From Virgibacillus natechei (lineage in GTDB: Bacteria > Bacillota > Bacilli > Bacillales > Amphibacillaceae): a stretch of DNA of 64,000 nucleotides. The stretch covers positions 2,604,001 to 2,668,000 of the forward strand of contig NZ_CP110224.1 in NCBI RefSeq assembly GCF_026013645.1, written 5' to 3'. The position numbers were made by a program, and so were the translations under genes. Positions within the stretch are counted from its first letter, which is position 1. Each line of letters begins with the position of its first letter. Shown here piece after piece: positions 1 to 64,000 of this stretch. The notes under the pieces were generated by a model, which was not told where the DNA came from, made no database searches, and saw only the letters and a program-made list of their open reading frames with translations.

Positions 1-211
1 ATACAATTAAGCCAATAATAATTCCAACAATCGTCATAGATAAGGCTAAACTGGACTCGGAAACAGACACTCCGAATTCTTCCACAAAAACTGGAAGAAG
101 TGGTTGCACCGCATACATACAAGCAAAAACAAAAAAGGAAGCCAGTGCCAGGCTGATCGTAATCTTCCAGAAATACGCGTCGCGAATTGTGTATTTTTTG
201 CTTTGATTCAT
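1..211 (-). CDS. MFS transporter, N-terminal part only (cut by window edge)
   Basis: Reading the minus strand from the ATG at 211 gives about 70 codons open to the window edge. The product starts with a short charged N-terminus, followed by a long hydrophobic segment and the motif QPLLPVFVEEFGVS, which resembles TM1 and the following loop of YnfM-like major facilitator transporters. The C-terminal remainder lies outside the window, so substrate and family cannot be fixed. It ends just downstream of the next MFS gene on the same strand, so the two may be cotranscribed. Confidence 0.7.
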   Translation of the reverse strand, partial: MNQSKKYTIRDAYFWKITISLALASFFVFACMYAVQPLLPVFVEEFGVSVSESSLALSMTIVGIIIGLIV

Positions 212-274
212 GATTTCACGTCCATTATAATGTACTATTTTTTCTATAGTGATGGTGTCCGATTATCCTAACAA

Positions 275-1486
275 TTAATCCAACACAAACTTATTGCGAC
301 CAGCACCCATGCCAAAAATCACAACCATTATAGCGATACCGATCAATGTGATTAATGGTACTGTCCAAACCTGCGTGATATCATATAAATAGCCAATAAG
401 CATCGGACCAATTGCGGCCAAGACGTATCCGAGCGATTGTGCCATTCCCGATAACTCGCCGGCCTGTTTTGCATTTCGCGCACGCAAGCCCAAAAATGTT
501 AAGCCTAGGGCAAAACTTCCACTCATCGCACTCCCAATTAAGATTGTGCTTATCACCATAATGGCATAGGAACTCCCCAAAAGAAGTCCACTAAATCCAG
601 TTACCGAACATATTCCCAATGCAATTACGATCGGACGTTGTGATTCCACCCTACCGGCGATCATAGGTACAAGAAAGCTAGCAGGAAGTCCGATAAATTG
701 TGAAAATGACAACATCCATCCTGCTGTTGCCATCGTCACACCATAATCATGCAGGATTTCTGGTAGCCAGGAAATCGTCACATAAAATAAAAATGATTGA
801 AAGCCCATATAGCCAGCTACTTGCCAAGCAAGCGGTGATTTATACATTCGGTTCTCTGCAACACGCACATACGTAACCTCAGCATTATCATCATCTTTTG
901 GTGTTTTTCTAGCAAGATAGACCCAGATAATAGCCGCAAGTATTGCAGGGATCGCCCATACAAGTAAAGCCAACTGCCACCCTAAATCCATACCTGTTGC
1001 CAATGGAATACTTAAGCCGGATGCTGTTGCAGCAAATATCCCCATTGCAGTTGAATAGACGGCTGTCATGAGCGCAACTTTTGCTGGATATTTTTCCTTA
1101 AGAACACCTGGTAATAATACATTACAAATGGCAATTCCCATTCCGACAAACAACGTGCCAATCAAAAGAAAGACTAGTAAAGAAATGGATCGCATACCGA
1201 TTCCGAATACGAGTAAAATTAATCCTAAAAGCATTGTTCTTTCATATGTAAATCGTTGACCAAGTTTAGGTGCAATTGGAGATATGACGGCAAATGCGAC
1301 GAGTGGCAAACTCGTTAAGACTCCTACACTCCAATTGGACAGACCAATATCATCACGAATAATTCCCATCAGTGGTCCGACTGAAGTAATAGAAGGTCTT
1401 AAATTAAATGCTACAAAAATGATACCAGCAAGTAGCAAATAACGATACACGCTTGGTTCATTTTCTTTTGTATTATATCCTTCCAC
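275..1486 (-). CDS. CynX/NimT-family MFS transporter
   Basis: A 403-residue integral membrane protein with about 12 hydrophobic segments. The N-terminal FNLRPSITSVGPLMGIIRDD followed by LPLVAFAVISPIAPKLGQRF is typical of the CynX/NimT (cyanate, 2-nitroimidazole) branch of the major facilitator superfamily, which probably exports small compounds across the cytoplasmic membrane using ion gradients. The start is a GTG with a strong ribosome binding site (AGGGAGGTG) at the right distance. Length is normal for the family and nothing looks broken. The substrate is unknown. Confidence 0.85.
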   Translation of the reverse strand: MEGYNTKENEPSVYRYLLLAGIIFVAFNLRPSITSVGPLMGIIRDDIGLSNWSVGVLTSLPLVAFAVISPIAPKLGQRFTYERTMLLGLILLVFGIGMRSISLLVFLLIGTLFVGMGIAICNVLLPGVLKEKYPAKVALMTAVYSTAMGIFAATASGLSIPLATGMDLGWQLALLVWAIPAILAAIIWVYLARKTPKDDDNAEVTYVRVAENRMYKSPLAWQVAGYMGFQSFLFYVTISWLPEILHDYGVTMATAGWMLSFSQFIGLPASFLVPMIAGRVESQRPIVIALGICSVTGFSGLLLGSSYAIMVISTILIGSAMSGSFALGLTFLGLRARNAKQAGELSGMAQSLGYVLAAIGPMLIGYLYDITQVWTVPLITLIGIAIMVVIFGMGAGRNKFVLD

Positions 1487-1711
1487 CTATACACCTCCCT
1501 AAAAACTACTATAGCATATTGAATTTAATGAAGGGAAATGGATGCAATATATTACGATCTCTGATTGAAATTTCAATCGCACTTGAATATATAAGAAAAA
1601 ACTCAGCTGCTGCCTCGTCGTTCCAGAGGTTAGAGGTCAAAGGTCGGATAAAAGTTCACTTCTTATTGCCCAGGAAATAACTAAATACATATTGAACTGG
1701 CTGCTTATTTC

Positions 1712-1739
1712 TTTTCAAAACCTTGGTTTATGGTATACT
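1712..1739 (+). promoter_or_regulatory. Extended -10 promoter, probably for an antisense RNA
   Basis: TATACT at 1734-1739 is preceded by TGG (extended -10), with a weak -35 TTTTCA at 1712-1717 and a 16-base spacer. It points towards the 3' end of the minus-strand toxin gene at 1874-1963. Confidence 0.55.
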
Positions 1740-1745
1740 ATAGGA

Positions 1746-1882
1746 AAAATGTTGCATACACTAAAGAAGACCACAGAGGCAACTGTGGTCTGATGATAAG
1801 CGGTTCCCCTAGGGATCGACCATCCTTTACAAACAGACCTCTCTTAGCACAGTACAGTTACGACTAGAGAGGTCTATTTTCT
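1746..1882 (+). ncRNA. Putative antitoxin antisense RNA (RatA/RNA II-like)
   Basis: Transcription from the promoter at 1712-1739 would run into the 3' end of the convergent toxin gene and stop at the shared hairpin at 1835-1875, which is followed by TTTTC on the plus strand. The RNA would contain a perfect 9-bp stem-loop at 1768-1791 (AGACCACAG, loop AGGCAA, CTGTGGTCT). This convergent layout with a shared terminator is how known type I loci with holin-like toxins (txpA/ratA, fst/par) are built. Both RNA ends are inferred and no transcript evidence is available here. Confidence 0.5.
1835..1880. terminator. Shared (bidirectional) terminator of toxin and antisense RNA
   Basis: AGACCTCTCT at 1835-1844 pairs with AGAGAGGTCT at 1866-1875. 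TTTTC follows on the plus strand and TGTTTG on the minus strand. The toxin stop codon lies inside the stem, so the two transcripts are complementary here. Confidence 0.65.
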
Positions 1883-1963
1883 ATTAATTATTTCTACCAC
1901 GAGCGTAATCAACGCAACTAGAAAAGTGCCAAATGAAAACAGCACCACAAACACTTCAAACAT
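1874..1963 (-). CDS. Holin-like small toxin of a type I toxin-antitoxin locus
   Basis: A 29-residue peptide, MFEVFVVLFSFGTFLVALIT followed by LVVEIINRK: one transmembrane helix with a short basic tail. This is the classic pattern of the putative holin-like toxin family (Hol_Tox, TxpA-like), whose members insert into the membrane. An AGGGGGTGA ribosome binding site lies upstream; its distance to the ATG is long (13 bases), and a CTG two codons upstream would be better spaced and give the family's usual M-S-x-F-E-V start, so the true start may be CTG. Antisense control by the RNA at 1746-1882 is expected. Recognition is by composition and layout only. Confidence 0.7.
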   Translation of the reverse strand: MFEVFVVLFSFGTFLVALITLVVEIINRK

Positions 1964-2158
1964 GCTCAGAAGGCGTCACCCCCTATTCCTCCGAAAACAG
2001 GGTAAGCCGATCCAATCCTATTCGAAACTTTATCATTATTGATAGTGTATCATAAAATTCATGGAGGTAACCACTAAATAAGAACATTTGTTTGTGTTAT
2101 TTTGTTTGATTACATTTTTTTGCTGAGCCTTTTAGTGCATGTTATCGCCTAATCATAC

Positions 2159-4129
2159 TTAGCCTTCTGTCGATAATGATTGATCTGTACCCATTTCCCC
2201 AGAGTCATCCTTACGTTGCTTTTGAATAAACCATACGATAACAATTAAGATAATTCCAGCAATACTGCTAGCTAACGCAGGCGTAATTAGCATTAGGCCA
2301 GATCCAAATAATATAACTCTTTCCCAATTTGTTGAATTGCGTATAAAGAATCCGATCATAGAGCTACTAATAGCAATCATCCCTAAAAGTGCAGTGAGTA
2401 CGGAAATTATTAGATTTACTGGTGTGACATCTACTAACACTAAAATTGGATTATAGATAAATATATACGGGATAATAAATGCTGCAATTGCAAGTTTCAC
2501 CGCGTTCACACCCGTTTTAAACGGATTCGCCCTAGCTATTCCAGCTCCAGCATACGCGGCCAAGCAAACAGGCGGTGTAATATCAGCAACAATTCCAAAG
2601 TAAAATACAAACATATGCGCAGCGATCGGAGTAATACCAAACTCATTAATTAACGCCGGTGCTGCAACAGTTGCTGTTACTACGTAATTTGCAGTTGTCG
2701 GTAATCCCATACCAAGAATAATACAAGCAATCATCGTGAAAAATAATGCTAAGAAGAGATGTCCACTTGATAATGCAATAATACCTGAGGCAAATTTTGA
2801 GCCAAGACCTGTTATACTCACTACCCCAGCAATTATTCCAGCGGTTGCCACAGCGGCAATTACCGGTAGCGCAACTCGAGCCCCCTGTTCTAAAACGTGA
2901 ATAATTTGTTTGAAATTCATACGTGTTTCTTTTCTAATCAAACTAACAAGGAATGCTGCTAAAATTCCCATTAAAGCAGCTCTCTGTGGGGTAAAACCTA
3001 CTATAATCGTTCCTACAATTACAACTAACGGGAGAAGCATATAACCATAATGAAGCATTAATTTTCGAAATACCGGAAGCTCTGACTTTGGTAATCCGAA
3101 TATACCTAATTTCTTAGCTTCAAAATGCGTTCCAATAAAAATTCCACTAAAGTATAAAACAGCCGGAATGACCGCAGCTAACATTATAGTAACATAAGAC
3201 ACACTTAAATATTCCATCATTATAAAAGCTGCTGCACCCATCAGTGGTGGCATGATCTGTCCACCTGTTGAGGCAGAGGCCTCCGTCGCCGCAGAAAATT
3301 CTGGCTTAAATCCTGCTTTTTTCATCATTGGGATCGTAAAGGATCCAGATGCAACCGTATTGCCTACCGAGCTTCCTGATACCATGCCTTGTAAGGCACT
3401 CGCAGAGACCGCAGCCTTCGCCGTACCTCCCGTGTACCTGCCAGTTAATGCAAATGCTAAATCGTTGAAGAATCTACCTATCTTCGTATGTACAAGAATA
3501 ACCCCAAAGAAGAGAAATAGAAAAATGAATGTCGAGGAAATTTGAATCGGTGTTCCAAACACACCACTCTCCCTATACCATAAATTCGTCGCCAACCGAT
3601 CGACTGAAAAACCTGGATGCGAAAGTATTTGTGTTGGAATAAAGTTTCCAAAAATCGCGTATAAAATGGTAATAAATGCAACGATAACAATTGGTAATCC
3701 AACCGTTCGACGTGTGGCTTCAAGTAGCAACAACACTCCTATAACAGATATGATAATATCTACCACGCCGTATCCTGAAATCCTGCTTTGTAGAATAGGT
3801 GCGTAAAAGAAAACTTTATGATAAGACACATACATCGCGCTAAATGCGAATATAACATCATACCATGGAATGGTTTTCTGTTTTTTTTGCAGCCCTATTT
3901 TTGCAGGGAAAAGTAAAAAAATAATGCCAAGCCCTGTCCCCAAATGAATAGCACCTTGCTGTTGAGATGGCAATGTCCCAAAGTATCCTGTATATAAATG
4001 GAAAAATGTTAATGTCACACCGAGAAACGTAACAATCCAAGCCCATTTTCCAATATTGATCCGGTAGTTACTTTCTTTATCATATTTTTCTAGAATATCT
4101 TTTGCATTTGTTTCCTGATTGCTTTGCAT
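2159..4129 (-). CDS. TRAP transporter permease, fused small and large subunits (TAXI type)
   Basis: A 656-residue membrane protein with many hydrophobic segments. The N-terminal quarter corresponds to the small (DctQ-like) subunit and the rest to the large (DctM-like) subunit, as in the fused 4TM/12TM permeases that pair with TAXI binding proteins. The stretch LQGMVSGSSVGNTVASGSFT, the PPLMGAAAFIMMEY motif and GMGLPTTANYVVTATVAAPAL are characteristic of the large subunit. It imports an organic solute, often a carboxylate or amino acid, driven by a sodium or proton gradient. It lies 105 bases downstream of the binding-protein gene, separated by a hairpin. Substrate unknown. Confidence 0.92.
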   Translation of the reverse strand: MQSNQETNAKDILEKYDKESNYRINIGKWAWIVTFLGVTLTFFHLYTGYFGTLPSQQQGAIHLGTGLGIIFLLFPAKIGLQKKQKTIPWYDVIFAFSAMYVSYHKVFFYAPILQSRISGYGVVDIIISVIGVLLLLEATRRTVGLPIVIVAFITILYAIFGNFIPTQILSHPGFSVDRLATNLWYRESGVFGTPIQISSTFIFLFLFFGVILVHTKIGRFFNDLAFALTGRYTGGTAKAAVSASALQGMVSGSSVGNTVASGSFTIPMMKKAGFKPEFSAATEASASTGGQIMPPLMGAAAFIMMEYLSVSYVTIMLAAVIPAVLYFSGIFIGTHFEAKKLGIFGLPKSELPVFRKLMLHYGYMLLPLVVIVGTIIVGFTPQRAALMGILAAFLVSLIRKETRMNFKQIIHVLEQGARVALPVIAAVATAGIIAGVVSITGLGSKFASGIIALSSGHLFLALFFTMIACIILGMGLPTTANYVVTATVAAPALINEFGITPIAAHMFVFYFGIVADITPPVCLAAYAGAGIARANPFKTGVNAVKLAIAAFIIPYIFIYNPILVLVDVTPVNLIISVLTALLGMIAISSSMIGFFIRNSTNWERVILFGSGLMLITPALASSIAGIILIVIVWFIQKQRKDDSGEMGTDQSLSTEG

Positions 4130-4156
4130 ACAACCACCATCCCCTTAGAATAGGTA

Positions 4157-4190
4157 GAAGAAAAGGGATCTGCTTTAAACAAGATCCCCT
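4157..4190 (-). terminator. Intercistronic hairpin, possible partial terminator
   Basis: GGGATCT at 4165-4171 pairs with AGATCCC at 4182-4188. In the direction of transcription the stem is followed by TTTTCTTC. It sits between binding protein and permease, where partial termination would give more binding protein than permease. Confidence 0.5.
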
Positions 4191-4234
4191 CTCTAGATTT
4201 TCTTCTATTATCGGGTTTTGTTTCCCACCAAAAC

Positions 4235-5230
4235 TTAGTTCATATCATCTAAGCTTTCAATATCAGCATTTTCACGCGTGACTATTTGAACAACCTCTGG
4301 ATAAATGTGTCCGATGAAAGCAGCATTCGTTACTTCATTACCTTCAAAGTCCCCCTCACCATTCAATGCGTCTAGCGCCGGCACATGAACAGTCATACCA
4401 AGATCCATATCTCCATCACGAATACTAGCCAGGTTTTCGATTGAGGCCCCTGTTTCTGTATTCGTCACATTTATCCCATCGATGTTGTTGTTCCATATAT
4501 TCGCCATCTCGCCACCAAGTGGATAATACGTACCACCCTGACTACCGGTTCCTAAAATAAATTCATCTTTACTATCCGTTGCGCTTAGCTCTGCTTCAGG
4601 ATTATCAACCGTTAACCCTTGTTCTTCATAATAGCGTTTTGCACCAGGGTGAATCTCTAATCCATCAGATCCTTGCAGCGCGTTTTCCAATGTCATTTGC
4701 TCTGACTGGGCATGCGTATTTTCGTCTGCATTTTCCACCATCGACTTAGCCAGTTCATAACCCAACTCTTCATCAATGGCATCCGTATTACCCACCAAAA
4801 CCGCATACGCTGTAACTGTCTCTACATCAGCGTCAAGAAAATCATAAGTATCTTGTGGAATCGTATAGCGCTGATATCCGCTATTCTCCTCCATATGATC
4901 AATTGCATCATCAGATAGATCTAGCATCTTCACATCACCGGCTGACGCTTGCAAACTTTCAATACTGCCTGCAGGCAATCCCAATATTCCAATCGAAATA
5001 TCAATATTTCCATCCTGTACACCATCAGCCGCATCTCCAAATCCCTCTTGGTATGCACTATAGTCATCTTCACCCAACCCATACGCTTCCAAAATTAAGC
5101 TAGACACCGTATTTGTTTCACTCGCTGGCGGACCAATCGCAATATTCTTCCCTCCGCCTCCACATGCTGCAAGAACTAAGACCATGGTTAACATTAGTAT
5201 AAATAATCCAACTAATTTCTTTCTTCTCAT
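4235..5230 (-). CDS. TRAP-TAXI substrate-binding lipoprotein, circularly permuted
   Basis: A 331-residue lipoprotein: signal peptide, lipobox LAAC (Cys23), then mature domain. All parts of a TAXI binding protein are present but in swapped order. Residues 28-210 start with KNIAIGPPASETNTVSSLIL and run through LEIHPGAKRYYEEQGLTVDN, which in ordinary TAXI proteins is the second two-thirds ending at the C-terminus. After a linker (PEAELSATDSKDE), residues 224-331 start with FILGTGSQGGTYYPLGGEMA and end with IESLDDMN, which normally forms the N-terminal third. In normal relatives LDDMN-GKNIAIGPP is continuous. The protein captures substrate outside the membrane for the permease gene downstream. 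Length is normal for the family. Confidence 0.9.
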   Translation of the reverse strand: MRRKKLVGLFILMLTMVLVLAACGGGGKNIAIGPPASETNTVSSLILEAYGLGEDDYSAYQEGFGDAADGVQDGNIDISIGILGLPAGSIESLQASAGDVKMLDLSDDAIDHMEENSGYQRYTIPQDTYDFLDADVETVTAYAVLVGNTDAIDEELGYELAKSMVENADENTHAQSEQMTLENALQGSDGLEIHPGAKRYYEEQGLTVDNPEAELSATDSKDEFILGTGSQGGTYYPLGGEMANIWNNNIDGINVTNTETGASIENLASIRDGDMDLGMTVHVPALDALNGEGDFEGNEVTNAAFIGHIYPEVVQIVTRENADIESLDDMN

Positions 5231-5697
5231 GTTTTAACCCCTTTTTCTTTTATTTTTAGCTTCCAACTATGGGCGTTTTTTAGAAAGAGGGAAATCTCAT
5301 GGATGTGCAGAATTAAATGGGAAGCTCGTTTTAAATATATTTATTCTTATTTTTTAATTTTATGATATGTTCTCTGATTATTTATTCCTAGATGGCATAC
5401 TTTCAACGATGCTAATCCTTCGCAGCAATTCGGGTGACTTTATATACTTTGGGGGTGGTGATGATTTATATCATTAAGGCGATGTTTACGTAGATTTGGG
5501 TGATGTTCTGGTTAAAAATTCATGTTTTTATAATATTTTAATGTTCTTCTGATCTAAGCTAAGCTTCATAGCCATAAAGATGATTCTCTGATAAATTTAT
5601 AAAGTTGATTGACATGATAAAAATCTAAATCCTTTTTAAGCACACCTTTTTCTATCTTTTGCGATCCCCCCCCCTCTACAAATCTATAATTAGAATT
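5231..5697. other. Intergenic region with no recognised gene
   Basis: About 470 bases, AT-rich, between the TRAP binding protein and the chemoreceptor terminator. It holds a run of nine C (about 5666-5675), but I see no open frame with a ribosome binding site. It should contain the promoter of the TRAP operon on the minus strand, which I could not place with confidence. Confidence 0.5.
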
Positions 5698-5726
5698 GAT
5701 AGTCCGTTTGTATCAAACGAACTATC
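5698..5726 (-). terminator. Hairpin at the end of the motility operon
   Basis: GATAGTCCGTTTG pairs with CAAACGAACTATC (12 of 13 positions plus a G-U pair), starting 10 bases after the chemoreceptor stop. The downstream bases are only moderately T-rich. Confidence 0.5.
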
Positions 5727-5736
5727 AATTCATCAT

Positions 5737-7425
5737 TTACAACTTAAATTGACGTACTAAACTATTTAGTTCTTCAGCTAACTTGGAAAGTTGGTCAGAA
5801 CTTGCTGCCACCTCTTCCATCGAGCTACTCGTTTGTTCGGAGGAAGCGGACGTCTCTTCCACTCCTGCAGCTGCTTCCTCAGAAGCTGATGCAATCTCCT
5901 CAATCGAGCCATTCATTTCCTGACTATTAGCCACTATTTCTGAAAGGTTCTCCGATACAGAATGAATATTCGTTACCATTTCATTTACAGATGTACTTAT
6001 ATCGCTAAAGGTTTCACCAGTGGTCTTAATTTGGCTTGTACCCTTTTCAACTTCTGTATAGCCTTCTTTTAATGATTCTGCTACCGTACTGGATTCATTC
6101 TGGATCGCACTTACAAATCCAGTGATATCCGTTACAGAAACAGATACTTGTTCCGCTAACTTTCTTACTTCATCAGCCACAACCGCAAAGCCTTTGCCAT
6201 GTTCACCAGCTCTTGCAGCTTCAATCGCAGCATTTAAGGCTAATAGATTTGTTTGATCTGCAATGCCTTGAATAACAGTTACTAACTTTGATATCTCCTG
6301 TGATTGCTTATCTAAACTTTGCATCTTTTGCACGGATTCCCGAACAATTTGATCAATATTTGCCATTTGCTTCGTTGATTCGTCCATATATTGACTGCCT
6401 ACTGTAGTCATTTCCAAAACTTCAGTTGAGGACTGCTGAATATTCTCCCCTTTTTCATTTGCTTCTTGAACTTTTGTAGTGAATGTATTCATAATGGATG
6501 CTAGATCACTTGCACTATTCGCTTGCGTCTCGGATCCAGCTGCTAATTCTTGCATCGTACTTGCCACTTGTTCAGATCCTGACTTCACTTCATTTGCAGA
6601 TTGCGTCAATTCTTCACTATGACTTGATACCGTATGTGATACGTCATTAATCTTATGTATGACTTCTTGCATACTCGTATTCATTTCGTTCGTCGCCGTA
6701 ACAAGTTGCCCTATTTCATCTCGTGACTTTGTCTGGATTGGCTCACTGCTGAGGTCACCGTTCGCAATTAATTTCATGCGTTCCATAACTGCGATAATCG
6801 GTTTCGTAATACTCCTAGAAGTAACGAGGGCAACTACTACACCTAAAATCATGACAAGAATGGTTATACTAGCGCCTATATAAAAAGTAAGTTCCCCGTT
6901 TGCGATGATTTCGTCGCCTATTTCATGAATTTGTGTTTCTCTGCTGGTGGCCATATCCTGGAAACCGTCAATTAATTCATTCGCAATCGGCTGGACCTCG
7001 TCCGCCATAATATCCATTGCTCGTTCTTCGTTACCACCATCATAGTGTGCAAACACTTCATCTGTTAAGTGTCCCCACTCAATTTTCCTATCAATAAGTT
7101 CTTGCGCTTGTTCGGAGCTGCTGTTTTCAAGTACAAAGTTTTCCAGTTCTATACTTTCTTCTAACGTGCCTTCAAATTCATCTTTGTAATGCTGATCTCC
7201 ATATAATAAATACCCTCTTAGCAAACTTGTTCTTTCAGCCATATCGACCGCCAACTGTTCATCCGCTATTAGCATCTCAAGCTGGTAATCCAAGATTTCT
7301 TCTATTTCATTATTCGTATGATAAGTAGAATAATTATTAAAAATCCCCAATAAAAACACCAGTAAAATTACGATAGAAAATCCGAAAATTATTTTAGCCT
7401 TAACGCTTTTGAATCCCTTTTTCAA
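5737..7425 (-). CDS. Methyl-accepting chemotaxis protein
   Basis: About 562 residues. A first membrane helix near residues 10-35, an extracellular helical sensor domain (to about 185, 4HB/CHASE3-like by its spacing and charged heptads), a second membrane helix, a HAMP segment ([20 protein letters not shown]) and a long cytoplasmic signalling coil containing the invariant hairpin tip [20 protein letters not shown]. It binds CheA/CheW at this tip. I chose the TTG at 7425 because GAGGTG lies six bases upstream; a GTG at 7434 is also open but lacks room for a binding site. Last gene of the motA-motB-cheA-cheW-cheY-mcp operon. Ligand unknown. Confidence 0.9.
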
Positions 7426-7460
7426 TTCGTGCACCTCATTATTATTTTACTAAAATTATC

Positions 7461-7817
7461 TTATAGAGCTTTCTTCATTGCTTCTTCAATTCGTTCCGCA
7501 GTAAAAGGTTTTACAATAAAATCTTTTGCTCCAGCTTGTATAGCTTCTAAAACCATCGTTTGCTGCCCCATTGCCGAACACATAATAATCTTGACGTCAT
7601 CGTTTAGCTGTTTTATTTCTTTCACTGCTTCAACACCATTCATTTCAGGCATCGTAATGTCCATCGTTATAATATCAGGCTCGAGTTCCTGATATTTTTC
7701 AATAGCCTCCTGACCATTTCCGGCTTCACCTACTACTTCATGTCCTAATTTTGTTAATATATCTTTAAGTTGCATCCTCATGAATGCCGCATCATCTGTT
7801 ATTAATACTTTTGCCAT
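7461..7817 (-). CDS. cheY: Chemotaxis response regulator CheY
   Basis: A 118-residue single receiver domain. The acidic pair D8-D9, phospho-acceptor D53 (TMDITMPEMNG), S81 and K103 (IVKPF) are all present, so it should be phosphorylated by CheA and act on the flagellar switch. The ribosome binding site AGGAGGGG precedes the ATG. It lies 19 bases after cheW, in the same operon. No output domain is attached. Confidence 0.95.
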   Translation of the reverse strand: MAKVLITDDAAFMRMQLKDILTKLGHEVVGEAGNGQEAIEKYQELEPDIITMDITMPEMNGVEAVKEIKQLNDDVKIIMCSAMGQQTMVLEAIQAGAKDFIVKPFTAERIEEAMKKAL

Positions 7818-7836
7818 TTTAGCCCCTCCTGTTTTC

Positions 7837-8298
7837 CTATTCTTCTATTATTTCTCTCACTTCATTGGTTTCATTGAAATCTAATATTTTCTCTAAATCT
7901 AGTAAAATTAACAGTCTTTCTTCTAATTTCGCTACGCCTTTAAGAAAGGTTTCCTGTATTTCACCAATAATCTTAGGTGCTGGTTCTATCACAGCTGGAT
8001 CAATATCGATTACCTCTGATGCTGAATCGACGATTAACCCCACTTGTATATCATCCAATTGAACAACTAATATACGATTAGCATCCGTTTTTTCCGTTTC
8101 ACCAAGCTGTAAACGTTCCTTAAGATCAATGATAGGTGTCATTTCCCCACGAAGTTGAATCACCCCTTTGATAAACGCTGATGTTCGGGGAACCGCTGTA
8201 ATTTCCTGTGTTCGTTCAATCGATAGAACTTGTTGCACATCAACACCGTATGATTGATTTTTTAACTTAAATACGATAAATTTTATCATTTCCTCCAT
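7837..8298 (-). CDS. cheW: Chemotaxis coupling protein CheW
   Basis: About 153 residues forming a single CheW-like domain (IKFIVFKLKNQSYGVDVQQV, then GVIQLRGEMTPIIDLKERL), which links chemoreceptors to CheA. The ATG at 8298 fits the upstream GGGGG best; a TTG two codons earlier is also open. It starts 18 bases after the cheA stop, consistent with one transcript. Slightly acidic C-terminus, nothing missing. Confidence 0.93.
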   Translation of the reverse strand: MEEMIKFIVFKLKNQSYGVDVQQVLSIERTQEITAVPRTSAFIKGVIQLRGEMTPIIDLKERLQLGETEKTDANRILVVQLDDIQVGLIVDSASEVIDIDPAVIEPAPKIIGEIQETFLKGVAKLEERLLILLDLEKILDFNETNEVREIIEE

Positions 8299-8316
8299 AA
8301 TCAAGACCCCCTATTC

Positions 8317-10296
8317 CTATTTAATCAATGCATTCGGATCTATAATCAAAGCGACTTGACCATCTCCTAAAATTGTTGCACCTGAAATAGCATAAACATC
8401 CTGCATATAGTTTCCTAATGACTTTAAAACCACTTCCTTTTGGCCAATAAAAGAATCCACGATTATCCCTGTTACTTTTTCACCTTTTTTAATAACCACA
8501 ATGGCATGGTGCTTTTCTGTGGTATCTTCAGCTTTTGGGACGTTAAATACTTCGGCTAACGATACGAGTGGAATCACTTTACCTCGGAAGTCCATCACCT
8601 TTTGACCATGGGCATACATCATCTGTTCCTCTTCAAGCAGTACCGTCTCAATAATGGACGAAAGTGGAACAGCATAGGTTTCGTGTTGAACCTTAACCAA
8701 TAATGTTGATAGAATAGAAAGTGTCAAGGGCAATTGAATCGAGAATTTACTACCCATACCATGTTTCGATTCAATATCAATTTGCCCACCCAAGGATTCT
8801 ATTTTATTTTTTACAACATCCAATCCAACCCCGCGCCCAGATATATCAGAGACTTCATCCGCTGTGCTGAATCCAGATGCTAATAGGAGTTGGAATATGT
8901 CGTTATCGGTTTTCTCTTTACTTTTTTCAATTGTAAGTAATCCTTGTTCAATTGCTTTTGCCTCCACTTTTTTGCGGTTAATCCCTGCTCCATCATCTTC
9001 TATTTCAATAAACACATGATTCCCGCTATGAAAAGCTCTTAATGTTAACTCACCGGATTCAGATTTGCCTGCTTGGATACGTTCTGAAGTTGACTCAATT
9101 CCGTGATCAATAGAATTGCGGATCAAATGCACCAATGGATCCCCTATTTCGTCAATAACCGTTCGATCCAGCTCCGTTTCAGCTCCGATAATTTCTAAAT
9201 TTATCTTTTTATCCAAATCCTTAGCCAACCCTCGTACCATACGTGGAAATCGATTAAATACCTGGTCAACAGGCACCATCCGCATGCCTAATATCAAACC
9301 CTGCATGTCTTCTGAAACACGTGTAACATGCTCAACCGTCTCTGTTAATTCCGGATTCTCTATATGCTCAGCAAGATCTTCCAGGCGACTTCGATCAATA
9401 ACAATCTCTTCAAATAAGTTCATCAACTCATCAATCCGATCCAAATTCACACGAATCGTTTTGGAAGACGTGTTTTTACCTTGCGCTGGCTTCTCCTCTG
9501 TGGAAGTGGCTGAGGTTTCTTCTGTAGCTTGTTCCACCATCTTGGATTCTTTTATAGGCGAAACTGTTGAAACTTGAACATCTTTTACTTCAGACACATT
9601 ATAAATTAATTCCTTCATTTCTTCTGAAGAGGTCTTGGACAAAAAGAACAAAGAAAAATCTTGTTCAAACTCTCCTTCTTCTAGCACTTCCATTTCAGGT
9701 ATGGTCTTTATTAGTTCTCCATGGCTATCAATTGCTTCAAAAACCATATAAGCACGAACGGATTTCAGCATACAATCTTCAGCAAGTGTGACTGTAATTT
9801 GGTATGTATGAAATCCCTGCTCTTCTGCCTGGGCAACTACAGTAGCTTGGAATTCATCTAATTCAACTTCTTTTTTCTCTTCTCCTTTTTCATCTTCTGG
9901 CTGGTTCTCTTTAGATGTTCCTGTTTCCAACTGCTCCAATCGACTAACTAGCCCTGAAACATCCTTTTTGCCATCGCTTCCTTCACTGATTGCGTTAACC
10001 ATTTCTTCCAGCGAATCTAGTGCTAAAAAAATAATATCAATAAGTTCTGTAGAAACTGCTAATTGACTGTTTCTAATTTTATCCAGAACGTTTTCCATAT
10101 GATGTGTCAGGGAAGCAATATCCTCAAATTCCATGGTCGCAGCCATCCCTTTTAGTGTATGGGCTGAACGGAATATTTCATCGACAAGCGTAAGGTCACC
10201 TGGTTGTTTTTCCAATTGGAGAATATGATCGTTAACTGCTTGTAAATGCTCACGGCTTTCATCTAGAAACATATCAATGTATTGAGTCGTCTCCAT
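8317..10296 (-). CDS. cheA: Chemotaxis histidine kinase CheA
   Basis: About 659 residues with the full domain order: P1 Hpt domain with phospho-acceptor His46 (IFRSAHTLKGMAA), a linker, a P2 CheY-binding domain (about 145-250), P3 dimerisation helices starting at SSKTIRVNLDRIDELMNLFE, a P4 ATPase with N box HLIRNSIDHGIE and glycine boxes DDGAGI and GRGVGLDVV, and a C-terminal P5 CheW-like domain. It phosphorylates CheY in response to chemoreceptors. The ATG at 10296 (METTQYIDMF) has AAAGGAAGTG upstream; the longer open frame to 10338 is not needed. Confidence 0.95.
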   Translation of the reverse strand: METTQYIDMFLDESREHLQAVNDHILQLEKQPGDLTLVDEIFRSAHTLKGMAATMEFEDIASLTHHMENVLDKIRNSQLAVSTELIDIIFLALDSLEEMVNAISEGSDGKKDVSGLVSRLEQLETGTSKENQPEDEKGEEKKEVELDEFQATVVAQAEEQGFHTYQITVTLAEDCMLKSVRAYMVFEAIDSHGELIKTIPEMEVLEEGEFEQDFSLFFLSKTSSEEMKELIYNVSEVKDVQVSTVSPIKESKMVEQATEETSATSTEEKPAQGKNTSSKTIRVNLDRIDELMNLFEEIVIDRSRLEDLAEHIENPELTETVEHVTRVSEDMQGLILGMRMVPVDQVFNRFPRMVRGLAKDLDKKINLEIIGAETELDRTVIDEIGDPLVHLIRNSIDHGIESTSERIQAGKSESGELTLRAFHSGNHVFIEIEDDGAGINRKKVEAKAIEQGLLTIEKSKEKTDNDIFQLLLASGFSTADEVSDISGRGVGLDVVKNKIESLGGQIDIESKHGMGSKFSIQLPLTLSILSTLLVKVQHETYAVPLSSIIETVLLEEEQMMYAHGQKVMDFRGKVIPLVSLAEVFNVPKAEDTTEKHHAIVVIKKGEKVTGIIVDSFIGQKEVVLKSLGNYMQDVYAISGATILGDGQVALIIDPNALIK

Positions 10297-10352
10297 TCCA
10301 CACTTCCTTTCTTTGAGTCTATTAGAAATTCTAGCCAAGCACGCTACTATAT

Positions 10353-11171
10353 TTATTGATCTTCTAAATCATCTAATTCCGTTTGTATTTCAAAATTAGG
10401 TAATACGAGTACTTCCACCCGTCTATTTAACGCTCGATTTTCTTCACTTGTATTTGGTAAAATTGGTTGATGTTCCCCGTATCCTTTCGCACTATATCGT
10501 GCTGGATCAAGTTCGTCATTTTCCAAAATGATGCCCATAAAATTAACAGCCCGCTGCACACTTAATTCCCAGTTGGATTCGAATTCTTCATTATTCATTG
10601 GTCGATCATCAGCATGTCCGCTAATCACAATTTGACGTGGAGGATCTGTATGTAGAAGGTCAGCTATCTCATGAGCAATTTCTTCGCCTTCTCTATTTAC
10701 AACAGCACTTGCTGATTCAAAGGTTATTTCATTCTCAATAGAAATTAATAATCCTTCATCCGTTAACGCCGTCCCTAACTCCTCTGCTAAATTATTTTCT
10801 TCAATATAATGGTCGATCTCTTCTTGGAGGTCCTGTAATTGAAGCAATTCTAAAGCAGTATCACGTTGATCCTCTATCTCTTCTTCCTCTTCGGATTCGT
10901 CTTCCTCTACTTCATCTTCTTCATTGGATTCTACCGGTATTTCCACTGGAACCTGATCATATTCCACAATTCCAGTCCCAGCAGAAGAGAATTCACTTTG
11001 AAAAACTTCTGCTAATTCTTGGTATCGTTGAGCATCAACATCACTCATTGCAAATAAAACGATAAACAGCGCCACTAATAGGGTCAGGAGATCTGAATAC
11101 GGAAGTAACCAGGATTCGTCGATATGTCTATCCTTTCGCCGCCTATTTCTACGCATTGGCCTTCTACTCAT
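10353..11171 (-). CDS. motB: Flagellar motor stator protein MotB
   Basis: About 272 residues: basic N-terminus, one transmembrane helix with the ion-carrying aspartate at residue 27 (LLPYSDLLTLLVALFIVLF), an unusually acidic Glu-rich linker (about residues 85-105), then an OmpA/MotB peptidoglycan-binding domain (ISGHADDRPMNNEEFESNWE, LNRRVEVLVLP). It anchors the stator to the wall. I chose the ATG at 11171 because AGGAG lies seven bases upstream inside the end of motA, which it overlaps by a few bases. The sequence resembles B. subtilis MotB more than MotS; whether protons or sodium drive it cannot be read here. Confidence 0.93.
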   Translation of the reverse strand: MSRRPMRRNRRRKDRHIDESWLLPYSDLLTLLVALFIVLFAMSDVDAQRYQELAEVFQSEFSSAGTGIVEYDQVPVEIPVESNEEDEVEEDESEEEEEIEDQRDTALELLQLQDLQEEIDHYIEENNLAEELGTALTDEGLLISIENEITFESASAVVNREGEEIAHEIADLLHTDPPRQIVISGHADDRPMNNEEFESNWELSVQRAVNFMGIILENDELDPARYSAKGYGEHQPILPNTSEENRALNRRVEVLVLPNFEIQTELDDLEDQ

Positions 11172-11952
11172 TTTCATTCTCCTGCTTCGGTGCGTTTAAC
11201 TCCTTAGCTGACAAATAAGAAGCTAACTTATCCCGTACAACCATTGCAGAGTCACCATTCGTTATCGATACGATACCCTCAATCATGATCTCCTTTTGTT
11301 GCACTTCTTTTTTCGACTTTTCACGTAGCTTATTTGCAAACGGGTGCCACAGCATATACCCCGTAAAAATACCAAGCAATGTTGCAATAAATGCAGCAGA
11401 AATCGCCGAGCCTAATACATCCATATCCTGCATATCACCAAGTGCAGCAATCAAACCAATTACCGCACCAAGCACGCCTAACGTCGGAGCATAGGTACCG
11501 GCTTGTGAGAATACAGCCGCCCCTTCTTCATGTCTTCTTTCCATGGCATCAACTTTCTCCAACATAACGTCCCGAATAAACTCAGGTGTTTGTCCATCTA
11601 TAGCCAGTTGCAAGCCAGAAGATAAAAATGGTTCATTGTCAACTCTATCTATCTGATTCTCTAAAGATAGCATGCCTTCTCTACGCGTCTGTTCCGCCCA
11701 TTCCGTAAATGTCGTAATGAGCTCTTTTGTATCGATTTGTTTTTCCTCTACAAATAATTTCTTGAATAGAGATGGAACTTTCTTAATCGTACTCATAGGA
11801 AATGCAATGACTACCGATGCAGCCGTACCTACAACAATAATAATAAAAGCACCTGGATTAATTAAAGCCTCCAATTCAACGCCCTTCAGTATTATACCAA
11901 CACCGATGGCAATAAAACCTAAGAAAATACCTATTACGGTTGTCTTATCCAT
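11164..11952 (-). CDS. motA: Flagellar motor stator protein MotA
   Basis: A 262-residue protein with four membrane helices, two near the N-terminus and two around residues 145-200 (TYAPTLGVLGAVIGLIAALG, FIATLLGIFTGYMLWHPFAN), and a large cytoplasmic loop that contacts the rotor. Length is as in B. subtilis MotA. First gene of the operon, behind a sigma-D-like promoter at 12006-12032, and it overlaps motB, as usual for a stoichiometric pair. Confidence 0.95.
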   Translation of the reverse strand: MDKTTVIGIFLGFIAIGVGIILKGVELEALINPGAFIIIVVGTAASVVIAFPMSTIKKVPSLFKKLFVEEKQIDTKELITTFTEWAEQTRREGMLSLENQIDRVDNEPFLSSGLQLAIDGQTPEFIRDVMLEKVDAMERRHEEGAAVFSQAGTYAPTLGVLGAVIGLIAALGDMQDMDVLGSAISAAFIATLLGIFTGYMLWHPFANKLREKSKKEVQQKEIMIEGIVSITNGDSAMVVRDKLASYLSAKELNAPKQENENE

Positions 11953-12005
11953 ATTGAACCCCCCAAAAATAAATTATAGAAATCTGTATGTATCGTTACG
12001 TGATA

Positions 12006-12032
12006 TCATCGGTTACGAGTCACCCTATGTTA
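12006..12032 (-). promoter_or_regulatory. Sigma-D-like motility promoter upstream of motA
   Basis: On the minus strand TAAC (12032-12029), a 15-base spacer and ACCGATGA (12013-12006) closely match the sigma-D consensus TAAA-N15-GCCGATAT. It lies 54 bases upstream of the motA start. Confidence 0.65.
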
Positions 12033-12202
12033 AAAGTTAGAACTTCTCGAGATCTTTTTGGAATTATACCTATCTTTATGTATCGGTTTATGTCGAAATA
12101 GTTGAAGGGGTTTTATTAATTACATAATATTTACATAAATATGAGTTATCAAGATCGATCGTTGGGCTGAAATTTTACATTTCTGACATTAAGTCAATCC
12201 AT

Positions 12203-12229
12203 TCAATTTTATTATATATAAACCGATAA
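12203..12229 (+). promoter_or_regulatory. Sigma-D-like promoter upstream of the yfmS-like receptor
   Basis: ACCGATAA at 12222-12229 is a good sigma-D -10 element; the -35 at 15 bases distance is TCAA (12203-12206), weaker than TAAA. It lies about 50 bases before the receptor start. Confidence 0.55.
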
Positions 12230-12276
12230 TAACTTAGTTGGATATAATTTGAGAAACAGGAGTGAATTAGATAAAT

Positions 12277-13128
12277 ATGGAAACAGATCAGAAGCACCAA
12301 CCCTTATTTCAATCATTTATACAAGTTTCCCCCTTTTTGCAATCATTAGTAAACGATGATATTACGATCGGCATATATGACACAGAGAAGTTAATTATTA
12401 ATTTTCCAGCAAAAACATTTTCATTAGATGTAACACCTGGTGATCCGTTACTTGAAGGAGATATCGTTACAAATGCAATTCGGGAAAATAAAAATCAAGC
12501 TATGGTTGTACCTGCACATATACTTGGTGTAAACCTTGTATCCAGGGCAGTACCTCTACATGATGAATACGGTAAAGTAATTGGAGGAGTTGGTGTCGGC
12601 TTAAATACTGAACGAGCAAATCAACTCTCAGATATTGCATCTAATTTGTCTACCGTTGTAGATGAAGTAACAAATACCATCCAAGACATGGCGCAATCAA
12701 CCTCCGATCTTGCAAGTAACATGACATTCATCAACGATAAAGCATCTGAAGTAAACAACAGTGTAGATACAATTGAAGAAGTCTCTACAGTTGTGAAGGG
12801 AATTGCCGACCAAAGTAATTTACTTGGTTTGAACGCTGCAATTGAAGCTGCTCGTGCAGGGGAACATGGCAGAGGTTTTTCTGTAGTAGCCGATGAAATA
12901 CGTAAAATGGCCAACAATTCCAAGGATCAAGTCACCGAAATCTATGGAATTACCGATAACATTAAACAGGTGATTACTAACTTAAACCAACATATTCAAG
13001 ATACTAACTTACAATCAGATACACAATCAGCAGCTATCGAAGAACTAACCGCAACCATGCAAGAAATCAATGGAAACATTCAAGAACTAGCAGAACTAGC
13101 AAAAGAGAATATTGAAATTAAAAACTAA
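12277..13128 (+). CDS. yfmS: Soluble chemoreceptor, YfmS-like
   Basis: A 283-residue chemoreceptor with no membrane segment. The first 115 residues form a small sensor domain ([37 protein letters not shown]); the rest is a short signalling coil with the hairpin tip [20 protein letters not shown]. This matches B. subtilis YfmS (about 286 residues) in size and build. It probably senses a cytoplasmic signal and feeds it to CheA. Its ATG has a rather distant AGGAG (about 12 bases). It is directly followed by the yfmT-like dehydrogenase, as in B. subtilis. Confidence 0.88.
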
Positions 13129-13143
13129 CGAGGAGTGAATGAA

Positions 13144-14604
13144 ATGATAGATTTCAAACAATTAAACAGTCAATATATTAATGGGAAATGGCGTGAAGGA
13201 TCAAGTTCTCGAAAGATGGAGAATAAAAACCCTTATAATGGAGAATTAATTGCTACATACCAAGCAGCAACCCTTCAGGATCTGAATGATGCCTATACAT
13301 CCGCAAATCGTGTGCAGAAACAATGGGCCAAAACAAATCCTATTAGTCAACGAGACATTTTCGACAAGGCATTTGCGTATATGGAAGAAAATCATGAAGC
13401 GCTCATAAATGTAATCATTGATGAGATTGGTGGTACACGATTAAAAGCTGAATTTGAAATTGGGCTTGTAAAGAATATGATTAAAGAATCATCCACTTTC
13501 CCAATGCGTATGGAAGGTAAAATTCTACCTTCGCCAATTGACGATAAAGAAAACCGTGTTTACCGTGTTCCTGTTGGAGTAGTTGGAGTTATTAGTCCAT
13601 TTAATTTCCCTTTCTTCCTATCCATGAAATCAGTAGCTCCAGCATTAGGAGCGGGAAACGGTGTTGTGCTAAAACCGCATGAACACACTTCAATTACTGG
13701 CGGAACCATGATTGCAAAGATTTTCGAAAGTGCGGGATTGCCAAAAGGACTATTAAACGTCATTACAACGGAAATTGAGGAAATCGGAGATAACTTCGTC
13801 GAGCACCCTATTCCGCGGGCTATTTCGTTTACAGGTTCCACGAAAGTTGGGAAACATATTGGTGCAGTCGCTGGGAGAAATTTAAAAGAAGCTCATTTAG
13901 AATTAGGTGGAAACAGCGCACTTGCTGTACTGGAGGATGCAGACATAGACTTAGCTGTAAGTGCAGCTGTGTTCAGCCGTTTCACCCATCAGGGTCAAAT
14001 ATGTATGTCAGCAAATCGTTTAATTGTTCATGAAGATGTTTATGATGAATTCGTTGAAAAATATGCTGCTAAAGTATCTACATTGACATGTGGCGATCCG
14101 ACAGATCCGAATACCATTATCGGACCATTAATTAACAAACAACAAGTGAATGGAACGGTAGCTCTTATTGAGAAAGGTATCGCAGAAGGAGCAACTCCAG
14201 TTGTAAAAGGGGAAGTAAAAGGAAATGTGGTGGAACCTGTCGTGTTCACAAACGTAACACCGAACATGAGCATTGCCCAAGAGGAATTATTTGCACCAGT
14301 TATATCGATTATGAAAGTATCTAGTGATGAAGAAATCTTAGATTACGCAAACAACAGCGCGTACGGTTTAAGCGGAGCCATTCACACTGGTAATGTCGAG
14401 CGAGGAGCAGAACTTGCTAAACAAATGGATACAGGCATGATTCATATTAACGATGGAACGATTAATGATGAACCAAACGTAGCATTTGGCGGCGTAAAGA
14501 ACTCTGGACTTGGCCGATTAAACGGCGACTGGAGCCTAGACGCATTCACAACAACAAAATGGATCTCTGTCCAGCATAAAACTAGGCAGTATCCATATTC
14601 TTAG
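13144..14604 (+). CDS. yfmT: NAD(P)-dependent aldehyde dehydrogenase, YfmT-like
   Basis: A 486-residue aldehyde dehydrogenase with catalytic Cys287 (GQICMSANR) and general base Glu253 (HLELGGNSAL), a cofactor segment FTGSTKVGKHIG and a normal C-terminus. It oxidises an aldehyde to the acid; B. subtilis YfmT acts on aromatic aldehydes such as vanillin, so an aromatic substrate is a reasonable guess. The ATG at 13144 follows GAGGAG by eight bases; the upstream GTG at 13135 overlaps that site. It lies 15 bases after the yfmS-like receptor, so both probably share the sigma-D-type promoter. Confidence 0.9.
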   Translation: MIDFKQLNSQYINGKWREGSSSRKMENKNPYNGELIATYQAATLQDLNDAYTSANRVQKQWAKTNPISQRDIFDKAFAYMEENHEALINVIIDEIGGTRLKAEFEIGLVKNMIKESSTFPMRMEGKILPSPIDDKENRVYRVPVGVVGVISPFNFPFFLSMKSVAPALGAGNGVVLKPHEHTSITGGTMIAKIFESAGLPKGLLNVITTEIEEIGDNFVEHPIPRAISFTGSTKVGKHIGAVAGRNLKEAHLELGGNSALAVLEDADIDLAVSAAVFSRFTHQGQICMSANRLIVHEDVYDEFVEKYAAKVSTLTCGDPTDPNTIIGPLINKQQVNGTVALIEKGIAEGATPVVKGEVKGNVVEPVVFTNVTPNMSIAQEELFAPVISIMKVSSDEEILDYANNSAYGLSGAIHTGNVERGAELAKQMDTGMIHINDGTINDEPNVAFGGVKNSGLGRLNGDWSLDAFTTTKWISVQHKTRQYPYS

Positions 14605-14618
14605 GATTTAGTTTAGAG

Positions 14619-14645
14619 GCGATCACCTGAAGGTGGTCGCTTTTA
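14619..14645 (+). terminator. Terminator after the aldehyde dehydrogenase
   Basis: GCGATCACCT and AGGTGGTCGC form a 10-bp stem with a GA loop, followed by TTTTAC. Confidence 0.75.
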
Positions 14646-14675
14646 CTTGCATTCGTACTTGGTTTTTACTTCCTA

Positions 14676-14894
14676 CTAAGCCTTTGGTAGTTCTGGAATG
14701 TTTGCAAAAACGTCTTCCATTGTAAACGAAACACATGGAAAATAAGCTGACCATTTGTTCTTCCATAAATACTTCTGATAAGACATAAATTTCCTTGCTC
14801 AGAATATATTGTTCCAGTGTTTTTTAAACCGGATCAACTAACCAATATTCAGCGATACAATCTTTTAGAAAACAGCCTTTCGTTTTGTCATTCG
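14676..14894 (-). pseudogene. Remnant of a Uma2-family (DUF820) nuclease gene
   Basis: On the minus strand three pieces of a Uma2-like C-terminus can be read: NDKTKGCFLKDCIAEYWLVDP, then after an in-frame TAA KTLEQYILSKEIYVLSEVF, then in another frame SFTMEDVFANIPELPKA with a proper stop at 14676. The EYW-VDP and DVF--IPELP motifs are typical of this family. The N-terminal part is missing. One stop and at least one frameshift show that it is dead. Confidence 0.75.
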
Positions 14895-15037
14895 ACAAAA
14901 AACGGGAAGTGACAGGCACTAAATCATAGGACATATTTCTTGCTGAAAAACATACTATTACTTATATTTTAATAGTGTTAAAGTTTGAGATAGCTCGCTT
15001 TATAAGCGTATCTATTCAATAAAAGGAAGGGGAAGTC

Positions 15038-16366
15038 ATGAAAACACTCACTTCATTTTTTGATCGTATGGTGCAGCGATATTTGCCTGATGCATTTTTA
15101 TTTGCCATCATTTTAACGTTTTTAGTTTTTCTTTTAGGTGTCTTTTTCACCGATAGTGGCCCTGTTCAAATGATTGAGCATTGGGGAGGCGGTTTCTGGG
15201 ATTTGTTAGATTTTGCGATGCAAATGGCTTTGGTTGTGGTGACGGGGTATATTTTAGCCAGTGCTCCTATTATCCGAAATGGACTTGCCAAATTAAGTAA
15301 CCTTGCCAAGACGCCTGCTCAAGCTATTATGTTGGTTACATTTGTTGCTTTGATTGCCTGTTTAATTAATTATGGATTTGGCTTAGTAGTTGGGGCATTG
15401 TTTGCCGTTCACGTAGCGAAAAGAGTTCCTACAGTGGATTACCGTTTGCTGATCGCCAGTGCCTATAGTGGAATGCTCGTCTGGCATGGGGGTTTTTCTG
15501 CTTCCATTCCGTTACTTATAGCAACACCCGGCCATTTTCTAGAAGATACAATCGGAACCATTCCAGTTGTTGAAACATTATTTAGCCCCATTAATATTTT
15601 TATCGTCTTGTTTTTGGTCGTAACGTTGCCATTTTTCAATCGCTATTTAATGAAGGGAACTGACCCGTTAGGCAACACGGACACTAGTTTATGGAAAACA
15701 GATGAAGAAGACGCACAGGTAACTCAAGAATCAACCGAAGCATTAACACCTGCAGATCGACTAGAAAATAGCCAAACCGTTTCATTTATTGTTGGGATTA
15801 TGGGCTTAGCTTATATTTTCTATCATTTTGTCTCAAATGGCTTTAACTTGAATATTAATATTGTAAACTTTATCTTTCTATTCCTTGGAATCATCTTTCA
15901 TCGAACACCGAAACGTTTTCTAGACACGGTCATGAAAGGTGTTCGCAATGTTGGTGGCATCATTGTTCAATTTCCTTTCTATGCAGGAATTATGGGCATG
16001 ATGGTAGCATCAGGACTGTCGCAGCAAATGTCTGAATGGTTCATCAGTCTTTCAACGGAGTTTACATTCCCACTGTTTACCTTTATCAGTGCTGGAATTG
16101 TTAACTTTTTCGTCCCGTCTGGTGGCGGACAATGGGCAGTCCAAGGTCCGATTATGATTCCAGCTTCCATTGAAATTGGTGTAGATACAGCCAAGACAGT
16201 CATGGCAGTTGCATGGGGAGATGCATGGACGAATATGATACAGCCTTTCTGGGCGCTACCAGTACTCGCTATTGCAGGATTGAAAGTCCGTGATATTATG
16301 GGGTTCTGTCTCATGATTTTGCTTTACAGCTTTATACCAATAGCTATTGGTCTCTTATTCTTTTAA
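15038..16366 (+). CDS. atoE: Short-chain fatty acid transporter (AtoE family)
   Basis: A 442-residue integral membrane protein of the SCFA_trans family (TIGR00366): RYLPDAFLFAIILTFLVFLL at the N-terminus, WHGGFSASIPLLIATPGH and the conserved VPSGGGQWAVQGPIMIPA and WGDAWTNMIQPFWALPVLAI blocks. It probably carries acetoacetate, butyrate or similar short acids. The ribosome binding site GGAAGGGGAAG precedes the ATG. It is a single-gene unit: a dead gene lies upstream and a shared terminator downstream. Confidence 0.92.
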   Translation: MKTLTSFFDRMVQRYLPDAFLFAIILTFLVFLLGVFFTDSGPVQMIEHWGGGFWDLLDFAMQMALVVVTGYILASAPIIRNGLAKLSNLAKTPAQAIMLVTFVALIACLINYGFGLVVGALFAVHVAKRVPTVDYRLLIASAYSGMLVWHGGFSASIPLLIATPGHFLEDTIGTIPVVETLFSPINIFIVLFLVVTLPFFNRYLMKGTDPLGNTDTSLWKTDEEDAQVTQESTEALTPADRLENSQTVSFIVGIMGLAYIFYHFVSNGFNLNINIVNFIFLFLGIIFHRTPKRFLDTVMKGVRNVGGIIVQFPFYAGIMGMMVASGLSQQMSEWFISLSTEFTFPLFTFISAGIVNFFVPSGGGQWAVQGPIMIPASIEIGVDTAKTVMAVAWGDAWTNMIQPFWALPVLAIAGLKVRDIMGFCLMILLYSFIPIAIGLLFF

Positions 16367-16372
16367 ATCAAT

Positions 16373-16416
16373 CAAAATCCTCACGACCCTACTCGGCGTA
16401 AGGATTTTTTTTCGTA
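16373..16416. terminator. Bidirectional terminator between atoE and the EamA gene
   Basis: AAAATCCT pairs with AAGGATTTTT around a GC-containing loop, with T-runs on both strands. It overlaps the last codons of the convergent EamA gene. Confidence 0.65.
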
Positions 16417-17303
16417 ATCGTAGCTATAATGATGCCAATAATAATCAGAGCTGAGCCTGTTAACACACCGGCGGTCAGTTTCTCGTCTAATAGGATGCTA
16501 CTGAATACCAAGCCAAATATAGGGACGAGCAAGGTTGAAATCGTAGCGGTTACCATATCAATTTTACTAATGATGAAGAACCAGACGGTAAAGCACAATG
16601 CTGAAGCCAGGATACCTGTGAATAAAATATAATACATGCTGGTAACATTTAAAACGATGGGGTCTCCCCACTCCATTACGAGCATGGCAATACTTATTCC
16701 AATTGCACCGAAAAACATTTGAAATGCAGATGCCTGTATTTTCGGTAACTCCTGTACGTTTAATCGGTAATATGTATTCGATATTGCCCAAGAGATAGCC
16801 GCGATTATGATAAGGATTTCACCAAATATAACTTCAAAGCTCTGTCCTGTCCAAATATCCCAGCCTAAGATGGTTAACAGCCCGAGCATACCAATAAGTA
16901 ATCCAGTCATCCTCACAGGAGTTATTTTTTCACCGAGAAATTTCACCGCTAGCAGGCTACTCCACATTGGCATGGAATATAGGAGTACGGATGATTTTCC
17001 TGCATCAACAAACTCCAGTCCATACATTACGAGCAGGAAAACAATAGATGTTTGCAGGATCCCTACAATGATTAGGTGCTTCCAATAGCGTTTTGGTGGC
17101 AAGCCTATTTTCATAATCCAGACAACAAGCAATAAGGTGATGGCACCTATTCCAAACCGAAACGCCGAGAATGTAAACGGCCCCATGTATTCCAGGGCTT
17201 CTTTCATAAGCACCCAAGCATACCCCCAGAGGAGCGTGATTAATAGAATTAAGGACCAGATTATGGCTTTATTTCTTGGAAGGATCGCTTTTATTTTTTT
17301 CAT
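16389..17303 (-). CDS. EamA-family (drug/metabolite) transporter
   Basis: About 304 residues with ten hydrophobic segments arranged as two EamA repeats (WSLILLITLLWGYAWVLMKE; WAISNTYYRL). Members export amino acids, metabolites or drugs; the substrate is not predictable. The ATG at 17303 has GAGGAAGGGGAGG upstream; the longer frame to 17387 adds a non-conserved stretch and is unlikely to be used. Single gene. Confidence 0.88.
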   Translation of the reverse strand: MKKIKAILPRNKAIIWSLILLITLLWGYAWVLMKEALEYMGPFTFSAFRFGIGAITLLLVVWIMKIGLPPKRYWKHLIIVGILQTSIVFLLVMYGLEFVDAGKSSVLLYSMPMWSSLLAVKFLGEKITPVRMTGLLIGMLGLLTILGWDIWTGQSFEVIFGEILIIIAAISWAISNTYYRLNVQELPKIQASAFQMFFGAIGISIAMLVMEWGDPIVLNVTSMYYILFTGILASALCFTVWFFIISKIDMVTATISTLLVPIFGLVFSSILLDEKLTAGVLTGSALIIIGIIIATITKKNPYAE

Positions 17304-17419
17304 AATTTCCTCCCCTTCCTCTATTTTCAATATCAATATATGATAGCAGTTTACAGCGGGATGAAACAAGTAAAGGTGTTTGACCAAAAAAAATAAGCCT
17401 GCATGAATGCACGCTTGAA

Positions 17420-17668
17420 CTAGCTCGCTTTCTTTACTATCTGTCTTTTAACCTTTGTTTTCATAAGGCCTTCAACTAAATTAAACTTCTGATCCAACTT
17501 CCAAAGATTCTGCTGTAGTCCGTTTAAATTTATTGTTACATCTTTAACTTTATTTTCAGTTTTTAAAATAAGATCATTCATATGATTGCCATTCGCTTGT
17601 ATATCCTGCAGATCCTCGGTCATTTTCGTGAAACCTTCCAACAAATCCTCCATCATCTCTCTCGTCAA
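17420..17668 (-). CDS. Small coiled-coil protein, unknown function
   Basis: 82 residues, strongly helical and coiled-coil-like (LEGFTKMTEDLQDIQANGN; LNGLQQNLWKLDQKFNLVEG), no membrane segment. It starts at TTG with GGGGG seven bases upstream; ATGs five and six codons in are alternatives. Its build resembles the two small proteins at 19786-20430 but without their repeats. I do not recognise the family. Confidence 0.6.
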   Translation of the reverse strand: MTREMMEDLLEGFTKMTEDLQDIQANGNHMNDLILKTENKVKDVTINLNGLQQNLWKLDQKFNLVEGLMKTKVKRQIVKKAS

Positions 17669-17799
17669 CAGATGTCCCCCTTTGTCATCATCATCTATAG
17701 ATTAGCACTGGTCCAGCTACAGCTACAAGGGTATTTTGAATTAATTTCCCAAATGAAGTAGGTCTATTTATCCGTAATTCAGAAGAAAATCAGTTCAGG

Positions 17800-18075
17800 T
17801 TCCAGAACAAAAGCGCAAGCGCCCGTTTAGCAACGTACAAACTGCGCTCAGCGCTGCGGGTGGTTCAACGTTGCCACGCAAAGTGGCGGTTTTAGTTGAA
17901 CTTCCACCCCGCTAAAGGAAACATGCCCCTTCATAGGGGTATGCCGACGCCTGAGCGCAAGCCCGGTTTTAGTCGGCCTTCCTTAAACCAAGGGAGTCGA
18001 TGTTGACTTTCACCACAAGGGTATAAGTGCGACTTTACTTCTGCCTACGCCTCCGGCTTGGCAATCAGTAAGTCT
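17800..18075. repeat. GC-rich Bacillaceae intergenic repeat region
   Basis: The stretch holds phrases typical of dispersed Bacillaceae repeats: AAAAGCGCAAGCGCCCGTTT, CGCTCAGCGCTGCGG, GCCTGAGCGCAAGCCCGG and CTACGCCTCCGGCTTGGCA. It is much richer in GC than its surroundings and has no credible coding frame. The resemblance is from memory; boundaries are approximate. Confidence 0.5.
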
Positions 18076-18251
18076 TCTTTATCGTAGTGGAGGAGTGTGA
18101 AGTTTGATAGTTGCTGGGCACTGGAGCTGGACGTGGATATTTCGGTAACTTAGTTATTCACAGCATTTAAATTCATAGTTTCCTATGCAATGATGAAAAA
18201 ATTGAAACCTCCACAAGGGGATTTCAATTTTAGGACATATGGTATGGGAGA

Positions 18252-19562
18252 TTAATTTTCACCCATCAGGTAATTCAATTCCTCTGCTGACTGGGTAATC
18301 GTTGCTGCTGATTCTTCAATTCCACGGATTACTTGTCCAAAGGCTTCTAGATCACCCTGGATGTTTTCATTACTTGTTTTGTTTTTTGACATGCTGGTAT
18401 CTATATTTGCGAATGCATTTTCTGTGTTTTTCATCTGTTCATGAACATCAGTTAAAAAAGTCTTCACTTCCTGCATCGATGAGGAACTGTTGTATATTTG
18501 TTCATTTGTTTGGTTAACCAGTCCACTAACATTCGTTACCGATTTCGCTGTCTGCTCAGCTAATTTACGTACTTCGTCGGCCACTACCGCAAATCCTCGG
18601 CCATGCTCTCCTGCACGTGCCGCTTCGATGGATGCGTTTAAGGAAAGCAGGTTTGTTTGATCTGCAATGGATTTCACGATTTCTACAATATCCTTTATTT
18701 GTGTGGACGTTGTTTCCAAACTATCCATTTCTTCACTTACCTTCGACGTACTTTGTTCCATGTTTTCTAATGAATGATTCATTTCGGTTAGCCTGTTTTT
18801 TCCTTGATCCGCGAATGTTCCCGCCTCTTCTGCCAGCGCTGTTCCTGCCTGCGAATTGGATGTAATCAGGTCAATTTGTGCTGTCATTTCCTCAATGGAT
18901 GCATTCGTTTCTTCCGCCAATGCAGCAAGTTCAAGCGATGTCTTCTCCACCGTCTCCAACATATGCATTTTGGTTTGGAGTTCTTCTTCTTTTATTCTGC
19001 TCACTTCATCATCGTATGCTTCCAGTACAATCTGCTGCTCTAGATTCAACAGCTTGTTACATAGGTTGATCGCTTTTACTCTTTCATCAATTGATTCAAG
19101 GTTTTCTTGAATCACCTCCATTAATCCACTGAAAATTTTCTCAAAAGAAGCGATATACCATTTTTGCGTCAAGCCGATTCGCACATGAATATCCGCAATT
19201 AGCTTCCGTTTTTTAATAAAGGCATCATTCATCTCACCTGAAAACATCTCTGTAATATGTATGCGCAATGTTTTTTTCAGACGTTCAAATGAACTATTCG
19301 TCTCGACAATCGTGATCAGATCAGGGTTATGCGCTAAATTATCGTAAAAATCGTCAACTATGTATTTAATATTTTCTTCAACATAAGGCTTGAGTACTAG
19401 CGCCAGCGCAAAATCTTCTGTTTTTAAAGCAAGCATCTCCAATTGCTTCTCTAAATCAGAGCCTTTTTCAACTTCTACAACCGGGTTCATTTCGTAACTT
19501 TTTTCAGTCAATGTTTGGGGGTTCTTTGTACGCTTTTTCGTTTTCGTGAAAAGTAAACTCAT
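18252..19562 (-). CDS. hemAT: Heme-based aerotactic transducer HemAT
   Basis: A 436-residue globin-coupled chemoreceptor without membrane helices. Residues 35-195 form the sensor globin with proximal heme ligand His126 ([20 protein letters not shown]); the C-terminal half is a signalling coil with the tip [20 protein letters not shown]. Length and ligand position match B. subtilis HemAT (432 residues, His123). It binds oxygen and steers the cell through CheA. The ATG has AAGGGAGT upstream, and a sigma-D-type -10 sits about 35 bases before it. Confidence 0.95.
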
Positions 19563-19596
19563 ATTGTTTCTACTCCCTTATAAATATGTACTTCTA

Positions 19597-19604
19597 TTAT
19601 CGGA
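19597..19604 (-). promoter_or_regulatory. Sigma-D-like -10 element upstream of hemAT
   Basis: TCCGATAA on the minus strand followed by TAG matches the sigma-D -10 core CCGATA. The -35 at the expected distance (ACAC) is poor, so this rests on the -10 and on the gene being a motility gene. Confidence 0.45.
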
Positions 19605-19683
19605 TTACATATACATAAAGTGTAGTACTTTTTCACTAGAATTAATAGGAGTGATCGCTCGGTTAAGGTAAAGGAGGTTAGTA

Positions 19684-19748
19684 TTGGCCTATCGCCAAGT
19701 TTTGTGGTCAAAGCCGGCACTTATGCAGTAAGAGAGTTTTAAACTTTC
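19684..19748. repeat. Dispersed repeat, copy A
   Basis: About 65 bases sharing TTGGnnTATCGCCAAG, CAAAGCC, ATGCAGTAAGA and AGTTTT-ACTTT with a second copy at 55083-55155. Both are intergenic. Confidence 0.5.
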
Positions 19749-19785
19749 ATAAGCTGCTAAAAAAATAAGCTATGCAGGTGCACGC

Positions 19786-20091
19786 TTAGTTGACTTCTTG
19801 TTGAAGTATGGATATGTCTGCCCTTGCATTGATCAAATCCCTAGAAAGAATGATGAATTTCTCATCCACTTTACGAATATCTTGTTTTAATTCCGTTCTC
19901 ATCTCATTCATTTCAGTTCTTAGGTCTTTTATCTCATTTTCAATACTTGAAACTCTTGATTCGATACTTGAGACTCTTGTTTCGATGTTTGAGACTCTTG
20001 TTTCGATATTTGTCACGCTTGTCTGTACATCTTTCACTTGTCCTGATAACTCGTTAATAGCAACCATTATATCTTCCATTTGAACAGCCAT
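19786..20091 (-). CDS. Small heptad-repeat coiled-coil protein
   Basis: 101 residues with four near-identical seven-residue units (NIETRVS NIETRVS SIESRVS SIENEIK) flanked by conserved ends; the C-terminus FIILSRDLINARADISILQQ closely matches the neighbour at 20134-20430. It should form a long parallel coiled coil. The ATG at 20091 has AGGGAGGG six bases upstream. Tandem paralogue of the next gene; function unknown. Confidence 0.7.
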   Translation of the reverse strand: MAVQMEDIMVAINELSGQVKDVQTSVTNIETRVSNIETRVSSIESRVSSIENEIKDLRTEMNEMRTELKQDIRKVDEKFIILSRDLINARADISILQQEVN

Positions 20092-20133
20092 GTGAATCCC
20101 TCCCTTTTTCACGGAGCGTTTGTGCAACAAACC

Positions 20134-20430
20134 TTAATTTGCTTCTTGTTGCAATATCGTAATTTCTGCTCTTGCTTTCATTAGATCACTCGAAAGGAGC
20201 GTAAACTTCTGATCCATAATACGGATATCATGTCTCATTTCCTTCATCTCTGTCTCTATATTCGTTACCCTCGTTTCGATACTTTCTACTCTGGACTCTA
20301 TATTTGTCACTCTTGTTTCGATATTTTCAACCCTTGTTTCGATACTTCCAACTGTCGTTTTCACTTCATTCAGACTAGCTCCTAGTTCTTTCATTATTAA
20401 AAATAGGTCATGATTTGAAATGTCAGCCAC
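20134..20430 (-). CDS. Small heptad-repeat coiled-coil protein, paralogue
   Basis: 98 residues built like the gene downstream: N-terminus DLFLIMKELGASLNEVKTTV, six heptads of the type SIETRVE/NIETRVT/NIESRVE, and the tail KFTLLSSDLMKARAEITILQ. A GAGGAGGAGAAACGCGTGG-like context provides the ribosome binding site. The two genes are 43 bases apart and likely cotranscribed. The degenerate 21-bp DNA repeat encoding the heptads can change copy number by slippage, which may explain why the copies differ. Function unknown. Confidence 0.7.
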   Translation of the reverse strand: MADISNHDLFLIMKELGASLNEVKTTVGSIETRVENIETRVTNIESRVESIETRVTNIETEMKEMRHDIRIMDQKFTLLSSDLMKARAEITILQQEAN

Positions 20431-20548
20431 GCGTTTCTCCTCCTCTTTTCTAGTCTATTAAGTATATCATCAGCCTTCATGTCGAACAAGTGAACATAAT
20501 GTAAAATTTCGATTTGGAAAACTCCCGAATCTGTCAAAGAAAGGTAGA

Positions 20549-20586
20549 GAAAATACAATTTTCTACTAGTGGAAAATTGTATTTTC
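20549..20586. terminator. Perfect 15-bp inverted repeat
   Basis: GAAAATACAATTTTC at 20549-20563 and GAAAATTGTATTTTC at 20572-20586 with an 8-base loop. AT-rich and intergenic; it could be an operator or a weak terminator. No gene end is close enough to decide. Confidence 0.4.
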
Positions 20587-20687
20587 AGGTACCTATGACT
20601 GTGTAATATATAAAATCAATTAATCTTTTAATGGGTCAACACTAAAATCTATGGTTGATAATAATGAAAAAATATGGTAATGAGACT

Positions 20688-20826
20688 AGCTAGCGGAGGA
20701 AAAACACGGAGACTCCTGTGGGAAAGCGCAGTGGGAAGACCCCACAGGAAAAAAGCGAACTTCTTTTTTCCGAGGAGGCTGAGCTCAAGCCCACGGAAAG
20801 CGTAGTGTTTTTCCGCAGCGGCACTA
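20688..20826. repeat. Bacillaceae GC-rich intergenic repeat element
   Basis: About 140 bases containing TAGCGGAGGAAAAACACGG, GGAGACTCCTGTGGGA, GACCCCACAGGA, CGAGGAGGCTGAGCTC and CCACGGAAAGCGTAGTG. These phrases occur in a widespread repeat of Bacillus and Geobacillus genomes. Its ends are mutually complementary (TAGCGGAGGAAAAACAC with GTGTTTTTCCGCAGCG), so the whole element can fold into one long hairpin. Confidence 0.6.
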
Positions 20827-20888
20827 TAATTTATAATTACAGCTAGTTTGTCAACAATAGATTTTGGTGAAGAGCCCTTTTAATTATG

Positions 20889-21226
20889 TTATATTTTCTC
20901 CCGCACATCCTGCATCATTACATCTACTAACGCTTCCTGATAACCCGCCTTGCCATGCCGCTCCATCGCATCTGCAACCATTCGTAAATCTTCTTGTACA
21001 ATGCCGCTTAATTTTACCAATCGTTTCTGATCCAATTGCTTTACAGGTTCACTTTGTTGATAGGATTTTAGATCCATACGCCATAATTTCACATTGTCTG
21101 GATACCGAGCCAATAACCGTTGTGCCATACCAAGTCCTTCTGGATCAAAATCACCTGCATAATGCAATGTGCACCCCTCTTCTGTTAACAAGTCCATCAA
21201 CATTAGTGCCGCTAGCATTCCTGTAG
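20889..21226 (-). pseudogene. DUF2399 (JetD-like) gene, 3' part
   Basis: The frame reads TGMLAALMLMDLLTEEG, HYAGDFDPEGLGMAQRLLAR and ends with EALVDVMMQDVREKI, the C-terminal Toprim-like part of DUF2399 proteins (TIGR02679), the nuclease subunit of Wadjet-like systems. Its 5' continuation lies beyond the IS110 element, at 22995-23507 on the same strand. It has no ribosome binding site or start of its own. Confidence 0.8.
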
Positions 21227-21313
21227 AACGTTAAATTTCAGGTTGGAAAAAAATAGAGCTCCTCGATAAGATGAATTTACACACAAAGAAATCAACTTAG
21301 GAGGAAGCTCTAC

Positions 21314-22570
21314 ATGAAGTATAAAATGCAAGACAAACAAAATCAACTTATAGAAAGAATATCAGACCAACATCTAGTCGTTGGAGTGGATATTGCACAA
21401 CAATTCCATGTAGCTCGTGCTGTAAATTACAGAGGTATTGTGATTGGTGATCCTCTCACTTTTGAAAATGATGAGACTGGGTTTACTAGATTACAAGAAT
21501 GGATGAACGAATTAAAAGATTCAAAAGGTTATCGTACCGAAATTGTTGGGATGGAACCTACCGGACATTATTGGTTAAATTTATCCAAATGGCTGTATGA
21601 TCAACGTATTGACGTCGTAACGGTTAATCCTCATAATGTTAAAAGGAATAAGGAAAATCGAGATAACACGCAATCGAAAAGTGATAAGAAAGATGCTCTC
21701 GTCATCGCTGATATGGTGAAGAATGGATACTATTCTAGTATACATCCAACTTCAGAGGCTTTCGAAAAACTAAGAGTACTAATGTCTAACCGTGACGTAA
21801 TCGTTAAACGACTTGTCAGTTCCGTTAACCAAATAAATCGTTGGGTAGATATTGTCTTCCCTGAACTTAGAGAAGTGTTTAAAGATGTAAAAGGGAAAGG
21901 TGCAATCGCAACTCTTCGCCTATTTCCTACACCAAATGAATTACGTTCGATGGAACCCCAGGATATTATTAAAGGTTGGAAAACGTTAATGAAACGACAA
22001 CCTGGTTTAAAAAAAGCACAATCTTTAATTCGACTAGCTAAAAGTTCTGTTGGTACCATCCAAGCACTTGATGCATATAAACTACACCTAGAACAATTAC
22101 TTGAAGAGTTTGATCTCGCTACAACCCAACTTGAAAAGGTTGAAAAAGAAGCAGCTGATGCACTGGAACAAATTACTTTCGCTAATAAAATACTTGGCAT
22201 GAAAGGAATTACTAAAATTACGCTAGGAGGCATTATAGGTGAAGCTGGTGATTTAAGTAAGTTCGCCCATGGTAATTCTTTATTGCGACATGCAGGATTA
22301 AACTTAGCGGAAGCTAGCTCAGGGAAATGGAAAGGGCAAATTGTCATTTCTAAACGTGGAAGATCTCGTCTAAGGCGTTACCTGTTCCTAGCCACCATGA
22401 GTCTAGTGGCAAACAACCCTGAATTTAAAGAACTTCATGCCCACAATGTTAAAGTAAAAAAGATGAAAAAAATGAAATCTATCATGAAACTGATTGGTAA
22501 GTTTGCGAGATTATTAGTAGGAATTGCCCGAAGTAATAAGCCTTATTGTCCTGAAAAACTAGCAGCATAA
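21314..22570 (+). CDS. IS110-family transposase (DEDD recombinase)
   Basis: A 418-residue transposase: N-terminal RuvC-like DEDD domain (LVVGVDIAQQFHVAR; GMEPTGHYWLNLSKWL; SKSDKKDALVIADMV) and a C-terminal Transposase_20 domain (ILGMKGITKITLGGIIGEAG; VISKRGRSRLRRYLFLA) carrying the serine used in strand exchange. It is intact and starts after a GGAGGAAG site. Members use an element-encoded bridge RNA to choose target and donor DNA. It sits inside the dead DUF2399 gene in the opposite orientation. Confidence 0.93.
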   Translation: MKYKMQDKQNQLIERISDQHLVVGVDIAQQFHVARAVNYRGIVIGDPLTFENDETGFTRLQEWMNELKDSKGYRTEIVGMEPTGHYWLNLSKWLYDQRIDVVTVNPHNVKRNKENRDNTQSKSDKKDALVIADMVKNGYYSSIHPTSEAFEKLRVLMSNRDVIVKRLVSSVNQINRWVDIVFPELREVFKDVKGKGAIATLRLFPTPNELRSMEPQDIIKGWKTLMKRQPGLKKAQSLIRLAKSSVGTIQALDAYKLHLEQLLEEFDLATTQLEKVEKEAADALEQITFANKILGMKGITKITLGGIIGEAGDLSKFAHGNSLLRHAGLNLAEASSGKWKGQIVISKRGRSRLRRYLFLATMSLVANNPEFKELHAHNVKVKKMKKMKSIMKLIGKFARLLVGIARSNKPYCPEKLAA

Positions 22571-22599
22571 CTACCAGTTAAATTGAATGATTTTTAATA

Positions 22600-22880
22600 A
22601 AACAGAAATAGACTAAAATTTAATATTAGTATCATAGTGAATGTTGGCTTATTCGTAGGATCTCAAAGAAAGCACGGAGTACTGGAATACTTAAACAAAA
22701 GGGCACTGACCCATTCCGTTAGCAAAACCGGCCTCCACCCCTTGGATAGGCGTGACGAAGGAATGAGAGGGCAATAGACCCGTTGAGACATGGGAGGGTA
22801 AGCCTCCAGGGGCGGCGTGGAGAATGCGTGCAGTATATTTTTTAGAATATTTGGAGTTTATGACTCCTTTATTCCCGCAT
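22600..22880 (+). ncRNA. Candidate IS110 bridge RNA region
   Basis: The non-coding 3' part of the element is much richer in GC than the transposase gene and has potential stems, for example CATTCC near 22710 with GGAATG near 22760, and complementary GGCCTCCACC / GGGCGGCGTGG-type blocks near 22735-22820. In IS1111-type members the bridge RNA is encoded at this end. Exact ends and loops are not determined. Confidence 0.4.
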
Positions 22881-22994
22881 GCCTTCATGTAGCCTTTATT
22901 ATCAACACTTATTCCATTTATCCGTTATTGTACTGAAAAGTGGTTTGAAATCCTGCGAATAAGCGAGCATTTACGAGTAAATTGAATCTATCTG

Positions 22995-23507
22995 AGGGAG
23001 TTTAAATTGACCGTTTGTACAGATAATTGGTATTGCAGGTTCATAATCGAGTAAGGTCGAACAAACTCCTGAATTTTCGACAATCCAAACGTCATTCCCT
23101 TTTGCTGGATAAACGCGATCCAGTGAAACAAGTTCACGTAGTGGCAGGTTTTGTACCGTATTGCATTCCGCTGCAGCCTTCCATACTGGGTGAACACTAC
23201 CATCAGTCTTCTCCGCACAAAAGTTAGCACATGTAACAAAATTTAATAAATCATCACGATAAATGTGATAGTGCTGCAACATTTCGTTCACCGCTTCGGT
23301 AGTTGAAGGAACAACAGCAACAGAATCACCTGAATCATTCGACCAATCCACTGCTAATACATGCAGGAACAGTTTCCCTAAATCTGCATCAATATCAAAA
23401 GCATGCGGATTTCCAGCGATTCGCTGACTGAACATCGGTAGACGCTCGGCCGTTTCTGGTAATGCACGATACGCATGCGCCAAAACCGTTACCAATTGTG
23501 TAGCAAT
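22995..23507 (-). pseudogene. DUF2399 (JetD-like) gene, 5' part, fused to an SMC remnant
   Basis: From about 23507 the frame reads LVTVLAHAYRALPETAERLP, RIAGNPHAFDIDADLGKLFL and WIVENSGVCSTLLDYEPAIP then ICTNGQFKLP, where it is cut by IS110. These match the N-terminal and middle parts of DUF2399 proteins. Its own start is gone: it is fused in frame to the coiled-coil part of the upstream SMC-like gene by a deletion. The whole protein is therefore not made. Confidence 0.75.
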
Positions 23508-24438
23508 TTCAGATTCCAACTTGGATGCTGCTTGTATTTTTTCCTGAGCAGCTTTTTCCTCTTTGGTAAATCGTTTTTTAGATTCCATAAGATAATCAGC
23601 TTTTTCAGCCAGTTGATACTCATTATAGGTATGGTACCGTTTAACCACCTTATTCAACGCTTCTTGTTCACGCTCAAGCTGTTCAATTTGCTGTTTGGTT
23701 TGATCCATATGTTCAATCGTATCCGATAGGTGTCGTAGATCCTCATCCGTCAAAGGCGGGAGCGCTGCTTCTAAAATGTCATAAATAGCGGTCGGCCGAA
23801 ATTCCTTCGACAACTTTGGACTGCGTAATTGGATCAGAAGCTTAATCAAATCTTCATAGGCTTCCATTGTTTCAAAGCCAAATATATACTTATTTACCAG
23901 TTTCATATATTCGCCCTGTGTTCGTACAACTTGTCCGCCATTATCTATTCTGTTCTCTAATTGAACCCTGGATAGCGGAATCTGCTGCTTTTCTCCTGCA
24001 TTATTCTCTACTTCATATAACTTAAAATCCTTACCAATTCGCCTATTATCTGTGATTGCAAATCCCCAGAAATTCATTGTTTTATGACGGCGAGCTTGCA
24101 ACCCAATTCCAGTAGTTAGGTATTGATTCGTATCTTCCCGTTTGTATTCAATAAATAAATAAATAACCAGTACGCTCATCCCGGTCAACAATATCCTTTT
24201 CACCCAGTAGGTAATCCTCCATTTTTCTTGCTCGCGAACCAAATGGGTCTAGTCGATCGGGTGATTTTTTACCATCAAGCAAAACAGGTAGTAAACTTTG
24301 CATGGTTACGGATTTACCCGAACCATTACTACCACGCAACAATAATTTCCCATCTGCAAAATCGAATATTTCGTCGTCATAATACCAAAAATTCAATAAC
24401 CCAGCGCGATTCATTTTCCATTTATTATGTTTTTCCAT
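23508..24438 (-). pseudogene. SMC-like ATPase (JetC-like, TIGR02680 type), truncated and frameshifted
   Basis: It starts at 24438 with MEKHNKWKMNRAGLLNFWYY and a good Walker A (LLLRGSNGSGKSVTMQSLLP). At 24149-24164 a run of ATAA units has gained four bases, shifting TGYLFIEYKRE into TGYLFIY-stop; the correct sequence continues in the other frame (EYKREDTNQYLTTGIGLQAR) into the coiled coil (KQQIEQLEREQEALNKVV). The remaining coiled coil and the C-terminal ATPase half are deleted. The family forms the DNA-sensing SMC motor of Wadjet-like plasmid defence. Confidence 0.8.
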
Positions 24439-24625
24439 TTAGGATGTCCCCCTCTTCAGCAAAATCTTTCGGATACGTTCCGGAAATGCGTCCAAATAAC
24501 GTTTTTATTAAATAGGCATCAGTTATCGCTTCTTTCTCCAGCATTTCCCAGTCATACAATAAATTGATTAGTTCGTTTGTTGTGCTTACAATCGACCCTT
24601 CTCGGTAGTGTTTGCTCCACCCTTT
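24425..24625 (-). pseudogene. DUF2398 (JetB-like) gene, C-terminal remnant
   Basis: The minus strand reads GKGWSKHYREGSIVSTTNEL, LLYDWEMLEKEAITDAYLIK and TLFGRISGTYPKDFAEEGD and stops at 24425, overlapping the SMC start by 14 bases, the typical spacing in intact operons. Everything before this C-terminal stretch is missing: it is joined directly to the DUF2397 remnant by a deletion. Confidence 0.65.
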
Positions 24626-25037
24626 GCCATAAAGTATAACCGTTCAAATTCTTTCTTCTCTAACGAACCACCAAAACAGATCCACCTTTTTTCATATCTT
24701 GTAACATTCGTTCAAACTCAACTGTATAAGGAGTTGTTTGGTAGCGAAAACGCTTTTTCTTAAATTCTTCAATCGTCTTTGAACGTCCCATTTCTTGACG
24801 TGCAACCAAATTATTCCACATGACAAGCTGGTCTAAATCCTGGTGAAGTTGCTCCTCCGTGTAACCATCAAACCCTTGTGATTCAATCAGGTGTGCATAT
24901 ATTTCTTCAGGGAAAAGGAATTCACGCATTCGCTCATGCTGGATATAAAAATAACGCAGAATTGCTCGATAGCTCCAAGCCTTATCTGCTGTTAAATAAC
25001 TCGCTTCCGTCACTTTTTTAAACGGTTGTGCTTGCAT
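24600..25037 (-). pseudogene. DUF2397 (JetA-like) gene, 5' remnant
   Basis: It starts at ATG 25037 with AGGTGA upstream and reads YLTADKAWSYRAILRYFYIQ, YTEEQLHQDLDQLVMWNNLV and KKKRFRYQTTPYTVEFERML, typical of the N-terminus of DUF2397 proteins (TIGR02677), which are usually near 480-500 residues. A duplication-like insertion (GGTGGATC then GGTGGTTC, about 24668-24690) shifts the frame and yields a stop at 24660; the true frame continues as GGSLEKKEFERLYFMA and is then lost in the deletion. Confidence 0.75.
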
Positions 25038-25233
25038 ATGTTGTTCACCTACATTTTTCGACTTTCTTCTATTGTAAGTTGTGGATGGGAATATGTCTAT
25101 GGATGGCATGTGATAACTTTTTCCATGAAAAGGATTGTGAGCGAAGTGAAGAAATGCAAGGAGGGTGAAAAGAGAGCTACTATACGAAAAAAACAGAGCG
25201 CCTCGGTGGTTACCCCCAAAAGTTAGAGTTTTA

Positions 25234-26046
25234 TTATGCAGCTGATTGGATGGATTGAGTTCGGTACTCAACTGGACTCAATCCATCCATTTTTTCTTTT
25301 GAACGTTCATGATTGTACCAGTAGATATATTCTTCAATCCGTCTTTTTAATTCTTCATAGCTTACTAATTCTTCCCCATAATACATTTCTTGCTTTAAAA
25401 TCCCAAAGAAATTCTCTATCGGCGCATTATCTGCGCAGGTTGCTTTGCGTGACATACTTTGAAATACGTTGTTCTTTTTTAATGTTCTCACCCATTGATT
25501 GTGCTGATAGTGCCAACCTTGATCAGAATGGATGGTGGTCCGATAGGTTGCACGACTTTTTATTATCTCTATCGTTTCTTTTAAAGGTTTCATGACAAGA
25601 TCTAATGTTGGACGTTTCTTGATTTCAAACGCAATAATTTCTCGGTTATAAAGATCAAGAATTGGATTTAAATATAATTTCTCTTCGCCTAGACATTTGA
25701 ATTCCGTAATGTCGGTTACTAATTTTTGAAGGGGGATTGGTGTGCTGAAACGACGTGCTAGTCGGTTTTTCGCTACTTTCCCTACGTTCCCTTTGTAGGA
25801 ATTGTATTTACGGGATTTGCGCATAAACTTTACACATTTTAACCCCAATTCTTGCATCAGGCGATACACTTTTTTATGATTAATACAATGTCCTAATTTC
25901 TTTAATTCTTTCGTAATTCGTTTATATCCATAACGTTCATGAAACTTCTTAAACAGGTTTGTAATGAGTTCTTTTAGTTCTGTTTCCGAATCTTCTTTCT
26001 CAAAGTTTTTGACATGGTAGTGATAGGTTGCTTCAGGAATATCCAC
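25234..26046 (-). CDS. IS3-family transposase OrfB (DDE integrase)
   Basis: At least 270 residues with an HTH_21 segment (YGYKRITKELKKLGHCINHK) and an rve integrase core: first Asp in KLVTDITEF, second in TIHSDQGWHYQ, Glu in APIENFFGILKQEMY. It is normally made as an OrfAB fusion by -1 frameshifting in orfA, so the marked start is only the first in-frame ATG; the open frame extends further upstream (AKLAFELKQEGFRLKDILVA) into orfA. Confidence 0.92.
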   Translation of the reverse strand: MDIPEATYHYHVKNFEKEDSETELKELITNLFKKFHERYGYKRITKELKKLGHCINHKKVYRLMQELGLKCVKFMRKSRKYNSYKGNVGKVAKNRLARRFSTPIPLQKLVTDITEFKCLGEEKLYLNPILDLYNREIIAFEIKKRPTLDLVMKPLKETIEIIKSRATYRTTIHSDQGWHYQHNQWVRTLKKNNVFQSMSRKATCADNAPIENFFGILKQEMYYGEELVSYEELKRRIEEYIYWYNHERSKEKMDGLSPVEYRTQSIQSAA

Positions 26047-26063
26047 TGCTACGAGAATATCCT

Positions 26064-26627
26064 TTAATCTGAATCCTTCTTGTTTGAGCTCGAATGCCAG
26101 CTTTGCTTGAACTTTTCGTGGAAGGCATTCGGATTTTCCCGAAAAGCTTTTAGCTTTTTTAGATACGCGTTTTCTAGCCTTAGTAGTTCATTCTCATGTT
26201 TCAACTCTTCTTCACGCGTTAAATTCTTCTCGTCTTTCTTCTTAGGTTTATTGTGTTTCTTAGACATAGAAGGTCGCCCCTTTGATTTTGGTCTCAGGCC
26301 TTCTATTCCTTGTTCATTAAATACTTTCATCCAATGGTTAATTAATGAAGGATTGTTCAATTTAAATTGATCAGCAGTTTCCTGATAAGAAGCACCTGTC
26401 TCTAACATAAATTGTACAGTATCTAATTTAAATTGAACAGAGTATGCTTCTTTCCTTTTTCTTCGTTTTAAACCCTCCATCCCTTGAGTTTTAGAGGCTC
26501 TTACCCAATCTTGTAATGGTGTTTGAGAAGGCATATTGTATTTTTTTGCCAATAATTTATATCCCAGATTCCCATGCAAATACTCAGTGACAAGTTTAAT
26601 TTTAAATTCTTCACTATATTTAGCCAT
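26064..26627 (-). CDS. IS3-family transposase OrfA
   Basis: A 187-residue protein with two helix-turn-helix units (AKYSEEFKIKLVTEYLHGNL; YSVQFKLDTVQFMLETGASY) and a C-terminal leucine-rich coil (ELKHENELLRLENAYLKKL). It binds the terminal repeats. The heptamer AAAAAAG at 26160-26154 is in register A-AAA-AAG, the standard -1 slippery signal, and would fuse OrfA to OrfB. Confidence 0.92.
   Translation of the reverse strand: MAKYSEEFKIKLVTEYLHGNLGYKLLAKKYNMPSQTPLQDWVRASKTQGMEGLKRRKRKEAYSVQFKLDTVQFMLETGASYQETADQFKLNNPSLINHWMKVFNEQGIEGLRPKSKGRPSMSKKHNKPKKKDEKNLTREEELKHENELLRLENAYLKKLKAFRENPNAFHEKFKQSWHSSSNKKDSD
26154..26160 (-). promoter_or_regulatory. Programmed -1 frameshift site A-AAA-AAG
   Basis: The heptamer is in the correct register of orfA (codons AAA AAG after CTA). 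A -1 slip continues in the orfB frame without a stop, reading into AKLAFELKQEG. Confidence 0.75.
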
Positions 26628-26634
26628 AAAAACA

Positions 26635-26673
26635 CCCCCGAAAGTTAGATTTTTCTACTCTAACTTTCGGGGG
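26635..26673. repeat. Perfect 15-bp hairpin in the IS3 right end
   Basis: CCCCCGAAAGTTAGA at 26635-26649 and its exact complement at 26659-26673, a 9-base loop. The outer arm is the terminal inverted repeat, the inner arm an inverted copy of it just upstream of orfA. It could shield orfA from outside transcription. Confidence 0.75.
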
Positions 26674-26786
26674 TCAGTACCCTCCTATTAAGAGGGCATG
26701 CTCTGTTTGATTTGTAAGATTTAATGAGGATATTTGTCACTGTATCTAATGTAGCTGTTGGTGATCCAAGTCCACTCTCGCTCCAC

Positions 26787-27749
26787 CTATTTACCCTGCT
26801 CGTGTAAAATATTCCCCGCCAATGCATATAACACAGCATAGGTTACAAAATGGGAAGAATTGTCATTTGTATCCTGTTGCGGGTACACTTCCACGTAATC
26901 CATACCGCGAATTCCAAGCTTAGCGAATTCATGTACGAGCTCTAATAGTTCAAAGGAAGTTACGCCATTTCCGTCGACTGGACCGCCTGGGTTAAAGGCA
27001 AAATCAAGCACATCACTGCAGATACTTAGATAAACAGCTTCCGTTCCTTTACTCGCAATTTCATATGCTTTTCGGGCTAACGCTGGCAAATCATTTTCAT
27101 TCCCAGACTTACGAATATCCCTTACTGAAATCGTTGTCGCGCCAACCTCTTGCGCATATTTTCCTGTTTCAGGCTTGTTACGCGGCCCGTGAATTCCCAT
27201 GTGGACAATGCTTTCATTACGGACACTTTCACTTTCATATATGCGGTGAAATGGGGTGCTGCGCGCGTATAAATCACCTTCGTAATCTGGATGATTATCA
27301 TAATGGGCATCCAAATGTATGATCCCGACCTGTCCGTCGATCTCTTCACTTAACGCCTTCACAATCGGGTATGTAATGCCGTGATCGCCACCAAAGGCTA
27401 CCGGGAATTTATCTGTTTTCCAAACATTACTTGCAAAATTTTCAATCCGGGTCATCGTTTCAATCGTATCTGCAGGAACCACATCGACATCGCCTAGATC
27501 CCCCATTGTGTATTTTTCAAATACATCCATATGATTTAATTCCGGTAAATACCCTGAATAACGTGCTGAATTCAGACGAATCACTTTCGGACCTAGTTCT
27601 GCACCCGTATAGTCCCCCCATGTTACAGCACCTTCCCAAGGAACCCCGTATATTAGAACATCTCTATCGCTTGTACTATCATCTTTCAAATTAACTTTTT
27701 TACCACCTAAAAAACAAGGTGTATTGCCATATATTCTATCTTGACTCAT
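26787..27749 (-). CDS. Agmatinase-family ureohydrolase with altered metal site
   Basis: A 320-residue arginase/agmatinase fold protein. Metal ligands H123 (FGGDHGITYP), D147, H149 and D151 (HLDAHYDNHPD) are present. In the last motif, normally S-x-D-x-D-x-x-D-P, the sequence is SICSDVLDFAFNPGG: the first bridging Asp is Cys244, while D246 and D249 remain. Family members hydrolyse guanidino compounds to urea plus an amine. The altered site suggests a different substrate or metal use, or weak activity. Ribosome binding site AGGAGTGA; single gene. Its original terminator was split by the IS3 element. Confidence 0.85.
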   Translation of the reverse strand: MSQDRIYGNTPCFLGGKKVNLKDDSTSDRDVLIYGVPWEGAVTWGDYTGAELGPKVIRLNSARYSGYLPELNHMDVFEKYTMGDLGDVDVVPADTIETMTRIENFASNVWKTDKFPVAFGGDHGITYPIVKALSEEIDGQVGIIHLDAHYDNHPDYEGDLYARSTPFHRIYESESVRNESIVHMGIHGPRNKPETGKYAQEVGATTISVRDIRKSGNENDLPALARKAYEIASKGTEAVYLSICSDVLDFAFNPGGPVDGNGVTSFELLELVHEFAKLGIRGMDYVEVYPQQDTNDNSSHFVTYAVLYALAGNILHEQGK

Positions 27750-28031
27750 GTTGTATCACTCCTAAGATTAGTTTACATCAGTTACTTTATCGTATTCTTC
27801 TTTAATTTCGTCTGAGACTCCTGCTCCAATAAGGTTAACACGGGTGAGGGAAAATTTCATTAAATAGAAAATGCTAATGTTTCTTGGCATTATGAGAGGT
27901 GGTTTAATTTTACAATGCTCTCATTTCCTCAATTTATAATTCTATAATATAAAACTCTAAAAATTGGACTTTCCATACTTATTGAGTATAGGTAGAAAAA
28001 GATTTATGATAGATTCAGGAGGTTTTTTTTA

Positions 28032-28403
28032 ATGGGAAAGCGTAAGAAGAGGAAAAATAATTCGAGTACACCCAGACATAAACGACTCAAACGGTCTTCG
28101 CGACTTCAGGCTGCCAGGCATTGGATTCCGAAATACGAGGGGAAAGATCTTGTAAAAGGATATAGCAAACATTTCGCAGTGAATAAATTTTGTGCTGTGA
28201 AGGAATTAGAAATGCTCGGCCATACATTTAAGGGTACATATAAGCAAAAATTGAAGGACGCTGAGATTCAAAAGCAGCGAGAAGCTGAAAAACGTAATGC
28301 TGCTAAAAAGCAAAAACGACACCCTAATGGATATCGCTTTATCTATCCCTTAATAGCCCCTTCTGTCATTCCCTTCGAAATCCGTCTTTGGAAAATCGCG
28401 TAA
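28032..28403 (+). CDS. Small basic protein, probably C-terminally truncated
   Basis: A 123-residue, strongly basic product (GKRKKRKNNSSTPRHKRLKR; SRLQAARHWIPKYEGKDLVK; FAVNKFCAVKELEMLGHTFK). It resembles a Bacillaceae family of uncharacterised proteins that share the SRLQ-A-HWIP-YEGK start; in those I recall, a longer acidic tail follows. Here the frame runs 61 bases into the 3' end of the convergent permease gene, so its last 20 residues are antisense to a real gene and are unlikely to be original. Good AGGAGG site. Function unknown. Confidence 0.6.
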   Translation: MGKRKKRKNNSSTPRHKRLKRSSRLQAARHWIPKYEGKDLVKGYSKHFAVNKFCAVKELEMLGHTFKGTYKQKLKDAEIQKQREAEKRNAAKKQKRHPNGYRFIYPLIAPSVIPFEIRLWKIA

Positions 28404-29185
28404 AGAACGATAACCGGAACAATGGCTATTACGAGACTAGCAAACAATGTACCCCAGGCATTCGTATATTGGGCTTCACTGCTGATAAAATCAATCGCTA
28501 ATGCCAATGTGTAATTCTCACTACTTTGCAGAAAAATCAAGGCCATGAAATATTCATTCCAGAATTGAATACTATTCATAATCGTAACCGTAATAATTCC
28601 TGACATACTGAGTGGCATGATTATTTTTAGCAGTATCCCATATGGAGACATTCCATCGATTGCTGCAGCTTCTTCCAATGATTTAGGTATGGTACTCAAA
28701 AAACTCGTAAGGACAAAAATAGTGAATGGAAGCTGACTTACCGCGTAAACGATTGCCAATCCAACTATATTATCAAGCAAGTTGAATTCCATCAACAGAA
28801 AGAACAACGGAATCCACCCAAGTACCATCGGAATCATCATCGCCGAAACATACAATATGAATAAAAAGTTACTACCACGAAACTTCATGCGCTCAATTGC
28901 ATACGCCGTCGGAATAGCAAGCACCAACGTTAATAGCGCACCTACAAAAGTCACAATCAAACTATTAAATACACTTGTATCAATATTATAATTGGTCCAT
29001 GCATCGGCAAAATTTTGAAAGCTAAAGGATTCAGGAAAACCCCACGGATTTCTATAGATCTCCGCATTCGATTTGAAAGAACCTAGAAACATCCAGAAAA
29101 TGGGATATAATACTGCTATGGTCCAGAGAATAAGCGGAATACGTATTCCTGCTTTTCCTAGAATTTCACCTATACTACGCTTCAC
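28343..29185 (-). CDS. Sugar ABC transporter permease (MalG/GanQ type), system 2
   Basis: About 280 residues, six membrane helices, with the binding-protein-dependent transport motif EEAAAIDGMSPYGILLKIIM in the loop that contacts the ATPase. The GTG at 29185 follows GGAAGGAGGG; the longer frame to 29251 is not needed. Last of three genes (binding protein, two permeases). No ATPase gene is nearby, so a shared MsmX-type ATPase probably powers it, as in B. subtilis. Confidence 0.93.
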   Translation of the reverse strand: MKRSIGEILGKAGIRIPLILWTIAVLYPIFWMFLGSFKSNAEIYRNPWGFPESFSFQNFADAWTNYNIDTSVFNSLIVTFVGALLTLVLAIPTAYAIERMKFRGSNFLFILYVSAMMIPMVLGWIPLFFLLMEFNLLDNIVGLAIVYAVSQLPFTIFVLTSFLSTIPKSLEEAAAIDGMSPYGILLKIIMPLSMSGIITVTIMNSIQFWNEYFMALIFLQSSENYTLALAIDFISSEAQYTNAWGTLFASLVIAIVPVIVLYAIFQRRISKGMTEGAIKG

Positions 29186-29269
29186 GATTTTTCCCTCCTT
29201 CCCTTTTATTTTTTTAATGTGCGTGTTCAAAAAGAAGGATAAAAAGGTCATCCTCTTTATGTTCGAATT

Positions 29270-30163
29270 CTAGTATTCTACTTTGTCTCTTCGCATGAGC
29301 AATTGTAAAATGAACACCGTAATTAAGGAGAGGATTAAAATCATTACTCCAATTGCGGTTCCATAACCAAAGTTATATTGCACAAATGCTTGTTGGTAAA
29401 GGTAAGAACCCATTACGTGTGTAGAATTATTAGGCCCGCCACCAGTCATTACCTGCACAATAATAAAGGAACCATTTAACGTGGTGATGACGATGTAAAG
29501 AACAGAAATTTTAACCTGCGGCCATACAAGTGGCAACGTCACTTTCCAAAATTGCTTCCAGCCATTTGCCCCATCAATCTCAGCCGCTTCATAATAACTT
29601 TTCGATATATTCGCAATACCACCCATAAGCATTAACATAAACAAACCAATACCAGCCCATATCGACGGTAAAACCAGACTTGGCAGTGCCCATGTTTCAC
29701 TACCTAACCAAGGCCGCGTCCAACTTTCTAATCCAAGAAACTCTAGACCCGAATTAACTAAACCTAAGTTTGGATTATAAATGAATGTCCAAAGTATACC
29801 AATTACGACGACCGACATAATGTTCGGAAAGAAAAAGACGATGCGATAAAAAGGCGCCTCCTTTATTTTCATTTGCGTTAAAGCAACGGCAAAGAACATG
29901 GCGAGTATCATAATACCAATAATCTTCGTTACCACTAGAAAATAATCATGAATTATTGTATTTGGTATAATTGCATCATTTATTAACCGTATGTAATTCT
30001 CTATTCCAATGTATTCCATATTTGCTGATGAACCTGAAAAATCAAAGAAGGAATAGTACAACCCGCTAAACAAAGGATAGAGTGTAAAGATAGAAAACAT
30101 AATAAAAGTCGGAACTAAACAAAAGGCCAGAAACATATATTTTTGTTTTTTAGACTGTACCAT
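29270..30163 (-). CDS. Sugar ABC transporter permease (MalF type), system 2
   Basis: 297 residues, six membrane helices, N-terminus FLAFCLVPTFIMFSIFTLYP and the EAA loop YYEAAEIDGANGWKQFWKVT. It pairs with the permease 84 bases downstream to form the channel of a carbohydrate importer. Placed at the edge of the amino-sugar cluster, so an amino-sugar oligosaccharide is a possible substrate; nothing in the sequence proves it. Confidence 0.93.
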   Translation of the reverse strand: MVQSKKQKYMFLAFCLVPTFIMFSIFTLYPLFSGLYYSFFDFSGSSANMEYIGIENYIRLINDAIIPNTIIHDYFLVVTKIIGIMILAMFFAVALTQMKIKEAPFYRIVFFFPNIMSVVVIGILWTFIYNPNLGLVNSGLEFLGLESWTRPWLGSETWALPSLVLPSIWAGIGLFMLMLMGGIANISKSYYEAAEIDGANGWKQFWKVTLPLVWPQVKISVLYIVITTLNGSFIIVQVMTGGGPNNSTHVMGSYLYQQAFVQYNFGYGTAIGVMILILSLITVFILQLLMRRDKVEY

Positions 30164-30299
30164 TCAATCACCCTTTTCTATAAAGTAAACCTTCATTCAG
30201 TGGGGATACTCCCATGAAAATAAATCACTTTCATCATTATGGTAAAGTTTCCACTCTTGATTGGCTGTCCGTTAAACCTGCAAATGTAAAACGAATGAA

Positions 30300-30350
30300 A
30301 CGGTATGGAATATAAGGCGGTGGACAAAACGACCTTCACATTCCATATCC
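30300..30350 (-). terminator. Hairpin between binding protein and permeases, system 2
   Basis: TATGGAAT at 30304-30311 pairs with ATTCCATA at 30340-30347, with further complementarity (AAGG / CCTT) inside. Likely a processing or attenuating structure that favours binding-protein mRNA. Confidence 0.45.
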
Positions 30351-30363
30351 CCTCTTCATTTAC

Positions 30364-31728
30364 TTAATCTCGATATTCTGCAGCTGCTGCTTCCGCTGCT
30401 TCTGTAAATTCTTCTGCACTCATATTACCGAGCATCAGAGACATTAAGGCATCTCCAATTGGTGTTTCCAAATCCGAACTCATCGGATGTGGCATCTCAT
30501 AAATTTGTACTTGTTCTGGATCATTAATCATCTCATTCGCTTCGATCAAATAAGAAGGAACATTTTCATTTTCCGTTAAATCAACATCAGAAATATTCAT
30601 AATTGCTCCCGTGTGTTCCGAGAATGACATAGCGTATTCTCTTGAAAATGCAAATTCTACAAAGGCCTTTGCAGCTTCAGGATTCTCCGCTTCTTCTGCA
30701 ATTGCTAATGGACGTAAATCGGGAACAATTCCATACGGCTCACCCGCATCCTGCATTGGTGATGGAATAAATCCATATTCAAATCCTTCAGGTACATCAT
30801 CTTCCATTTCATTTGGAAGCCAGAACCCTACTGGAACAAAGGCATTTTCTTGAAGCAAGAAGTTCATTTGGGATTGTGTATGGTTTAATGCTCCTAATCC
30901 TGAATCAAACATACCTTCCTGTTGCATTTGTTCAACTTTTTCCATGGTTTCTAGTACTGCATCACTCGTCCATGCCCCTTCTGCACCCGTAATTAGATCG
31001 TGTAGCAACTCATCGCCTCCAGCTGCACCAAATGCTGGTTGAAGCATGCCACGTAGGAAGTAATACGGATGTTCACCACTCGTGACAAAAGGTTCAATTT
31101 CTTCCCCTGTTTTGATTTCCTCCATGGAATTCATGAAGCTGTCAAAATCAGTTGGAACTTCATAGCCCTCTTCTTCAAATAATGCTTTGTCATACCAAGT
31201 ACCCCAAGCATCAAACACCAAAGGTAATGTATACATTTCACCGTCAAATTTTCCTGGCTCAACAATAAAACTATCTAATAATGCGCTACCATCTTCCAAC
31301 TCAATTTCTTCTGCCCACTCCGTTAAATTCATCAATTGCCCATCTTCTACCATTTGTGTTTCACTTGAACCGGCACCGTCAATATAAACGACATCAGGTG
31401 GATCTTCAGAAATCCAACGTGTACGCATCTCATCGTTAATATTTGGACCTGCATGTTCTGTAATGGTTACATCTGGATATTCCGCCTCAAAATCAGCAAT
31501 AACTTCCTTCCACCATGAATCTCCATACCCACCAACAAAGTATTGAATCTCTAATTCCCCAGCTATTTCTCCATCTCCGCCTTCGTCACTATTCGATGTT
31601 TCCTCTGATCCACCATTTTCTTCTGTTCCTGATGCTTCTTCATCATCTGATGAACATGCCGCTATTAATGCCAACAATAGAACTGCAATTAATAGAAACA
31701 ATGAACGCCCTTTGAATAATTTCTTCAC
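30364..31728 (-). CDS. Extracellular sugar-binding lipoprotein, ABC system 2
   Basis: 454 residues: signal peptide with lipobox IAAC, a Glu/Ser/Gly-rich spacer, then a family 1 solute-binding domain (YFVGGYGDSWWKEVIADFEA; YDKALFEEEGYEVPTDFDSF). It delivers a sugar to the two permeases downstream. GTG start with AAAGGGGGCG upstream. The mature protein is very acidic, in line with a salt-tolerant host. Its own transcription start is likely, since a strong terminator lies between it and the deacetylase gene upstream. Confidence 0.92.
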   Translation of the reverse strand: MKKLFKGRSLFLLIAVLLLALIAACSSDDEEASGTEENGGSEETSNSDEGGDGEIAGELEIQYFVGGYGDSWWKEVIADFEAEYPDVTITEHAGPNINDEMRTRWISEDPPDVVYIDGAGSSETQMVEDGQLMNLTEWAEEIELEDGSALLDSFIVEPGKFDGEMYTLPLVFDAWGTWYDKALFEEEGYEVPTDFDSFMNSMEEIKTGEEIEPFVTSGEHPYYFLRGMLQPAFGAAGGDELLHDLITGAEGAWTSDAVLETMEKVEQMQQEGMFDSGLGALNHTQSQMNFLLQENAFVPVGFWLPNEMEDDVPEGFEYGFIPSPMQDAGEPYGIVPDLRPLAIAEEAENPEAAKAFVEFAFSREYAMSFSEHTGAIMNISDVDLTENENVPSYLIEANEMINDPEQVQIYEMPHPMSSDLETPIGDALMSLMLGNMSAEEFTEAAEAAAAEYRD

Positions 31729-31750
31729 TTTATTCGCCCCCTTTTCATTA

Positions 31751-31784
31751 GACTCTTGTCATATTAAAATATATGACTAAAGTC
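31751..31784. promoter_or_regulatory. Inverted repeat upstream of ABC system 2
   Basis: GTCATATTAAAATATATGAC at 31758-31777 is nearly palindromic, with outer GACT/AGTC arms. It lies 30-55 bases before the binding-protein start, so it may be an operator or a leader hairpin. Confidence 0.4.
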
Positions 31785-31868
31785 TGGGGAGCATGCCTTT
31801 AATTTGGAATTAACTTTTAATAGGAATATTGTTATAGAAAATCTGATATGTAAAGGAAGAGGAAATAT

Positions 31869-31912
31869 AAATAAAGTGCTGACACCTTTTCCAGTCAGCA
31901 CTTTATTTAGTC
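31869..31912 (-). terminator. Strong terminator after the chbG-like gene
   Basis: A perfect 15-bp stem, AAATAAAGTGCTGAC (31869-31883) with GTCAGCACTTTATTT (31894-31908). It separates the amino-sugar operon from ABC system 2. Confidence 0.75.
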
Positions 31913-31919
31913 AATGATT

Positions 31920-32672
31920 CTATTCCAAATCTCCATAATGGATCATTTCAATAGAATTATTCTTAAACCAATTTATTATTCTTTTATTTACTAGAACTTC
32001 TAACTCATTCATTCTGTCATCTGTATAACTACTTCTCCTATATAACCATGCATCTAAAAACCCAGGATGACACATCACTTCCGTAACCCCTGGCTTTACG
32101 TCGGAAAACGTCTTTATTAAATGATCATTTACTATCGTTTCGGATCCATAGAAATCATAGTTAAAATAATCGGTAGTCAACACATTATCTATTGTTTGTT
32201 CAGAGAATGAGCGTATAGGAAGCTTGTATTCTTCAGCTACTTCCCCAACGGCCTCTAATGCACACGGTATATGGAGATGCATGTGATGGTGACTGTCGAT
32301 ATGGGTAACATTAATACCCCATTTATATAATAAATCTAGTTGTGCCTCAAGTTCTATTTTCACATCACGTTTAGTAGCAGATTGCACAAGTTCTTCTCCC
32401 TTTAAAAAGAAGCCTCTATGGTCTGTCAAACTATTAACCGAAGAAGAAACAGACTGACCCATATCCAAAACCAGATGCAAACCTATCCCTAGATTTCCAT
32501 ATTCTTCTGTCATTGCATCCTCCACACTCTGTTTTGCAAATTCTGTATTAACCATTGCAGTTGTACTCGTTATGATACCTTTCTGATGTCCATAAAGAAT
32601 TCCGGATGATACGCCAGGTGTCAAACCGTAATCATCTGCATTTATTATTACCTTTGTTGTAGATTTATTCAA
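31920..32672 (-). CDS. chbG: ChbG/YdjC-family carbohydrate deacetylase
   Basis: A 250-residue protein with the family's metal motifs: IINADDYGLTPGVSSGI near the N-terminus and HIDSHHHMHLHIPCALEAVG in the middle. In E. coli ChbG removes an acetyl group from chitobiose phosphate so that the GH4 enzyme ChbF can act. A GH4 gene lies three genes upstream here, so a similar deacetylation of an imported N-acetylated disaccharide is likely. The start is a TTG with AGGTG eight bases upstream. No signal peptide, so it acts in the cytoplasm. Confidence 0.88.
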   Translation of the reverse strand: MNKSTTKVIINADDYGLTPGVSSGILYGHQKGIITSTTAMVNTEFAKQSVEDAMTEEYGNLGIGLHLVLDMGQSVSSSVNSLTDHRGFFLKGEELVQSATKRDVKIELEAQLDLLYKWGINVTHIDSHHHMHLHIPCALEAVGEVAEEYKLPIRSFSEQTIDNVLTTDYFNYDFYGSETIVNDHLIKTFSDVKPGVTEVMCHPGFLDAWLYRRSSYTDDRMNELEVLVNKRIINWFKNNSIEMIHYGDLE

Positions 32673-32712
32673 ATTCTTTTCACCTCATTCTTTCTTTTAT
32701 ATATAAACGAAA

Positions 32713-32735
32713 GTGCTAACCCAAATGGTCAGCAC
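32713..32735 (-). terminator. Hairpin between murQ and chbG
   Basis: GTGCTAACC and GGTCAGCAC form a 9-bp stem with one mismatch. In the direction of transcription it is followed by TTTCGTTTATAT, so partial termination is possible. Confidence 0.45.
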
Positions 32736-32769
32736 AATTAGCTTTATTCTATATAAACCTGAACACTTA

Positions 32770-33675
32770 TTATAAAAAATGATCAATCGCTTGTCGCACA
32801 TAACCGTTATTATATGTGATCGCCTCTTTCGCTTTTGAATAAGTAACATCAGCTTCGATCATAACGATTGCAGGTTTTACTTCACAGTTTGTCTGTTTAA
32901 GAACCTTTTCTGCTTCTTCATATGAAATATTTGTTGCTTCCATTGTCGTTCGTTTTGCACGCTCGATTAATTTATAATTACTTGCATGTACATCAACCAT
33001 CAAATTCTCATGAACTTTGCCCAATTTAACCATAGTAGTTGTACTAATCATATTTAGAACCATTTTATGAGCTGTAGCTGCTTTCATACGAGTAGAACCA
33101 GTCAATACTTCTGGCCCAACAACTACCTCAATTTCGCAATCGGCAAACTCGCTAATCAATGAATCCTTATTACAAGATAATGATATTGTATAAGCTCCCA
33201 GACTCCTGGCATATTTTAATGCACCAATTGGATAGGGGGTTCTGCCACTGGCTGTTATACCAAGAACAATATCCTTATTTGTAATATCTTTTGCTTTAAG
33301 ATCCTTTTCCCCCTGTACTTCTAAATCTTCAGTACCTTCGACTGAATTGAAGAAAGCATCATTCCCACCAGCCATAATCGTCTGTACCATATCTGAAGGT
33401 GTCATAAATGTAGGGGGGCATTCGGATGCATCAATTACCCCTAATCTCCCACTTGTTCCTGCGCCAATATAGAATAACCGCCCACCATTGTTCAGAGCCT
33501 TACAGACCTGCTCAACAGCAATTTCTATCTGGGGTAATACACCTTCTACAGCTAGCGCTACTTTTTTATCTTCATTGTTAATTGTTTGTAAAACTTCCAT
33601 TGTGTTCATCTGATCCAAATTCATACTATTTGGATTTCGTTGTTCAGTTGTCAGTTGGGATAATTCTATTTTCAT
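32770..33675 (-). CDS. murQ: N-acetylmuramic acid 6-phosphate etherase MurQ
   Basis: About 301 residues, a SIS-domain protein with the MurQ signature GRLFYIGAGTSGRLGVIDAS-ECPPTF and the N-terminal TEQRNPNSMNLDQMNT motif. It removes D-lactate from MurNAc-6-phosphate to give GlcNAc-6-phosphate in the cytoplasm, the key step of muramic acid use. The ATG at 33675 has GAGGAGAT upstream; the longer frame reaches into the namZ stop and is not needed. It lies 36 bases after the namZ-like gene. Confidence 0.95.
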   Translation of the reverse strand: MKIELSQLTTEQRNPNSMNLDQMNTMEVLQTINNEDKKVALAVEGVLPQIEIAVEQVCKALNNGGRLFYIGAGTSGRLGVIDASECPPTFMTPSDMVQTIMAGGNDAFFNSVEGTEDLEVQGEKDLKAKDITNKDIVLGITASGRTPYPIGALKYARSLGAYTISLSCNKDSLISEFADCEIEVVVGPEVLTGSTRMKAATAHKMVLNMISTTTMVKLGKVHENLMVDVHASNYKLIERAKRTTMEATNISYEEAEKVLKQTNCEVKPAIVMIEADVTYSKAKEAITYNNGYVRQAIDHFL

Positions 33676-33710
33676 GTTGATCTCCTCGTCTATCAGTATA
33701 TTATTAGGCA

Positions 33711-34916
33711 TTACGTCGATTCATATAGTAAATACTGATTACGCACTTGCGTAATCCATGTATTCAATTCGTCGATCCAGGAATCAATAATTTCATCAAC
33801 AGGCTTATGCTCCAGAATCAGTTTTGGTACTTCTGTGTTACCAATAATATAGGAGTAATTGGCATGCATTTCAAACTTATCTGGATTCTGATTTCTTATA
33901 GCATCAACTAAATGGAGACCTAGTGATACTAAATCAATCTGTGAGGGATCCTCAATATGCACTTGAACTCCTCCAACTAATCTACCTTCATAGTCGCCGT
34001 GCATCGGCGTATAATATATTGATCTGAAAGTGACCCCAGCAATATTACGACTATTCATTTCTTTCTGCAGTTTTTCACCATTAACCCAAGGAGCACCTAC
34101 GAACTCAAATGGTTTTGTAGTACCTATACCTGTAGAAAGTGTTGTGTTGCCTAGTAATTCAGTCCCTGTATATAAGTATGCACTTTCCTGTGTCGGTATG
34201 TTAGGGGACGTCATTACCCAAGGAAGACTTGTATCTCTGAAAAACATGGTACGCTTCCAACCCTTCATTTTGGAAACCTTTAAATCCACACCCATGCTAT
34301 ACTCTTGATTCCACATGGTGGCAAGTTCACCTATTGTTAAACCATGACGAACTGGTAATAGAAATCTCCCCATAAAACTAACTGTATCTTCAGACCGAAG
34401 TGGTCCTTCTACCCTTATACCACCAATTGGATTTGGCCGGTCTAATACAATGATTTCTTTATCAAATTCAGCTGCTGCTTCCATAGCGAAACCAAGGGTA
34501 TAAATGTAGGTATAAACATTTGAGCCGATATCCTGAATATCAAATAATAATACATCTACATCGTTCAACATTTCCTTACTTGGTACCCATGTAGATCCAT
34601 ATAAACTGTATACAGGTAAGCCTGTTGCTTCATCCATGTATGATTCTACATGTTCTCCACCTTCTTGATTACCCCTGATACCGTGCTCAGGTCCATATAA
34701 GGTAGTTAAATTAACAGCTTTATGTTCATGCAATAAATCAATATCACTTGTTAAATGACGATCCACTCCAGTCGGATTTGTTATTAGTCCAACTTTTTTA
34801 TCTTTCACCCAATCTAAATGTTCCTTTAAAAAGACATCAATACCAGGAATTACGCTGTTTTTAGTATCATTATGCCCTTCTAATTTTGAAGCAGATAATG
34901 ATATTTCTTCTACCAC
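33711..34916 (-). CDS. namZ: NamZ-type exo-beta-N-acetylmuramidase (DUF1343), copy 1
   Basis: About 401 residues, DUF1343 throughout: KVGLITNPTGVD, LYGPEHGIRG, LLFDIQDIGSNVYTYIYTLG, VLDRPNPIGG and PVRHGLTIGELA. B. subtilis NamZ (YbbC) releases MurNAc from the non-reducing end of wall glycans. The GTG at 34916 is chosen because AGGAG lies seven bases upstream; an ATG five codons earlier contains that site. Neither start gives a signal peptide, so this copy should be cytoplasmic, unlike the secreted B. subtilis protein. Directly upstream of murQ. Confidence 0.9.
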   Translation of the reverse strand: MVEEISLSASKLEGHNDTKNSVIPGIDVFLKEHLDWVKDKKVGLITNPTGVDRHLTSDIDLLHEHKAVNLTTLYGPEHGIRGNQEGGEHVESYMDEATGLPVYSLYGSTWVPSKEMLNDVDVLLFDIQDIGSNVYTYIYTLGFAMEAAAEFDKEIIVLDRPNPIGGIRVEGPLRSEDTVSFMGRFLLPVRHGLTIGELATMWNQEYSMGVDLKVSKMKGWKRTMFFRDTSLPWVMTSPNIPTQESAYLYTGTELLGNTTLSTGIGTTKPFEFVGAPWVNGEKLQKEMNSRNIAGVTFRSIYYTPMHGDYEGRLVGGVQVHIEDPSQIDLVSLGLHLVDAIRNQNPDKFEMHANYSYIIGNTEVPKLILEHKPVDEIIDSWIDELNTWITQVRNQYLLYEST

Positions 34917-35018
34917 AAAAACACTCCTCATTTAGTATAGTTAAACGCTTCGGTTACAATCTTTTTCTTCTATATTTTTGTGCAGGTTGACACGAATTAG
35001 GAATCTCCATCTATACGT

Positions 35019-36332
35019 TCAATGGAATTGTGGAAGAAAATCACGATTTTCTTTTAATATGTCATCAAGTATCGGTTTGGCAACATCTACAGAAGTAACT
35101 AATGGATGAACGGTTAACGCTTGTAATGCAATATCATAATCTCCATTAAATGCAGCTTCTACTGTTAGTTCTTCATAAGCTTTTACCACTTGCAATAATC
35201 CACGGATGTGCGGCTCAGGTTGTTTATCAATTTGGACCGGGTGGGCTCCTTCTGCATCAATAACACAGTTAACCTCAACGGAGACATCGTTATTTAAACA
35301 AGTCAATATTCCTTTATTTTCTATATTAACCGTTTGGATATCCTTTTTATTATTATAAATAGACGTGATAAGGTTAACGGCTGCCAAGGAATAGTAGGCT
35401 CCACCTCGTTTTTCTAACTGTTTCGGCTTATGATTTAAAACAGGATCCTTATATAGTTCAAAAAGCTCCTTTTCAATTCCCATTACCACTTCGGCTCGTG
35501 TTCCTTTTGTTTCTAGGGAGTCCAATTCTTCATTGAGCATCTTATCACTCATATAATAATAACGAAGGTAGCCACATGGAAGGGAACCAAGTGAGCGTAA
35601 GAAATCCCGGTCCCATCCAAAATCAGGGATATTCTTAACATTTAACCCTTCTGTACCAGGAGACTTATTCAGAATTTCTTCAAGGATATCTTTGCCTTTG
35701 ACTTGAATTTTTGTTGTCCAATTCAAATGATTAATCCCAACCCATTCTATGTCTACGTTAGAAACATCAGTATTTGTCATCTTTGCAATTTGCATATTTG
35801 TGCCAATAGGTAGGTTACATAAGCCAATACTTTTGACGTTCGAATACTTAATAACAGCCTCTGTGACTAGTCCAGCTGGATTCGTGAAATTTATTAGAAA
35901 CGCTTTCGGAGCTAATTCTTCTATTTCTTTACATATATCCAAAATGACAGGGATTGTACGTAAGGCTTTAGCAAACCCTCCAGCGCCTGTAGTTTCTTGA
36001 CCTACACATTTATAGGTTAAAGGAATCCTTTCATCACGAGCACGAGCTTCTAAAAGACCGACTCTAATCTGAGTAGTGATAAAATCAGCATTTCTAATTG
36101 CTTCCTTTCGATTCATCGTTAAATGAATACGAATAGGTAATCCCGCTTCTTCAACCATGCGTTTTGCTAATGCTCCAACGATATCAAGTTTTTCCCTTCC
36201 TTCTTCAACATCTACTAAAAACAGATCTCGAATAGATAATTCATGGTACCGATGGATAAACCCTTCAATCAATTCTGGTGTATAGGAAGATCCACCGCCT
36301 ATTACAGCGATTTTTAATTGTTTCCTCGTCAT
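35019..36332 (-). CDS. GH4 family 6-phospho-glycosidase (LicH/ChbF-like)
   Basis: A 437-residue NAD- and metal-dependent glycosidase: dinucleotide-binding start IAVIGGGSSYTPELIEGF, TNPAGLVTEAVIKY, metal-site Cys in IGLCNLPIGTN and His in WVGINHLNW. GH4 enzymes cleave 6-phosphorylated sugars by an oxidation-elimination route. With a kinase just upstream and a ChbG-like deacetylase downstream, the likely substrate is a phosphorylated amino-sugar disaccharide (chitobiose- or GlcNAc-MurNAc-type). It overlaps the kinase gene by four bases. Confidence 0.88.
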   Translation of the reverse strand: MTRKQLKIAVIGGGSSYTPELIEGFIHRYHELSIRDLFLVDVEEGREKLDIVGALAKRMVEEAGLPIRIHLTMNRKEAIRNADFITTQIRVGLLEARARDERIPLTYKCVGQETTGAGGFAKALRTIPVILDICKEIEELAPKAFLINFTNPAGLVTEAVIKYSNVKSIGLCNLPIGTNMQIAKMTNTDVSNVDIEWVGINHLNWTTKIQVKGKDILEEILNKSPGTEGLNVKNIPDFGWDRDFLRSLGSLPCGYLRYYYMSDKMLNEELDSLETKGTRAEVVMGIEKELFELYKDPVLNHKPKQLEKRGGAYYSLAAVNLITSIYNNKKDIQTVNIENKGILTCLNNDVSVEVNCVIDAEGAHPVQIDKQPEPHIRGLLQVVKAYEELTVEAAFNGDYDIALQALTVHPLVTSVDVAKPILDDILKENRDFLPQFH

Positions 36333-37309
36333 GATTGATACCCTCCATATGAAATGAATTTATTCAAAATGGTATCATCGGCTTCAATAGAAAGCTTATC
36401 CATAGCTAATAAAACCGAACCATATACCGGTTCCATTTCTAAGTTAATTAATTCATAATCGGCATTCTCATCTTGTATCGTTTTCTTAAGCATTTCAAAA
36501 AGAGCTGGGTTCTTCCCTTCCTGCAAAACAGAACCCACGAGGATAATTGGAATTGTTTCACCATCGAAACCACCTAACCTCTTGATAACGGAATTGGCCG
36601 CAATTCCTAATTCCCACCCAACCTTTTTCAGAATATTCATTGCTACCAAGTCCCCTTTATCTGCTGCACGATGAAGAATTAATGTGACTTCAAATGGCAC
36701 TTTTTCATTTAAATTATCTATATAATAGTTATACAATTCTTCTATATTCTGATACCCTAGCTCTCTTGGTATCATTTCCGTTAAAAGGGTACGTTCACCG
36801 CGATATTCCCAGGAACGGATGGCCGCACGAAATGCTTCATCAGCCATAAAGGCACCTCCAGCACCATCACCAAATCGATAGCCAAAACCACCAGTTTGTA
36901 CTGTCTTTCCATTTTTTGTTTTACCTGCAGCATTCGTTCCAGCACCGCATACGAGCACAACTCCTGTATTCGTAGGGCTTCCAGCTCTAATCCCCTCTAG
37001 GGCATCAGATACTACATCCCAATTTTCAAATGGTAATTTTGCTAAGGAGGCTTTGAGAATCTTATAATCTTTCTCTCTATCTGCCCCAGCCAATCCAAAT
37101 TGTGCGAAGCTAATATCACCCGATTGCAGACCGCCTTCGTTAAGAGCTTGGTCTACAGCGGATTGTATGTTTTCTAGAAATCTATCAACTCCTACACCCT
37201 GGTGATTTCCATTTCCTGAAATGCCATGTCCGATTCGATTTCCTTTTTCATCAACGATTACTGCATACGTTTTACTATTTCCACCATCTACACCAAGTAT
37301 ATATCTCAA
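36329..37309 (-). CDS. BadF/BcrA-type ATPase family sugar kinase, copy 1
   Basis: 326 residues with ASKHA-fold phosphate motifs: YILGVDGGNSKTYAVIVDEK, VVLVCGAGTNAAGK and FGYRFGDGAGGAFMADEAF. MurK of Clostridium acetobutylicum (GlcNAc/MurNAc kinase) belongs to this family. It probably phosphorylates an amino sugar or disaccharide entering by the ABC importer whose genes lie just upstream. TTG start with AGGAG nine bases upstream; its stop overlaps the GH4 start (ATGA type), so the two are translationally coupled. Confidence 0.85.
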   Translation of the reverse strand: MRYILGVDGGNSKTYAVIVDEKGNRIGHGISGNGNHQGVGVDRFLENIQSAVDQALNEGGLQSGDISFAQFGLAGADREKDYKILKASLAKLPFENWDVVSDALEGIRAGSPTNTGVVLVCGAGTNAAGKTKNGKTVQTGGFGYRFGDGAGGAFMADEAFRAAIRSWEYRGERTLLTEMIPRELGYQNIEELYNYYIDNLNEKVPFEVTLILHRAADKGDLVAMNILKKVGWELGIAANSVIKRLGGFDGETIPIILVGSVLQEGKNPALFEMLKKTIQDENADYELINLEMEPVYGSVLLAMDKLSIEADDTILNKFISYGGYQS

Positions 37310-37382
37310 TATGCTTTTCTCCTAACTTACAACTTATTAACCCTGAAAAACCCCCATTTCCAAGGTGTTGTATTTAACACTA

Positions 37383-38255
37383 TTAGCCTTTGACTGCACC
37401 TTTCATAACACCCGAAATAAAATACCTTTGAAGGAAAAGGAAGAATAGTACTACTGGAATCATCGAAATAATTGCCCCAGCTGCAATTAAACGCCAATCT
37501 GAAGTAAATGTACCAGAAAGCATATTTAAACCAAGTGGAAGTGTGTACATGTCTTGGTCACTTACAATTATTAATGGCCACAGGAAATCTCCCCATGCTG
37601 AGATAAATGTAAAAATTGCCAGTGTAACCATCGAAGGTTTAACGAGCGGCATCAATATTCTAAACCAAATTTGAAAGCTATTAGCTCCATCTATCCTTGC
37701 CGACTCATCTAATTCCTTAGGTATCACAGTGAATGCCTGACGCATTAAAAACACGCCAAACGCAGTTGTTATATGTGGTAGAACCATACCTGCGTATGTA
37801 TTACCAAGCCCAAGATTTAAAGACATAATATAAATCGGTATCATTAAAAGTTGGAACGGTATCATCATCGTACTAAGAATTAAGATAAATATGATATTTT
37901 TTCCCTTAAAATACATCCTCGCAAGCGGGTATGCGGCCAATGAACAAAATAAAACGTTAAAAATGACAGTTAATACTGTTACTATTGTACTGTTAAACAA
38001 GTATCTCCAAAACGGAAAGGTTTCCATTACTTTAACAAAGTTAGTAAACGTCACTTGATCTGGAATTAATTTAGGAGGATATTGAAATATATTCTCACCG
38101 CCGGATTTCAGTGCTGTTGAAAGAAGCCATATAAACGGGCCTAACATAAATAAAGTAATGAAAATTAAAAGTAAATATATCAGTAACTTCTTCGATACAC
38201 TCCATAGTTTTCTAGTTATTGTTTTTTCATCATTTTTAACAGAAGATAAAGCCAT
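37383..38255 (-). CDS. Sugar ABC transporter permease (MalG type), system 1
   Basis: 290 residues, six membrane helices, EAA loop ELDESARIDGANSFQIWFRI, C-terminus FLQRYFISGVMKGAVKG typical of MalG-type permeases. TAAGGAGG ribosome binding site. It lies 14 bases after its partner and 73 bases before the kinase gene, inside the recycling operon. Needs an ATPase from elsewhere. Confidence 0.94.
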   Translation of the reverse strand: MALSSVKNDEKTITRKLWSVSKKLLIYLLLIFITLFMLGPFIWLLSTALKSGGENIFQYPPKLIPDQVTFTNFVKVMETFPFWRYLFNSTIVTVLTVIFNVLFCSLAAYPLARMYFKGKNIIFILILSTMMIPFQLLMIPIYIMSLNLGLGNTYAGMVLPHITTAFGVFLMRQAFTVIPKELDESARIDGANSFQIWFRILMPLVKPSMVTLAIFTFISAWGDFLWPLIIVSDQDMYTLPLGLNMLSGTFTSDWRLIAAGAIISMIPVVLFFLFLQRYFISGVMKGAVKG

Positions 38256-38269
38256 ATTATCCCACCTCC

Positions 38270-39139
38270 TTACCTAATATTCCCTTTTTTCCCCATAACT
38301 TTCAGATTAATAATTGATAGAATTAGTGTGAATATAAATAATATAACCCCAGCTGCACTTGCATAACCCATATTTAAATTACTAAAAGCCTCTGTATATA
38401 TATAAAACACTAATGTTTCAGAACTGTGAAGCGGTCCCCCACCTGTCATGACATAAATTTCCTCAAAAACTTTCATTGCAGAAATGGAAGACATAATCGA
38501 TACGACTAATACAAATGGCATCAACATTGGAATCGTTATACGTGTTACTTGTTGCCACCAGTTTGCTCCGTCTATTTTAGCTGCCTCATAAAGATCTGAA
38601 GGAATGGATTGTAACCCGGCCAAATAGATAATCATGTAATATCCTAAACCTTTCCAAACCGTAACAACCATTACAGCGAACAGAGCTGTAGATGTTGAAG
38701 TCAACCACCCTATTGGTTCCGTGATAATCCCCACAACTTCAAGCGCATAGTTTAACAAACCATGTTCCTTATACACCCAATCCCATGCTATACCTGCAAC
38801 AACTAATGATGTAACAACAGGTATAAAAAAAGCTGAGCGAAAAAAGGATATCCCTTTGATATTCTGGTTTACTAACACTGCTAGAAAAATAGGAATAATT
38901 ACCAGCGCTGGCACAACTCCGATTAAATAAATAAACGTATTCATTAGTGTTTGCCAAAATAAATCATCTTGAAGTAGGTTCTCATAATTTTCTAATCCGA
39001 TAAATGTTGCATCTTCAATCATATTAAATTCGGTAAGACTTAACCATATCGCTTGCAGCATCGGATAAAAAATAAATGCACCTAAAATTATGCAACCTGG
39101 AATCAAAAATAAATAAGGTGTTAATTTCTGTCTCTTCAT
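38270..39139 (-). CDS. Sugar ABC transporter permease (MalF type), system 1
   Basis: About 289 residues, six membrane helices (PYLFLIPGCIILGAFIFYPM), EAA loop LYEAAKIDGANWWQQVTRIT. The ATG at 39139 has AAAGGGAGGG upstream; the longer frame to 39172 is not needed. It forms the importer channel with the gene 14 bases downstream and takes substrate from the lipoprotein encoded upstream. Confidence 0.94.
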   Translation of the reverse strand: MKRQKLTPYLFLIPGCIILGAFIFYPMLQAIWLSLTEFNMIEDATFIGLENYENLLQDDLFWQTLMNTFIYLIGVVPALVIIPIFLAVLVNQNIKGISFFRSAFFIPVVTSLVVAGIAWDWVYKEHGLLNYALEVVGIITEPIGWLTSTSTALFAVMVVTVWKGLGYYMIIYLAGLQSIPSDLYEAAKIDGANWWQQVTRITIPMLMPFVLVVSIMSSISAMKVFEEIYVMTGGGPLHSSETLVFYIYTEAFSNLNMGYASAAGVILFIFTLILSIINLKVMGKKGNIR

Positions 39140-39263
39140 GAAATTCCCTCCCTTTTTCAGGAGATCCAACAAAATTTGCCTCTTCTCCGATATAAACTTA
39201 ATAAACTTACAATCTGTTTATCGAAAGGATAGGGGAAATACCCCTACCCTTTCGCTTTCCATA

Positions 39264-40553
39264 TTACTCAGCTACTATTTCGTTCCATTTCTCTTCTGTT
39301 TCAGCTAACGCCTCTTCTGGTGATAACTCACCAAGCATCGCCTTGGAAAACCCATCATACATTACTGTTTGTAATTCATTCAGGTTATCCATTGGTGGAA
39401 CAAGCAACTCAGCATCTGGTAATTGTTCGGCCGATGTAATTCTCACTAGTTCTAATGGATCTGCGTCTTCAGGTGGATCTGTGAAATAAGGATCTTCTAG
39501 AGCTTCGGTTGAAGAAGGTAGAATTGGTGTGAGTTGAGCAAATTCCAACTGATTTTCTGCGCTCGTAATAAACAGTCCGAAATCAACTGCTGCTTCCTGG
39601 TGCTCACTTTGTTCAGGAACAACTAGATTTTGTACACTCATGGTTTTTTTACCTGAGTCTCCAGTTATTGCCACGGATGGTACAGTTGAATCATAAATGT
39701 CCGGTGCGTTTTCTTCAATTTCTGCTATGAAAAAGTTAACTCCAAACGCAACTTGGCCTGACTGGTAAAAGTTAGTACCCTCTCGCTGATCACCAGTTAA
39801 GGACTCAGCTGGAATCAAATTATTCTCATATAATTCCGTAAAGTACTCAAATACTTCAACACCATCTGGAGTATTGAAAGCTGCAGTTCCATCTTCATTT
39901 GTCAATGGTACACCCATCAGTTCCATGTGTTGCAACGGCAAAGAAAGATCAAGTGATGGGAAGTATCCGTATTTATCTGTTTCTTCACTTATAATTTCTG
40001 CATATTCCTTCGCTTCTTCGTATGTCTCTGGAGGTTGGCTTGGATCTAAACCGGCTTCTTCATAAATATCAGCGTTATTTAAGGTGACTGCAGTATCAAG
40101 ATACCATGGAATGCCGAAAGTCTCTCCATCTAATTGACTTGCCTCCCAGGCCCCTTCAACATATCGATCAATTTCCTCGTCTGAAAGTGCTTCATCCATA
40201 TTTACAGTTGCATCTAGTTCAGCTAGACTTCCGCCAAACGATGGATTTAAATTTACGAGATCTGGAGCATTGCCAGCACTTACATCAGCTAATATCTTCT
40301 GTTCAAGATCACCTGCTGGAACATCCAACCAATTTATCGTTATATTTGGATTATCAGCTTCAAAGTCATCTATCATTCCATTAATATAGTCAGTAAATGT
40401 TGGCTGTAATTGCATGGTCCAAAATTCAAGCGTTATTTCCTCATCTTCGCCACTGTCTGAGCCTGACGTTTCAGTCGAATCATCATTACAAGCAGCAAGA
40501 AAAACCATTGCTGCAATCAAAAACATAAAGAAAATTAATTGATTCCTTTTCAT
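39264..40553 (-). CDS. Extracellular sugar-binding lipoprotein, ABC system 1
   Basis: 429 residues: signal peptide with lipobox LAAC, acidic spacer, family 1 solute-binding domain (LEFWTMQLQPTFTDYINGMI; GIPWYLDTAVTLNNADIYEE). Given the neighbours (NamZ, AmiE-like, MurQ, kinases) the ligand is most likely MurNAc, GlcNAc-MurNAc or a small muropeptide; that is inference from context only. Confidence 0.92.
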   Translation of the reverse strand: MKRNQLIFFMFLIAAMVFLAACNDDSTETSGSDSGEDEEITLEFWTMQLQPTFTDYINGMIDDFEADNPNITINWLDVPAGDLEQKILADVSAGNAPDLVNLNPSFGGSLAELDATVNMDEALSDEEIDRYVEGAWEASQLDGETFGIPWYLDTAVTLNNADIYEEAGLDPSQPPETYEEAKEYAEIISEETDKYGYFPSLDLSLPLQHMELMGVPLTNEDGTAAFNTPDGVEVFEYFTELYENNLIPAESLTGDQREGTNFYQSGQVAFGVNFFIAEIEENAPDIYDSTVPSVAITGDSGKKTMSVQNLVVPEQSEHQEAAVDFGLFITSAENQLEFAQLTPILPSSTEALEDPYFTDPPEDADPLELVRITSAEQLPDAELLVPPMDNLNELQTVMYDGFSKAMLGELSPEEALAETEEKWNEIVAE

Positions 40554-40628
40554 TTTTCTGTCCCCCTAATTATTTATTTGACATTTTAAATACTGCCTTA
40601 CTCTCTAACTTTTCTAGGATCACCCCCT

Positions 40629-41777
40629 TTATGTATATAATAAATGGGCCTGTCTACGTTTCATAAACCAAGTTGCATAATCCTGCCACTCCTGACTTAT
40701 TTCGGAAACTGGTCTCCCAAGTTCAATATCATAGCGATATGTAGAGTTACCCCATAACAGATCAATAAAATAATCATTTCCTGTTTTAACCCAACTAAAT
40801 TTAGTTGGATAAAGTTTTCTCGTTTGATCAATGATATGCAGTCCTATTTCTGTAGGGACAATACTTCTTTGATTCGTTAGATGGATTTCAACTCCTTCAA
40901 CTGTTACATCTTGATGCTTGGAAAGTGATGGCTTAAACATAACCGGGCGAAACCGAACACCAGGAAGTCCTATTTCATTCAACACATTAGAAAGTTTCTC
41001 CCCATTAATCCACGGAGCACCAATCCATCGAAATGGCATTGCAGTCCCTCTGCCTTCTGATAAGTTGGTTCCTTCTATAAAAGCGGTTCCGGGATAAAGC
41101 AAGCATGATTCAAAATCCGGAATGTTTTGAGAGGGTGGCACCCAAGAAAGATCAGTGTCCGAAAAAAGCCAATCTCTTTTCCACCCTTCAACTTTAACAA
41201 TGTCAAGATCCACATCTAGGCCATTTTCAAATTTGTATAAACTAGCCAGCTCTCCAATCGTCATACCATGTCGAATAGGTAGATCATAATCTCCTACAAA
41301 TGAATGATAGTTACCTTCAATTCCTCCCCCTTCTATTATGGTTCCACCTAGCGGATTTGGACGATCTAATATAACAAGCGGCACACCTACTTGTGAAGCT
41401 GTTTTCATTACACGAAACATCGTTGAAATATACGTGTAAAATCTGACACCAACATCCTGAAATTCCATTATTAAAACGTCGATGTTATTCAATAAGCAAG
41501 GATCCATATTTTTTTCCTTATCATATAGGCTTATGATATCAATACCAGTCTTTCTATCGACCTCATTAGCTATCAATTCCCCAGCCTTCCCTACACCGTA
41601 AAAACCATGCTCTGGCGCGAATAGTTTTTCTATGTTCGCACCCCTTTCTATCAATCTATCTATTGTTCTTTCAAAATTTAGGTTGATTCCAGTATAATTG
41701 GTGACCATTCCGATCCTTGAATCCTTCCATAAAGAGTCGTAAGCATCAGTAAACAGATTTTCATTTCCTAATTTCAT
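40629..41777 (-). CDS. namZ: NamZ-type exo-beta-N-acetylmuramidase (DUF1343), copy 2
   Basis: 382 residues of DUF1343: RIGMVTNYTGIN, LFAPEHGFYGVGKAGE, LIMEFQDVGVRFYTYISTMF, VILDRPNPLGG, PIRHGMTIGELASLYKFENG. It is clearly diverged from copy 1, so it is not a recent duplication. No signal peptide. It probably splits MurNAc off a different imported chain or muropeptide. It sits between the AmiE-like gene (26 bases upstream) and the binding-protein gene. Confidence 0.9.
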   Translation of the reverse strand: MKLGNENLFTDAYDSLWKDSRIGMVTNYTGINLNFERTIDRLIERGANIEKLFAPEHGFYGVGKAGELIANEVDRKTGIDIISLYDKEKNMDPCLLNNIDVLIMEFQDVGVRFYTYISTMFRVMKTASQVGVPLVILDRPNPLGGTIIEGGGIEGNYHSFVGDYDLPIRHGMTIGELASLYKFENGLDVDLDIVKVEGWKRDWLFSDTDLSWVPPSQNIPDFESCLLYPGTAFIEGTNLSEGRGTAMPFRWIGAPWINGEKLSNVLNEIGLPGVRFRPVMFKPSLSKHQDVTVEGVEIHLTNQRSIVPTEIGLHIIDQTRKLYPTKFSWVKTGNDYFIDLLWGNSTYRYDIELGRPVSEISQEWQDYATWFMKRRQAHLLYT

Positions 41778-41803
41778 AAGCTACTTATTTCTCCTCTCAA
41801 ATC

Positions 41804-42913
41804 TTATTCGGTTATGCTTGCAGTGACAGCATTGTGAAATATCCTTCTTAAATTGGAAATAGATCCGTTTCTTCCAAGGTGCACGCTGTTCGTTAATAGT
41901 ACAACAAACAAATCTGTGTCTGGATCGATCCATATGCTAGTACCAGTAAATCCAGTATGACCATATGAATATGCTGAAAACAAATCACCTGACGCATCAA
42001 GTTCGTCACCTTTCAAAGCCCACCCAAGCCCCCTATTCCCACCGAGCACATTCGTATGATTTTGAATCGCTCTTTCAACAGTTACTGGTGAAAATATAAA
42101 ATTATTACCTAATTTTCCTTTGTTCAACCACATTCGAGCATATTGCGCTAAATCACCCACAGTAGAAAACAAACCCGCGTGTCCACTTACACCACCAAGA
42201 GCATTGGCATGTTCATCATGAACTTCTCCCCACTGATAACGCCCAAGATCATTTCGATATTCCGTAGCCGCAATTTGATTTTTCAGATATTTCGGAGGAC
42301 AAAAATAGCTATCGGACATCCCTAAAGGTAATAAAAGATAATCTTTCGCCGCTATATCTAGCGGTCTGTCTAAAATCATTGAAATGATCTCTCCAAGTAT
42401 GATAAAACCGAGATCACTGTAGACAACTCTTTTTCCTGGTTCCGCCTCAACTTCTTGAGAATAAATATATTGCTTAATTTCATCTGGATGCCAGTTTGTA
42501 AAATTTTTGTTGACACCTGGCTTTAAGCCAGATGTATGGGTCAATAAATGTTTAATTGTCACAAGAGATTTTTTCCCCTCTTTGAACGCTGAAATAAAAG
42601 TGGATACAGGTTCATTCAATTCAATTAAACCTTGTTCTACAAGTCTTAAAATGAGAGGCATGGTAACAACCACTTTTGTTAGAGATGCACAATCAAAGAT
42701 CGTATCCATATTAACAGGATGTTTATCAGCACCGTCCAGCCTTATGTAACCATCTGTAAAGCTATCGACTACATAATCACCGCGCCCTACAATAGCTGCC
42801 GCCCCTGGAATCTTTGCGTTTTCTATTTCACGGGACAAAATTGAAAAAGCATGCTTTAACCTTCCTTCATCCATACCAACGTTGCTTGGAGTTTCCTTGG
42901 ATAATTCTCGCAT
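41804..42913 (-). CDS. amiE: Beta-lactamase-fold serine hydrolase, AmiE-like
   Basis: A 369-residue class C beta-lactamase-fold hydrolase: S77-x-x-K80 (DCASLTKVVVTMPLI), Y165-S-D (VVYSDLGFIILGE) in place of the usual YxN, and a YGHTGFTGTSIWIDP block. In B. subtilis the same fold in the murNAc operon is AmiE, an amidase that strips peptides from MurNAc. Here no signal peptide is seen, so it would act on imported muropeptides. First gene after the promoter at 43077-43105. Confidence 0.82.
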   Translation of the reverse strand: MRELSKETPSNVGMDEGRLKHAFSILSREIENAKIPGAAAIVGRGDYVVDSFTDGYIRLDGADKHPVNMDTIFDCASLTKVVVTMPLILRLVEQGLIELNEPVSTFISAFKEGKKSLVTIKHLLTHTSGLKPGVNKNFTNWHPDEIKQYIYSQEVEAEPGKRVVYSDLGFIILGEIISMILDRPLDIAAKDYLLLPLGMSDSYFCPPKYLKNQIAATEYRNDLGRYQWGEVHDEHANALGGVSGHAGLFSTVGDLAQYARMWLNKGKLGNNFIFSPVTVERAIQNHTNVLGGNRGLGWALKGDELDASGDLFSAYSYGHTGFTGTSIWIDPDTDLFVVLLTNSVHLGRNGSISNLRRIFHNAVTASITE

Positions 42914-43076
42914 TACATGAACACCCTTATCATCTAAGTCTCATTTCATTTCTTTAAGCACTTTTATTCAGTCATGGTTTAGCTTACTAATAAATTGATA
43001 TATTCAAATAAATGAATGCCCTTTCAAAAAATGTTATACCTTTAACTTTTTAGGGATTAAATCCTATTTCAATTTC

Positions 43077-43105
43077 ATTATATTTCAATTGAAATAATTT
43101 TGCAA
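43077..43105 (-). promoter_or_regulatory. Sigma-A promoter of the recycling operon with operator in the spacer
   Basis: On the minus strand: -35 TTGCAA (43105-43100), 17-base spacer, perfect -10 TATAAT (43082-43077). The spacer holds the 16-bp perfect palindrome TATTTCAATTGAAATA (43081-43096). A second inverted repeat, GAATTTTGTTATAAAATTTC, lies at 43116-43135 just upstream. Both are plausible sites for the RpiR/MurR-type regulator encoded next door. Confidence 0.75.
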
Positions 43106-43247
43106 CATTATATTGGAATTTTGTTATAAAATTTCAGTTTTCACAAAAACTACTATATTAACCTTTCATCTACTTATTAGAAAACTTGGCATACCAAATC
43201 CTTTTAATGTATTTCTCCTTATTTTTGCTTAGGCAAACAGGAAATTC

Positions 43248-44108
43248 CTATGCTTTCCTATCTGCCAAAAAAGCAATAGCGTCTCTTGTTTTGTCTAAGT
43301 GCATAATCGTTTCATCATACTCGATAGAAGCTAGACTCATAAATAAAATATCAATAACATGAAGCTGCGCAATTCGTGAAGATGTTGCTCCACTTCGAAA
43401 TGTTGCTTCTTTCGCTGCTGAAGTGTGTAATTGGATGTCAGAAAACGGACTAACTAACGAATTTCCATATTTTGTTATACTTATTGTTGTTGTGTTTTTG
43501 TTATGGGCAAGTTCAAGGAGTTTTGCTGCTTCCTGCGTGTTGCCGGAAAAAGAAATACCAACCACGACGTCACCCGGACCTTTGTTGGCGATTGATGTGG
43601 CCGCCATGTGTACATCTGAGAATGAAAATACATTTTTATTTATCCGCATGAATTTTTGTTCCGCATCTCTGGCAGCAATATAGGATGCTCCAAACCCAAT
43701 AAATATAATTGACTTTGCATTGGTTAGAGCTGACACTGCCTTTTCTAGATTCTGTTCACTCATAATATCTACTGTTTCTTTCACGGTCTGGATCGTATTC
43801 GATGTAACTTTATCGATAATACTTCTGTATTCTTCATTTGGTTCAATATCGCGATGATCGTCGACTGATTCAACTCGCAAATCCCCTGCTACACGGATCT
43901 TCAGTTCCTGAAATCCACTCAAACCAAGAGACTTACACAGACGTATCACTGCCGCACTACTCGTTTGGCTCTTTTCCCCCAGACTTAATGCCGTCAATAA
44001 GATAGATTCCTCAGGGTTATTCAAAATATAATCTGCTATTTTTCTCTCCGATGGTGGTAAGCTACTTACCATTTCCTTCAAAATTACGAGCCCGCCTGTA
44101 TGAGACAT
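43248..44108 (-). CDS. murR: RpiR-family transcriptional regulator, MurR-like
   Basis: 286 residues: an N-terminal RpiR helix-turn-helix domain (LPPSERKIADYILNNPEESI; SSAAVIRLCKSLGLSGFQEL) and a C-terminal SIS sugar-phosphate-binding domain (SIIFIGFGASYIAARDAEQK; VVGISFSGNTQEAAKLLELA). MurR in B. subtilis and E. coli senses MurNAc-6-phosphate. It is expected to bind the palindromes at 43081-43135 and control the cluster downstream. Good AGAGGTGATG site. Confidence 0.9.
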   Translation of the reverse strand: MSHTGGLVILKEMVSSLPPSERKIADYILNNPEESILLTALSLGEKSQTSSAAVIRLCKSLGLSGFQELKIRVAGDLRVESVDDHRDIEPNEEYRSIIDKVTSNTIQTVKETVDIMSEQNLEKAVSALTNAKSIIFIGFGASYIAARDAEQKFMRINKNVFSFSDVHMAATSIANKGPGDVVVGISFSGNTQEAAKLLELAHNKNTTTISITKYGNSLVSPFSDIQLHTSAAKEATFRSGATSSRIAQLHVIDILFMSLASIEYDETIMHLDKTRDAIAFLADRKA

Positions 44109-44124
44109 CCCATCACCTCTTTTA

Positions 44125-45102
44125 TTAGATTGTGTTCCGAATTGTAGTAATTATTGCTTCATCTAAATCGATATCCTGCATCAAATAAGCGCCAATCAGT
44201 GCCCCACCCACCGGGCTTATCTCAGGTAAAATCACATTGATAGTAGGGTACTTACTCAAATTCTCTTTTATAAGCCGTGGCAGTACATGTTCATCATTAA
44301 AAACGCCGCCACACAGAACAACATCTACCTTTTCTCCTACTTCAAATTGCTTTTCGTATAATGTCTTAATACTAAATGTGATTTCTTTTGCTGCTTCTGC
44401 TAAAATCTTACATGCCAAGGGGTCCTTTTGTTTATAAGCCTGAAAGACAATTTTAGCAAGCGGTGCAATTTTATTCTTAGGCGTAGGAGATGAATATATT
44501 TTTTGGATTAAGTCCTGTGCACGTGATACATTAAAATGCGTATACAACCAAGGAAGCATAATCGTTTCTGATCCACGTCCATCGACTGCTTTGAGTGCTG
44601 CAATAAGCCCTTTTCTCCCAATATCATACCCGCTTCCTTCATCACCAAATAAATACCCCCACCCACCAACGCGATCATGCTCCAGGTGGCGATTGATTCC
44701 ATATGTAATCGATCCAGTACCTGAAATTTGTACAATTCCTGGCGCTCCATATGTGCCAGAATATAGGGCATTAATCGTATCAACCTCAACCTGAACAGCT
44801 ATGTTACCTGGTACAAATTGTTCTATTAATAGATGCAAAACTCGCTTATTCTTGTCATTCCCTGCACCAGAGATTCCAGCAAACAGGCAAGTAGTTGTTT
44901 GAAATGGAATAGGTGCCTTTCTTTCCAAAGAAGTGAATAATATTTCGAGTGTATCCTTTAGCTCTTCTTCAGAAACAATGTTTGGATTCGTTGGCCCGAC
45001 CATATGTTGCGCTAGTACTCTCCCTTTCCTATCCGCTATTACTGCTTTTGTTTTCGTTCCACCACCATCGATCCCCATTACATAGCTCATTTCATCCATC
45101 AT
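44125..45102 (-). CDS. BadF/BcrA-type ATPase family sugar kinase, MurK-like, copy 2
   Basis: 325 residues with the family's phosphate motifs VMGIDGGGTKTKAVIADRKG, IVQISGTGSITYGI and GGWGYLFGDEGSGYDIGRKG. The GTGSI and GDEGSG blocks resemble N-acetylglucosamine/MurNAc kinases. It probably makes MurNAc-6-phosphate or GlcNAc-6-phosphate, the input for MurQ and the signal for the regulator 16 bases downstream. The start may be the ATG at 45102, 45099 or 45090. It differs clearly from copy 1 at 36329. Confidence 0.87.
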   Translation of the reverse strand: MMDEMSYVMGIDGGGTKTKAVIADRKGRVLAQHMVGPTNPNIVSEEELKDTLEILFTSLERKAPIPFQTTTCLFAGISGAGNDKNKRVLHLLIEQFVPGNIAVQVEVDTINALYSGTYGAPGIVQISGTGSITYGINRHLEHDRVGGWGYLFGDEGSGYDIGRKGLIAALKAVDGRGSETIMLPWLYTHFNVSRAQDLIQKIYSSPTPKNKIAPLAKIVFQAYKQKDPLACKILAEAAKEITFSIKTLYEKQFEVGEKVDVVLCGGVFNDEHVLPRLIKENLSKYPTINVILPEISPVGGALIGAYLMQDIDLDEAIITTIRNTI

Positions 45103-45211
45103 CCTTTGATAGCTATATTACTTCTCTTTATCTTCTACAATATATTCTTTTATGTTAATAAACAAGTACATTATTAAAACTTAATTTCATTGCCTACTAA
45201 CATTCTACAGT

Positions 45212-45243
45212 AAAAAAGACGTCAACCCCTATAGTCAACGTCT
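45212..45243 (-). terminator. Terminator after the rodA-like gene
   Basis: AGACGT and ACGTCT close a 10-bp stem (with two G-U pairs), followed on the minus strand by TTTTTTAC. Confidence 0.7.
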
Positions 45244-45249
45244 CTTTCT

Positions 45250-46422
45250 CTAATTTTCAAACATATACTCTTTCGTATGAACATGCACATTCATAACAAT
45301 GCCAACTGCAATCATATTTGTAAGCAAGGAACTTCCGCCGTAACTAATAAATGGCAGGGTTAAACCTGTTATTGGCATGAGACCAATCGTCATGCCGATG
45401 TTTTGGAAAATCTGAAAAGTGAACAGCCCAATTACTCCTGCTATCAGACACATGCCAAATAAATCCTTACTATTTATTGCAATTAAAACCATTCTGTAAA
45501 TCATAATAAAGAAAATCAACAATAGTATCGAAACACCAAAAAATCCAAACTCCTCACCTATTACAGTGAAAATGAAATCGGTGTGAATTTCTGGCACTCT
45601 TCCACTTTGGGACATAGCTCCTTCTTGAAAACCACTCCCGAATAGTTGTCCAGAACCTATCCCCATTCTTGCTCCGCTCAATTGATAACCAAATGTATTC
45701 GCAAATTGATCGGGCTGTAACCAACCATAGATACGCTCTAATTGATGGTCTTTTAATAACAAATTAAAAATATCAGGAAAGTTTACAAATACCCAAGCTA
45801 AAGCTGCCAAAATAACTCCTATCCCCAACACAATAAATGATATTAGCTTAGCGGATACACCTGACATAAATAACATGGTCCCTGCAATCGCTACGATGAC
45901 GAGCGAAGTTCCAAGATCTGGCTGCGAAAAAATAAAATAGAACGGGATAAGTGATAACACAGCCACACTCGTTAATATAGAAACATCTCGTTGCATCAAG
46001 TTCTTAGATCTTTCCGTAATTTTGTATATTGCTGTAGCCAACATAATAATTAAGAAGATTTTCACAAACTCAGATGGCTGAATGTCAATACCACCAATTG
46101 ATACCCAACGTTGAGAGCCTTTACGCATTTCTCCAAAGAAATGGACATAAATTAACGAAAGCAAACCGATAACATAAAGCGGAATGGCTAACGACCGATA
46201 ATGTTCATATTCGATAAAGAGAACAACAAAAATAATTGCAATAAACCCCAGCCCAAACCAAATAGCTTGCAAAATCAAATAATAAGAAGGGTCCTGACTA
46301 TACTGACCAGATGCACTATAAATAGATATTAGACTAATGATAAATAATAAAAACACACACAGGAGAAGCGTGTAATCTAATCTATTCACAACATTTCGTA
46401 TTCCGTGTTTTAAAGAGTCCAT
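45250..46422 (-). CDS. rodA: SEDS glycan polymerase, RodA-like
   Basis: 390 residues with about ten membrane helices and the SEDS signatures QRWVSIGGIDIQPSEFVKI, FSQPDLGTSLVI, RVPEIHTDFIFTVIGEEFGF and GLTLPFISYGGSSLLTNM. SEDS proteins polymerise lipid II into glycan strands with a class B PBP. The N-terminus and the QPSEFVKI block are closer to RodA than FtsW. AAGGGAAGGG ribosome binding site. It lies 86 bases after another SEDS gene, next to the wall recycling cluster. Confidence 0.9.
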   Translation of the reverse strand: MDSLKHGIRNVVNRLDYTLLLCVFLLFIISLISIYSASGQYSQDPSYYLILQAIWFGLGFIAIIFVVLFIEYEHYRSLAIPLYVIGLLSLIYVHFFGEMRKGSQRWVSIGGIDIQPSEFVKIFLIIMLATAIYKITERSKNLMQRDVSILTSVAVLSLIPFYFIFSQPDLGTSLVIVAIAGTMLFMSGVSAKLISFIVLGIGVILAALAWVFVNFPDIFNLLLKDHQLERIYGWLQPDQFANTFGYQLSGARMGIGSGQLFGSGFQEGAMSQSGRVPEIHTDFIFTVIGEEFGFFGVSILLLIFFIMIYRMVLIAINSKDLFGMCLIAGVIGLFTFQIFQNIGMTIGLMPITGLTLPFISYGGSSLLTNMIAVGIVMNVHVHTKEYMFEN

Positions 46423-46508
46423 AATATTACCCTTCCCTTATTATTGCTTAGAAAACGTGGCATTTACCAAGCCTAATTTATCTATGAAGTTACAATTGAA
46501 AAACTTTT

Positions 46509-47645
46509 TCAAGCGGAATTCTTTTCCTCGCTATTCTGCTGTTCGGCTTTATTATTCTGCATCGAAATATTCATTAACATTCCTATACCAGCTAATGTAA
46601 TAACCATCGATGATCCGCCGTAACTAATTAATGGTAGCGTAATACCTGTAATAGGTAGCAGCCCTGATACGGATCCTAAGTTTAAAATAGCTTGAAAGCA
46701 AATTTGGATCGTAATACCGAATGCTAGAAACTTACCGAAGTAATTAGGTGTTTTTTTGAATATATCAAAGCCTTTCAGCAAGAAAGTTACAAACATTCCC
46801 ATGACAATAATTAAACCTATTATACCTAACTCTTCCAAAATGATGGCCATAATAAAATCGGTATGTGCCTCGGGAAGGTAACCCATTTTCTGGATACTGT
46901 TACCTAGGCCTTCTCCAGTAAAACCACCTGTCCCAATCGCGATGTAAGAATTAACTAGTTGTAAGCCTTGACCAAGCGGATCTGCAAAAGGGTCGACAAA
47001 TGAAGTCATTCGATCCATCCGATAATCTGCAGAAAATGCCAACATAGCAACTCCTGAAACAGCCAACCCACCTAATACACCTAAATGTTGCCATTTCGCG
47101 CCAGAAAGCAGGAGAACTCCACCACAAGCAATGATAATAGATATTCCCGTTCCCAAATCCGGTTGCATAATAATAAGGAAGAACACAAAAGCAAGAATAA
47201 GCAGCGGAGGCAAAAACCCACGACTAAATTCACCAATATAATTCCGCTTATTACTATACGCTTTAGCAAAGTATATAAGCATAATAAGTTTTGCTATCTC
47301 AGATGGTTGAAATACGAATGGTCCAACTCCCAACCATCTCGTCGAGTAATTCCTTTCCACACCTATCCCTGGAACGAGTACAAGCCCAAGTAGAACGATC
47401 AATAGTAGAATTAAAGGTGCAATAAATTTTCCTAATAGTTGATAAGGAATGAAACTAACGACAAAAAATATAACGAAACCCACTACAATCCAAATTAATT
47501 GTCTGTTAAAGAAATAATTATCTTCCCCATGTTGCAATATAGCATATGGAAAACTGGAACTATATACCATCATTAATCCAAATAAAGCCATCAATAAAAT
47601 GAGCGTAAATAATCCAAAGTCCCAACGTTTCATTATATTCTTCAT
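46509..47645 (-). CDS. SEDS glycan polymerase, FtsW/RodA family
   Basis: 378 residues, same fold as the neighbour: TRWLGVGPFVFQPSEIAKLI, MQPDLGTGISIIIACGG, YLPEAHTDFIMAIILEELGI, ITLPLISYGGSSMVITLAGI. It resembles FtsW/SpoVE-type proteins. The C-terminus is a short polar tail. GGTGAGC ribosome binding site. Whether it serves division, elongation or sporulation cannot be decided from the sequence; two SEDS genes in tandem suggest duplicated functions. Confidence 0.88.
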   Translation of the reverse strand: MKNIMKRWDFGLFTLILLMALFGLMMVYSSSFPYAILQHGEDNYFFNRQLIWIVVGFVIFFVVSFIPYQLLGKFIAPLILLLIVLLGLVLVPGIGVERNYSTRWLGVGPFVFQPSEIAKLIMLIYFAKAYSNKRNYIGEFSRGFLPPLLILAFVFFLIIMQPDLGTGISIIIACGGVLLLSGAKWQHLGVLGGLAVSGVAMLAFSADYRMDRMTSFVDPFADPLGQGLQLVNSYIAIGTGGFTGEGLGNSIQKMGYLPEAHTDFIMAIILEELGIIGLIIVMGMFVTFLLKGFDIFKKTPNYFGKFLAFGITIQICFQAILNLGSVSGLLPITGITLPLISYGGSSMVITLAGIGMLMNISMQNNKAEQQNSEEKNSA

Positions 47646-48080
47646 CGCCAGCTCACCTTCTTCTGTGCATCTATATATTTACAATTAACTACCACATTTA
47701 TGATTCTGAAAATACGACTAACCGAGAATAATAGATTTGATTTGAGTCAATGTCTATATTATTTCCTCTTCCATTATTTTAAATCAAAATGCACATCTCT
47801 GCTAGTCGTATTATAGTGAGATTTGTTATTTTCTGTGTAACGACATAAAGTAACCGTTCCTCATTAGAATTTTACAACGCACAGGACGCTCTATAATAAA
47901 ACGGCTTAAGAGTATAATTATAGCAATTAAACAGTAATATGAAAAGGATGTAACCATTGAATAATCAAAGAAATTGTATAAAAGATAAAAATTCGCCATA
48001 TTCATTACAAAATACCGTGTCTTTTTTCCTTTGTTGGGGAAGATACATTATAGTGAAATACGTAGAAGGAGGTACATATA
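47646..48080. other. Divergent intergenic region between SEDS gene and yyaL
   Basis: 435 bases without a credible gene. On the minus strand TATAAT near 47810 (context TCACTATAATACG) is a possible -10 for the SEDS genes, but its -35 is not clear. The yyaL ribosome binding site GAAGGAGG lies at the right end. Confidence 0.4.
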
Positions 48081-50138
48081 ATGTCACGTACATATAATAG
48101 GTTAACGGAGGAAAAATCCCCATACCTTCTCCAACATGCCGACAACCCAGTAAACTGGTATCCATGGGGCGAGGAGGCATTTGAAAAAGCCAAACAAGAA
48201 GACAAACCCATCTTCCTCTCTATCGGCTACAGCACATGTCATTGGTGTCATGTTATGGCCCATGAATCATTCGAGGATCAGGAAGTAGCTTCTTTATTAA
48301 ATGATAAATTTATTTCGATAAAAGTCGACCGTGAAGAACGTCCAGACGTGGATTCTGTTTATATGAAAGTATGCCAAATGATGACTGGACACGGTGGCTG
48401 GCCACTAACAATATTCATGACGCCTGACAAGATACCTTTTTATGCTGCTACTTACTTGCCCAAGACAAGTAAATATGGAATGCCTGGCATCATGGAAGCC
48501 TTAACCCAGCTTCATATAAAATATAAGGAAGATCCAGACCATATCGAAGAAGTAACGGACAGTGTAACAAATGCACTTAATAAGATGGTAACAGCTAAAA
48601 GCGACAGCCGCCTTACGAAGGAAACCGTTGTAAAAGCACATCAACAATTAGTGAGCGAAATTGATTTTTCCTATGGTGGATTTGGTAAAGCACCTAAATT
48701 CCCCATGCCGCAAAATATACTATTTTTGCTAAGGCACTATTTTTTTAATGAACAAGGGAAGGAATCTAAGATAGTAGAAAACACATTGAATTCCATGGCC
48801 AAAGGCGGGATATTTGATCATATAGGTTATGGATTCTCACGCTATTCTACCGATGAGAAGTGGCTTGTTCCACATTTTGAAAAGATGCTCTATGATAACG
48901 CCTTGTTACTGATTGCATATACAGAATGCTATCAAGTTACAAATGACCCTTTCTATAAAAAAGTTTCCGAACAAATTATCACCTTTTTAAAGCGAGAAAT
49001 GATGAACACAGAAGGAGCCTTTTACTCTGCAATCGATGCGGATTCAGAAGGTGTGGAAGGGAAATATTATGTGTGGGATTATGAAGAGATATTCACAATC
49101 CTCAATAAAGACCTTGCTGAATTATACACGTCTGTCTATGACATCACACCACAGGGAAATTTCGAAGGGAAAAATATTCCTAACCTGATAAATAAGAACT
49201 TAGAACACGAAGCGTTAGAGAACAACCTTTCAATAGAGGCACTTCAAGCCCAGTTGGAAGCTGCACGAGAAAAACTTTTGGTGGAGCGCGAAAAGCGTAT
49301 CTATCCACATGTGGATGATAAAATTTTAACAAGCTGGAACGGGATGGTCATTGCAGCTCTAGCTAAGGCGGGAAAAGTATTTAATAACGGCGACTACCTG
49401 CAACTTGCTGTCGAATCCATGGCGTTTATCGAAAGCAATTTATATGAGAATGACCGCTTAATGGCACGCTTTCGGGAAGGTGAAACAAAGTACAAGGCCT
49501 ACATGGATGACTATGCATTCCTCCTATGGGGTTATATCGAACTGTATGACACAACCTTTGAAGTCGATTACCTGCAAAAAGGAAAGAAACTTGCAAATGA
49601 CATGATTGCCCTTTTTTGGGACGAGCAAGATGGTGGCTTTTATTTTAGCGGGAGGGACAGCGAGCAATTAATTGCAAGGGATAAGGAAATCTATGATGGA
49701 GCGATCCCATCAGGCAATAGCGTTGCAGCTGTTATGCTCACGCGTTTGGGTTATTTAACTGGGGAGAATGCGTATCTCGATAAAACGGATGAAATGTACT
49801 ATACCTTTTTTGATGACATAGAACGAATCGCGTCAGCAAGCCCGTTCTTTCTGCAATCCCTTCAGTTGACGGAAATTCCAACCAAAGAGGTTGTCATACT
49901 AGGACCGGCAAAAGATCCAGAACGAATAAAGCTAGTAGACAGACTACAACAAGCATTTTTACCAAATGTTACGATTCTTGCAGGGGAAAATCCGGAACAT
50001 TTTTCCGATATAGCCCCATTTGCTGCGTCCTATAAACAGTTAAATGATCAAACAACCGTTTATGTTTGTGAGAACTTTTCCTGCCAACAACCAACCACAG
50101 ATATAGAGGAAGCTTTGCAAATGATTATGGGAAAATAA
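48081..50138 (+). CDS. yyaL: Thioredoxin-domain protein YyaL (DUF255 / SSP411 family)
   Basis: 685 residues: an N-terminal thioredoxin-like domain starting [20 protein letters not shown] with [12 protein letters not shown] as redox motif, then an alpha/alpha-barrel region ([40 protein letters not shown]) as in glycoside-metabolising epimerases. Bacterial members are widespread; the biochemical role is not settled. Strong GAAGGAGG site. Stand-alone gene with its own terminator. Confidence 0.92.
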
Positions 50139-50140
50139 TC

Positions 50141-50182
50141 AAGAAGTGTCGTTCTGAAACGGAGCGTCACTTCTTATTTTTA
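50141..50182 (+). terminator. Terminator after yyaL
   Basis: AAGAAGTG and CACTTCTT close a long imperfect stem containing CGTTC/GAGCG, followed by ATTTTTATT. Confidence 0.8.
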
Positions 50183-50361
50183 TTAACTCCTAATGGACGA
50201 CCATATTCTTAAAAAAACTACTGTGAACGGAAAAATCTATAACATTGATAAAGCTACTGCAAAGTGCAAAACAGATGGTAATGAATGATAAAATCCGACA
50301 ATTTTCATATAGCCAAATCTAGTAATATGGGCTATAATGTTGAATCAAGGAGGTGAAACAA

Positions 50362-50490
50362 ATGAGTGAAGAGCGATTTGACCGCTTGGAAAACCGCTTT
50401 GATAAACTGGAAAATATGATTGTACAGTTAATCAATACCGTAGGAAATGTTATAGAAGAACAAACTGGAATGCGCATGAACAGAAGGTAA
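50362..50490 (+). CDS. Short upstream frame of a frameshifted coiled-coil gene
   Basis: 42 residues starting MSEERFDRLENRFDKLENMI after a very good AAGGAGGTG site. Its TAA stop overlaps the ATG of the next frame (TAATG at 50488-50492). The sequence WNAHEQKVMKEEQ, read in the next frame just before that ATG, looks like the natural continuation, so this is probably the 5' end of one gene broken by a one-base deletion (or two-base insertion) near 50460-50470. Alternatively the two frames are coupled by reinitiation. Confidence 0.6.
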   Translation: MSEERFDRLENRFDKLENMIVQLINTVGNVIEEQTGMRMNRR

Positions 50491-50948
50491 TGAAAGAAGA
50501 ACAGGTTTCATTTCGAGAAGAACAAACTTCGTTGAAAAATGAAATGGCCGCTTTCCGCACAGAGCAGGATGAAATGAAAAGCGAAATGGCTGCTTTCCGC
50601 ACCGAGCAAGATGAAATGAAAGGTGAAATGGCCGCTTTCCGCACAGAACAAGATGAAATGAAAGGTGAAATGGCCGCTTTCCGTATAGAGCAAGATGGAA
50701 TGAAAGGCGAAATGGCTGCTTTCCGCATAGAACAGGATGGAATGAAAAAGGAACAGCAAGAAATGAAGCAAGACATTTCTTTCTTGAGAAGTGATTATCA
50801 GGACATGCGCATGGAAAGTGATCAACGACATTCAGAAGTAATGAGAAATTTCCGATCTCTAGAAGCTGATCAAGAATTTGTATGGAGAAAAAACACAAGG
50901 AATGAAAGAGATATTGCGAAAGTAAAAAAACAATATCTCGGCACATAA
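50490..50948 (+). CDS. Coiled-coil protein with five 14-residue repeats
   Basis: 152 residues. Five tandem units of the type MAAFRTEQDEMKGE (42-bp DNA repeats at 50544-50753) with flanking helical parts (RSDYQDMRMESDQRHSEVMR; FVWRKNTRNERDIAKVKKQY). It should form a long charged coiled coil. No ribosome binding site of its own; it depends on the overlapping upstream frame or is the 3' part of the frameshifted gene. Function unknown. Confidence 0.6.
   Translation: MKEEQVSFREEQTSLKNEMAAFRTEQDEMKSEMAAFRTEQDEMKGEMAAFRTEQDEMKGEMAAFRIEQDGMKGEMAAFRIEQDGMKKEQQEMKQDISFLRSDYQDMRMESDQRHSEVMRNFRSLEADQEFVWRKNTRNERDIAKVKKQYLGT
50544..50753 (+). repeat. Five tandem 42-bp repeats
   Basis: Units start at 50544, 50586, 50628, 50670 and 50712, each beginning ATGGC(C/T)GCTTTCCGCA or a one-base variant and ending in GAA. 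The first three encode RTEQDEMK and the last two RIEQDGMK, which suggests stepwise duplication. Confidence 0.9.
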
Positions 50949-51016
50949 TTTTAATTGATTATATCTACCTCTATACATCCTAGATTTCCTCATAAAGAAT
51001 TATATATCCAAACTAG

Positions 51017-51074
51017 AAAAATATCCTCGTTACATATACCTCACAAGTAGTATAGTATTACGAGGATATTTTAT
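51017..51074. terminator. Bidirectional terminator, coiled-coil gene / acyl-CoA dehydrogenase
   Basis: AAAATATCCTCGT (about 51017-51030) pairs with ACGAGGATATTTT (51060-51072), with A/T runs on both sides. Confidence 0.75.
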
Positions 51075-51083
51075 TTATCTCAT

Positions 51084-52745
51084 TCACTCTCCAACAATTT
51101 CGCTAAACTTTTCCAGCGTCACTGGCTCCTTCTGAAATTCATCCTTCTTCCAAAGTGACTGTAAATATACAGCGGCAACTGCCTTATCCCTGCTTCCCTC
51201 TGTATTACTCATCTCAAGCGCAACGACACTTTCAAAAATATCAGCCATTCGTTTGGCAATTTCCTTGCTATAATAGGTTTGCAGATTCCGAGAAAGCTCT
51301 TTTACCGAACCAATGGTTTCCATCAATTTAAGTATTTCTAATTCAACAACTTTCACCCAAGACTTTAATGCTTCATCCGCAATTTTTGCCAGCCTTACCT
51401 TCATCTCTGCTTCAAAAAGTTCAGCAGCCTGATATTTCCCCACCAAGCGCAACACTTCCAGTCCTAAAATATTAGCCGTTCCTTCCCAAACAGTCAATAC
51501 CTGGGCATCACGCAACAAACGTGGGGTGACGAAGTCCTCAATGTACCCGTTACCTCCATGCATTTCAATCGCTTCATGGGAAAAGTGAATGGCCTGTTCC
51601 GCAGTTTCCTTTTTCATAATAGCAACATATAAGCGGAATAGTATTTGATCTTTCTCAGATCTTTCCACCTTTGTTTTCAGTCCCATCACTAAATCCATCA
51701 ATCCAATTACTTCAAACATGGCATTCATTTCCACCTCTTGTTTCGCCGCCATTTCACTTAAAGTTGCTTGTACCATTGGATACATTGTCAGCTTATTGCC
51801 GAAAGTTACACGATCCGTCGCATAGGACTTTGCTTCCAAATAAGCCCGGCGCATGATTCCTAGGGAGGCTACAGCATTACTGACTCGTGAAAGGTTCAAA
51901 GCTTCAATCATATAGGAGAACCCGTTATTGGCTTCACCAACCAGATAACCTTTCGCTCCTTCAAATTCCACTTCGGCTGAAGGCACAGCCCGCACGCCTA
52001 ATTTATCTTTTAGCCGCCGAATCCGGAGTTGCCCCGCAGCTCTATTTTCCTCCCATGGTACAAGAAAGAGACTCAACCCTCTCGTTCCTTCAGGTGCCCC
52101 CTCCAGTCGTGCGAGTACCATTGCAACACCACAAGCACCCGCATTACTGGCAAAATATTTTTCTCCGGTAATTCGGTAATATTCGCCTTCTTTTACAGCT
52201 TCCACTTCATTAGCCCCAACATCTGAACCACCCTGCCGCTCAGTTAAAAGAGTCGCCCCTTCATAGAGCTCAACATCACCTGTTGCAAGTACATGTGGCA
52301 AAAATTCCTGTTTCAAATCATCTGAAGCATAGTGATCGATTAAATAAGCAGTCGCCATGGAGAGCGTAACCGGACAGTAAAATCCAGGCTCTGCATGGGA
52401 AAGCAAATACCCTTGCGCGAAAGAATACACATAATTCCCCTTATAGCCCAGTGCAGGAATTTCCTTGTGGATGTACCCGACAATTCCTGCATTGTACGTC
52501 TCTTCCACCGTCTTTTTATATCCTTCATTCAGCAAGACCTGTGACACTTCATTTCCCATTTTGTCATAACGGATCAGCTGCGGCTGGCCTTCCCGGTCTG
52601 TGTGCACCGCTCGCTCGTCAATTGGCCCGGCAGTCAATGTTCCAAACGCCTCTAATTCGTTATCTGCCCACTTGTAAAAATCAGCAGGTAGCATTTCTTT
52701 AAGTAATCGCTTCAGATTAGGATCCTCATTGTAGAAGTTTGACAT
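51084..52745 (-). CDS. Acyl-CoA dehydrogenase family protein
   Basis: 553 residues, longer than short- and medium-chain enzymes and closer to long or very long chain acyl-CoA dehydrogenases with an extra C-terminal helical part. FAD-binding and active-site region motifs: LTERQGGSDVGANEVEAV, GEKYFASNAGACGVAMVLAR, IEALNLSRVSNAVASLG, and MHGGNGYIEDFVTPRLLRDA near the C-terminus. It catalyses the first step of beta-oxidation. It follows the acyl-CoA ligase gene by 15 bases in an operon headed by a MerR regulator. Confidence 0.9.
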   Translation of the reverse strand: MSNFYNEDPNLKRLLKEMLPADFYKWADNELEAFGTLTAGPIDERAVHTDREGQPQLIRYDKMGNEVSQVLLNEGYKKTVEETYNAGIVGYIHKEIPALGYKGNYVYSFAQGYLLSHAEPGFYCPVTLSMATAYLIDHYASDDLKQEFLPHVLATGDVELYEGATLLTERQGGSDVGANEVEAVKEGEYYRITGEKYFASNAGACGVAMVLARLEGAPEGTRGLSLFLVPWEENRAAGQLRIRRLKDKLGVRAVPSAEVEFEGAKGYLVGEANNGFSYMIEALNLSRVSNAVASLGIMRRAYLEAKSYATDRVTFGNKLTMYPMVQATLSEMAAKQEVEMNAMFEVIGLMDLVMGLKTKVERSEKDQILFRLYVAIMKKETAEQAIHFSHEAIEMHGGNGYIEDFVTPRLLRDAQVLTVWEGTANILGLEVLRLVGKYQAAELFEAEMKVRLAKIADEALKSWVKVVELEILKLMETIGSVKELSRNLQTYYSKEIAKRMADIFESVVALEMSNTEGSRDKAVAAVYLQSLWKKDEFQKEPVTLEKFSEIVGE

Positions 52746-52760
52746 TGTTCCCCTCCTTCC

Positions 52761-54275
52761 TTATTGTTCGACACGCTCACGCAGCTGATTTTTTAGTAAT
52801 TTTCCTGTTGCATTCCTAGGAAGCGCTTCCAATTGTTCGTAAATCCTAGGAATCTTGAAATCTGCTACCTTGCCTTTTAAAAACTCCCTGCATGTGTCTG
52901 CTAAATTCTCTATTTCACCCTCCATTACCACATATGCTTTCACTGTTTCACCCCAGTCCGGATTAGGAACACCAACAATAGCCACATCGCTAATCTGCGG
53001 ATGGTTGTTTAATATATTCTCAATTTCTTGTGGAAAAATATTTACACCACCAGATATGATTACATCCTTTTTTCGGTCGACCACCCAGTAAAATCCGTCT
53101 TCATCCTGCTTCGCCATATCACCTGTATACAACCAATCTCCCCGAAGCGATTCCTGCGTTTTTTCTGGATCCTTATAATAACCTTTCATATTCCCCTCCC
53201 CACGCAGAATAATTTCTCCAACCTCGCCTTGACTTACATCTTCCTCGTCTTCATTCACCAACCTAATTTCACAATTCAGTGCTGGGCGTTTTCCGATACT
53301 TCCCGCCTTCTTATCCTGATCATCAAAGCCTAATAATGTGCCATTTGGTCCAGCTTCTGTCAGTCCATATACACACATTAGTCTATCGGTTGAAAATTTT
53401 TCTTTTATAAATAGTACTTCCTGTTCTCCCAGAGGCGCACCGCCATATACCCAATATTCCATTGAGGTTAAATCGTGCGTTCTGATCTTCGGATGCTTGG
53501 CACTGCCAAGATAGGCGACAGGTGCACCAAAAAAATGTGTTGTTTTTTCCTTTTCGACAGTTTCCAGTAGTAAATCAGGTGTAAATGTCGGCACAAGTAC
53601 GTGTGTCGCGCCAACATATGTCCCTGCAATCATGAATAAATGCAATTGCGCTGAATGACTAAGCGGCATCATATGCAGCACCCTGCTCTCCGGCTTCATT
53701 GACATTTCAATACAAATCATCGTTGCTACGGTTAAAATACTCCGATACGTGAAGACAACACCCTTTGGAGCACCAGTTGTTCCAGATGTATACAGTAAGG
53801 AGGCCTCATCATCCTCTGTTAATTCACAGCGGATTTCAGCTGGCGATCCTTCCGTTATTAATTTTTCAAACGAAAGCCAGTCACCATCAACCTCTCCAGT
53901 TTTCACATATAGGAGATCACCAGTTTTCGGCATCCCTTTCACCTGTTCAAATAATAAATCATGTGTAATAAACACCTTGGCGTCACTGTGATTTAAAATA
54001 TACATTATTTCCTGATGAACAAGCTTAGCATTAATCGGAACAATCAGTGCTCCTATGCGCTGAACGGCAAAATACGTATATAAAAATTCCTTCGTATTCG
54101 GCATATGGAGGATCACTTTATCCCCTTTCGTAACACCACGCTTCAGTAAACTATCTGCCAATTGATTGACTGTCCTATCCCATTCCATGTACGTAATACG
54201 CTCCGAAGGGGTTATGATCCCTTCATGATTTGGAAATTTTCTCGACTGGCTTGCAAGCAAATTAGGTATATTCAT
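52761..54275 (-). CDS. Fatty acyl-CoA ligase (AMP-forming)
   Basis: 504 residues with the adenylate-forming motifs SLLYTSGTTGAPKGVVFTYR (P-loop), VYGLTEAGPN, and WLYTGDMAKQDEDGFYWVVD followed by RKKDVIISGG, and the C-terminal PRNATGKLLKNQLR lysine. It activates a fatty acid to its CoA ester with ATP. It supplies the acyl-CoA dehydrogenase encoded downstream and overlaps the regulator upstream by four bases. Chain length preference not predictable. Confidence 0.93.
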   Translation of the reverse strand: MNIPNLLASQSRKFPNHEGIITPSERITYMEWDRTVNQLADSLLKRGVTKGDKVILHMPNTKEFLYTYFAVQRIGALIVPINAKLVHQEIMYILNHSDAKVFITHDLLFEQVKGMPKTGDLLYVKTGEVDGDWLSFEKLITEGSPAEIRCELTEDDEASLLYTSGTTGAPKGVVFTYRSILTVATMICIEMSMKPESRVLHMMPLSHSAQLHLFMIAGTYVGATHVLVPTFTPDLLLETVEKEKTTHFFGAPVAYLGSAKHPKIRTHDLTSMEYWVYGGAPLGEQEVLFIKEKFSTDRLMCVYGLTEAGPNGTLLGFDDQDKKAGSIGKRPALNCEIRLVNEDEEDVSQGEVGEIILRGEGNMKGYYKDPEKTQESLRGDWLYTGDMAKQDEDGFYWVVDRKKDVIISGGVNIFPQEIENILNNHPQISDVAIVGVPNPDWGETVKAYVVMEGEIENLADTCREFLKGKVADFKIPRIYEQLEALPRNATGKLLKNQLRERVEQ

Positions 54276-54670
54276 TCATTTTCACACTCCAATTCTTTTA
54301 ATTTGGTTTGAAAATCCTCGATCAGCCATTCCATCTCTGAACGAATCAGGACTAAATCATCAATCCGATGCGTCACCTCTCTCATCTTTTGCTGGCCATA
54401 TTCGATGGTTCGTTCAAGCTGTTGTTTTCCCGATGGATCCTGATCAAATAGCTTAATCATTTCCCGTATTTCTTCTAAACTGAAACCATATTTTTTCCCA
54501 CGAAATACTAGCTTGAGACGAATCTTCTCTTTTTTGGTAAAAATCCGCTGCCCACCCTCACTACGCACTGGATTCAGTAAACCAATCTCCTCATAATAAC
54601 GGATCGTTCGTGTAGAAACAGCAAAATGTGATGCAAGCTCTGATATCGAATAGGTCTCCTTTTTATCCAT
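54272..54670 (-). CDS. MerR-family regulator, LiuR-like
   Basis: About 132 residues: winged-helix DNA-binding N-terminus (YSISELASHFAVSTRTIRYY-EE), then a dimerisation coil; no ligand-binding C-terminal domain and no cysteines for metal. This short form next to acyl-CoA dehydrogenase/ligase genes is typical of LiuR-type regulators of branched-chain amino acid or fatty acid breakdown. The ATG at 54670 follows AAGGTG by seven bases; a TTG two codons earlier is too close. It probably controls its own operon through the site at 54718-54733. Confidence 0.85.
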   Translation of the reverse strand: MDKKETYSISELASHFAVSTRTIRYYEEIGLLNPVRSEGGQRIFTKKEKIRLKLVFRGKKYGFSLEEIREMIKLFDQDPSGKQQLERTIEYGQQKMREVTHRIDDLVLIRSEMEWLIEDFQTKLKELECENE

Positions 54671-54717
54671 TTGCAATCACCTTCGTTAGCAAATTTTCTA
54701 ACAACAATAGTTTATCA

Positions 54718-54733
54718 TTAACGTTAACGTCAA
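54718..54733 (-). promoter_or_regulatory. Candidate MerR/LiuR operator and promoter
   Basis: The minus strand reads TTGACGTTAACGTTAA, an almost perfect palindrome centred on GTTAAC and similar to the LiuR motif ACGTnnACGT. It overlaps a -35 TTGACG and sits 48 bases before the regulator start. Confidence 0.6.
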
Positions 54734-54750
54734 CTACAACCCATATTATA

Positions 54751-54790
54751 AAAAAACAAGGCTGCCTTAATCAAAATTAAGACAGCCTTA
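54751..54790 (-). terminator. Terminator after ferredoxin
   Basis: AAGGCTGCCTTAAT with ATTAAGACAGCCTT (one mismatch), followed on the minus strand by a run of T. Confidence 0.85.
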
Positions 54791-54799
54791 CCTTTCAAT

Positions 54800-55039
54800 C
54801 TATCTATTTGCAAAAAACTCCTCAGCCTTATCCAGGAACACTTCCTGATCAGGTGACAAATCATATTCTTCTTCAATTGCATCGACCGGACAAACCGCTT
54901 TACATGCCCCGCAATCTATACATACATCTGGGTCTATGTAGAACTGGTCTGCTCCCTCTTCGATACAGTCAACCGGGCATACACTTACACACTCAGCTGA
55001 CTTCTCTGGGCCACATGGATCCAAAATCACAAAAGCCAT
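54800..55039 (-). CDS. fer: 7Fe ferredoxin ([3Fe-4S][4Fe-4S])
   Basis: 79 residues. Cysteines at 9, 17, 21, 25, 40, 43, 46 and 50: the C-x7-C-x3-CP start and CIDCGACKAVCP second half match the Bacillus schlegelii/Azotobacter 7Fe pattern, in which C9, C17 and C50 hold the 3Fe cluster, C21, C40, C43 and C46 the 4Fe cluster, and C25 is free. A small cytoplasmic electron carrier; very acidic. Stand-alone gene with its own terminator. Partner enzymes are unknown. Confidence 0.93.
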   Translation of the reverse strand: MAFVILDPCGPEKSAECVSVCPVDCIEEGADQFYIDPDVCIDCGACKAVCPVDAIEEEYDLSPDQEVFLDKAEEFFANR

Positions 55040-55082
55040 CTATGATTACCTCCCTTATATCCTTTAACAAAGTTTAGAAGAC

Positions 55083-55155
55083 TTGGTTATCGCCAAGCTT
55101 TATGTCGATAGCCAAAGCCCACAATATGCAGTAAGAAAGTTTTTATACTTTTTTA
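55083..55155. repeat. Dispersed repeat, copy B
   Basis: Matches the stretch at 19684-19748 in TTGG-TATCGCCAAG, CAAAGCC, ATGCAGTAAGA and AGTTTTTATACTTT, with small gaps. Intergenic, between ferredoxin and the CHY zinc finger gene. Confidence 0.5.
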
Positions 55156-55223
55156 TCTGCGAACAAAAGATTCTACTTCTATTTAATGATACATGAGGTA
55201 AGCATTGCAAGTAAACAGCTTGC

Positions 55224-55553
55224 TTAACTTTTTTCAAAATATAAATGATAATGCAGTGCGCAACCGGGATTAAATGATACCCCGCAGGAAGGACAACTAT
55301 TACCGCTCGCTAAATAATCATTGATCGTCAGTTCCGTTCCACATCCCCCACATAAGATCGCCTGCTGATCAAATCTCTCACGGGGCCAGACCTGAATGAC
55401 TCCACAGCCATACGCCTCATGGCATTGATAACACGGAAAATATTCCTGGCAACAATAAAATTTAATGGCAATCCGATCATTTGCCTGATGATAATGCCCG
55501 CAACGTGTCTCCCCGTCCATTGCACCTTTAACTTGCTTACCATGAATCTCCAT
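55224..55553 (-). CDS. CHY zinc finger protein
   Basis: About 109 residues dense in Cys and His: TRCGHYHQANDRIAIKFYCC, FPCYQCHEAYGCG, ILCGGCGTEL, SCPSCGVSFNPGCALHYHLY. This is the CHY-type zinc finger, which binds three zinc ions; bacterial stand-alone members have no settled function. The ATG at 55553 follows AAGGAG by nine bases; the TTG at 55562 lies too close to it. Single gene. Confidence 0.87.
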   Translation of the reverse strand: MEIHGKQVKGAMDGETRCGHYHQANDRIAIKFYCCQEYFPCYQCHEAYGCGVIQVWPRERFDQQAILCGGCGTELTINDYLASGNSCPSCGVSFNPGCALHYHLYFEKS

Positions 55554-55734
55554 GTCAACCAACTCCTTTTTCTATAAATATGTGCCTACCCCAGGATCGA
55601 TTGGTATTTCCAAGAAGAAAAATTCTGCTACTAACATTATACTGAAGACTACCATTATTGTATATAACCACCATGTTTTACTAGCTATTCATTTGGGAAC
55701 ATAATAATATACAGACGATAAAGGAGTTTTTTAC

Positions 55735-55932
55735 ATGAAAACATATAGTGTAGCACCAAATGCTGATGTTTCAGGCTGGTTTGTTAAATTAGAAGATGTT
55801 GCACCAGAAGAGGAATATTTATCCAAAGATGCTGCCATCTCAGCAGCAGAAGAAATGGCCAAGAAAAAAAGCCCCAGTAAAGTACAAATATTGGACAAGG
55901 ATCATATGATAATAGAAGAAAAACAATATTAG
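55735..55932 (+). CDS. DUF2188 domain protein
   Basis: 65 residues (YSVAPNADVSGWFVKLEDVA; SKDAAISAAEEMAKKKSPSK). The aromatic W-x-V start and the A--A---A-----PS-V-I pattern are typical of DUF2188, small soluble proteins of unknown function. AAAGGAG ribosome binding site nine bases upstream. Followed by a strong bidirectional terminator. Confidence 0.82.
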   Translation: MKTYSVAPNADVSGWFVKLEDVAPEEEYLSKDAAISAAEEMAKKKSPSKVQILDKDHMIIEEKQY

Positions 55933-56013
55933 AAAAGAATCAATACAAGTAGAGGTACAACTCGCACGCCGATTGGTACCTCACTTTTATACCTAGTTAT
56001 ATGATGACATTTT

Positions 56014-56045
56014 AAAAACGCTCAGAATCCATCTGAGCGTTTTTA
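56014..56045. terminator. Bidirectional terminator, DUF2188 gene / topB
   Basis: AAAAACGCTCAGA and TCTGAGCGTTTTT form a perfect 13-bp stem with a 5-base loop. Confidence 0.85.
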
Positions 56046-56134
56046 CTTATACTGCCATTTTGGTAAAAGCATTTTTCTCTCCCAAAACTGTATCCGTTAC
56101 AGGAAATCATGGCGTCCTTACTTTTATTCTTCGA

Positions 56135-58312
56135 TTACTTATTTTTCAATTTCGCCAGTTGCTCAGCCATTGCATTATTCTTAAAACCATCATCCTGCTT
56201 GTTCAAGTATTTCTTTACATCCCCTTTTGAAACTTTATGCTTTTGCTCCTGTTTCTTGCGTTTTTCAAAGGTGGAGAGCTTTTCTCGATGTCCACATTTG
56301 CACATGAACATTTGCCCTTCCCCTTCACCACGCAATTCCAGACGCTTATGACAGTTCGGACAACGTGCATTCGTTTGTTTGGCAATATTCTTTTTATGTC
56401 CGCAAGAACGATCCTGACAAACAAGCATGCGCCCTTTTTTATTATTGATTTCCAACATGTGCTTGCCACAATTCGGACACTTGGTCCCCGTCATGTTATC
56501 ATGTTTGAAGTTATCATCACTATTTTTTATTTCCTTAACGACTTCATCTGCATACGTCTTCATTTCGGATATAAAACGTTTTTTATCCAGCTTACCTTCT
56601 GCAATCTGGCCAAGTTTTTCTTCCCATTCTGCTGTTAAAGCTGGGGACCGCAAATCTTCTGGAACCAAATCCAGTAGTTGACGTCCTTTTGACGTTAAGA
56701 AAATATGCTTCCCTTTCATTTCCATGGACATGCTATTGAAAAGCTTCTCGATAATATCAGCTCGTGTGGCAACTGTTCCAAGTCCTCCAGATTGATTGAG
56801 GCTACCAGCTAAATGCTTCTCATCCGAACTCATATAGCGTGCTGGATTTTCCATCGCTTGCAATAACCCACCTTCTGTAAAACGTTCTGGTGGTTTGGTT
56901 TCTCCATTCGTCATGGACACACGCAAATTCGAAAACACGTCGCCTTTCTCCACAACTGGTAGCCGCTGATCATCACGATCATCATCATCTTGATAACGAT
57001 TATTATAGATTTCCTTCCAACCCTGCTTTTTCACAATTTTCCCTTTCGCTACAAAGCGTTCATTATCGACTTGAGCCGTAATTTGGGTCTGTTCATATTC
57101 ATACGGATCCGATAATACAGCAAGAAATCGTTTCACAACAAGATCGTAAATTTTCCTTTCTTTATCATCTAAGTCATTTAAAATAACATGCTGCTCTGTT
57201 GGGATGATGGCATGGTGGTCTGAAACTTTAGCATCATCCACCACAGATTTTGGCAATTTTTTTATATCTTTTTTCATAATCATCGTTGCAGCTTTTGCAT
57301 ACTGATCTACCCCACACGCCTTCACGCGGTCTTTCAATGTTGGAACAATGTCGGATGAAATCACCCGCGAATCACTACGCGGATAGGTCAATACTTTATG
57401 CTGTTCATAAAGCTTTTGCATGATAGATAACGTTTGTTTTGCCGAATAATTGAAAATCCGGTTCGCATCCCGTTGTAATTCTGTTAAATCATAGAGCTGC
57501 GGTGCATGTTTCTTTTTGTACGATTTATTTACATCGACGACTTTAGCAGGTTTACTTTTTAACTGCTGAAGCAGAGTATCTGCCCGGTCTCTCGAGAATA
57601 TACGGCTATTATTTTTCGCATCCTGCCATGTTAAGGTAAAGCCTTTATCTGTCTTCGCTTGAATTCCGTAAAATTTCTGGGGTTTAAATTCCTTGATTTC
57701 CTTCTCCCGCTTCGCAATCATGGCTAGAGTTGGTGTCTGTACGCGACCAGTTGACAGCTGTGCATTGAATTTCGTTGTCAGTGCGCGGGTTGCATTTAAC
57801 CCAACATACCAATCCGCTTCTGAACGAGCGACCGCAGAGGCATATAAATTTTCGTATTGCTTACCAGGCTTAAGCTTATTAAATCCATCTCGGATCGCTT
57901 TATCGGTAACGGATGAAATCCATAAACGTTTCACCGGCTTATGATTACGAGCTTTTTTTAAAATCCAACGTGCAACTAGCTCCCCTTCACGGCCTGCATC
58001 TGTCGCAATGACAACCTCGCTCACATCTTTACGATTAAGTTGTGTTTTCACCGAATTAAACTGCTTTCCTGTCTTCTTAATCACGACTAAATTTAATTCG
58101 TCTGGCAACATTGGCAAGTCTTCCAATTTCCATGTTTTGTATTTTTCATCATATGTCTCAGGGTCTGCCAATGTAACTAAATGACCGAGCGCCCATGTCA
58201 CAATATAGTTTGATCCTTCCATATACCCATTGCCTTTTTGATTACATTTTAGGACTCGGGCAATATCACGCCCAACGGAAGGCTTTTCTGCTAATACTAC
58301 TGTTTTACTCAT
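56135..58312 (-). CDS. topB: DNA topoisomerase III
   Basis: 725 residues. N-terminal Toprim domain (KTVVLAEKPSVGRDIARVL; ATDAGREGELVARWI), type IA core with catalytic Tyr310 (KVLTYPRSDSRVIS) and GRVQTPTLAMI, and a C-terminal part with two zinc-finger-like units (TKCPNCGKHMLEINNKKGRM; ARCPNCHKRLELRGEGEGQM). It relaxes negative supercoils and decatenates single-strand-containing DNA. The C-terminal end is Lys-rich. Single gene. Confidence 0.95.
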   Translation of the reverse strand: MSKTVVLAEKPSVGRDIARVLKCNQKGNGYMEGSNYIVTWALGHLVTLADPETYDEKYKTWKLEDLPMLPDELNLVVIKKTGKQFNSVKTQLNRKDVSEVVIATDAGREGELVARWILKKARNHKPVKRLWISSVTDKAIRDGFNKLKPGKQYENLYASAVARSEADWYVGLNATRALTTKFNAQLSTGRVQTPTLAMIAKREKEIKEFKPQKFYGIQAKTDKGFTLTWQDAKNNSRIFSRDRADTLLQQLKSKPAKVVDVNKSYKKKHAPQLYDLTELQRDANRIFNYSAKQTLSIMQKLYEQHKVLTYPRSDSRVISSDIVPTLKDRVKACGVDQYAKAATMIMKKDIKKLPKSVVDDAKVSDHHAIIPTEQHVILNDLDDKERKIYDLVVKRFLAVLSDPYEYEQTQITAQVDNERFVAKGKIVKKQGWKEIYNNRYQDDDDRDDQRLPVVEKGDVFSNLRVSMTNGETKPPERFTEGGLLQAMENPARYMSSDEKHLAGSLNQSGGLGTVATRADIIEKLFNSMSMEMKGKHIFLTSKGRQLLDLVPEDLRSPALTAEWEEKLGQIAEGKLDKKRFISEMKTYADEVVKEIKNSDDNFKHDNMTGTKCPNCGKHMLEINNKKGRMLVCQDRSCGHKKNIAKQTNARCPNCHKRLELRGEGEGQMFMCKCGHREKLSTFEKRKKQEQKHKVSKGDVKKYLNKQDDGFKNNAMAEQLAKLKNK

Positions 58313-58505
58313 CCTTGAAAATCCTCTCTCTCATTAAAAACCATCTATGTATACTTTACCATAAAGTTTATATTCTTTCATTTAGGGGGGATATGAGACG
58401 TCTCATACCATTTAGGGTTAAAAAATATTTATTGATTTGTACACTCACGTTTCCCAGCGCCTTTCCATACAATGAACCTAGAAATGTAGCAAAGGACTGG
58501 GTACT

Positions 58506-59129
58506 ATGCTTTTTTATACAGGGTTATTATTCTTAGTAATTGCTGTTAGCCTCGATGGGTTCGGGGTCGGTGTTACGTACGGAATGCGAAGAATACGAGT
58601 TCCACTTATTGCCTTGTTAATCATTATGCTATGTTCTGGTATTATGGTTTTAGTAGCAATGACAATCGGAAATATAATTAGTTCATTTATTTCACCTAAT
58701 ATAGCAGAAATGCTTGGGGGATTTATCTTAATTTCAATAGGTTGTTTTTCTTTATATAACATTAGTAGACCAAGACGTGAAGCGGAGGTGGAATCTAGTT
58801 CAACCGAGAAAAGACAGAACACTATCTCAACCGTTCTTACGACACCAGACAAAGCTGACTTGGACCGTTCTGGAACCATTTCAGCCAATGAAGCGGTATT
58901 ACTTGGTTCTGCACTTGCGCTAGATGCTTTTGGTGCTGGTATTGGAGCAGCAATGCTTGGATATTCACCAATTTTAACCGCAGTTCTTATCGCTTTGATG
59001 AGTGGATCATTTGTATTTTGTGGCATTAAAACAGGTATATTTTTATCCAAAAATAGATACCTGAAACGCATGACTTATATCCCACCACTCTTGTTAATAG
59101 CCCTTGGGATTTTTAATATTGTATCGTGA
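58506..59129 (+). CDS. ytaF: Sporulation membrane protein YtaF (MntP-like)
   Basis: 207 residues, six hydrophobic segments in two halves with the repeated Asp motif (AVSLDGFGVGVTYG; ALALDAFGAGIGAA) of the MntP/LysE-like fold. Between the halves a cytoplasmic loop contains DLDRSGTISANEAV, an EF-hand-like calcium loop (D-x-D-x-S-G-x-I-S-x-x-E). B. subtilis ytaF is a sporulation gene. AAAGGA ribosome binding site. The Asp repeats suggest divalent cation transport. Confidence 0.87.
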   Translation: MLFYTGLLFLVIAVSLDGFGVGVTYGMRRIRVPLIALLIIMLCSGIMVLVAMTIGNIISSFISPNIAEMLGGFILISIGCFSLYNISRPRREAEVESSSTEKRQNTISTVLTTPDKADLDRSGTISANEAVLLGSALALDAFGAGIGAAMLGYSPILTAVLIALMSGSFVFCGIKTGIFLSKNRYLKRMTYIPPLLLIALGIFNIVS

Positions 59130-59320
59130 TAATACGCTTTTTAAAAAATTGCCGAGTGGAAGTCTCTGTTGTAATTTCAGAGAATTTCATCGTATATAGA
59201 CATGACTACCAAATAGGAGACGAAGCTATTCGCCTCCTATTTGGTAGTTTCTTGAACACCCTTGTAAAACGTGGCATTCGTTAAAGATTTCTTAGATATA
59301 CAATTAAACTTCCCTATTGC

Positions 59321-60112
59321 CTACAAAGCTTTGACAAGCCCTCCATCAACGATCAGCGATTGGCCTGTTATATAGGTATTCGCACCAGATGCTAAAAATA
59401 CAATTGCTTTAGCAAATTCATGAGGCTGCCCGTAGCGGTTCATTGGGATTGCTTGTTCCGCCTCTTGTTTAATAGCTTCAGGAGACGAATCGCTTTTATC
59501 TGCACTGACCTGGTTCAATTCCATGATTCGATCTGTTTCAATTGTTCCCGGACCAACCGTATTAACCAAGATATTGTCTTCGCCTACTTCCTGTGATAAT
59601 GATTTCGCCATTCCAACGATTCCTGGGCGCATCGTATTAGAAAGGGCTAAGTTATCTAGTGTCTGTTTAATGGAAGATGAAGCAAGATTGACAATATGTC
59701 CTCGTTTTTGTTCTTTCATATATGGAATAACTTCTCGCGTTGACCGAATAAAACTAAGCAAGTTTAACTCAAATGCATGATACCAATCCTCATCTTCCAT
59801 ATCGATAAATTTTCCTGCCGGTGGTCCACCAGCATTGTTAATTAGTACGTCAACCGTTCCATTCCATTCTACGGCTTTTTCTACCAATCCCTTAATTTCC
59901 TGCGCATCTTTCATATCGCATGTTGCATAATCAACATTCTCATTCCCTGTTTCTTGTTTTATCTCTTTCACCGTTTGCTGTAAGGTATCCGCATTACGGC
60001 TGCTAATTAAGACATGTGCTCCTTCATGTGCAAATTCTGTCGCGACTGCTTTGCCAAGCCCTTTGCTGGCAGCTGTAATAACTACTGACTTACCTTTTAA
60101 ATCAAGATCCAT
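59321..60112 (-). CDS. SDR-family oxidoreductase
   Basis: About 263 residues, a short-chain dehydrogenase: cofactor motif ITAASKGLGKAV, NNAGGPPAGKF, and a C-terminal YITGQSLIVDGG. The catalytic segment reads NLASSSIKQTLDNLALSNTM: the Ser is present but where the Tyr-x-x-x-Lys is expected there is LDNLALSNTMR, so the classic YxxxK pair is missing. A divergent SDR group with this sequence exists; activity is uncertain. The ATG at 60112 follows AAGGAG by nine bases. Confidence 0.85.
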   Translation of the reverse strand: MDLDLKGKSVVITAASKGLGKAVATEFAHEGAHVLISSRNADTLQQTVKEIKQETGNENVDYATCDMKDAQEIKGLVEKAVEWNGTVDVLINNAGGPPAGKFIDMEDEDWYHAFELNLLSFIRSTREVIPYMKEQKRGHIVNLASSSIKQTLDNLALSNTMRPGIVGMAKSLSQEVGEDNILVNTVGPGTIETDRIMELNQVSADKSDSSPEAIKQEAEQAIPMNRYGQPHEFAKAIVFLASGANTYITGQSLIVDGGLVKAL

Positions 60113-60216
60113 CCTTATACACTCCTTCTTCATAATAAAAAACGAAATCTACTCCTATTACCATAATAAGGGAGATTTCGGTTTTTACAAAGTTAGTTGC
60201 ACTTACGACGCACAAG

Positions 60217-60330
60217 TGTTTTCGATGGGACGAGCATTTACGCGCAGTCCCAAATGGTTTCGGTGGGGCGAGCATTTACGCGCAGCCCCAAATGGTTTCG
60301 GTGGGGCGAGCATTTACGCGCAGCCCCAGG
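60217..60330. repeat. Three tandem 38-bp repeats, each with a hairpin
   Basis: Units at 60217-60254, 60255-60292 and 60293-60330, each ending GAGCATTTACGCGCAG-CCC. Each unit can form a GGGGC/GCCCC stem. In unit 1 the stem is GGGAC/GTCCC: both sides changed together. There are no unique spacers, so this is not a CRISPR array. Confidence 0.9.
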
Positions 60331-60370
60331 ACGTGATGGTTTTAGCCACTGAGCAGTAGAAAAACTTATA

Positions 60371-60448
60371 TTATAAGAGGGACAGGATCCAACCTATTAC
60401 TACAATTGCACCAATCACCATTAATATTGTTCGCAACATTTCATTCAT
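60371..60448 (-). CDS. Small single-helix membrane protein
   Basis: A 25-residue peptide, MNEMLRTILMVIGAIVVIGW then ILSLL: one transmembrane helix with a charged N-terminus. GAAAGG lies just before; the spacing fits best the internal ATG (60439, 22 residues). Short hydrophobic peptides of this type are common in Bacillaceae. No neighbour suggests a role; could be chance. Confidence 0.5.
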   Translation of the reverse strand: MNEMLRTILMVIGAIVVIGWILSLL

Positions 60449-60658
60449 CCTTTCATGAGGCTAGTAGGCTTTAAGTTATACGTTATAAAAAACCAACCGA
60501 ACTTACGCGGGCTTGACCCACGGTTAGCCAGACATCTATCAACAACTATACCCCAAAGCCCGGAAATAAAAACATACAAGCCCTTGACTAGAATGCTCAA
60601 ACGCCTGAAGAAAAGGACACACTCGAGTTGTCTACAAGACAGGAGAGGTAACAGCTAC

Positions 60659-61555
60659 TTATACGATATTCAATAAGATCGTAATTGAGACAATACTAAC
60701 AAGTGTTGCGACCAATGTAATACTGGAGACCAGTTCTGGTTCTGTATCAAATTCAATGGCATACATGGTCGTTGTTGCTGCAGTAGGCATTGCAGAAATA
60801 ATGATTATAACCGACCCAATTAATGGATCCAAGCCCAATAAATAAACAAATCCAAATCCGATCACCGGAGACACTGCCATTTTCAATATTACAGAAGATG
60901 TGATGACCTGCCAATTTAGATTGATGGATGTAATCGATGCGAGTTGCATTCCAAGCATGATCATCATTACTGGGATTGCTGCATCCCCGACCATTGCTAA
61001 TGTGGAATGAATCGAGTCAGGCAGTGGTCCGAGTGAAAAATACTGAAAAATAAATGCCAGGAGCGCTGCATAGGTAGTAGGCATTTTTAACACATTTTTA
61101 AAGGCACGCTTGATTCCACTTGTGCTGCGTGAAGCGTAATATATTCCGAAAAAATTATTCATTAATGATTGCACAATCATAATAAATACTGCATAAGGTA
61201 ACGCCGCATTCCCCAAACTGAACAGCACAACAGGTAGTCCGTAATTTCCTGAATTCATAAAACCTGTTGATAGAATCGCTGCACTCTCAATGGAAGGCCC
61301 CCACTTGAATAGTCGAGCAAGAATTTTATTGATCACTACCATGAAGAAAAATAAAACAAGCATATAAATAACAATAATCATATAACCCTTATCAAATTCA
61401 GCGTCATATAGAGAAGTAAATACAAGTGCAGGAGTCAAAATATATAATGTTATAGTTGAAACCGATTTTACATCCATTACTCGGACTCGCTGCAAAATAA
61501 ACCCTGCCGTAAATACAGCAATGATTGGTAAAATTACATTAAAAAACAAACTCAT
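60659..61555 (-). CDS. AEC-family transporter (auxin efflux carrier type)
   Basis: 298 residues, about ten hydrophobic segments in two inverted halves, with FMNSGNYGLPVVLFSLGNAA in the first and IPVMMIMLGMQLASI in the second, the crossover motifs of AEC permeases. Bacterial members move small organic acids such as malate. Substrate unknown. It lies 26 bases after the acetyltransferase gene, so the two are probably cotranscribed. Confidence 0.9.
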   Translation of the reverse strand: MSLFFNVILPIIAVFTAGFILQRVRVMDVKSVSTITLYILTPALVFTSLYDAEFDKGYMIIVIYMLVLFFFMVVINKILARLFKWGPSIESAAILSTGFMNSGNYGLPVVLFSLGNAALPYAVFIMIVQSLMNNFFGIYYASRSTSGIKRAFKNVLKMPTTYAALLAFIFQYFSLGPLPDSIHSTLAMVGDAAIPVMMIMLGMQLASITSINLNWQVITSSVILKMAVSPVIGFGFVYLLGLDPLIGSVIIIISAMPTAATTTMYAIEFDTEPELVSSITLVATLVSIVSITILLNIV

Positions 61556-61581
61556 GATGACATCCCCAATACCTTATGCTT

Positions 61582-62094
61582 TTATGCTTTATAAAAATCG
61601 TCCTGAAAAATAGACATGATAACCGCATTATGATAAGCACCTTTCACAAAAAACTCATCCTTTAATTCGGCTTCCACCTCAAATCCAGCCTTTCTATAAA
61701 TATGAATAGCCTTTTCATTTATTTGATCGACAACCAAATAAAGCTTATGTAAATTTAAGTTTGAAAAAGCATAGTTCATTGCCAGCTGGGTAGCTGTAAT
61801 CGCATACCCATTCCCTTGCTGAACTGGATCGATCATAATTGTAAATTCTGCTTTTCGATGAACATAATCAATCGAAGCCAACTCTACCAAGCCGAGCTTT
61901 TCCTCCCCTTTTTTCAAAATAAATCGTCTCTCATGTGGATTGGACATATTTTTATCGTACGAATCTTGCAACTCTGCTAATGATTTATAAGGTTCCTCAA
62001 ACCAGTAAGACATAACCTCACCATTATTATATAACGTATGCAAGAATTCTAAGTCATCCTTTTCCAACGTTCGAAGTCCAACTGCTTCATCCAT
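61582..62094 (-). CDS. speG: Spermidine/diamine N-acetyltransferase, SpeG-like (GNAT)
   Basis: 170 residues with GNAT acetyl-CoA motif (QQGNGYAITATQLAM) and the SpeG-specific VMSYWFEEPYKSLAEL, GLVELASIDYVHRKAEF and IHIYRKAGFEVEAELKDEFF blocks. SpeG acetylates spermidine and spermine and lowers polyamine stress. Good match along the whole length, with a slightly shorter C-terminus than E. coli SpeG. GGAGGTG ribosome binding site. Confidence 0.9.
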   Translation of the reverse strand: MDEAVGLRTLEKDDLEFLHTLYNNGEVMSYWFEEPYKSLAELQDSYDKNMSNPHERRFILKKGEEKLGLVELASIDYVHRKAEFTIMIDPVQQGNGYAITATQLAMNYAFSNLNLHKLYLVVDQINEKAIHIYRKAGFEVEAELKDEFFVKGAYHNAVIMSIFQDDFYKA

Positions 62095-62209
62095 AAATTA
62101 CAAACACCTCCGAAAAAATCTCATTCTTTTATCAATAATAGCACATTTACAGAAGGATGCTCAAAGCGATTCATTTAGAAAGGTCGTTTTGAAAAGTACT
62201 TCGTATAAG

Positions 62210-62238
62210 TTGACAAACGAAACGATATGTGAGACAAT
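62210..62238 (+). promoter_or_regulatory. Sigma-A promoter of the RNA unit
   Basis: Perfect -35 TTGACA (62210-62215), 17-base spacer, -10 GACAAT (62233-62238). Confidence 0.7.
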
Positions 62239-62244
62239 ACTTAA

Positions 62245-62640
62245 GTTAAACAAATGAAGTAACAAATAAGTATATCTGGCATTCTACGTAATGTTTTTAA
62301 AGATGCTTATTCACACTGGCGCGGCTTAGGGGTCGCAAGGACGTAAGAGCAGGTAGGGCTTACGTTGCTTAAGTTAGAGAACACCCAGTGGAACATGTAC
62401 CGCGGTTAAAGTGAAATTTTAGACAGCTTGGGTTTTGTTAAAGGATTCTTAGAAAGCGTTCTTTGCATTATTAGAAACCCTTATACTTTGGAGTGCATGC
62501 TTGTACAGCAAACCCTTAGTTACACGTATGCACATAAATGAAATTTCCCACCCGAATTAAACGGGATTAAAATAAAATAAAAACTTATGTGTTACTTTTG
62601 AAATCAAAGGGGTACTCTTATAGTAAGAGTACCCCTTTTC
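62245..62640 (+). ncRNA. Candidate structured RNA or long leader, unassigned
   Basis: About 395 bases between a good promoter and a strong terminator, without an open frame carrying a ribosome binding site. Visible stems: ACGTAAG/CTTACGT (62341-62365), a long stem GTGCATGCTTGTA/TACACGTATGCAC (62495-62507 with 62523-62535, one mismatch and one G-U), and CCCG/CGGG near 62552-62566. It does not match 6S RNA, tmRNA, RNase P or any riboswitch that I can recall. It could be an independent RNA or an attenuating leader of cvfB, whose start lies 92 bases after the terminator. Confidence 0.5.
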
Positions 62641-62641
62641 C
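62606..62641 (+). terminator. Strong intrinsic terminator of the RNA unit
   Basis: AAAGGGGTACTCTTA (62606-62620) and its exact complement (62624-62638) with a 3-base loop, followed by TTCC; T-rich end of stem. Confidence 0.85.
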
Positions 62642-62731
62642 AATACATATGAATGAAAAGCAACTCCAATGGGAGCGACATACCACACACCACGTAAATC
62701 CCATGAATAATGAATGAAAGAAGGTTTAAAA

Positions 62732-63589
62732 ATGACTCATTTACCACTTGGAACGATTCAAACAATGACGGTATTACGTAAAATTGACACAGGCTATGTG
62801 TTGAAAAAAGGTATGGAGGAAGCGCTGCTCCATCATAATGAAACGGAGCATGAATTGGAGGTCGATCAGGACGTAGACGTCTTCTTATACAATGATAAAA
62901 AAGGCCTCGTTATAGCAACCACCCAATTACCAGCTATTAGAATGGATGAATACGATTGGGCAGAGGTTACCGAAGTCGTTCCAAAATTAGGAGCCTTTGT
63001 CAAAATTGGCATTGGGTTGGAGATGCTTGTATCCGTAGATGACCTGCCGTTATTTGAAACAGTTTGGCCAAAAGCAGGAGACAAGCTATTCGTCACACTG
63101 GGAAAAGATCAAAAAGGGCGTTTGCTTGCTCTCCCGGCAACGGAAGGAATTATTGCAAGAGAAGTTGAACTTGCACCAGATGAATTGCTGAACCAACCTA
63201 TTAGCGGCCATGTTTATCATACGAACAGAGAAGGTTCCGCCTTTTTATCAAAAGATGATTATCGCGGTTTCATCCATCATACCGAACGAAAAGAGGAACC
63301 ACGGCTTGGAGAGTATGTACATGGACGTGTGATCGTAGTGAAAGACGATGGAACACTGAATGTTTCACTTAGACCACTTAAAAAGGACAGCATGGAGGAA
63401 GATGCTGCCGCTATCCTAGCCCACCTCGAGGAAAATGGCGGGGAAATCCCGTTCAACGACAAAAGTGATCCAGAAGATATTCGCGAAACATTTAACATCA
63501 GTAAAGCAGCTTTCAAACGCGCGCTCGGAAAGCTGATGAAAGAAGGAAAAATCGAACAGCATAATGGAAATACGCACATAAAAAAATAA
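62732..63589 (+). CDS. cvfB: S1-domain RNA-binding protein CvfB (YitL)
   Basis: About 285 residues: three S1-like units (start LPLGTIQTMTVLRKIDTGYV; VTEVVPKLGAFVKIGIGLEM; GHVYHTNREGSAFLSKDDYR with GEYVHGRVIVVKDDGTLNVS) and a C-terminal winged helix (ETFNISKAAFKRALGKLMKE). CvfB in Staphylococcus affects virulence gene expression through RNA binding. The ATG at 62732 has AAGAAGG upstream; the longer frame to 62714 is not needed. Confidence 0.92.
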   Translation: MTHLPLGTIQTMTVLRKIDTGYVLKKGMEEALLHHNETEHELEVDQDVDVFLYNDKKGLVIATTQLPAIRMDEYDWAEVTEVVPKLGAFVKIGIGLEMLVSVDDLPLFETVWPKAGDKLFVTLGKDQKGRLLALPATEGIIAREVELAPDELLNQPISGHVYHTNREGSAFLSKDDYRGFIHHTERKEEPRLGEYVHGRVIVVKDDGTLNVSLRPLKKDSMEEDAAAILAHLEENGGEIPFNDKSDPEDIRETFNISKAAFKRALGKLMKEGKIEQHNGNTHIKK

Positions 63590-63593
63590 TTTT

Positions 63594-63630
63594 AAAGCCA
63601 CAGAGCAACGAAAATCTGTGGCTTTTTTTG
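63594..63630 (+). terminator. Terminator after cvfB
   Basis: AAAGCCACAGA and TCTGTGGCTTT form an 11-bp stem followed by a run of T. Confidence 0.9.
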
Positions 63631-64000
63631 CGCATAAAAAAACTAAATGAGAAGTCTCAAATTTAAACATTATGTTAGCATTTTGTTAGTAAATCACTAA
63701 ATAGTCCTTATATATCAAGGGTTGGAACGGCAACTTACATCATGACGCCCATATACCAAACTCCTGTTGCTATATTCGCTACTGCTTTTTTTTACTACAT
63801 ATACCGATCCAAGATAACGGAAGCCAAGAACAAATATTCGTATCCTTTCATTGATGAACATCTTTTTAGTTACTTTTTTGTGACTTTTTAAAAGTCACAG
63901 TAGGTTGAAGGATATTTGTTGAATGAAAATAGAGCCTAAATTGCAATAGTAAATGCAACACCCTTTGTGAAACCGCTATATAAGGTTTTCCTGTAATTTG
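63631..64000. other. Window end without recognised gene
   Basis: About 370 AT-rich bases. The only structures I see are the palindrome GTGACTTTTTAAAAGTCAC near 63880-63898 and a T8 run near 63787. No frame with a ribosome binding site reaches a useful length. Confidence 0.5.

Follow-up and report, generated by a model that had tools for sequence, protein, structure and literature searches.

Among the closest described systems, the TAXI-type binding protein VcGluP has, according to the accessible sections of PMC11574862, hinge strands at residues 116-131 and 255-267 and a domain 2 that spans residues 132-254; the same sections name Q93 and Y45 as the residues whose loss hurts most, and suggest that tethered binding proteins may do without the claw domain. 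Outside the TRAP systems, TpMglB-2 (Tp0684) is a circularly permuted glucose-binding lipoprotein, for which a separate 'Cluster Bc' is proposed in the accessible text of PMC4990184. The glycine-betaine binding proteins, including OpuAC (2b4l) and ProX (1r9l, 1sw1), belong to ABC systems and share pairwise identities below 24% (PMC2395249, accessible part), and a remark on permutation was sought in the OpuA paper, whose accessible part holds none (PMC2861598). Permuted ABC binding proteins are already known, and a permuted TAXI or TRAP form is apparently undescribed in the literature that we searched; the earlier note on this DNA had known of no example in the TAXI family, and among the matches listed in our search of the open-licence literature, there was likewise no account of a permutation in a TAXI or TRAP binding protein.

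The locus described here lies in a 64,000-nucleotide stretch of the Virgibacillus natechei chromosome (NZ_CP110224.1, positions 2,604,001 to 2,668,000), which is called the window. We are highly confident that it encodes a genuine permuted TAXI lipoprotein of a two-gene TRAP system, re-ordered once and predicted to adopt a flytrap fold, with presumed roles in ligand binding and transport. Its features are as follows.

5238-5243, minus strand: probable ribosome-binding site AAGGGG, 5' of the ATG, read from the sequence
4235-5230, minus strand: gene for the circularly permuted TAXI-type TRAP solute-binding lipoprotein, 331 aa, ATG start
5162-5230, minus strand: lipoprotein signal peptide with lipidated Cys23 (LAAC), predicted by motif search
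4610-5152, minus strand: residues 27-207, the C-terminal part in ordinary TAXIs (lobe 2, hinge strand 2 and the end of lobe 1)
4565-4609, minus strand: residues 208-222, the new linker from the old C-terminus to the old N-terminus
4238-4564, minus strand: residues 223-331, the N-terminal part in ordinary TAXIs (lobe 1 core and hinge strand 1), ending in SLDDMN
4159-4194, minus strand: predicted hairpin between the two genes, its 3' arm running through a T-rich stretch
2159-4129, minus strand: downstream partner gene for a fused TRAP permease (TIGR02123), 656 aa

The 113-nt stretch that includes the hairpin gave a z-score of -2.31, with 8 of 200 shuffles folding at least as well. The hairpin at 4159-4194 was not among the picks of the terminator scan; from its sequence, it could affect the ratio of binding protein to permease. 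Numbers from a promoter scan were at chance level. Considered as pointers to the substrate, the neighbours of the permuted operon differ by lineage, with aminotransferases of class III and class I/II, an M20 peptidase and an RpiR-type regulator among them, and we name no ligand from them. An MFS transporter gene lies at 275-1486 (minus strand) of the window, and its cluster is also found downstream of the permuted operon in loci L047, L050 and L057.

The window protein scored 217 bits against Pfam NMT1_3 (PF16868; cut-off 27) and 224 bits against NCBIfam TRAP_TAXI (TIGR02122; cut-off 84), the latter also being matched by all 52 permuted members scanned. However, the TAXI model was not colinear in the window protein, in which its second part came first and its first part last. 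Against NMT1_3, the protein gave matches in two stretches, the best placing residues 27-205 on profile positions 111-289, and a six-frame search of the gene likewise returned positions 111-289 and 1-118 as two matches, with 1-118 corresponding to the C-terminal third. Seven PDB sequences were matched at E 0.01, all of them TAXIs or named TAXI-like. In the three alignments shown (9ibo, 8s4j and 1us4), the C-terminal part of the window protein covers the stretch of the PDB chain that starts at about residue 2-18 and stops at 114-129, and its N-terminal part lies on residues of about 115-312. Two ordinary-order TAXIs in the same genome (one contig, 3.87 Mb) served as an internal control. The crossed order of the separate NMT1_3 matches and the PDB alignments bear out the circular permutation that the earlier note had read from this gene. 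The word 'exact', which had been used for the swap, is a fair one, since the chains of the permuted proteins listed run on for just 0-3 residues past the matched part that is normally joined directly to the other half; a lipobox-like motif is kept in 58 of 58 permuted proteins, and a new linker of about 15-19 residues does lie between the old ends (in the window protein, 15 residues by domain-match borders and 16-19 by motif borders). By its sequence, the window protein is therefore filed as a permuted TAXI variant and not as an ordinary member of the family.

A search for homologues with the same order recovered 57 further distinct proteins, each from an assembly other than the window's; L041 and L051 share theirs. 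Thus, a chance match or an assembly error is ruled out, and an artefact of assembly or annotation, in which the swapped order would belong to the window genome alone and for which we found no evidence, has a negligible probability, given these proteins and the fact that the window's own genome is a single contig. The permutation is not peculiar to this genome; it marks a conserved lineage with one inferred origin. The distinct permuted proteins numbered 52 after removal of duplicates and finally 58, including the window protein, in five family-level groups of the class Bacilli (our codes f1, f2, f49, f175 and f205). The permuted loci found with one genome per species belong to Oceanobacillus, Virgibacillus, Sporosarcina, Filibacter, Psychrobacillus, Lentibacillus, Cerasibacillus, Ornithinibacillus and Aquibacillus, and the nearest permuted relatives of the window protein are Oceanobacillus- and Virgibacillus-like.

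A scan with one genome per species yielded 38 loci, comprising 23 permuted, 13 ordinary and 2 fragments; one fragment (L071, from a Pseudogracilibacillus MAG and cut by the contig end) starts like a permuted protein, and both were excluded from the counts. The other fragment is a 68-residue frame on a draft contig of Marinobacter sp. ELB17 (L072:4942-5145) with 66% identity to part of the window protein; from its sequence, it would be a fragment, a contaminant or a pseudogene. Full-length matches were found in 6 of 61 relatives in a whole-genome search, in 12 of 100 relatives of genome G394, and in 30 of the 159 genomes (13 of 46 genera) of the window's family, in which the genus of the window is represented by two other genomes, both without a match. 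Full-length matches were also present in at least 14 of 397 genomes of the order sample, at least 8 of 398 of the class sample and at least one of 299 of the phylum sample (the window's own genome); at least 10 further genomes of the class sample had a one-half match, that is, the ordinary order. The order, phylum and class counts are lower bounds, as the best 5-7 candidates per genome were scored; the genome samples overlap, and in several of them the best few candidates per genome were scored. A PF16868 search of 199 Bacillota genomes listed matches down to about E 3e-62, a level not reached by the window's permuted gene (7e-38), and a profile search of the class sample was used for further permutations instead. 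Beyond Bacillota, coverage came from the one-per-species scan and a plasmid tblastn, which returned 334 records, all below 60% identity (the best 15 of the 334 were listed).

Structure prediction with AlphaFold2 gave a confident TAXI-like model (pLDDT 92.2, pTM 0.85) in which the secondary-structure elements, arranged as 13+8, are the 8+13 of an ordinary relative in rotated order. The blocks flanking the linker had mean pLDDT values of 88-97, and the long hinge strands were unbroken at residues 114-126 and 281-297 of the mature chain. Foldseek matched the model partially to 9ibp; by this match and the elements shared with the ordinary relative, the protein is predicted to have a cluster F fold, with two lobes and both hinge strands. 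No ordinary TAXIs appeared among the 50 matches listed in the structure search, in which the OpuAC match was topological only; this absence carries no weight because the aligner is sequential. By PDB alignment, with the offset set by hand from S40, Y45 and C53, the cut maps to about VcGluP 143/144, which lies in lobe 2, about 12 residues inside. The earlier note had also expected the new termini to fall at a domain crossover, with a possible effect on hinge motion. Its statement on domain order holds, but the placing of the termini does not: both hinge strands are continuous, the modelled hinge keeps two covalent crossovers, and the main consequence to be expected is a change of the anchored lobe instead of a cut hinge.

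Because the cut lies inside lobe 2 and the hinge strands are continuous, the lipid anchor shifts from lobe 1 to lobe 2, a move evident at the sequence level, with a geometry that we infer. The tether to lobe 2 in the permuted proteins has a median of 6 residues (range 6-19, n = 58), being exactly 6 in 37 and 14-19 in 6 of them, whereas the ordinary tether to lobe 1 has a median of 24 residues (2-37, n = 47; motif-based, so that a few short values may be false) and a range of 8-43 by domain-match borders; the difference amounts to one evolutionary contrast, so that the P value of a rank test on it does not count as independent evidence. The permuted subgroup with tethers of 14-19 residues (L008, L089, L095 and L096) is a natural control for the short-tether idea. 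Where ordinary relatives have lobe 1 on a longer tether, the anchor would here keep lobe 2 close to the membrane by a short one, and the change of anchored lobe would alter how the binding protein meets its permease. We tentatively propose, as a possibility that we lean somewhat against, that this is a functional switch, in which lobe 2 is pinned next to the membrane, mostly through about 6 residues, lobe 1 is freed, the protein takes up a fixed orientation at the permease instead of roaming on its tether, and the fixed and moving lobes trade roles. If so, we know of no earlier natural example of a TRAP binding protein whose docking geometry is set by its topology. We put at even chances the alternative that order and fold are as described and the permutation is functionally neutral, the protein docking and moving like its ordinary relatives; this alternative concerns the consequence of the re-ordering, and its odds are not to be added to those of the explanation given above. 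Neutrality is consistent with the mapped pocket residues, most of which are common to the sister group, and with how few positions are fixed for one residue in the permuted systems and for another in the near ordinary ones at cut-offs of 90% and 80%, namely, 2 in the binding protein and 12 of 661 in the permease. The tether of exactly six residues in 37 of 58 proteins and the absence of any reversal to the ordinary order among the 58 permuted proteins in the tree argue against it, although neither proves a functional effect.

A maximum-likelihood tree was built from 58 permuted and 31 ordinary proteins with the halves set in the ordinary order; 16 far ordinary proteins were excluded, and the tree was rooted on L021. 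It required a single change of state, and the permuted clade (SH-aLRT 100) was nested among ordinary TAXIs; a smaller tree of 52 permuted and 39 ordinary rows gave the same result with a support of 99. These were quick searches with SH-aLRT support only, and their outcome fits one origin of the permutation. Each half alone also gave one permuted clade (SH-aLRT 99 and 99), but the nearest ordinary rows differed: for the old N-terminal half they were the L058/L011 group (108 columns; fork support 0, next 72), and for the other half L117 and L118 (181 columns; support 94). Such a difference might be expected if the halves descended from separate TAXI paralogues that had been fused in the wrong order. 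We consider this chimera very improbable, and one of distant paralogues unlikely, as both half trees place the permuted clade within the same inner ordinary group and the differing forks are supported at 0 (next 72) and 94 on few columns; because both neighbours lie in that inner group, we read the difference as a matter of too few columns rather than of far paralogues. The near unpermuted sister group shares mean identities of 65% and 56% with the two halves. In the tree, the Sporosarcina, Psychrobacillus and Filibacter copies are nested among Oceanobacillus-type ones, which suggests that the operon was transferred.

We propose that the parts of an ordinary TAXI gene changed places once, in an ancestor belonging to the class Bacilli; the break would have come at the conserved DL(K)/GK step near the start of lobe 2, with about 16-19 residues linking the former ends and a lipobox-bearing signal peptide set before the new N-terminus. 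Candidate routes at the DNA level are tandem duplication followed by trimming, or fission followed by refusion. A search for remnants of lost copies in the 300 nt downstream of 52 permuted genes gave nothing better than E 0.2, a result that decides neither for nor against tandem duplication. Among the frames classified, none carried a third half.

The partner gene has been kept with the permuted gene. Of 52 permuted genes, 51 had a permease piece of at least 350 aa within the stretch fetched around them, and among the 23 named permuted loci the permease was adjacent in 22 and missing in L041. The permease tree (midpoint rooting) showed the same split between permuted and ordinary systems with a support of 100; its rows were the permuted side, a few of them duplicated, and 22 ordinary loci out of 39; for the remaining 17, the DNA fetched contained no long piece of a permease. 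The window permease matched DUF3394 over profile positions 2-45 of 181, just below the cut-off, and by its sequence seems to be without a VcGluQM-type claw domain, which accords with the suggestion on tethered binding proteins in the accessible text of PMC11574862. Ten permuted pairs gave NG86 dN/dS values of 0.012-0.053 (dS was near-saturated at 2.5 between the window gene and L035), an eleventh, between the window and L006, having no usable dS, and the one ordinary pair gave 0.049. By these estimates, the permuted gene is under strong purifying selection. The window protein is likely a working TRAP binding protein.

Directly upstream of the permuted gene, on the same strand, lies what we take, from reading the translations, to be a gene for a methyl-accepting chemotaxis protein, followed upstream by genes for CheY-, CheW-, CheA-, MotB- and MotA-like proteins (5737-11952, minus strand), and this chemotaxis/Mot cluster runs into the TAXI operon. 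Locus L041 (Virgibacillus sp. MSJ-26) has a permuted TAXI without an adjacent permease, and a second copy in the same genome (L051) has one; a 999-codon frame lies 3' of the L041 permuted gene and is presumably, judged by eye, a signalling protein of the PAS/GGDEF/EAL type. The upstream cluster and the lone copy in L041 are what would be expected if the protein had been repurposed and no longer delivered solute, serving, for example, as a sensor for the upstream chemotaxis receptor. However, the receptor's cluster occurred in 5 of the 37 loci compared and did not always adjoin the operon, and the strong purifying selection and the permease found with 51 of 52 genes also speak against repurposing, which we regard as highly unlikely. 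For a transport protein, we expect that the chain would fold into a two-lobed TAXI flytrap with both hinge strands intact, and that its little-changed pocket would bind a small organic solute and pass it to the fused permease.

In this pocket, the equivalents of VcGluP Y45, S75, Q93, H123, E125, Y200 and G203 are Y235, S263, V281, Y310, E312, G81 and G84, and all seven, together with T234 (for VcGluP V44), were invariant in 52 permuted and 13 sister proteins. The equivalent of S40 was S in 51 of 52 permuted proteins; that of Y46 was Y in 51 of 52 permuted proteins and F in 11 of 13 sisters, and that of M201 was I, L or V in permuted proteins and mostly L in sisters. The valine at the Q93 position indicates that the ligand is probably not bound as glutamate is in VcGluP. 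As this valine is found in the permuted proteins, in the sisters and in 6 of 9 members of the next group, the shift from Q93 probably preceded the permutation.

The near unpermuted sister, the single branch of origin and the intact partner gene make it possible to test directly how the order of the chain affects folding, the motion of the hinge, anchoring and docking. Family models name the permuted proteins TAXI without flagging their order, and permuted forms may therefore hide elsewhere. The present case may be of importance in that the protein seems to be anchored to the cell through one lobe and its ordinary relatives through the other.

Membership in the two groups of ABC binding proteins was considered and rejected. 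Cluster Bc, the TpMglB-2-like group, is not indicated, as NMT1_3 was the sole Pfam match up to E 1 and all seven PDB matches (E 0.01) were TAXI or TAXI-like; OpuAC was absent from both sets. TpMglB-2 resembles the window protein in being a lipid-anchored binding protein that is circularly permuted in nature, but in the accessible text of PMC4990184 it is an ABC-type class I protein whose permutation adds a fourth hinge crossover and whose re-ordered part is poorly conserved in sequence, whereas both halves of the window protein align clearly and its model has no added crossover. With the glycine-betaine proteins OpuAC and ProX, as described in the accessible part of PMC2395249, the analogy is topological only. 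The TAXI-GltS protein BP0403 is another departure from the usual TAXI architecture, but differs in its permease and in the extra domains that precede its TAXI domain, which itself can be superimposed on VcGluP (PMC12344293, accessible part). The closest relatives are the ordinary TAXIs (TIGR02122, PF16868), including TtGluBP (1us4/8u79), VcGluP (8s4j/9ibo) and VCA0144 (9ibp), to which both halves of the window protein are homologous and with which it shares a predicted two-lobed fold, the key Tyr and Ser of the pocket, a TRAP permease partner and, as in the relatives compared here, a lipoprotein anchor. Its V at Q93 and G at Y200, common to its ordinary sisters, mean that it does not have the glutamate site of VcGluP; its halves, unlike those of ordinary TAXIs, are rotated, and its anchor lies on lobe 2.
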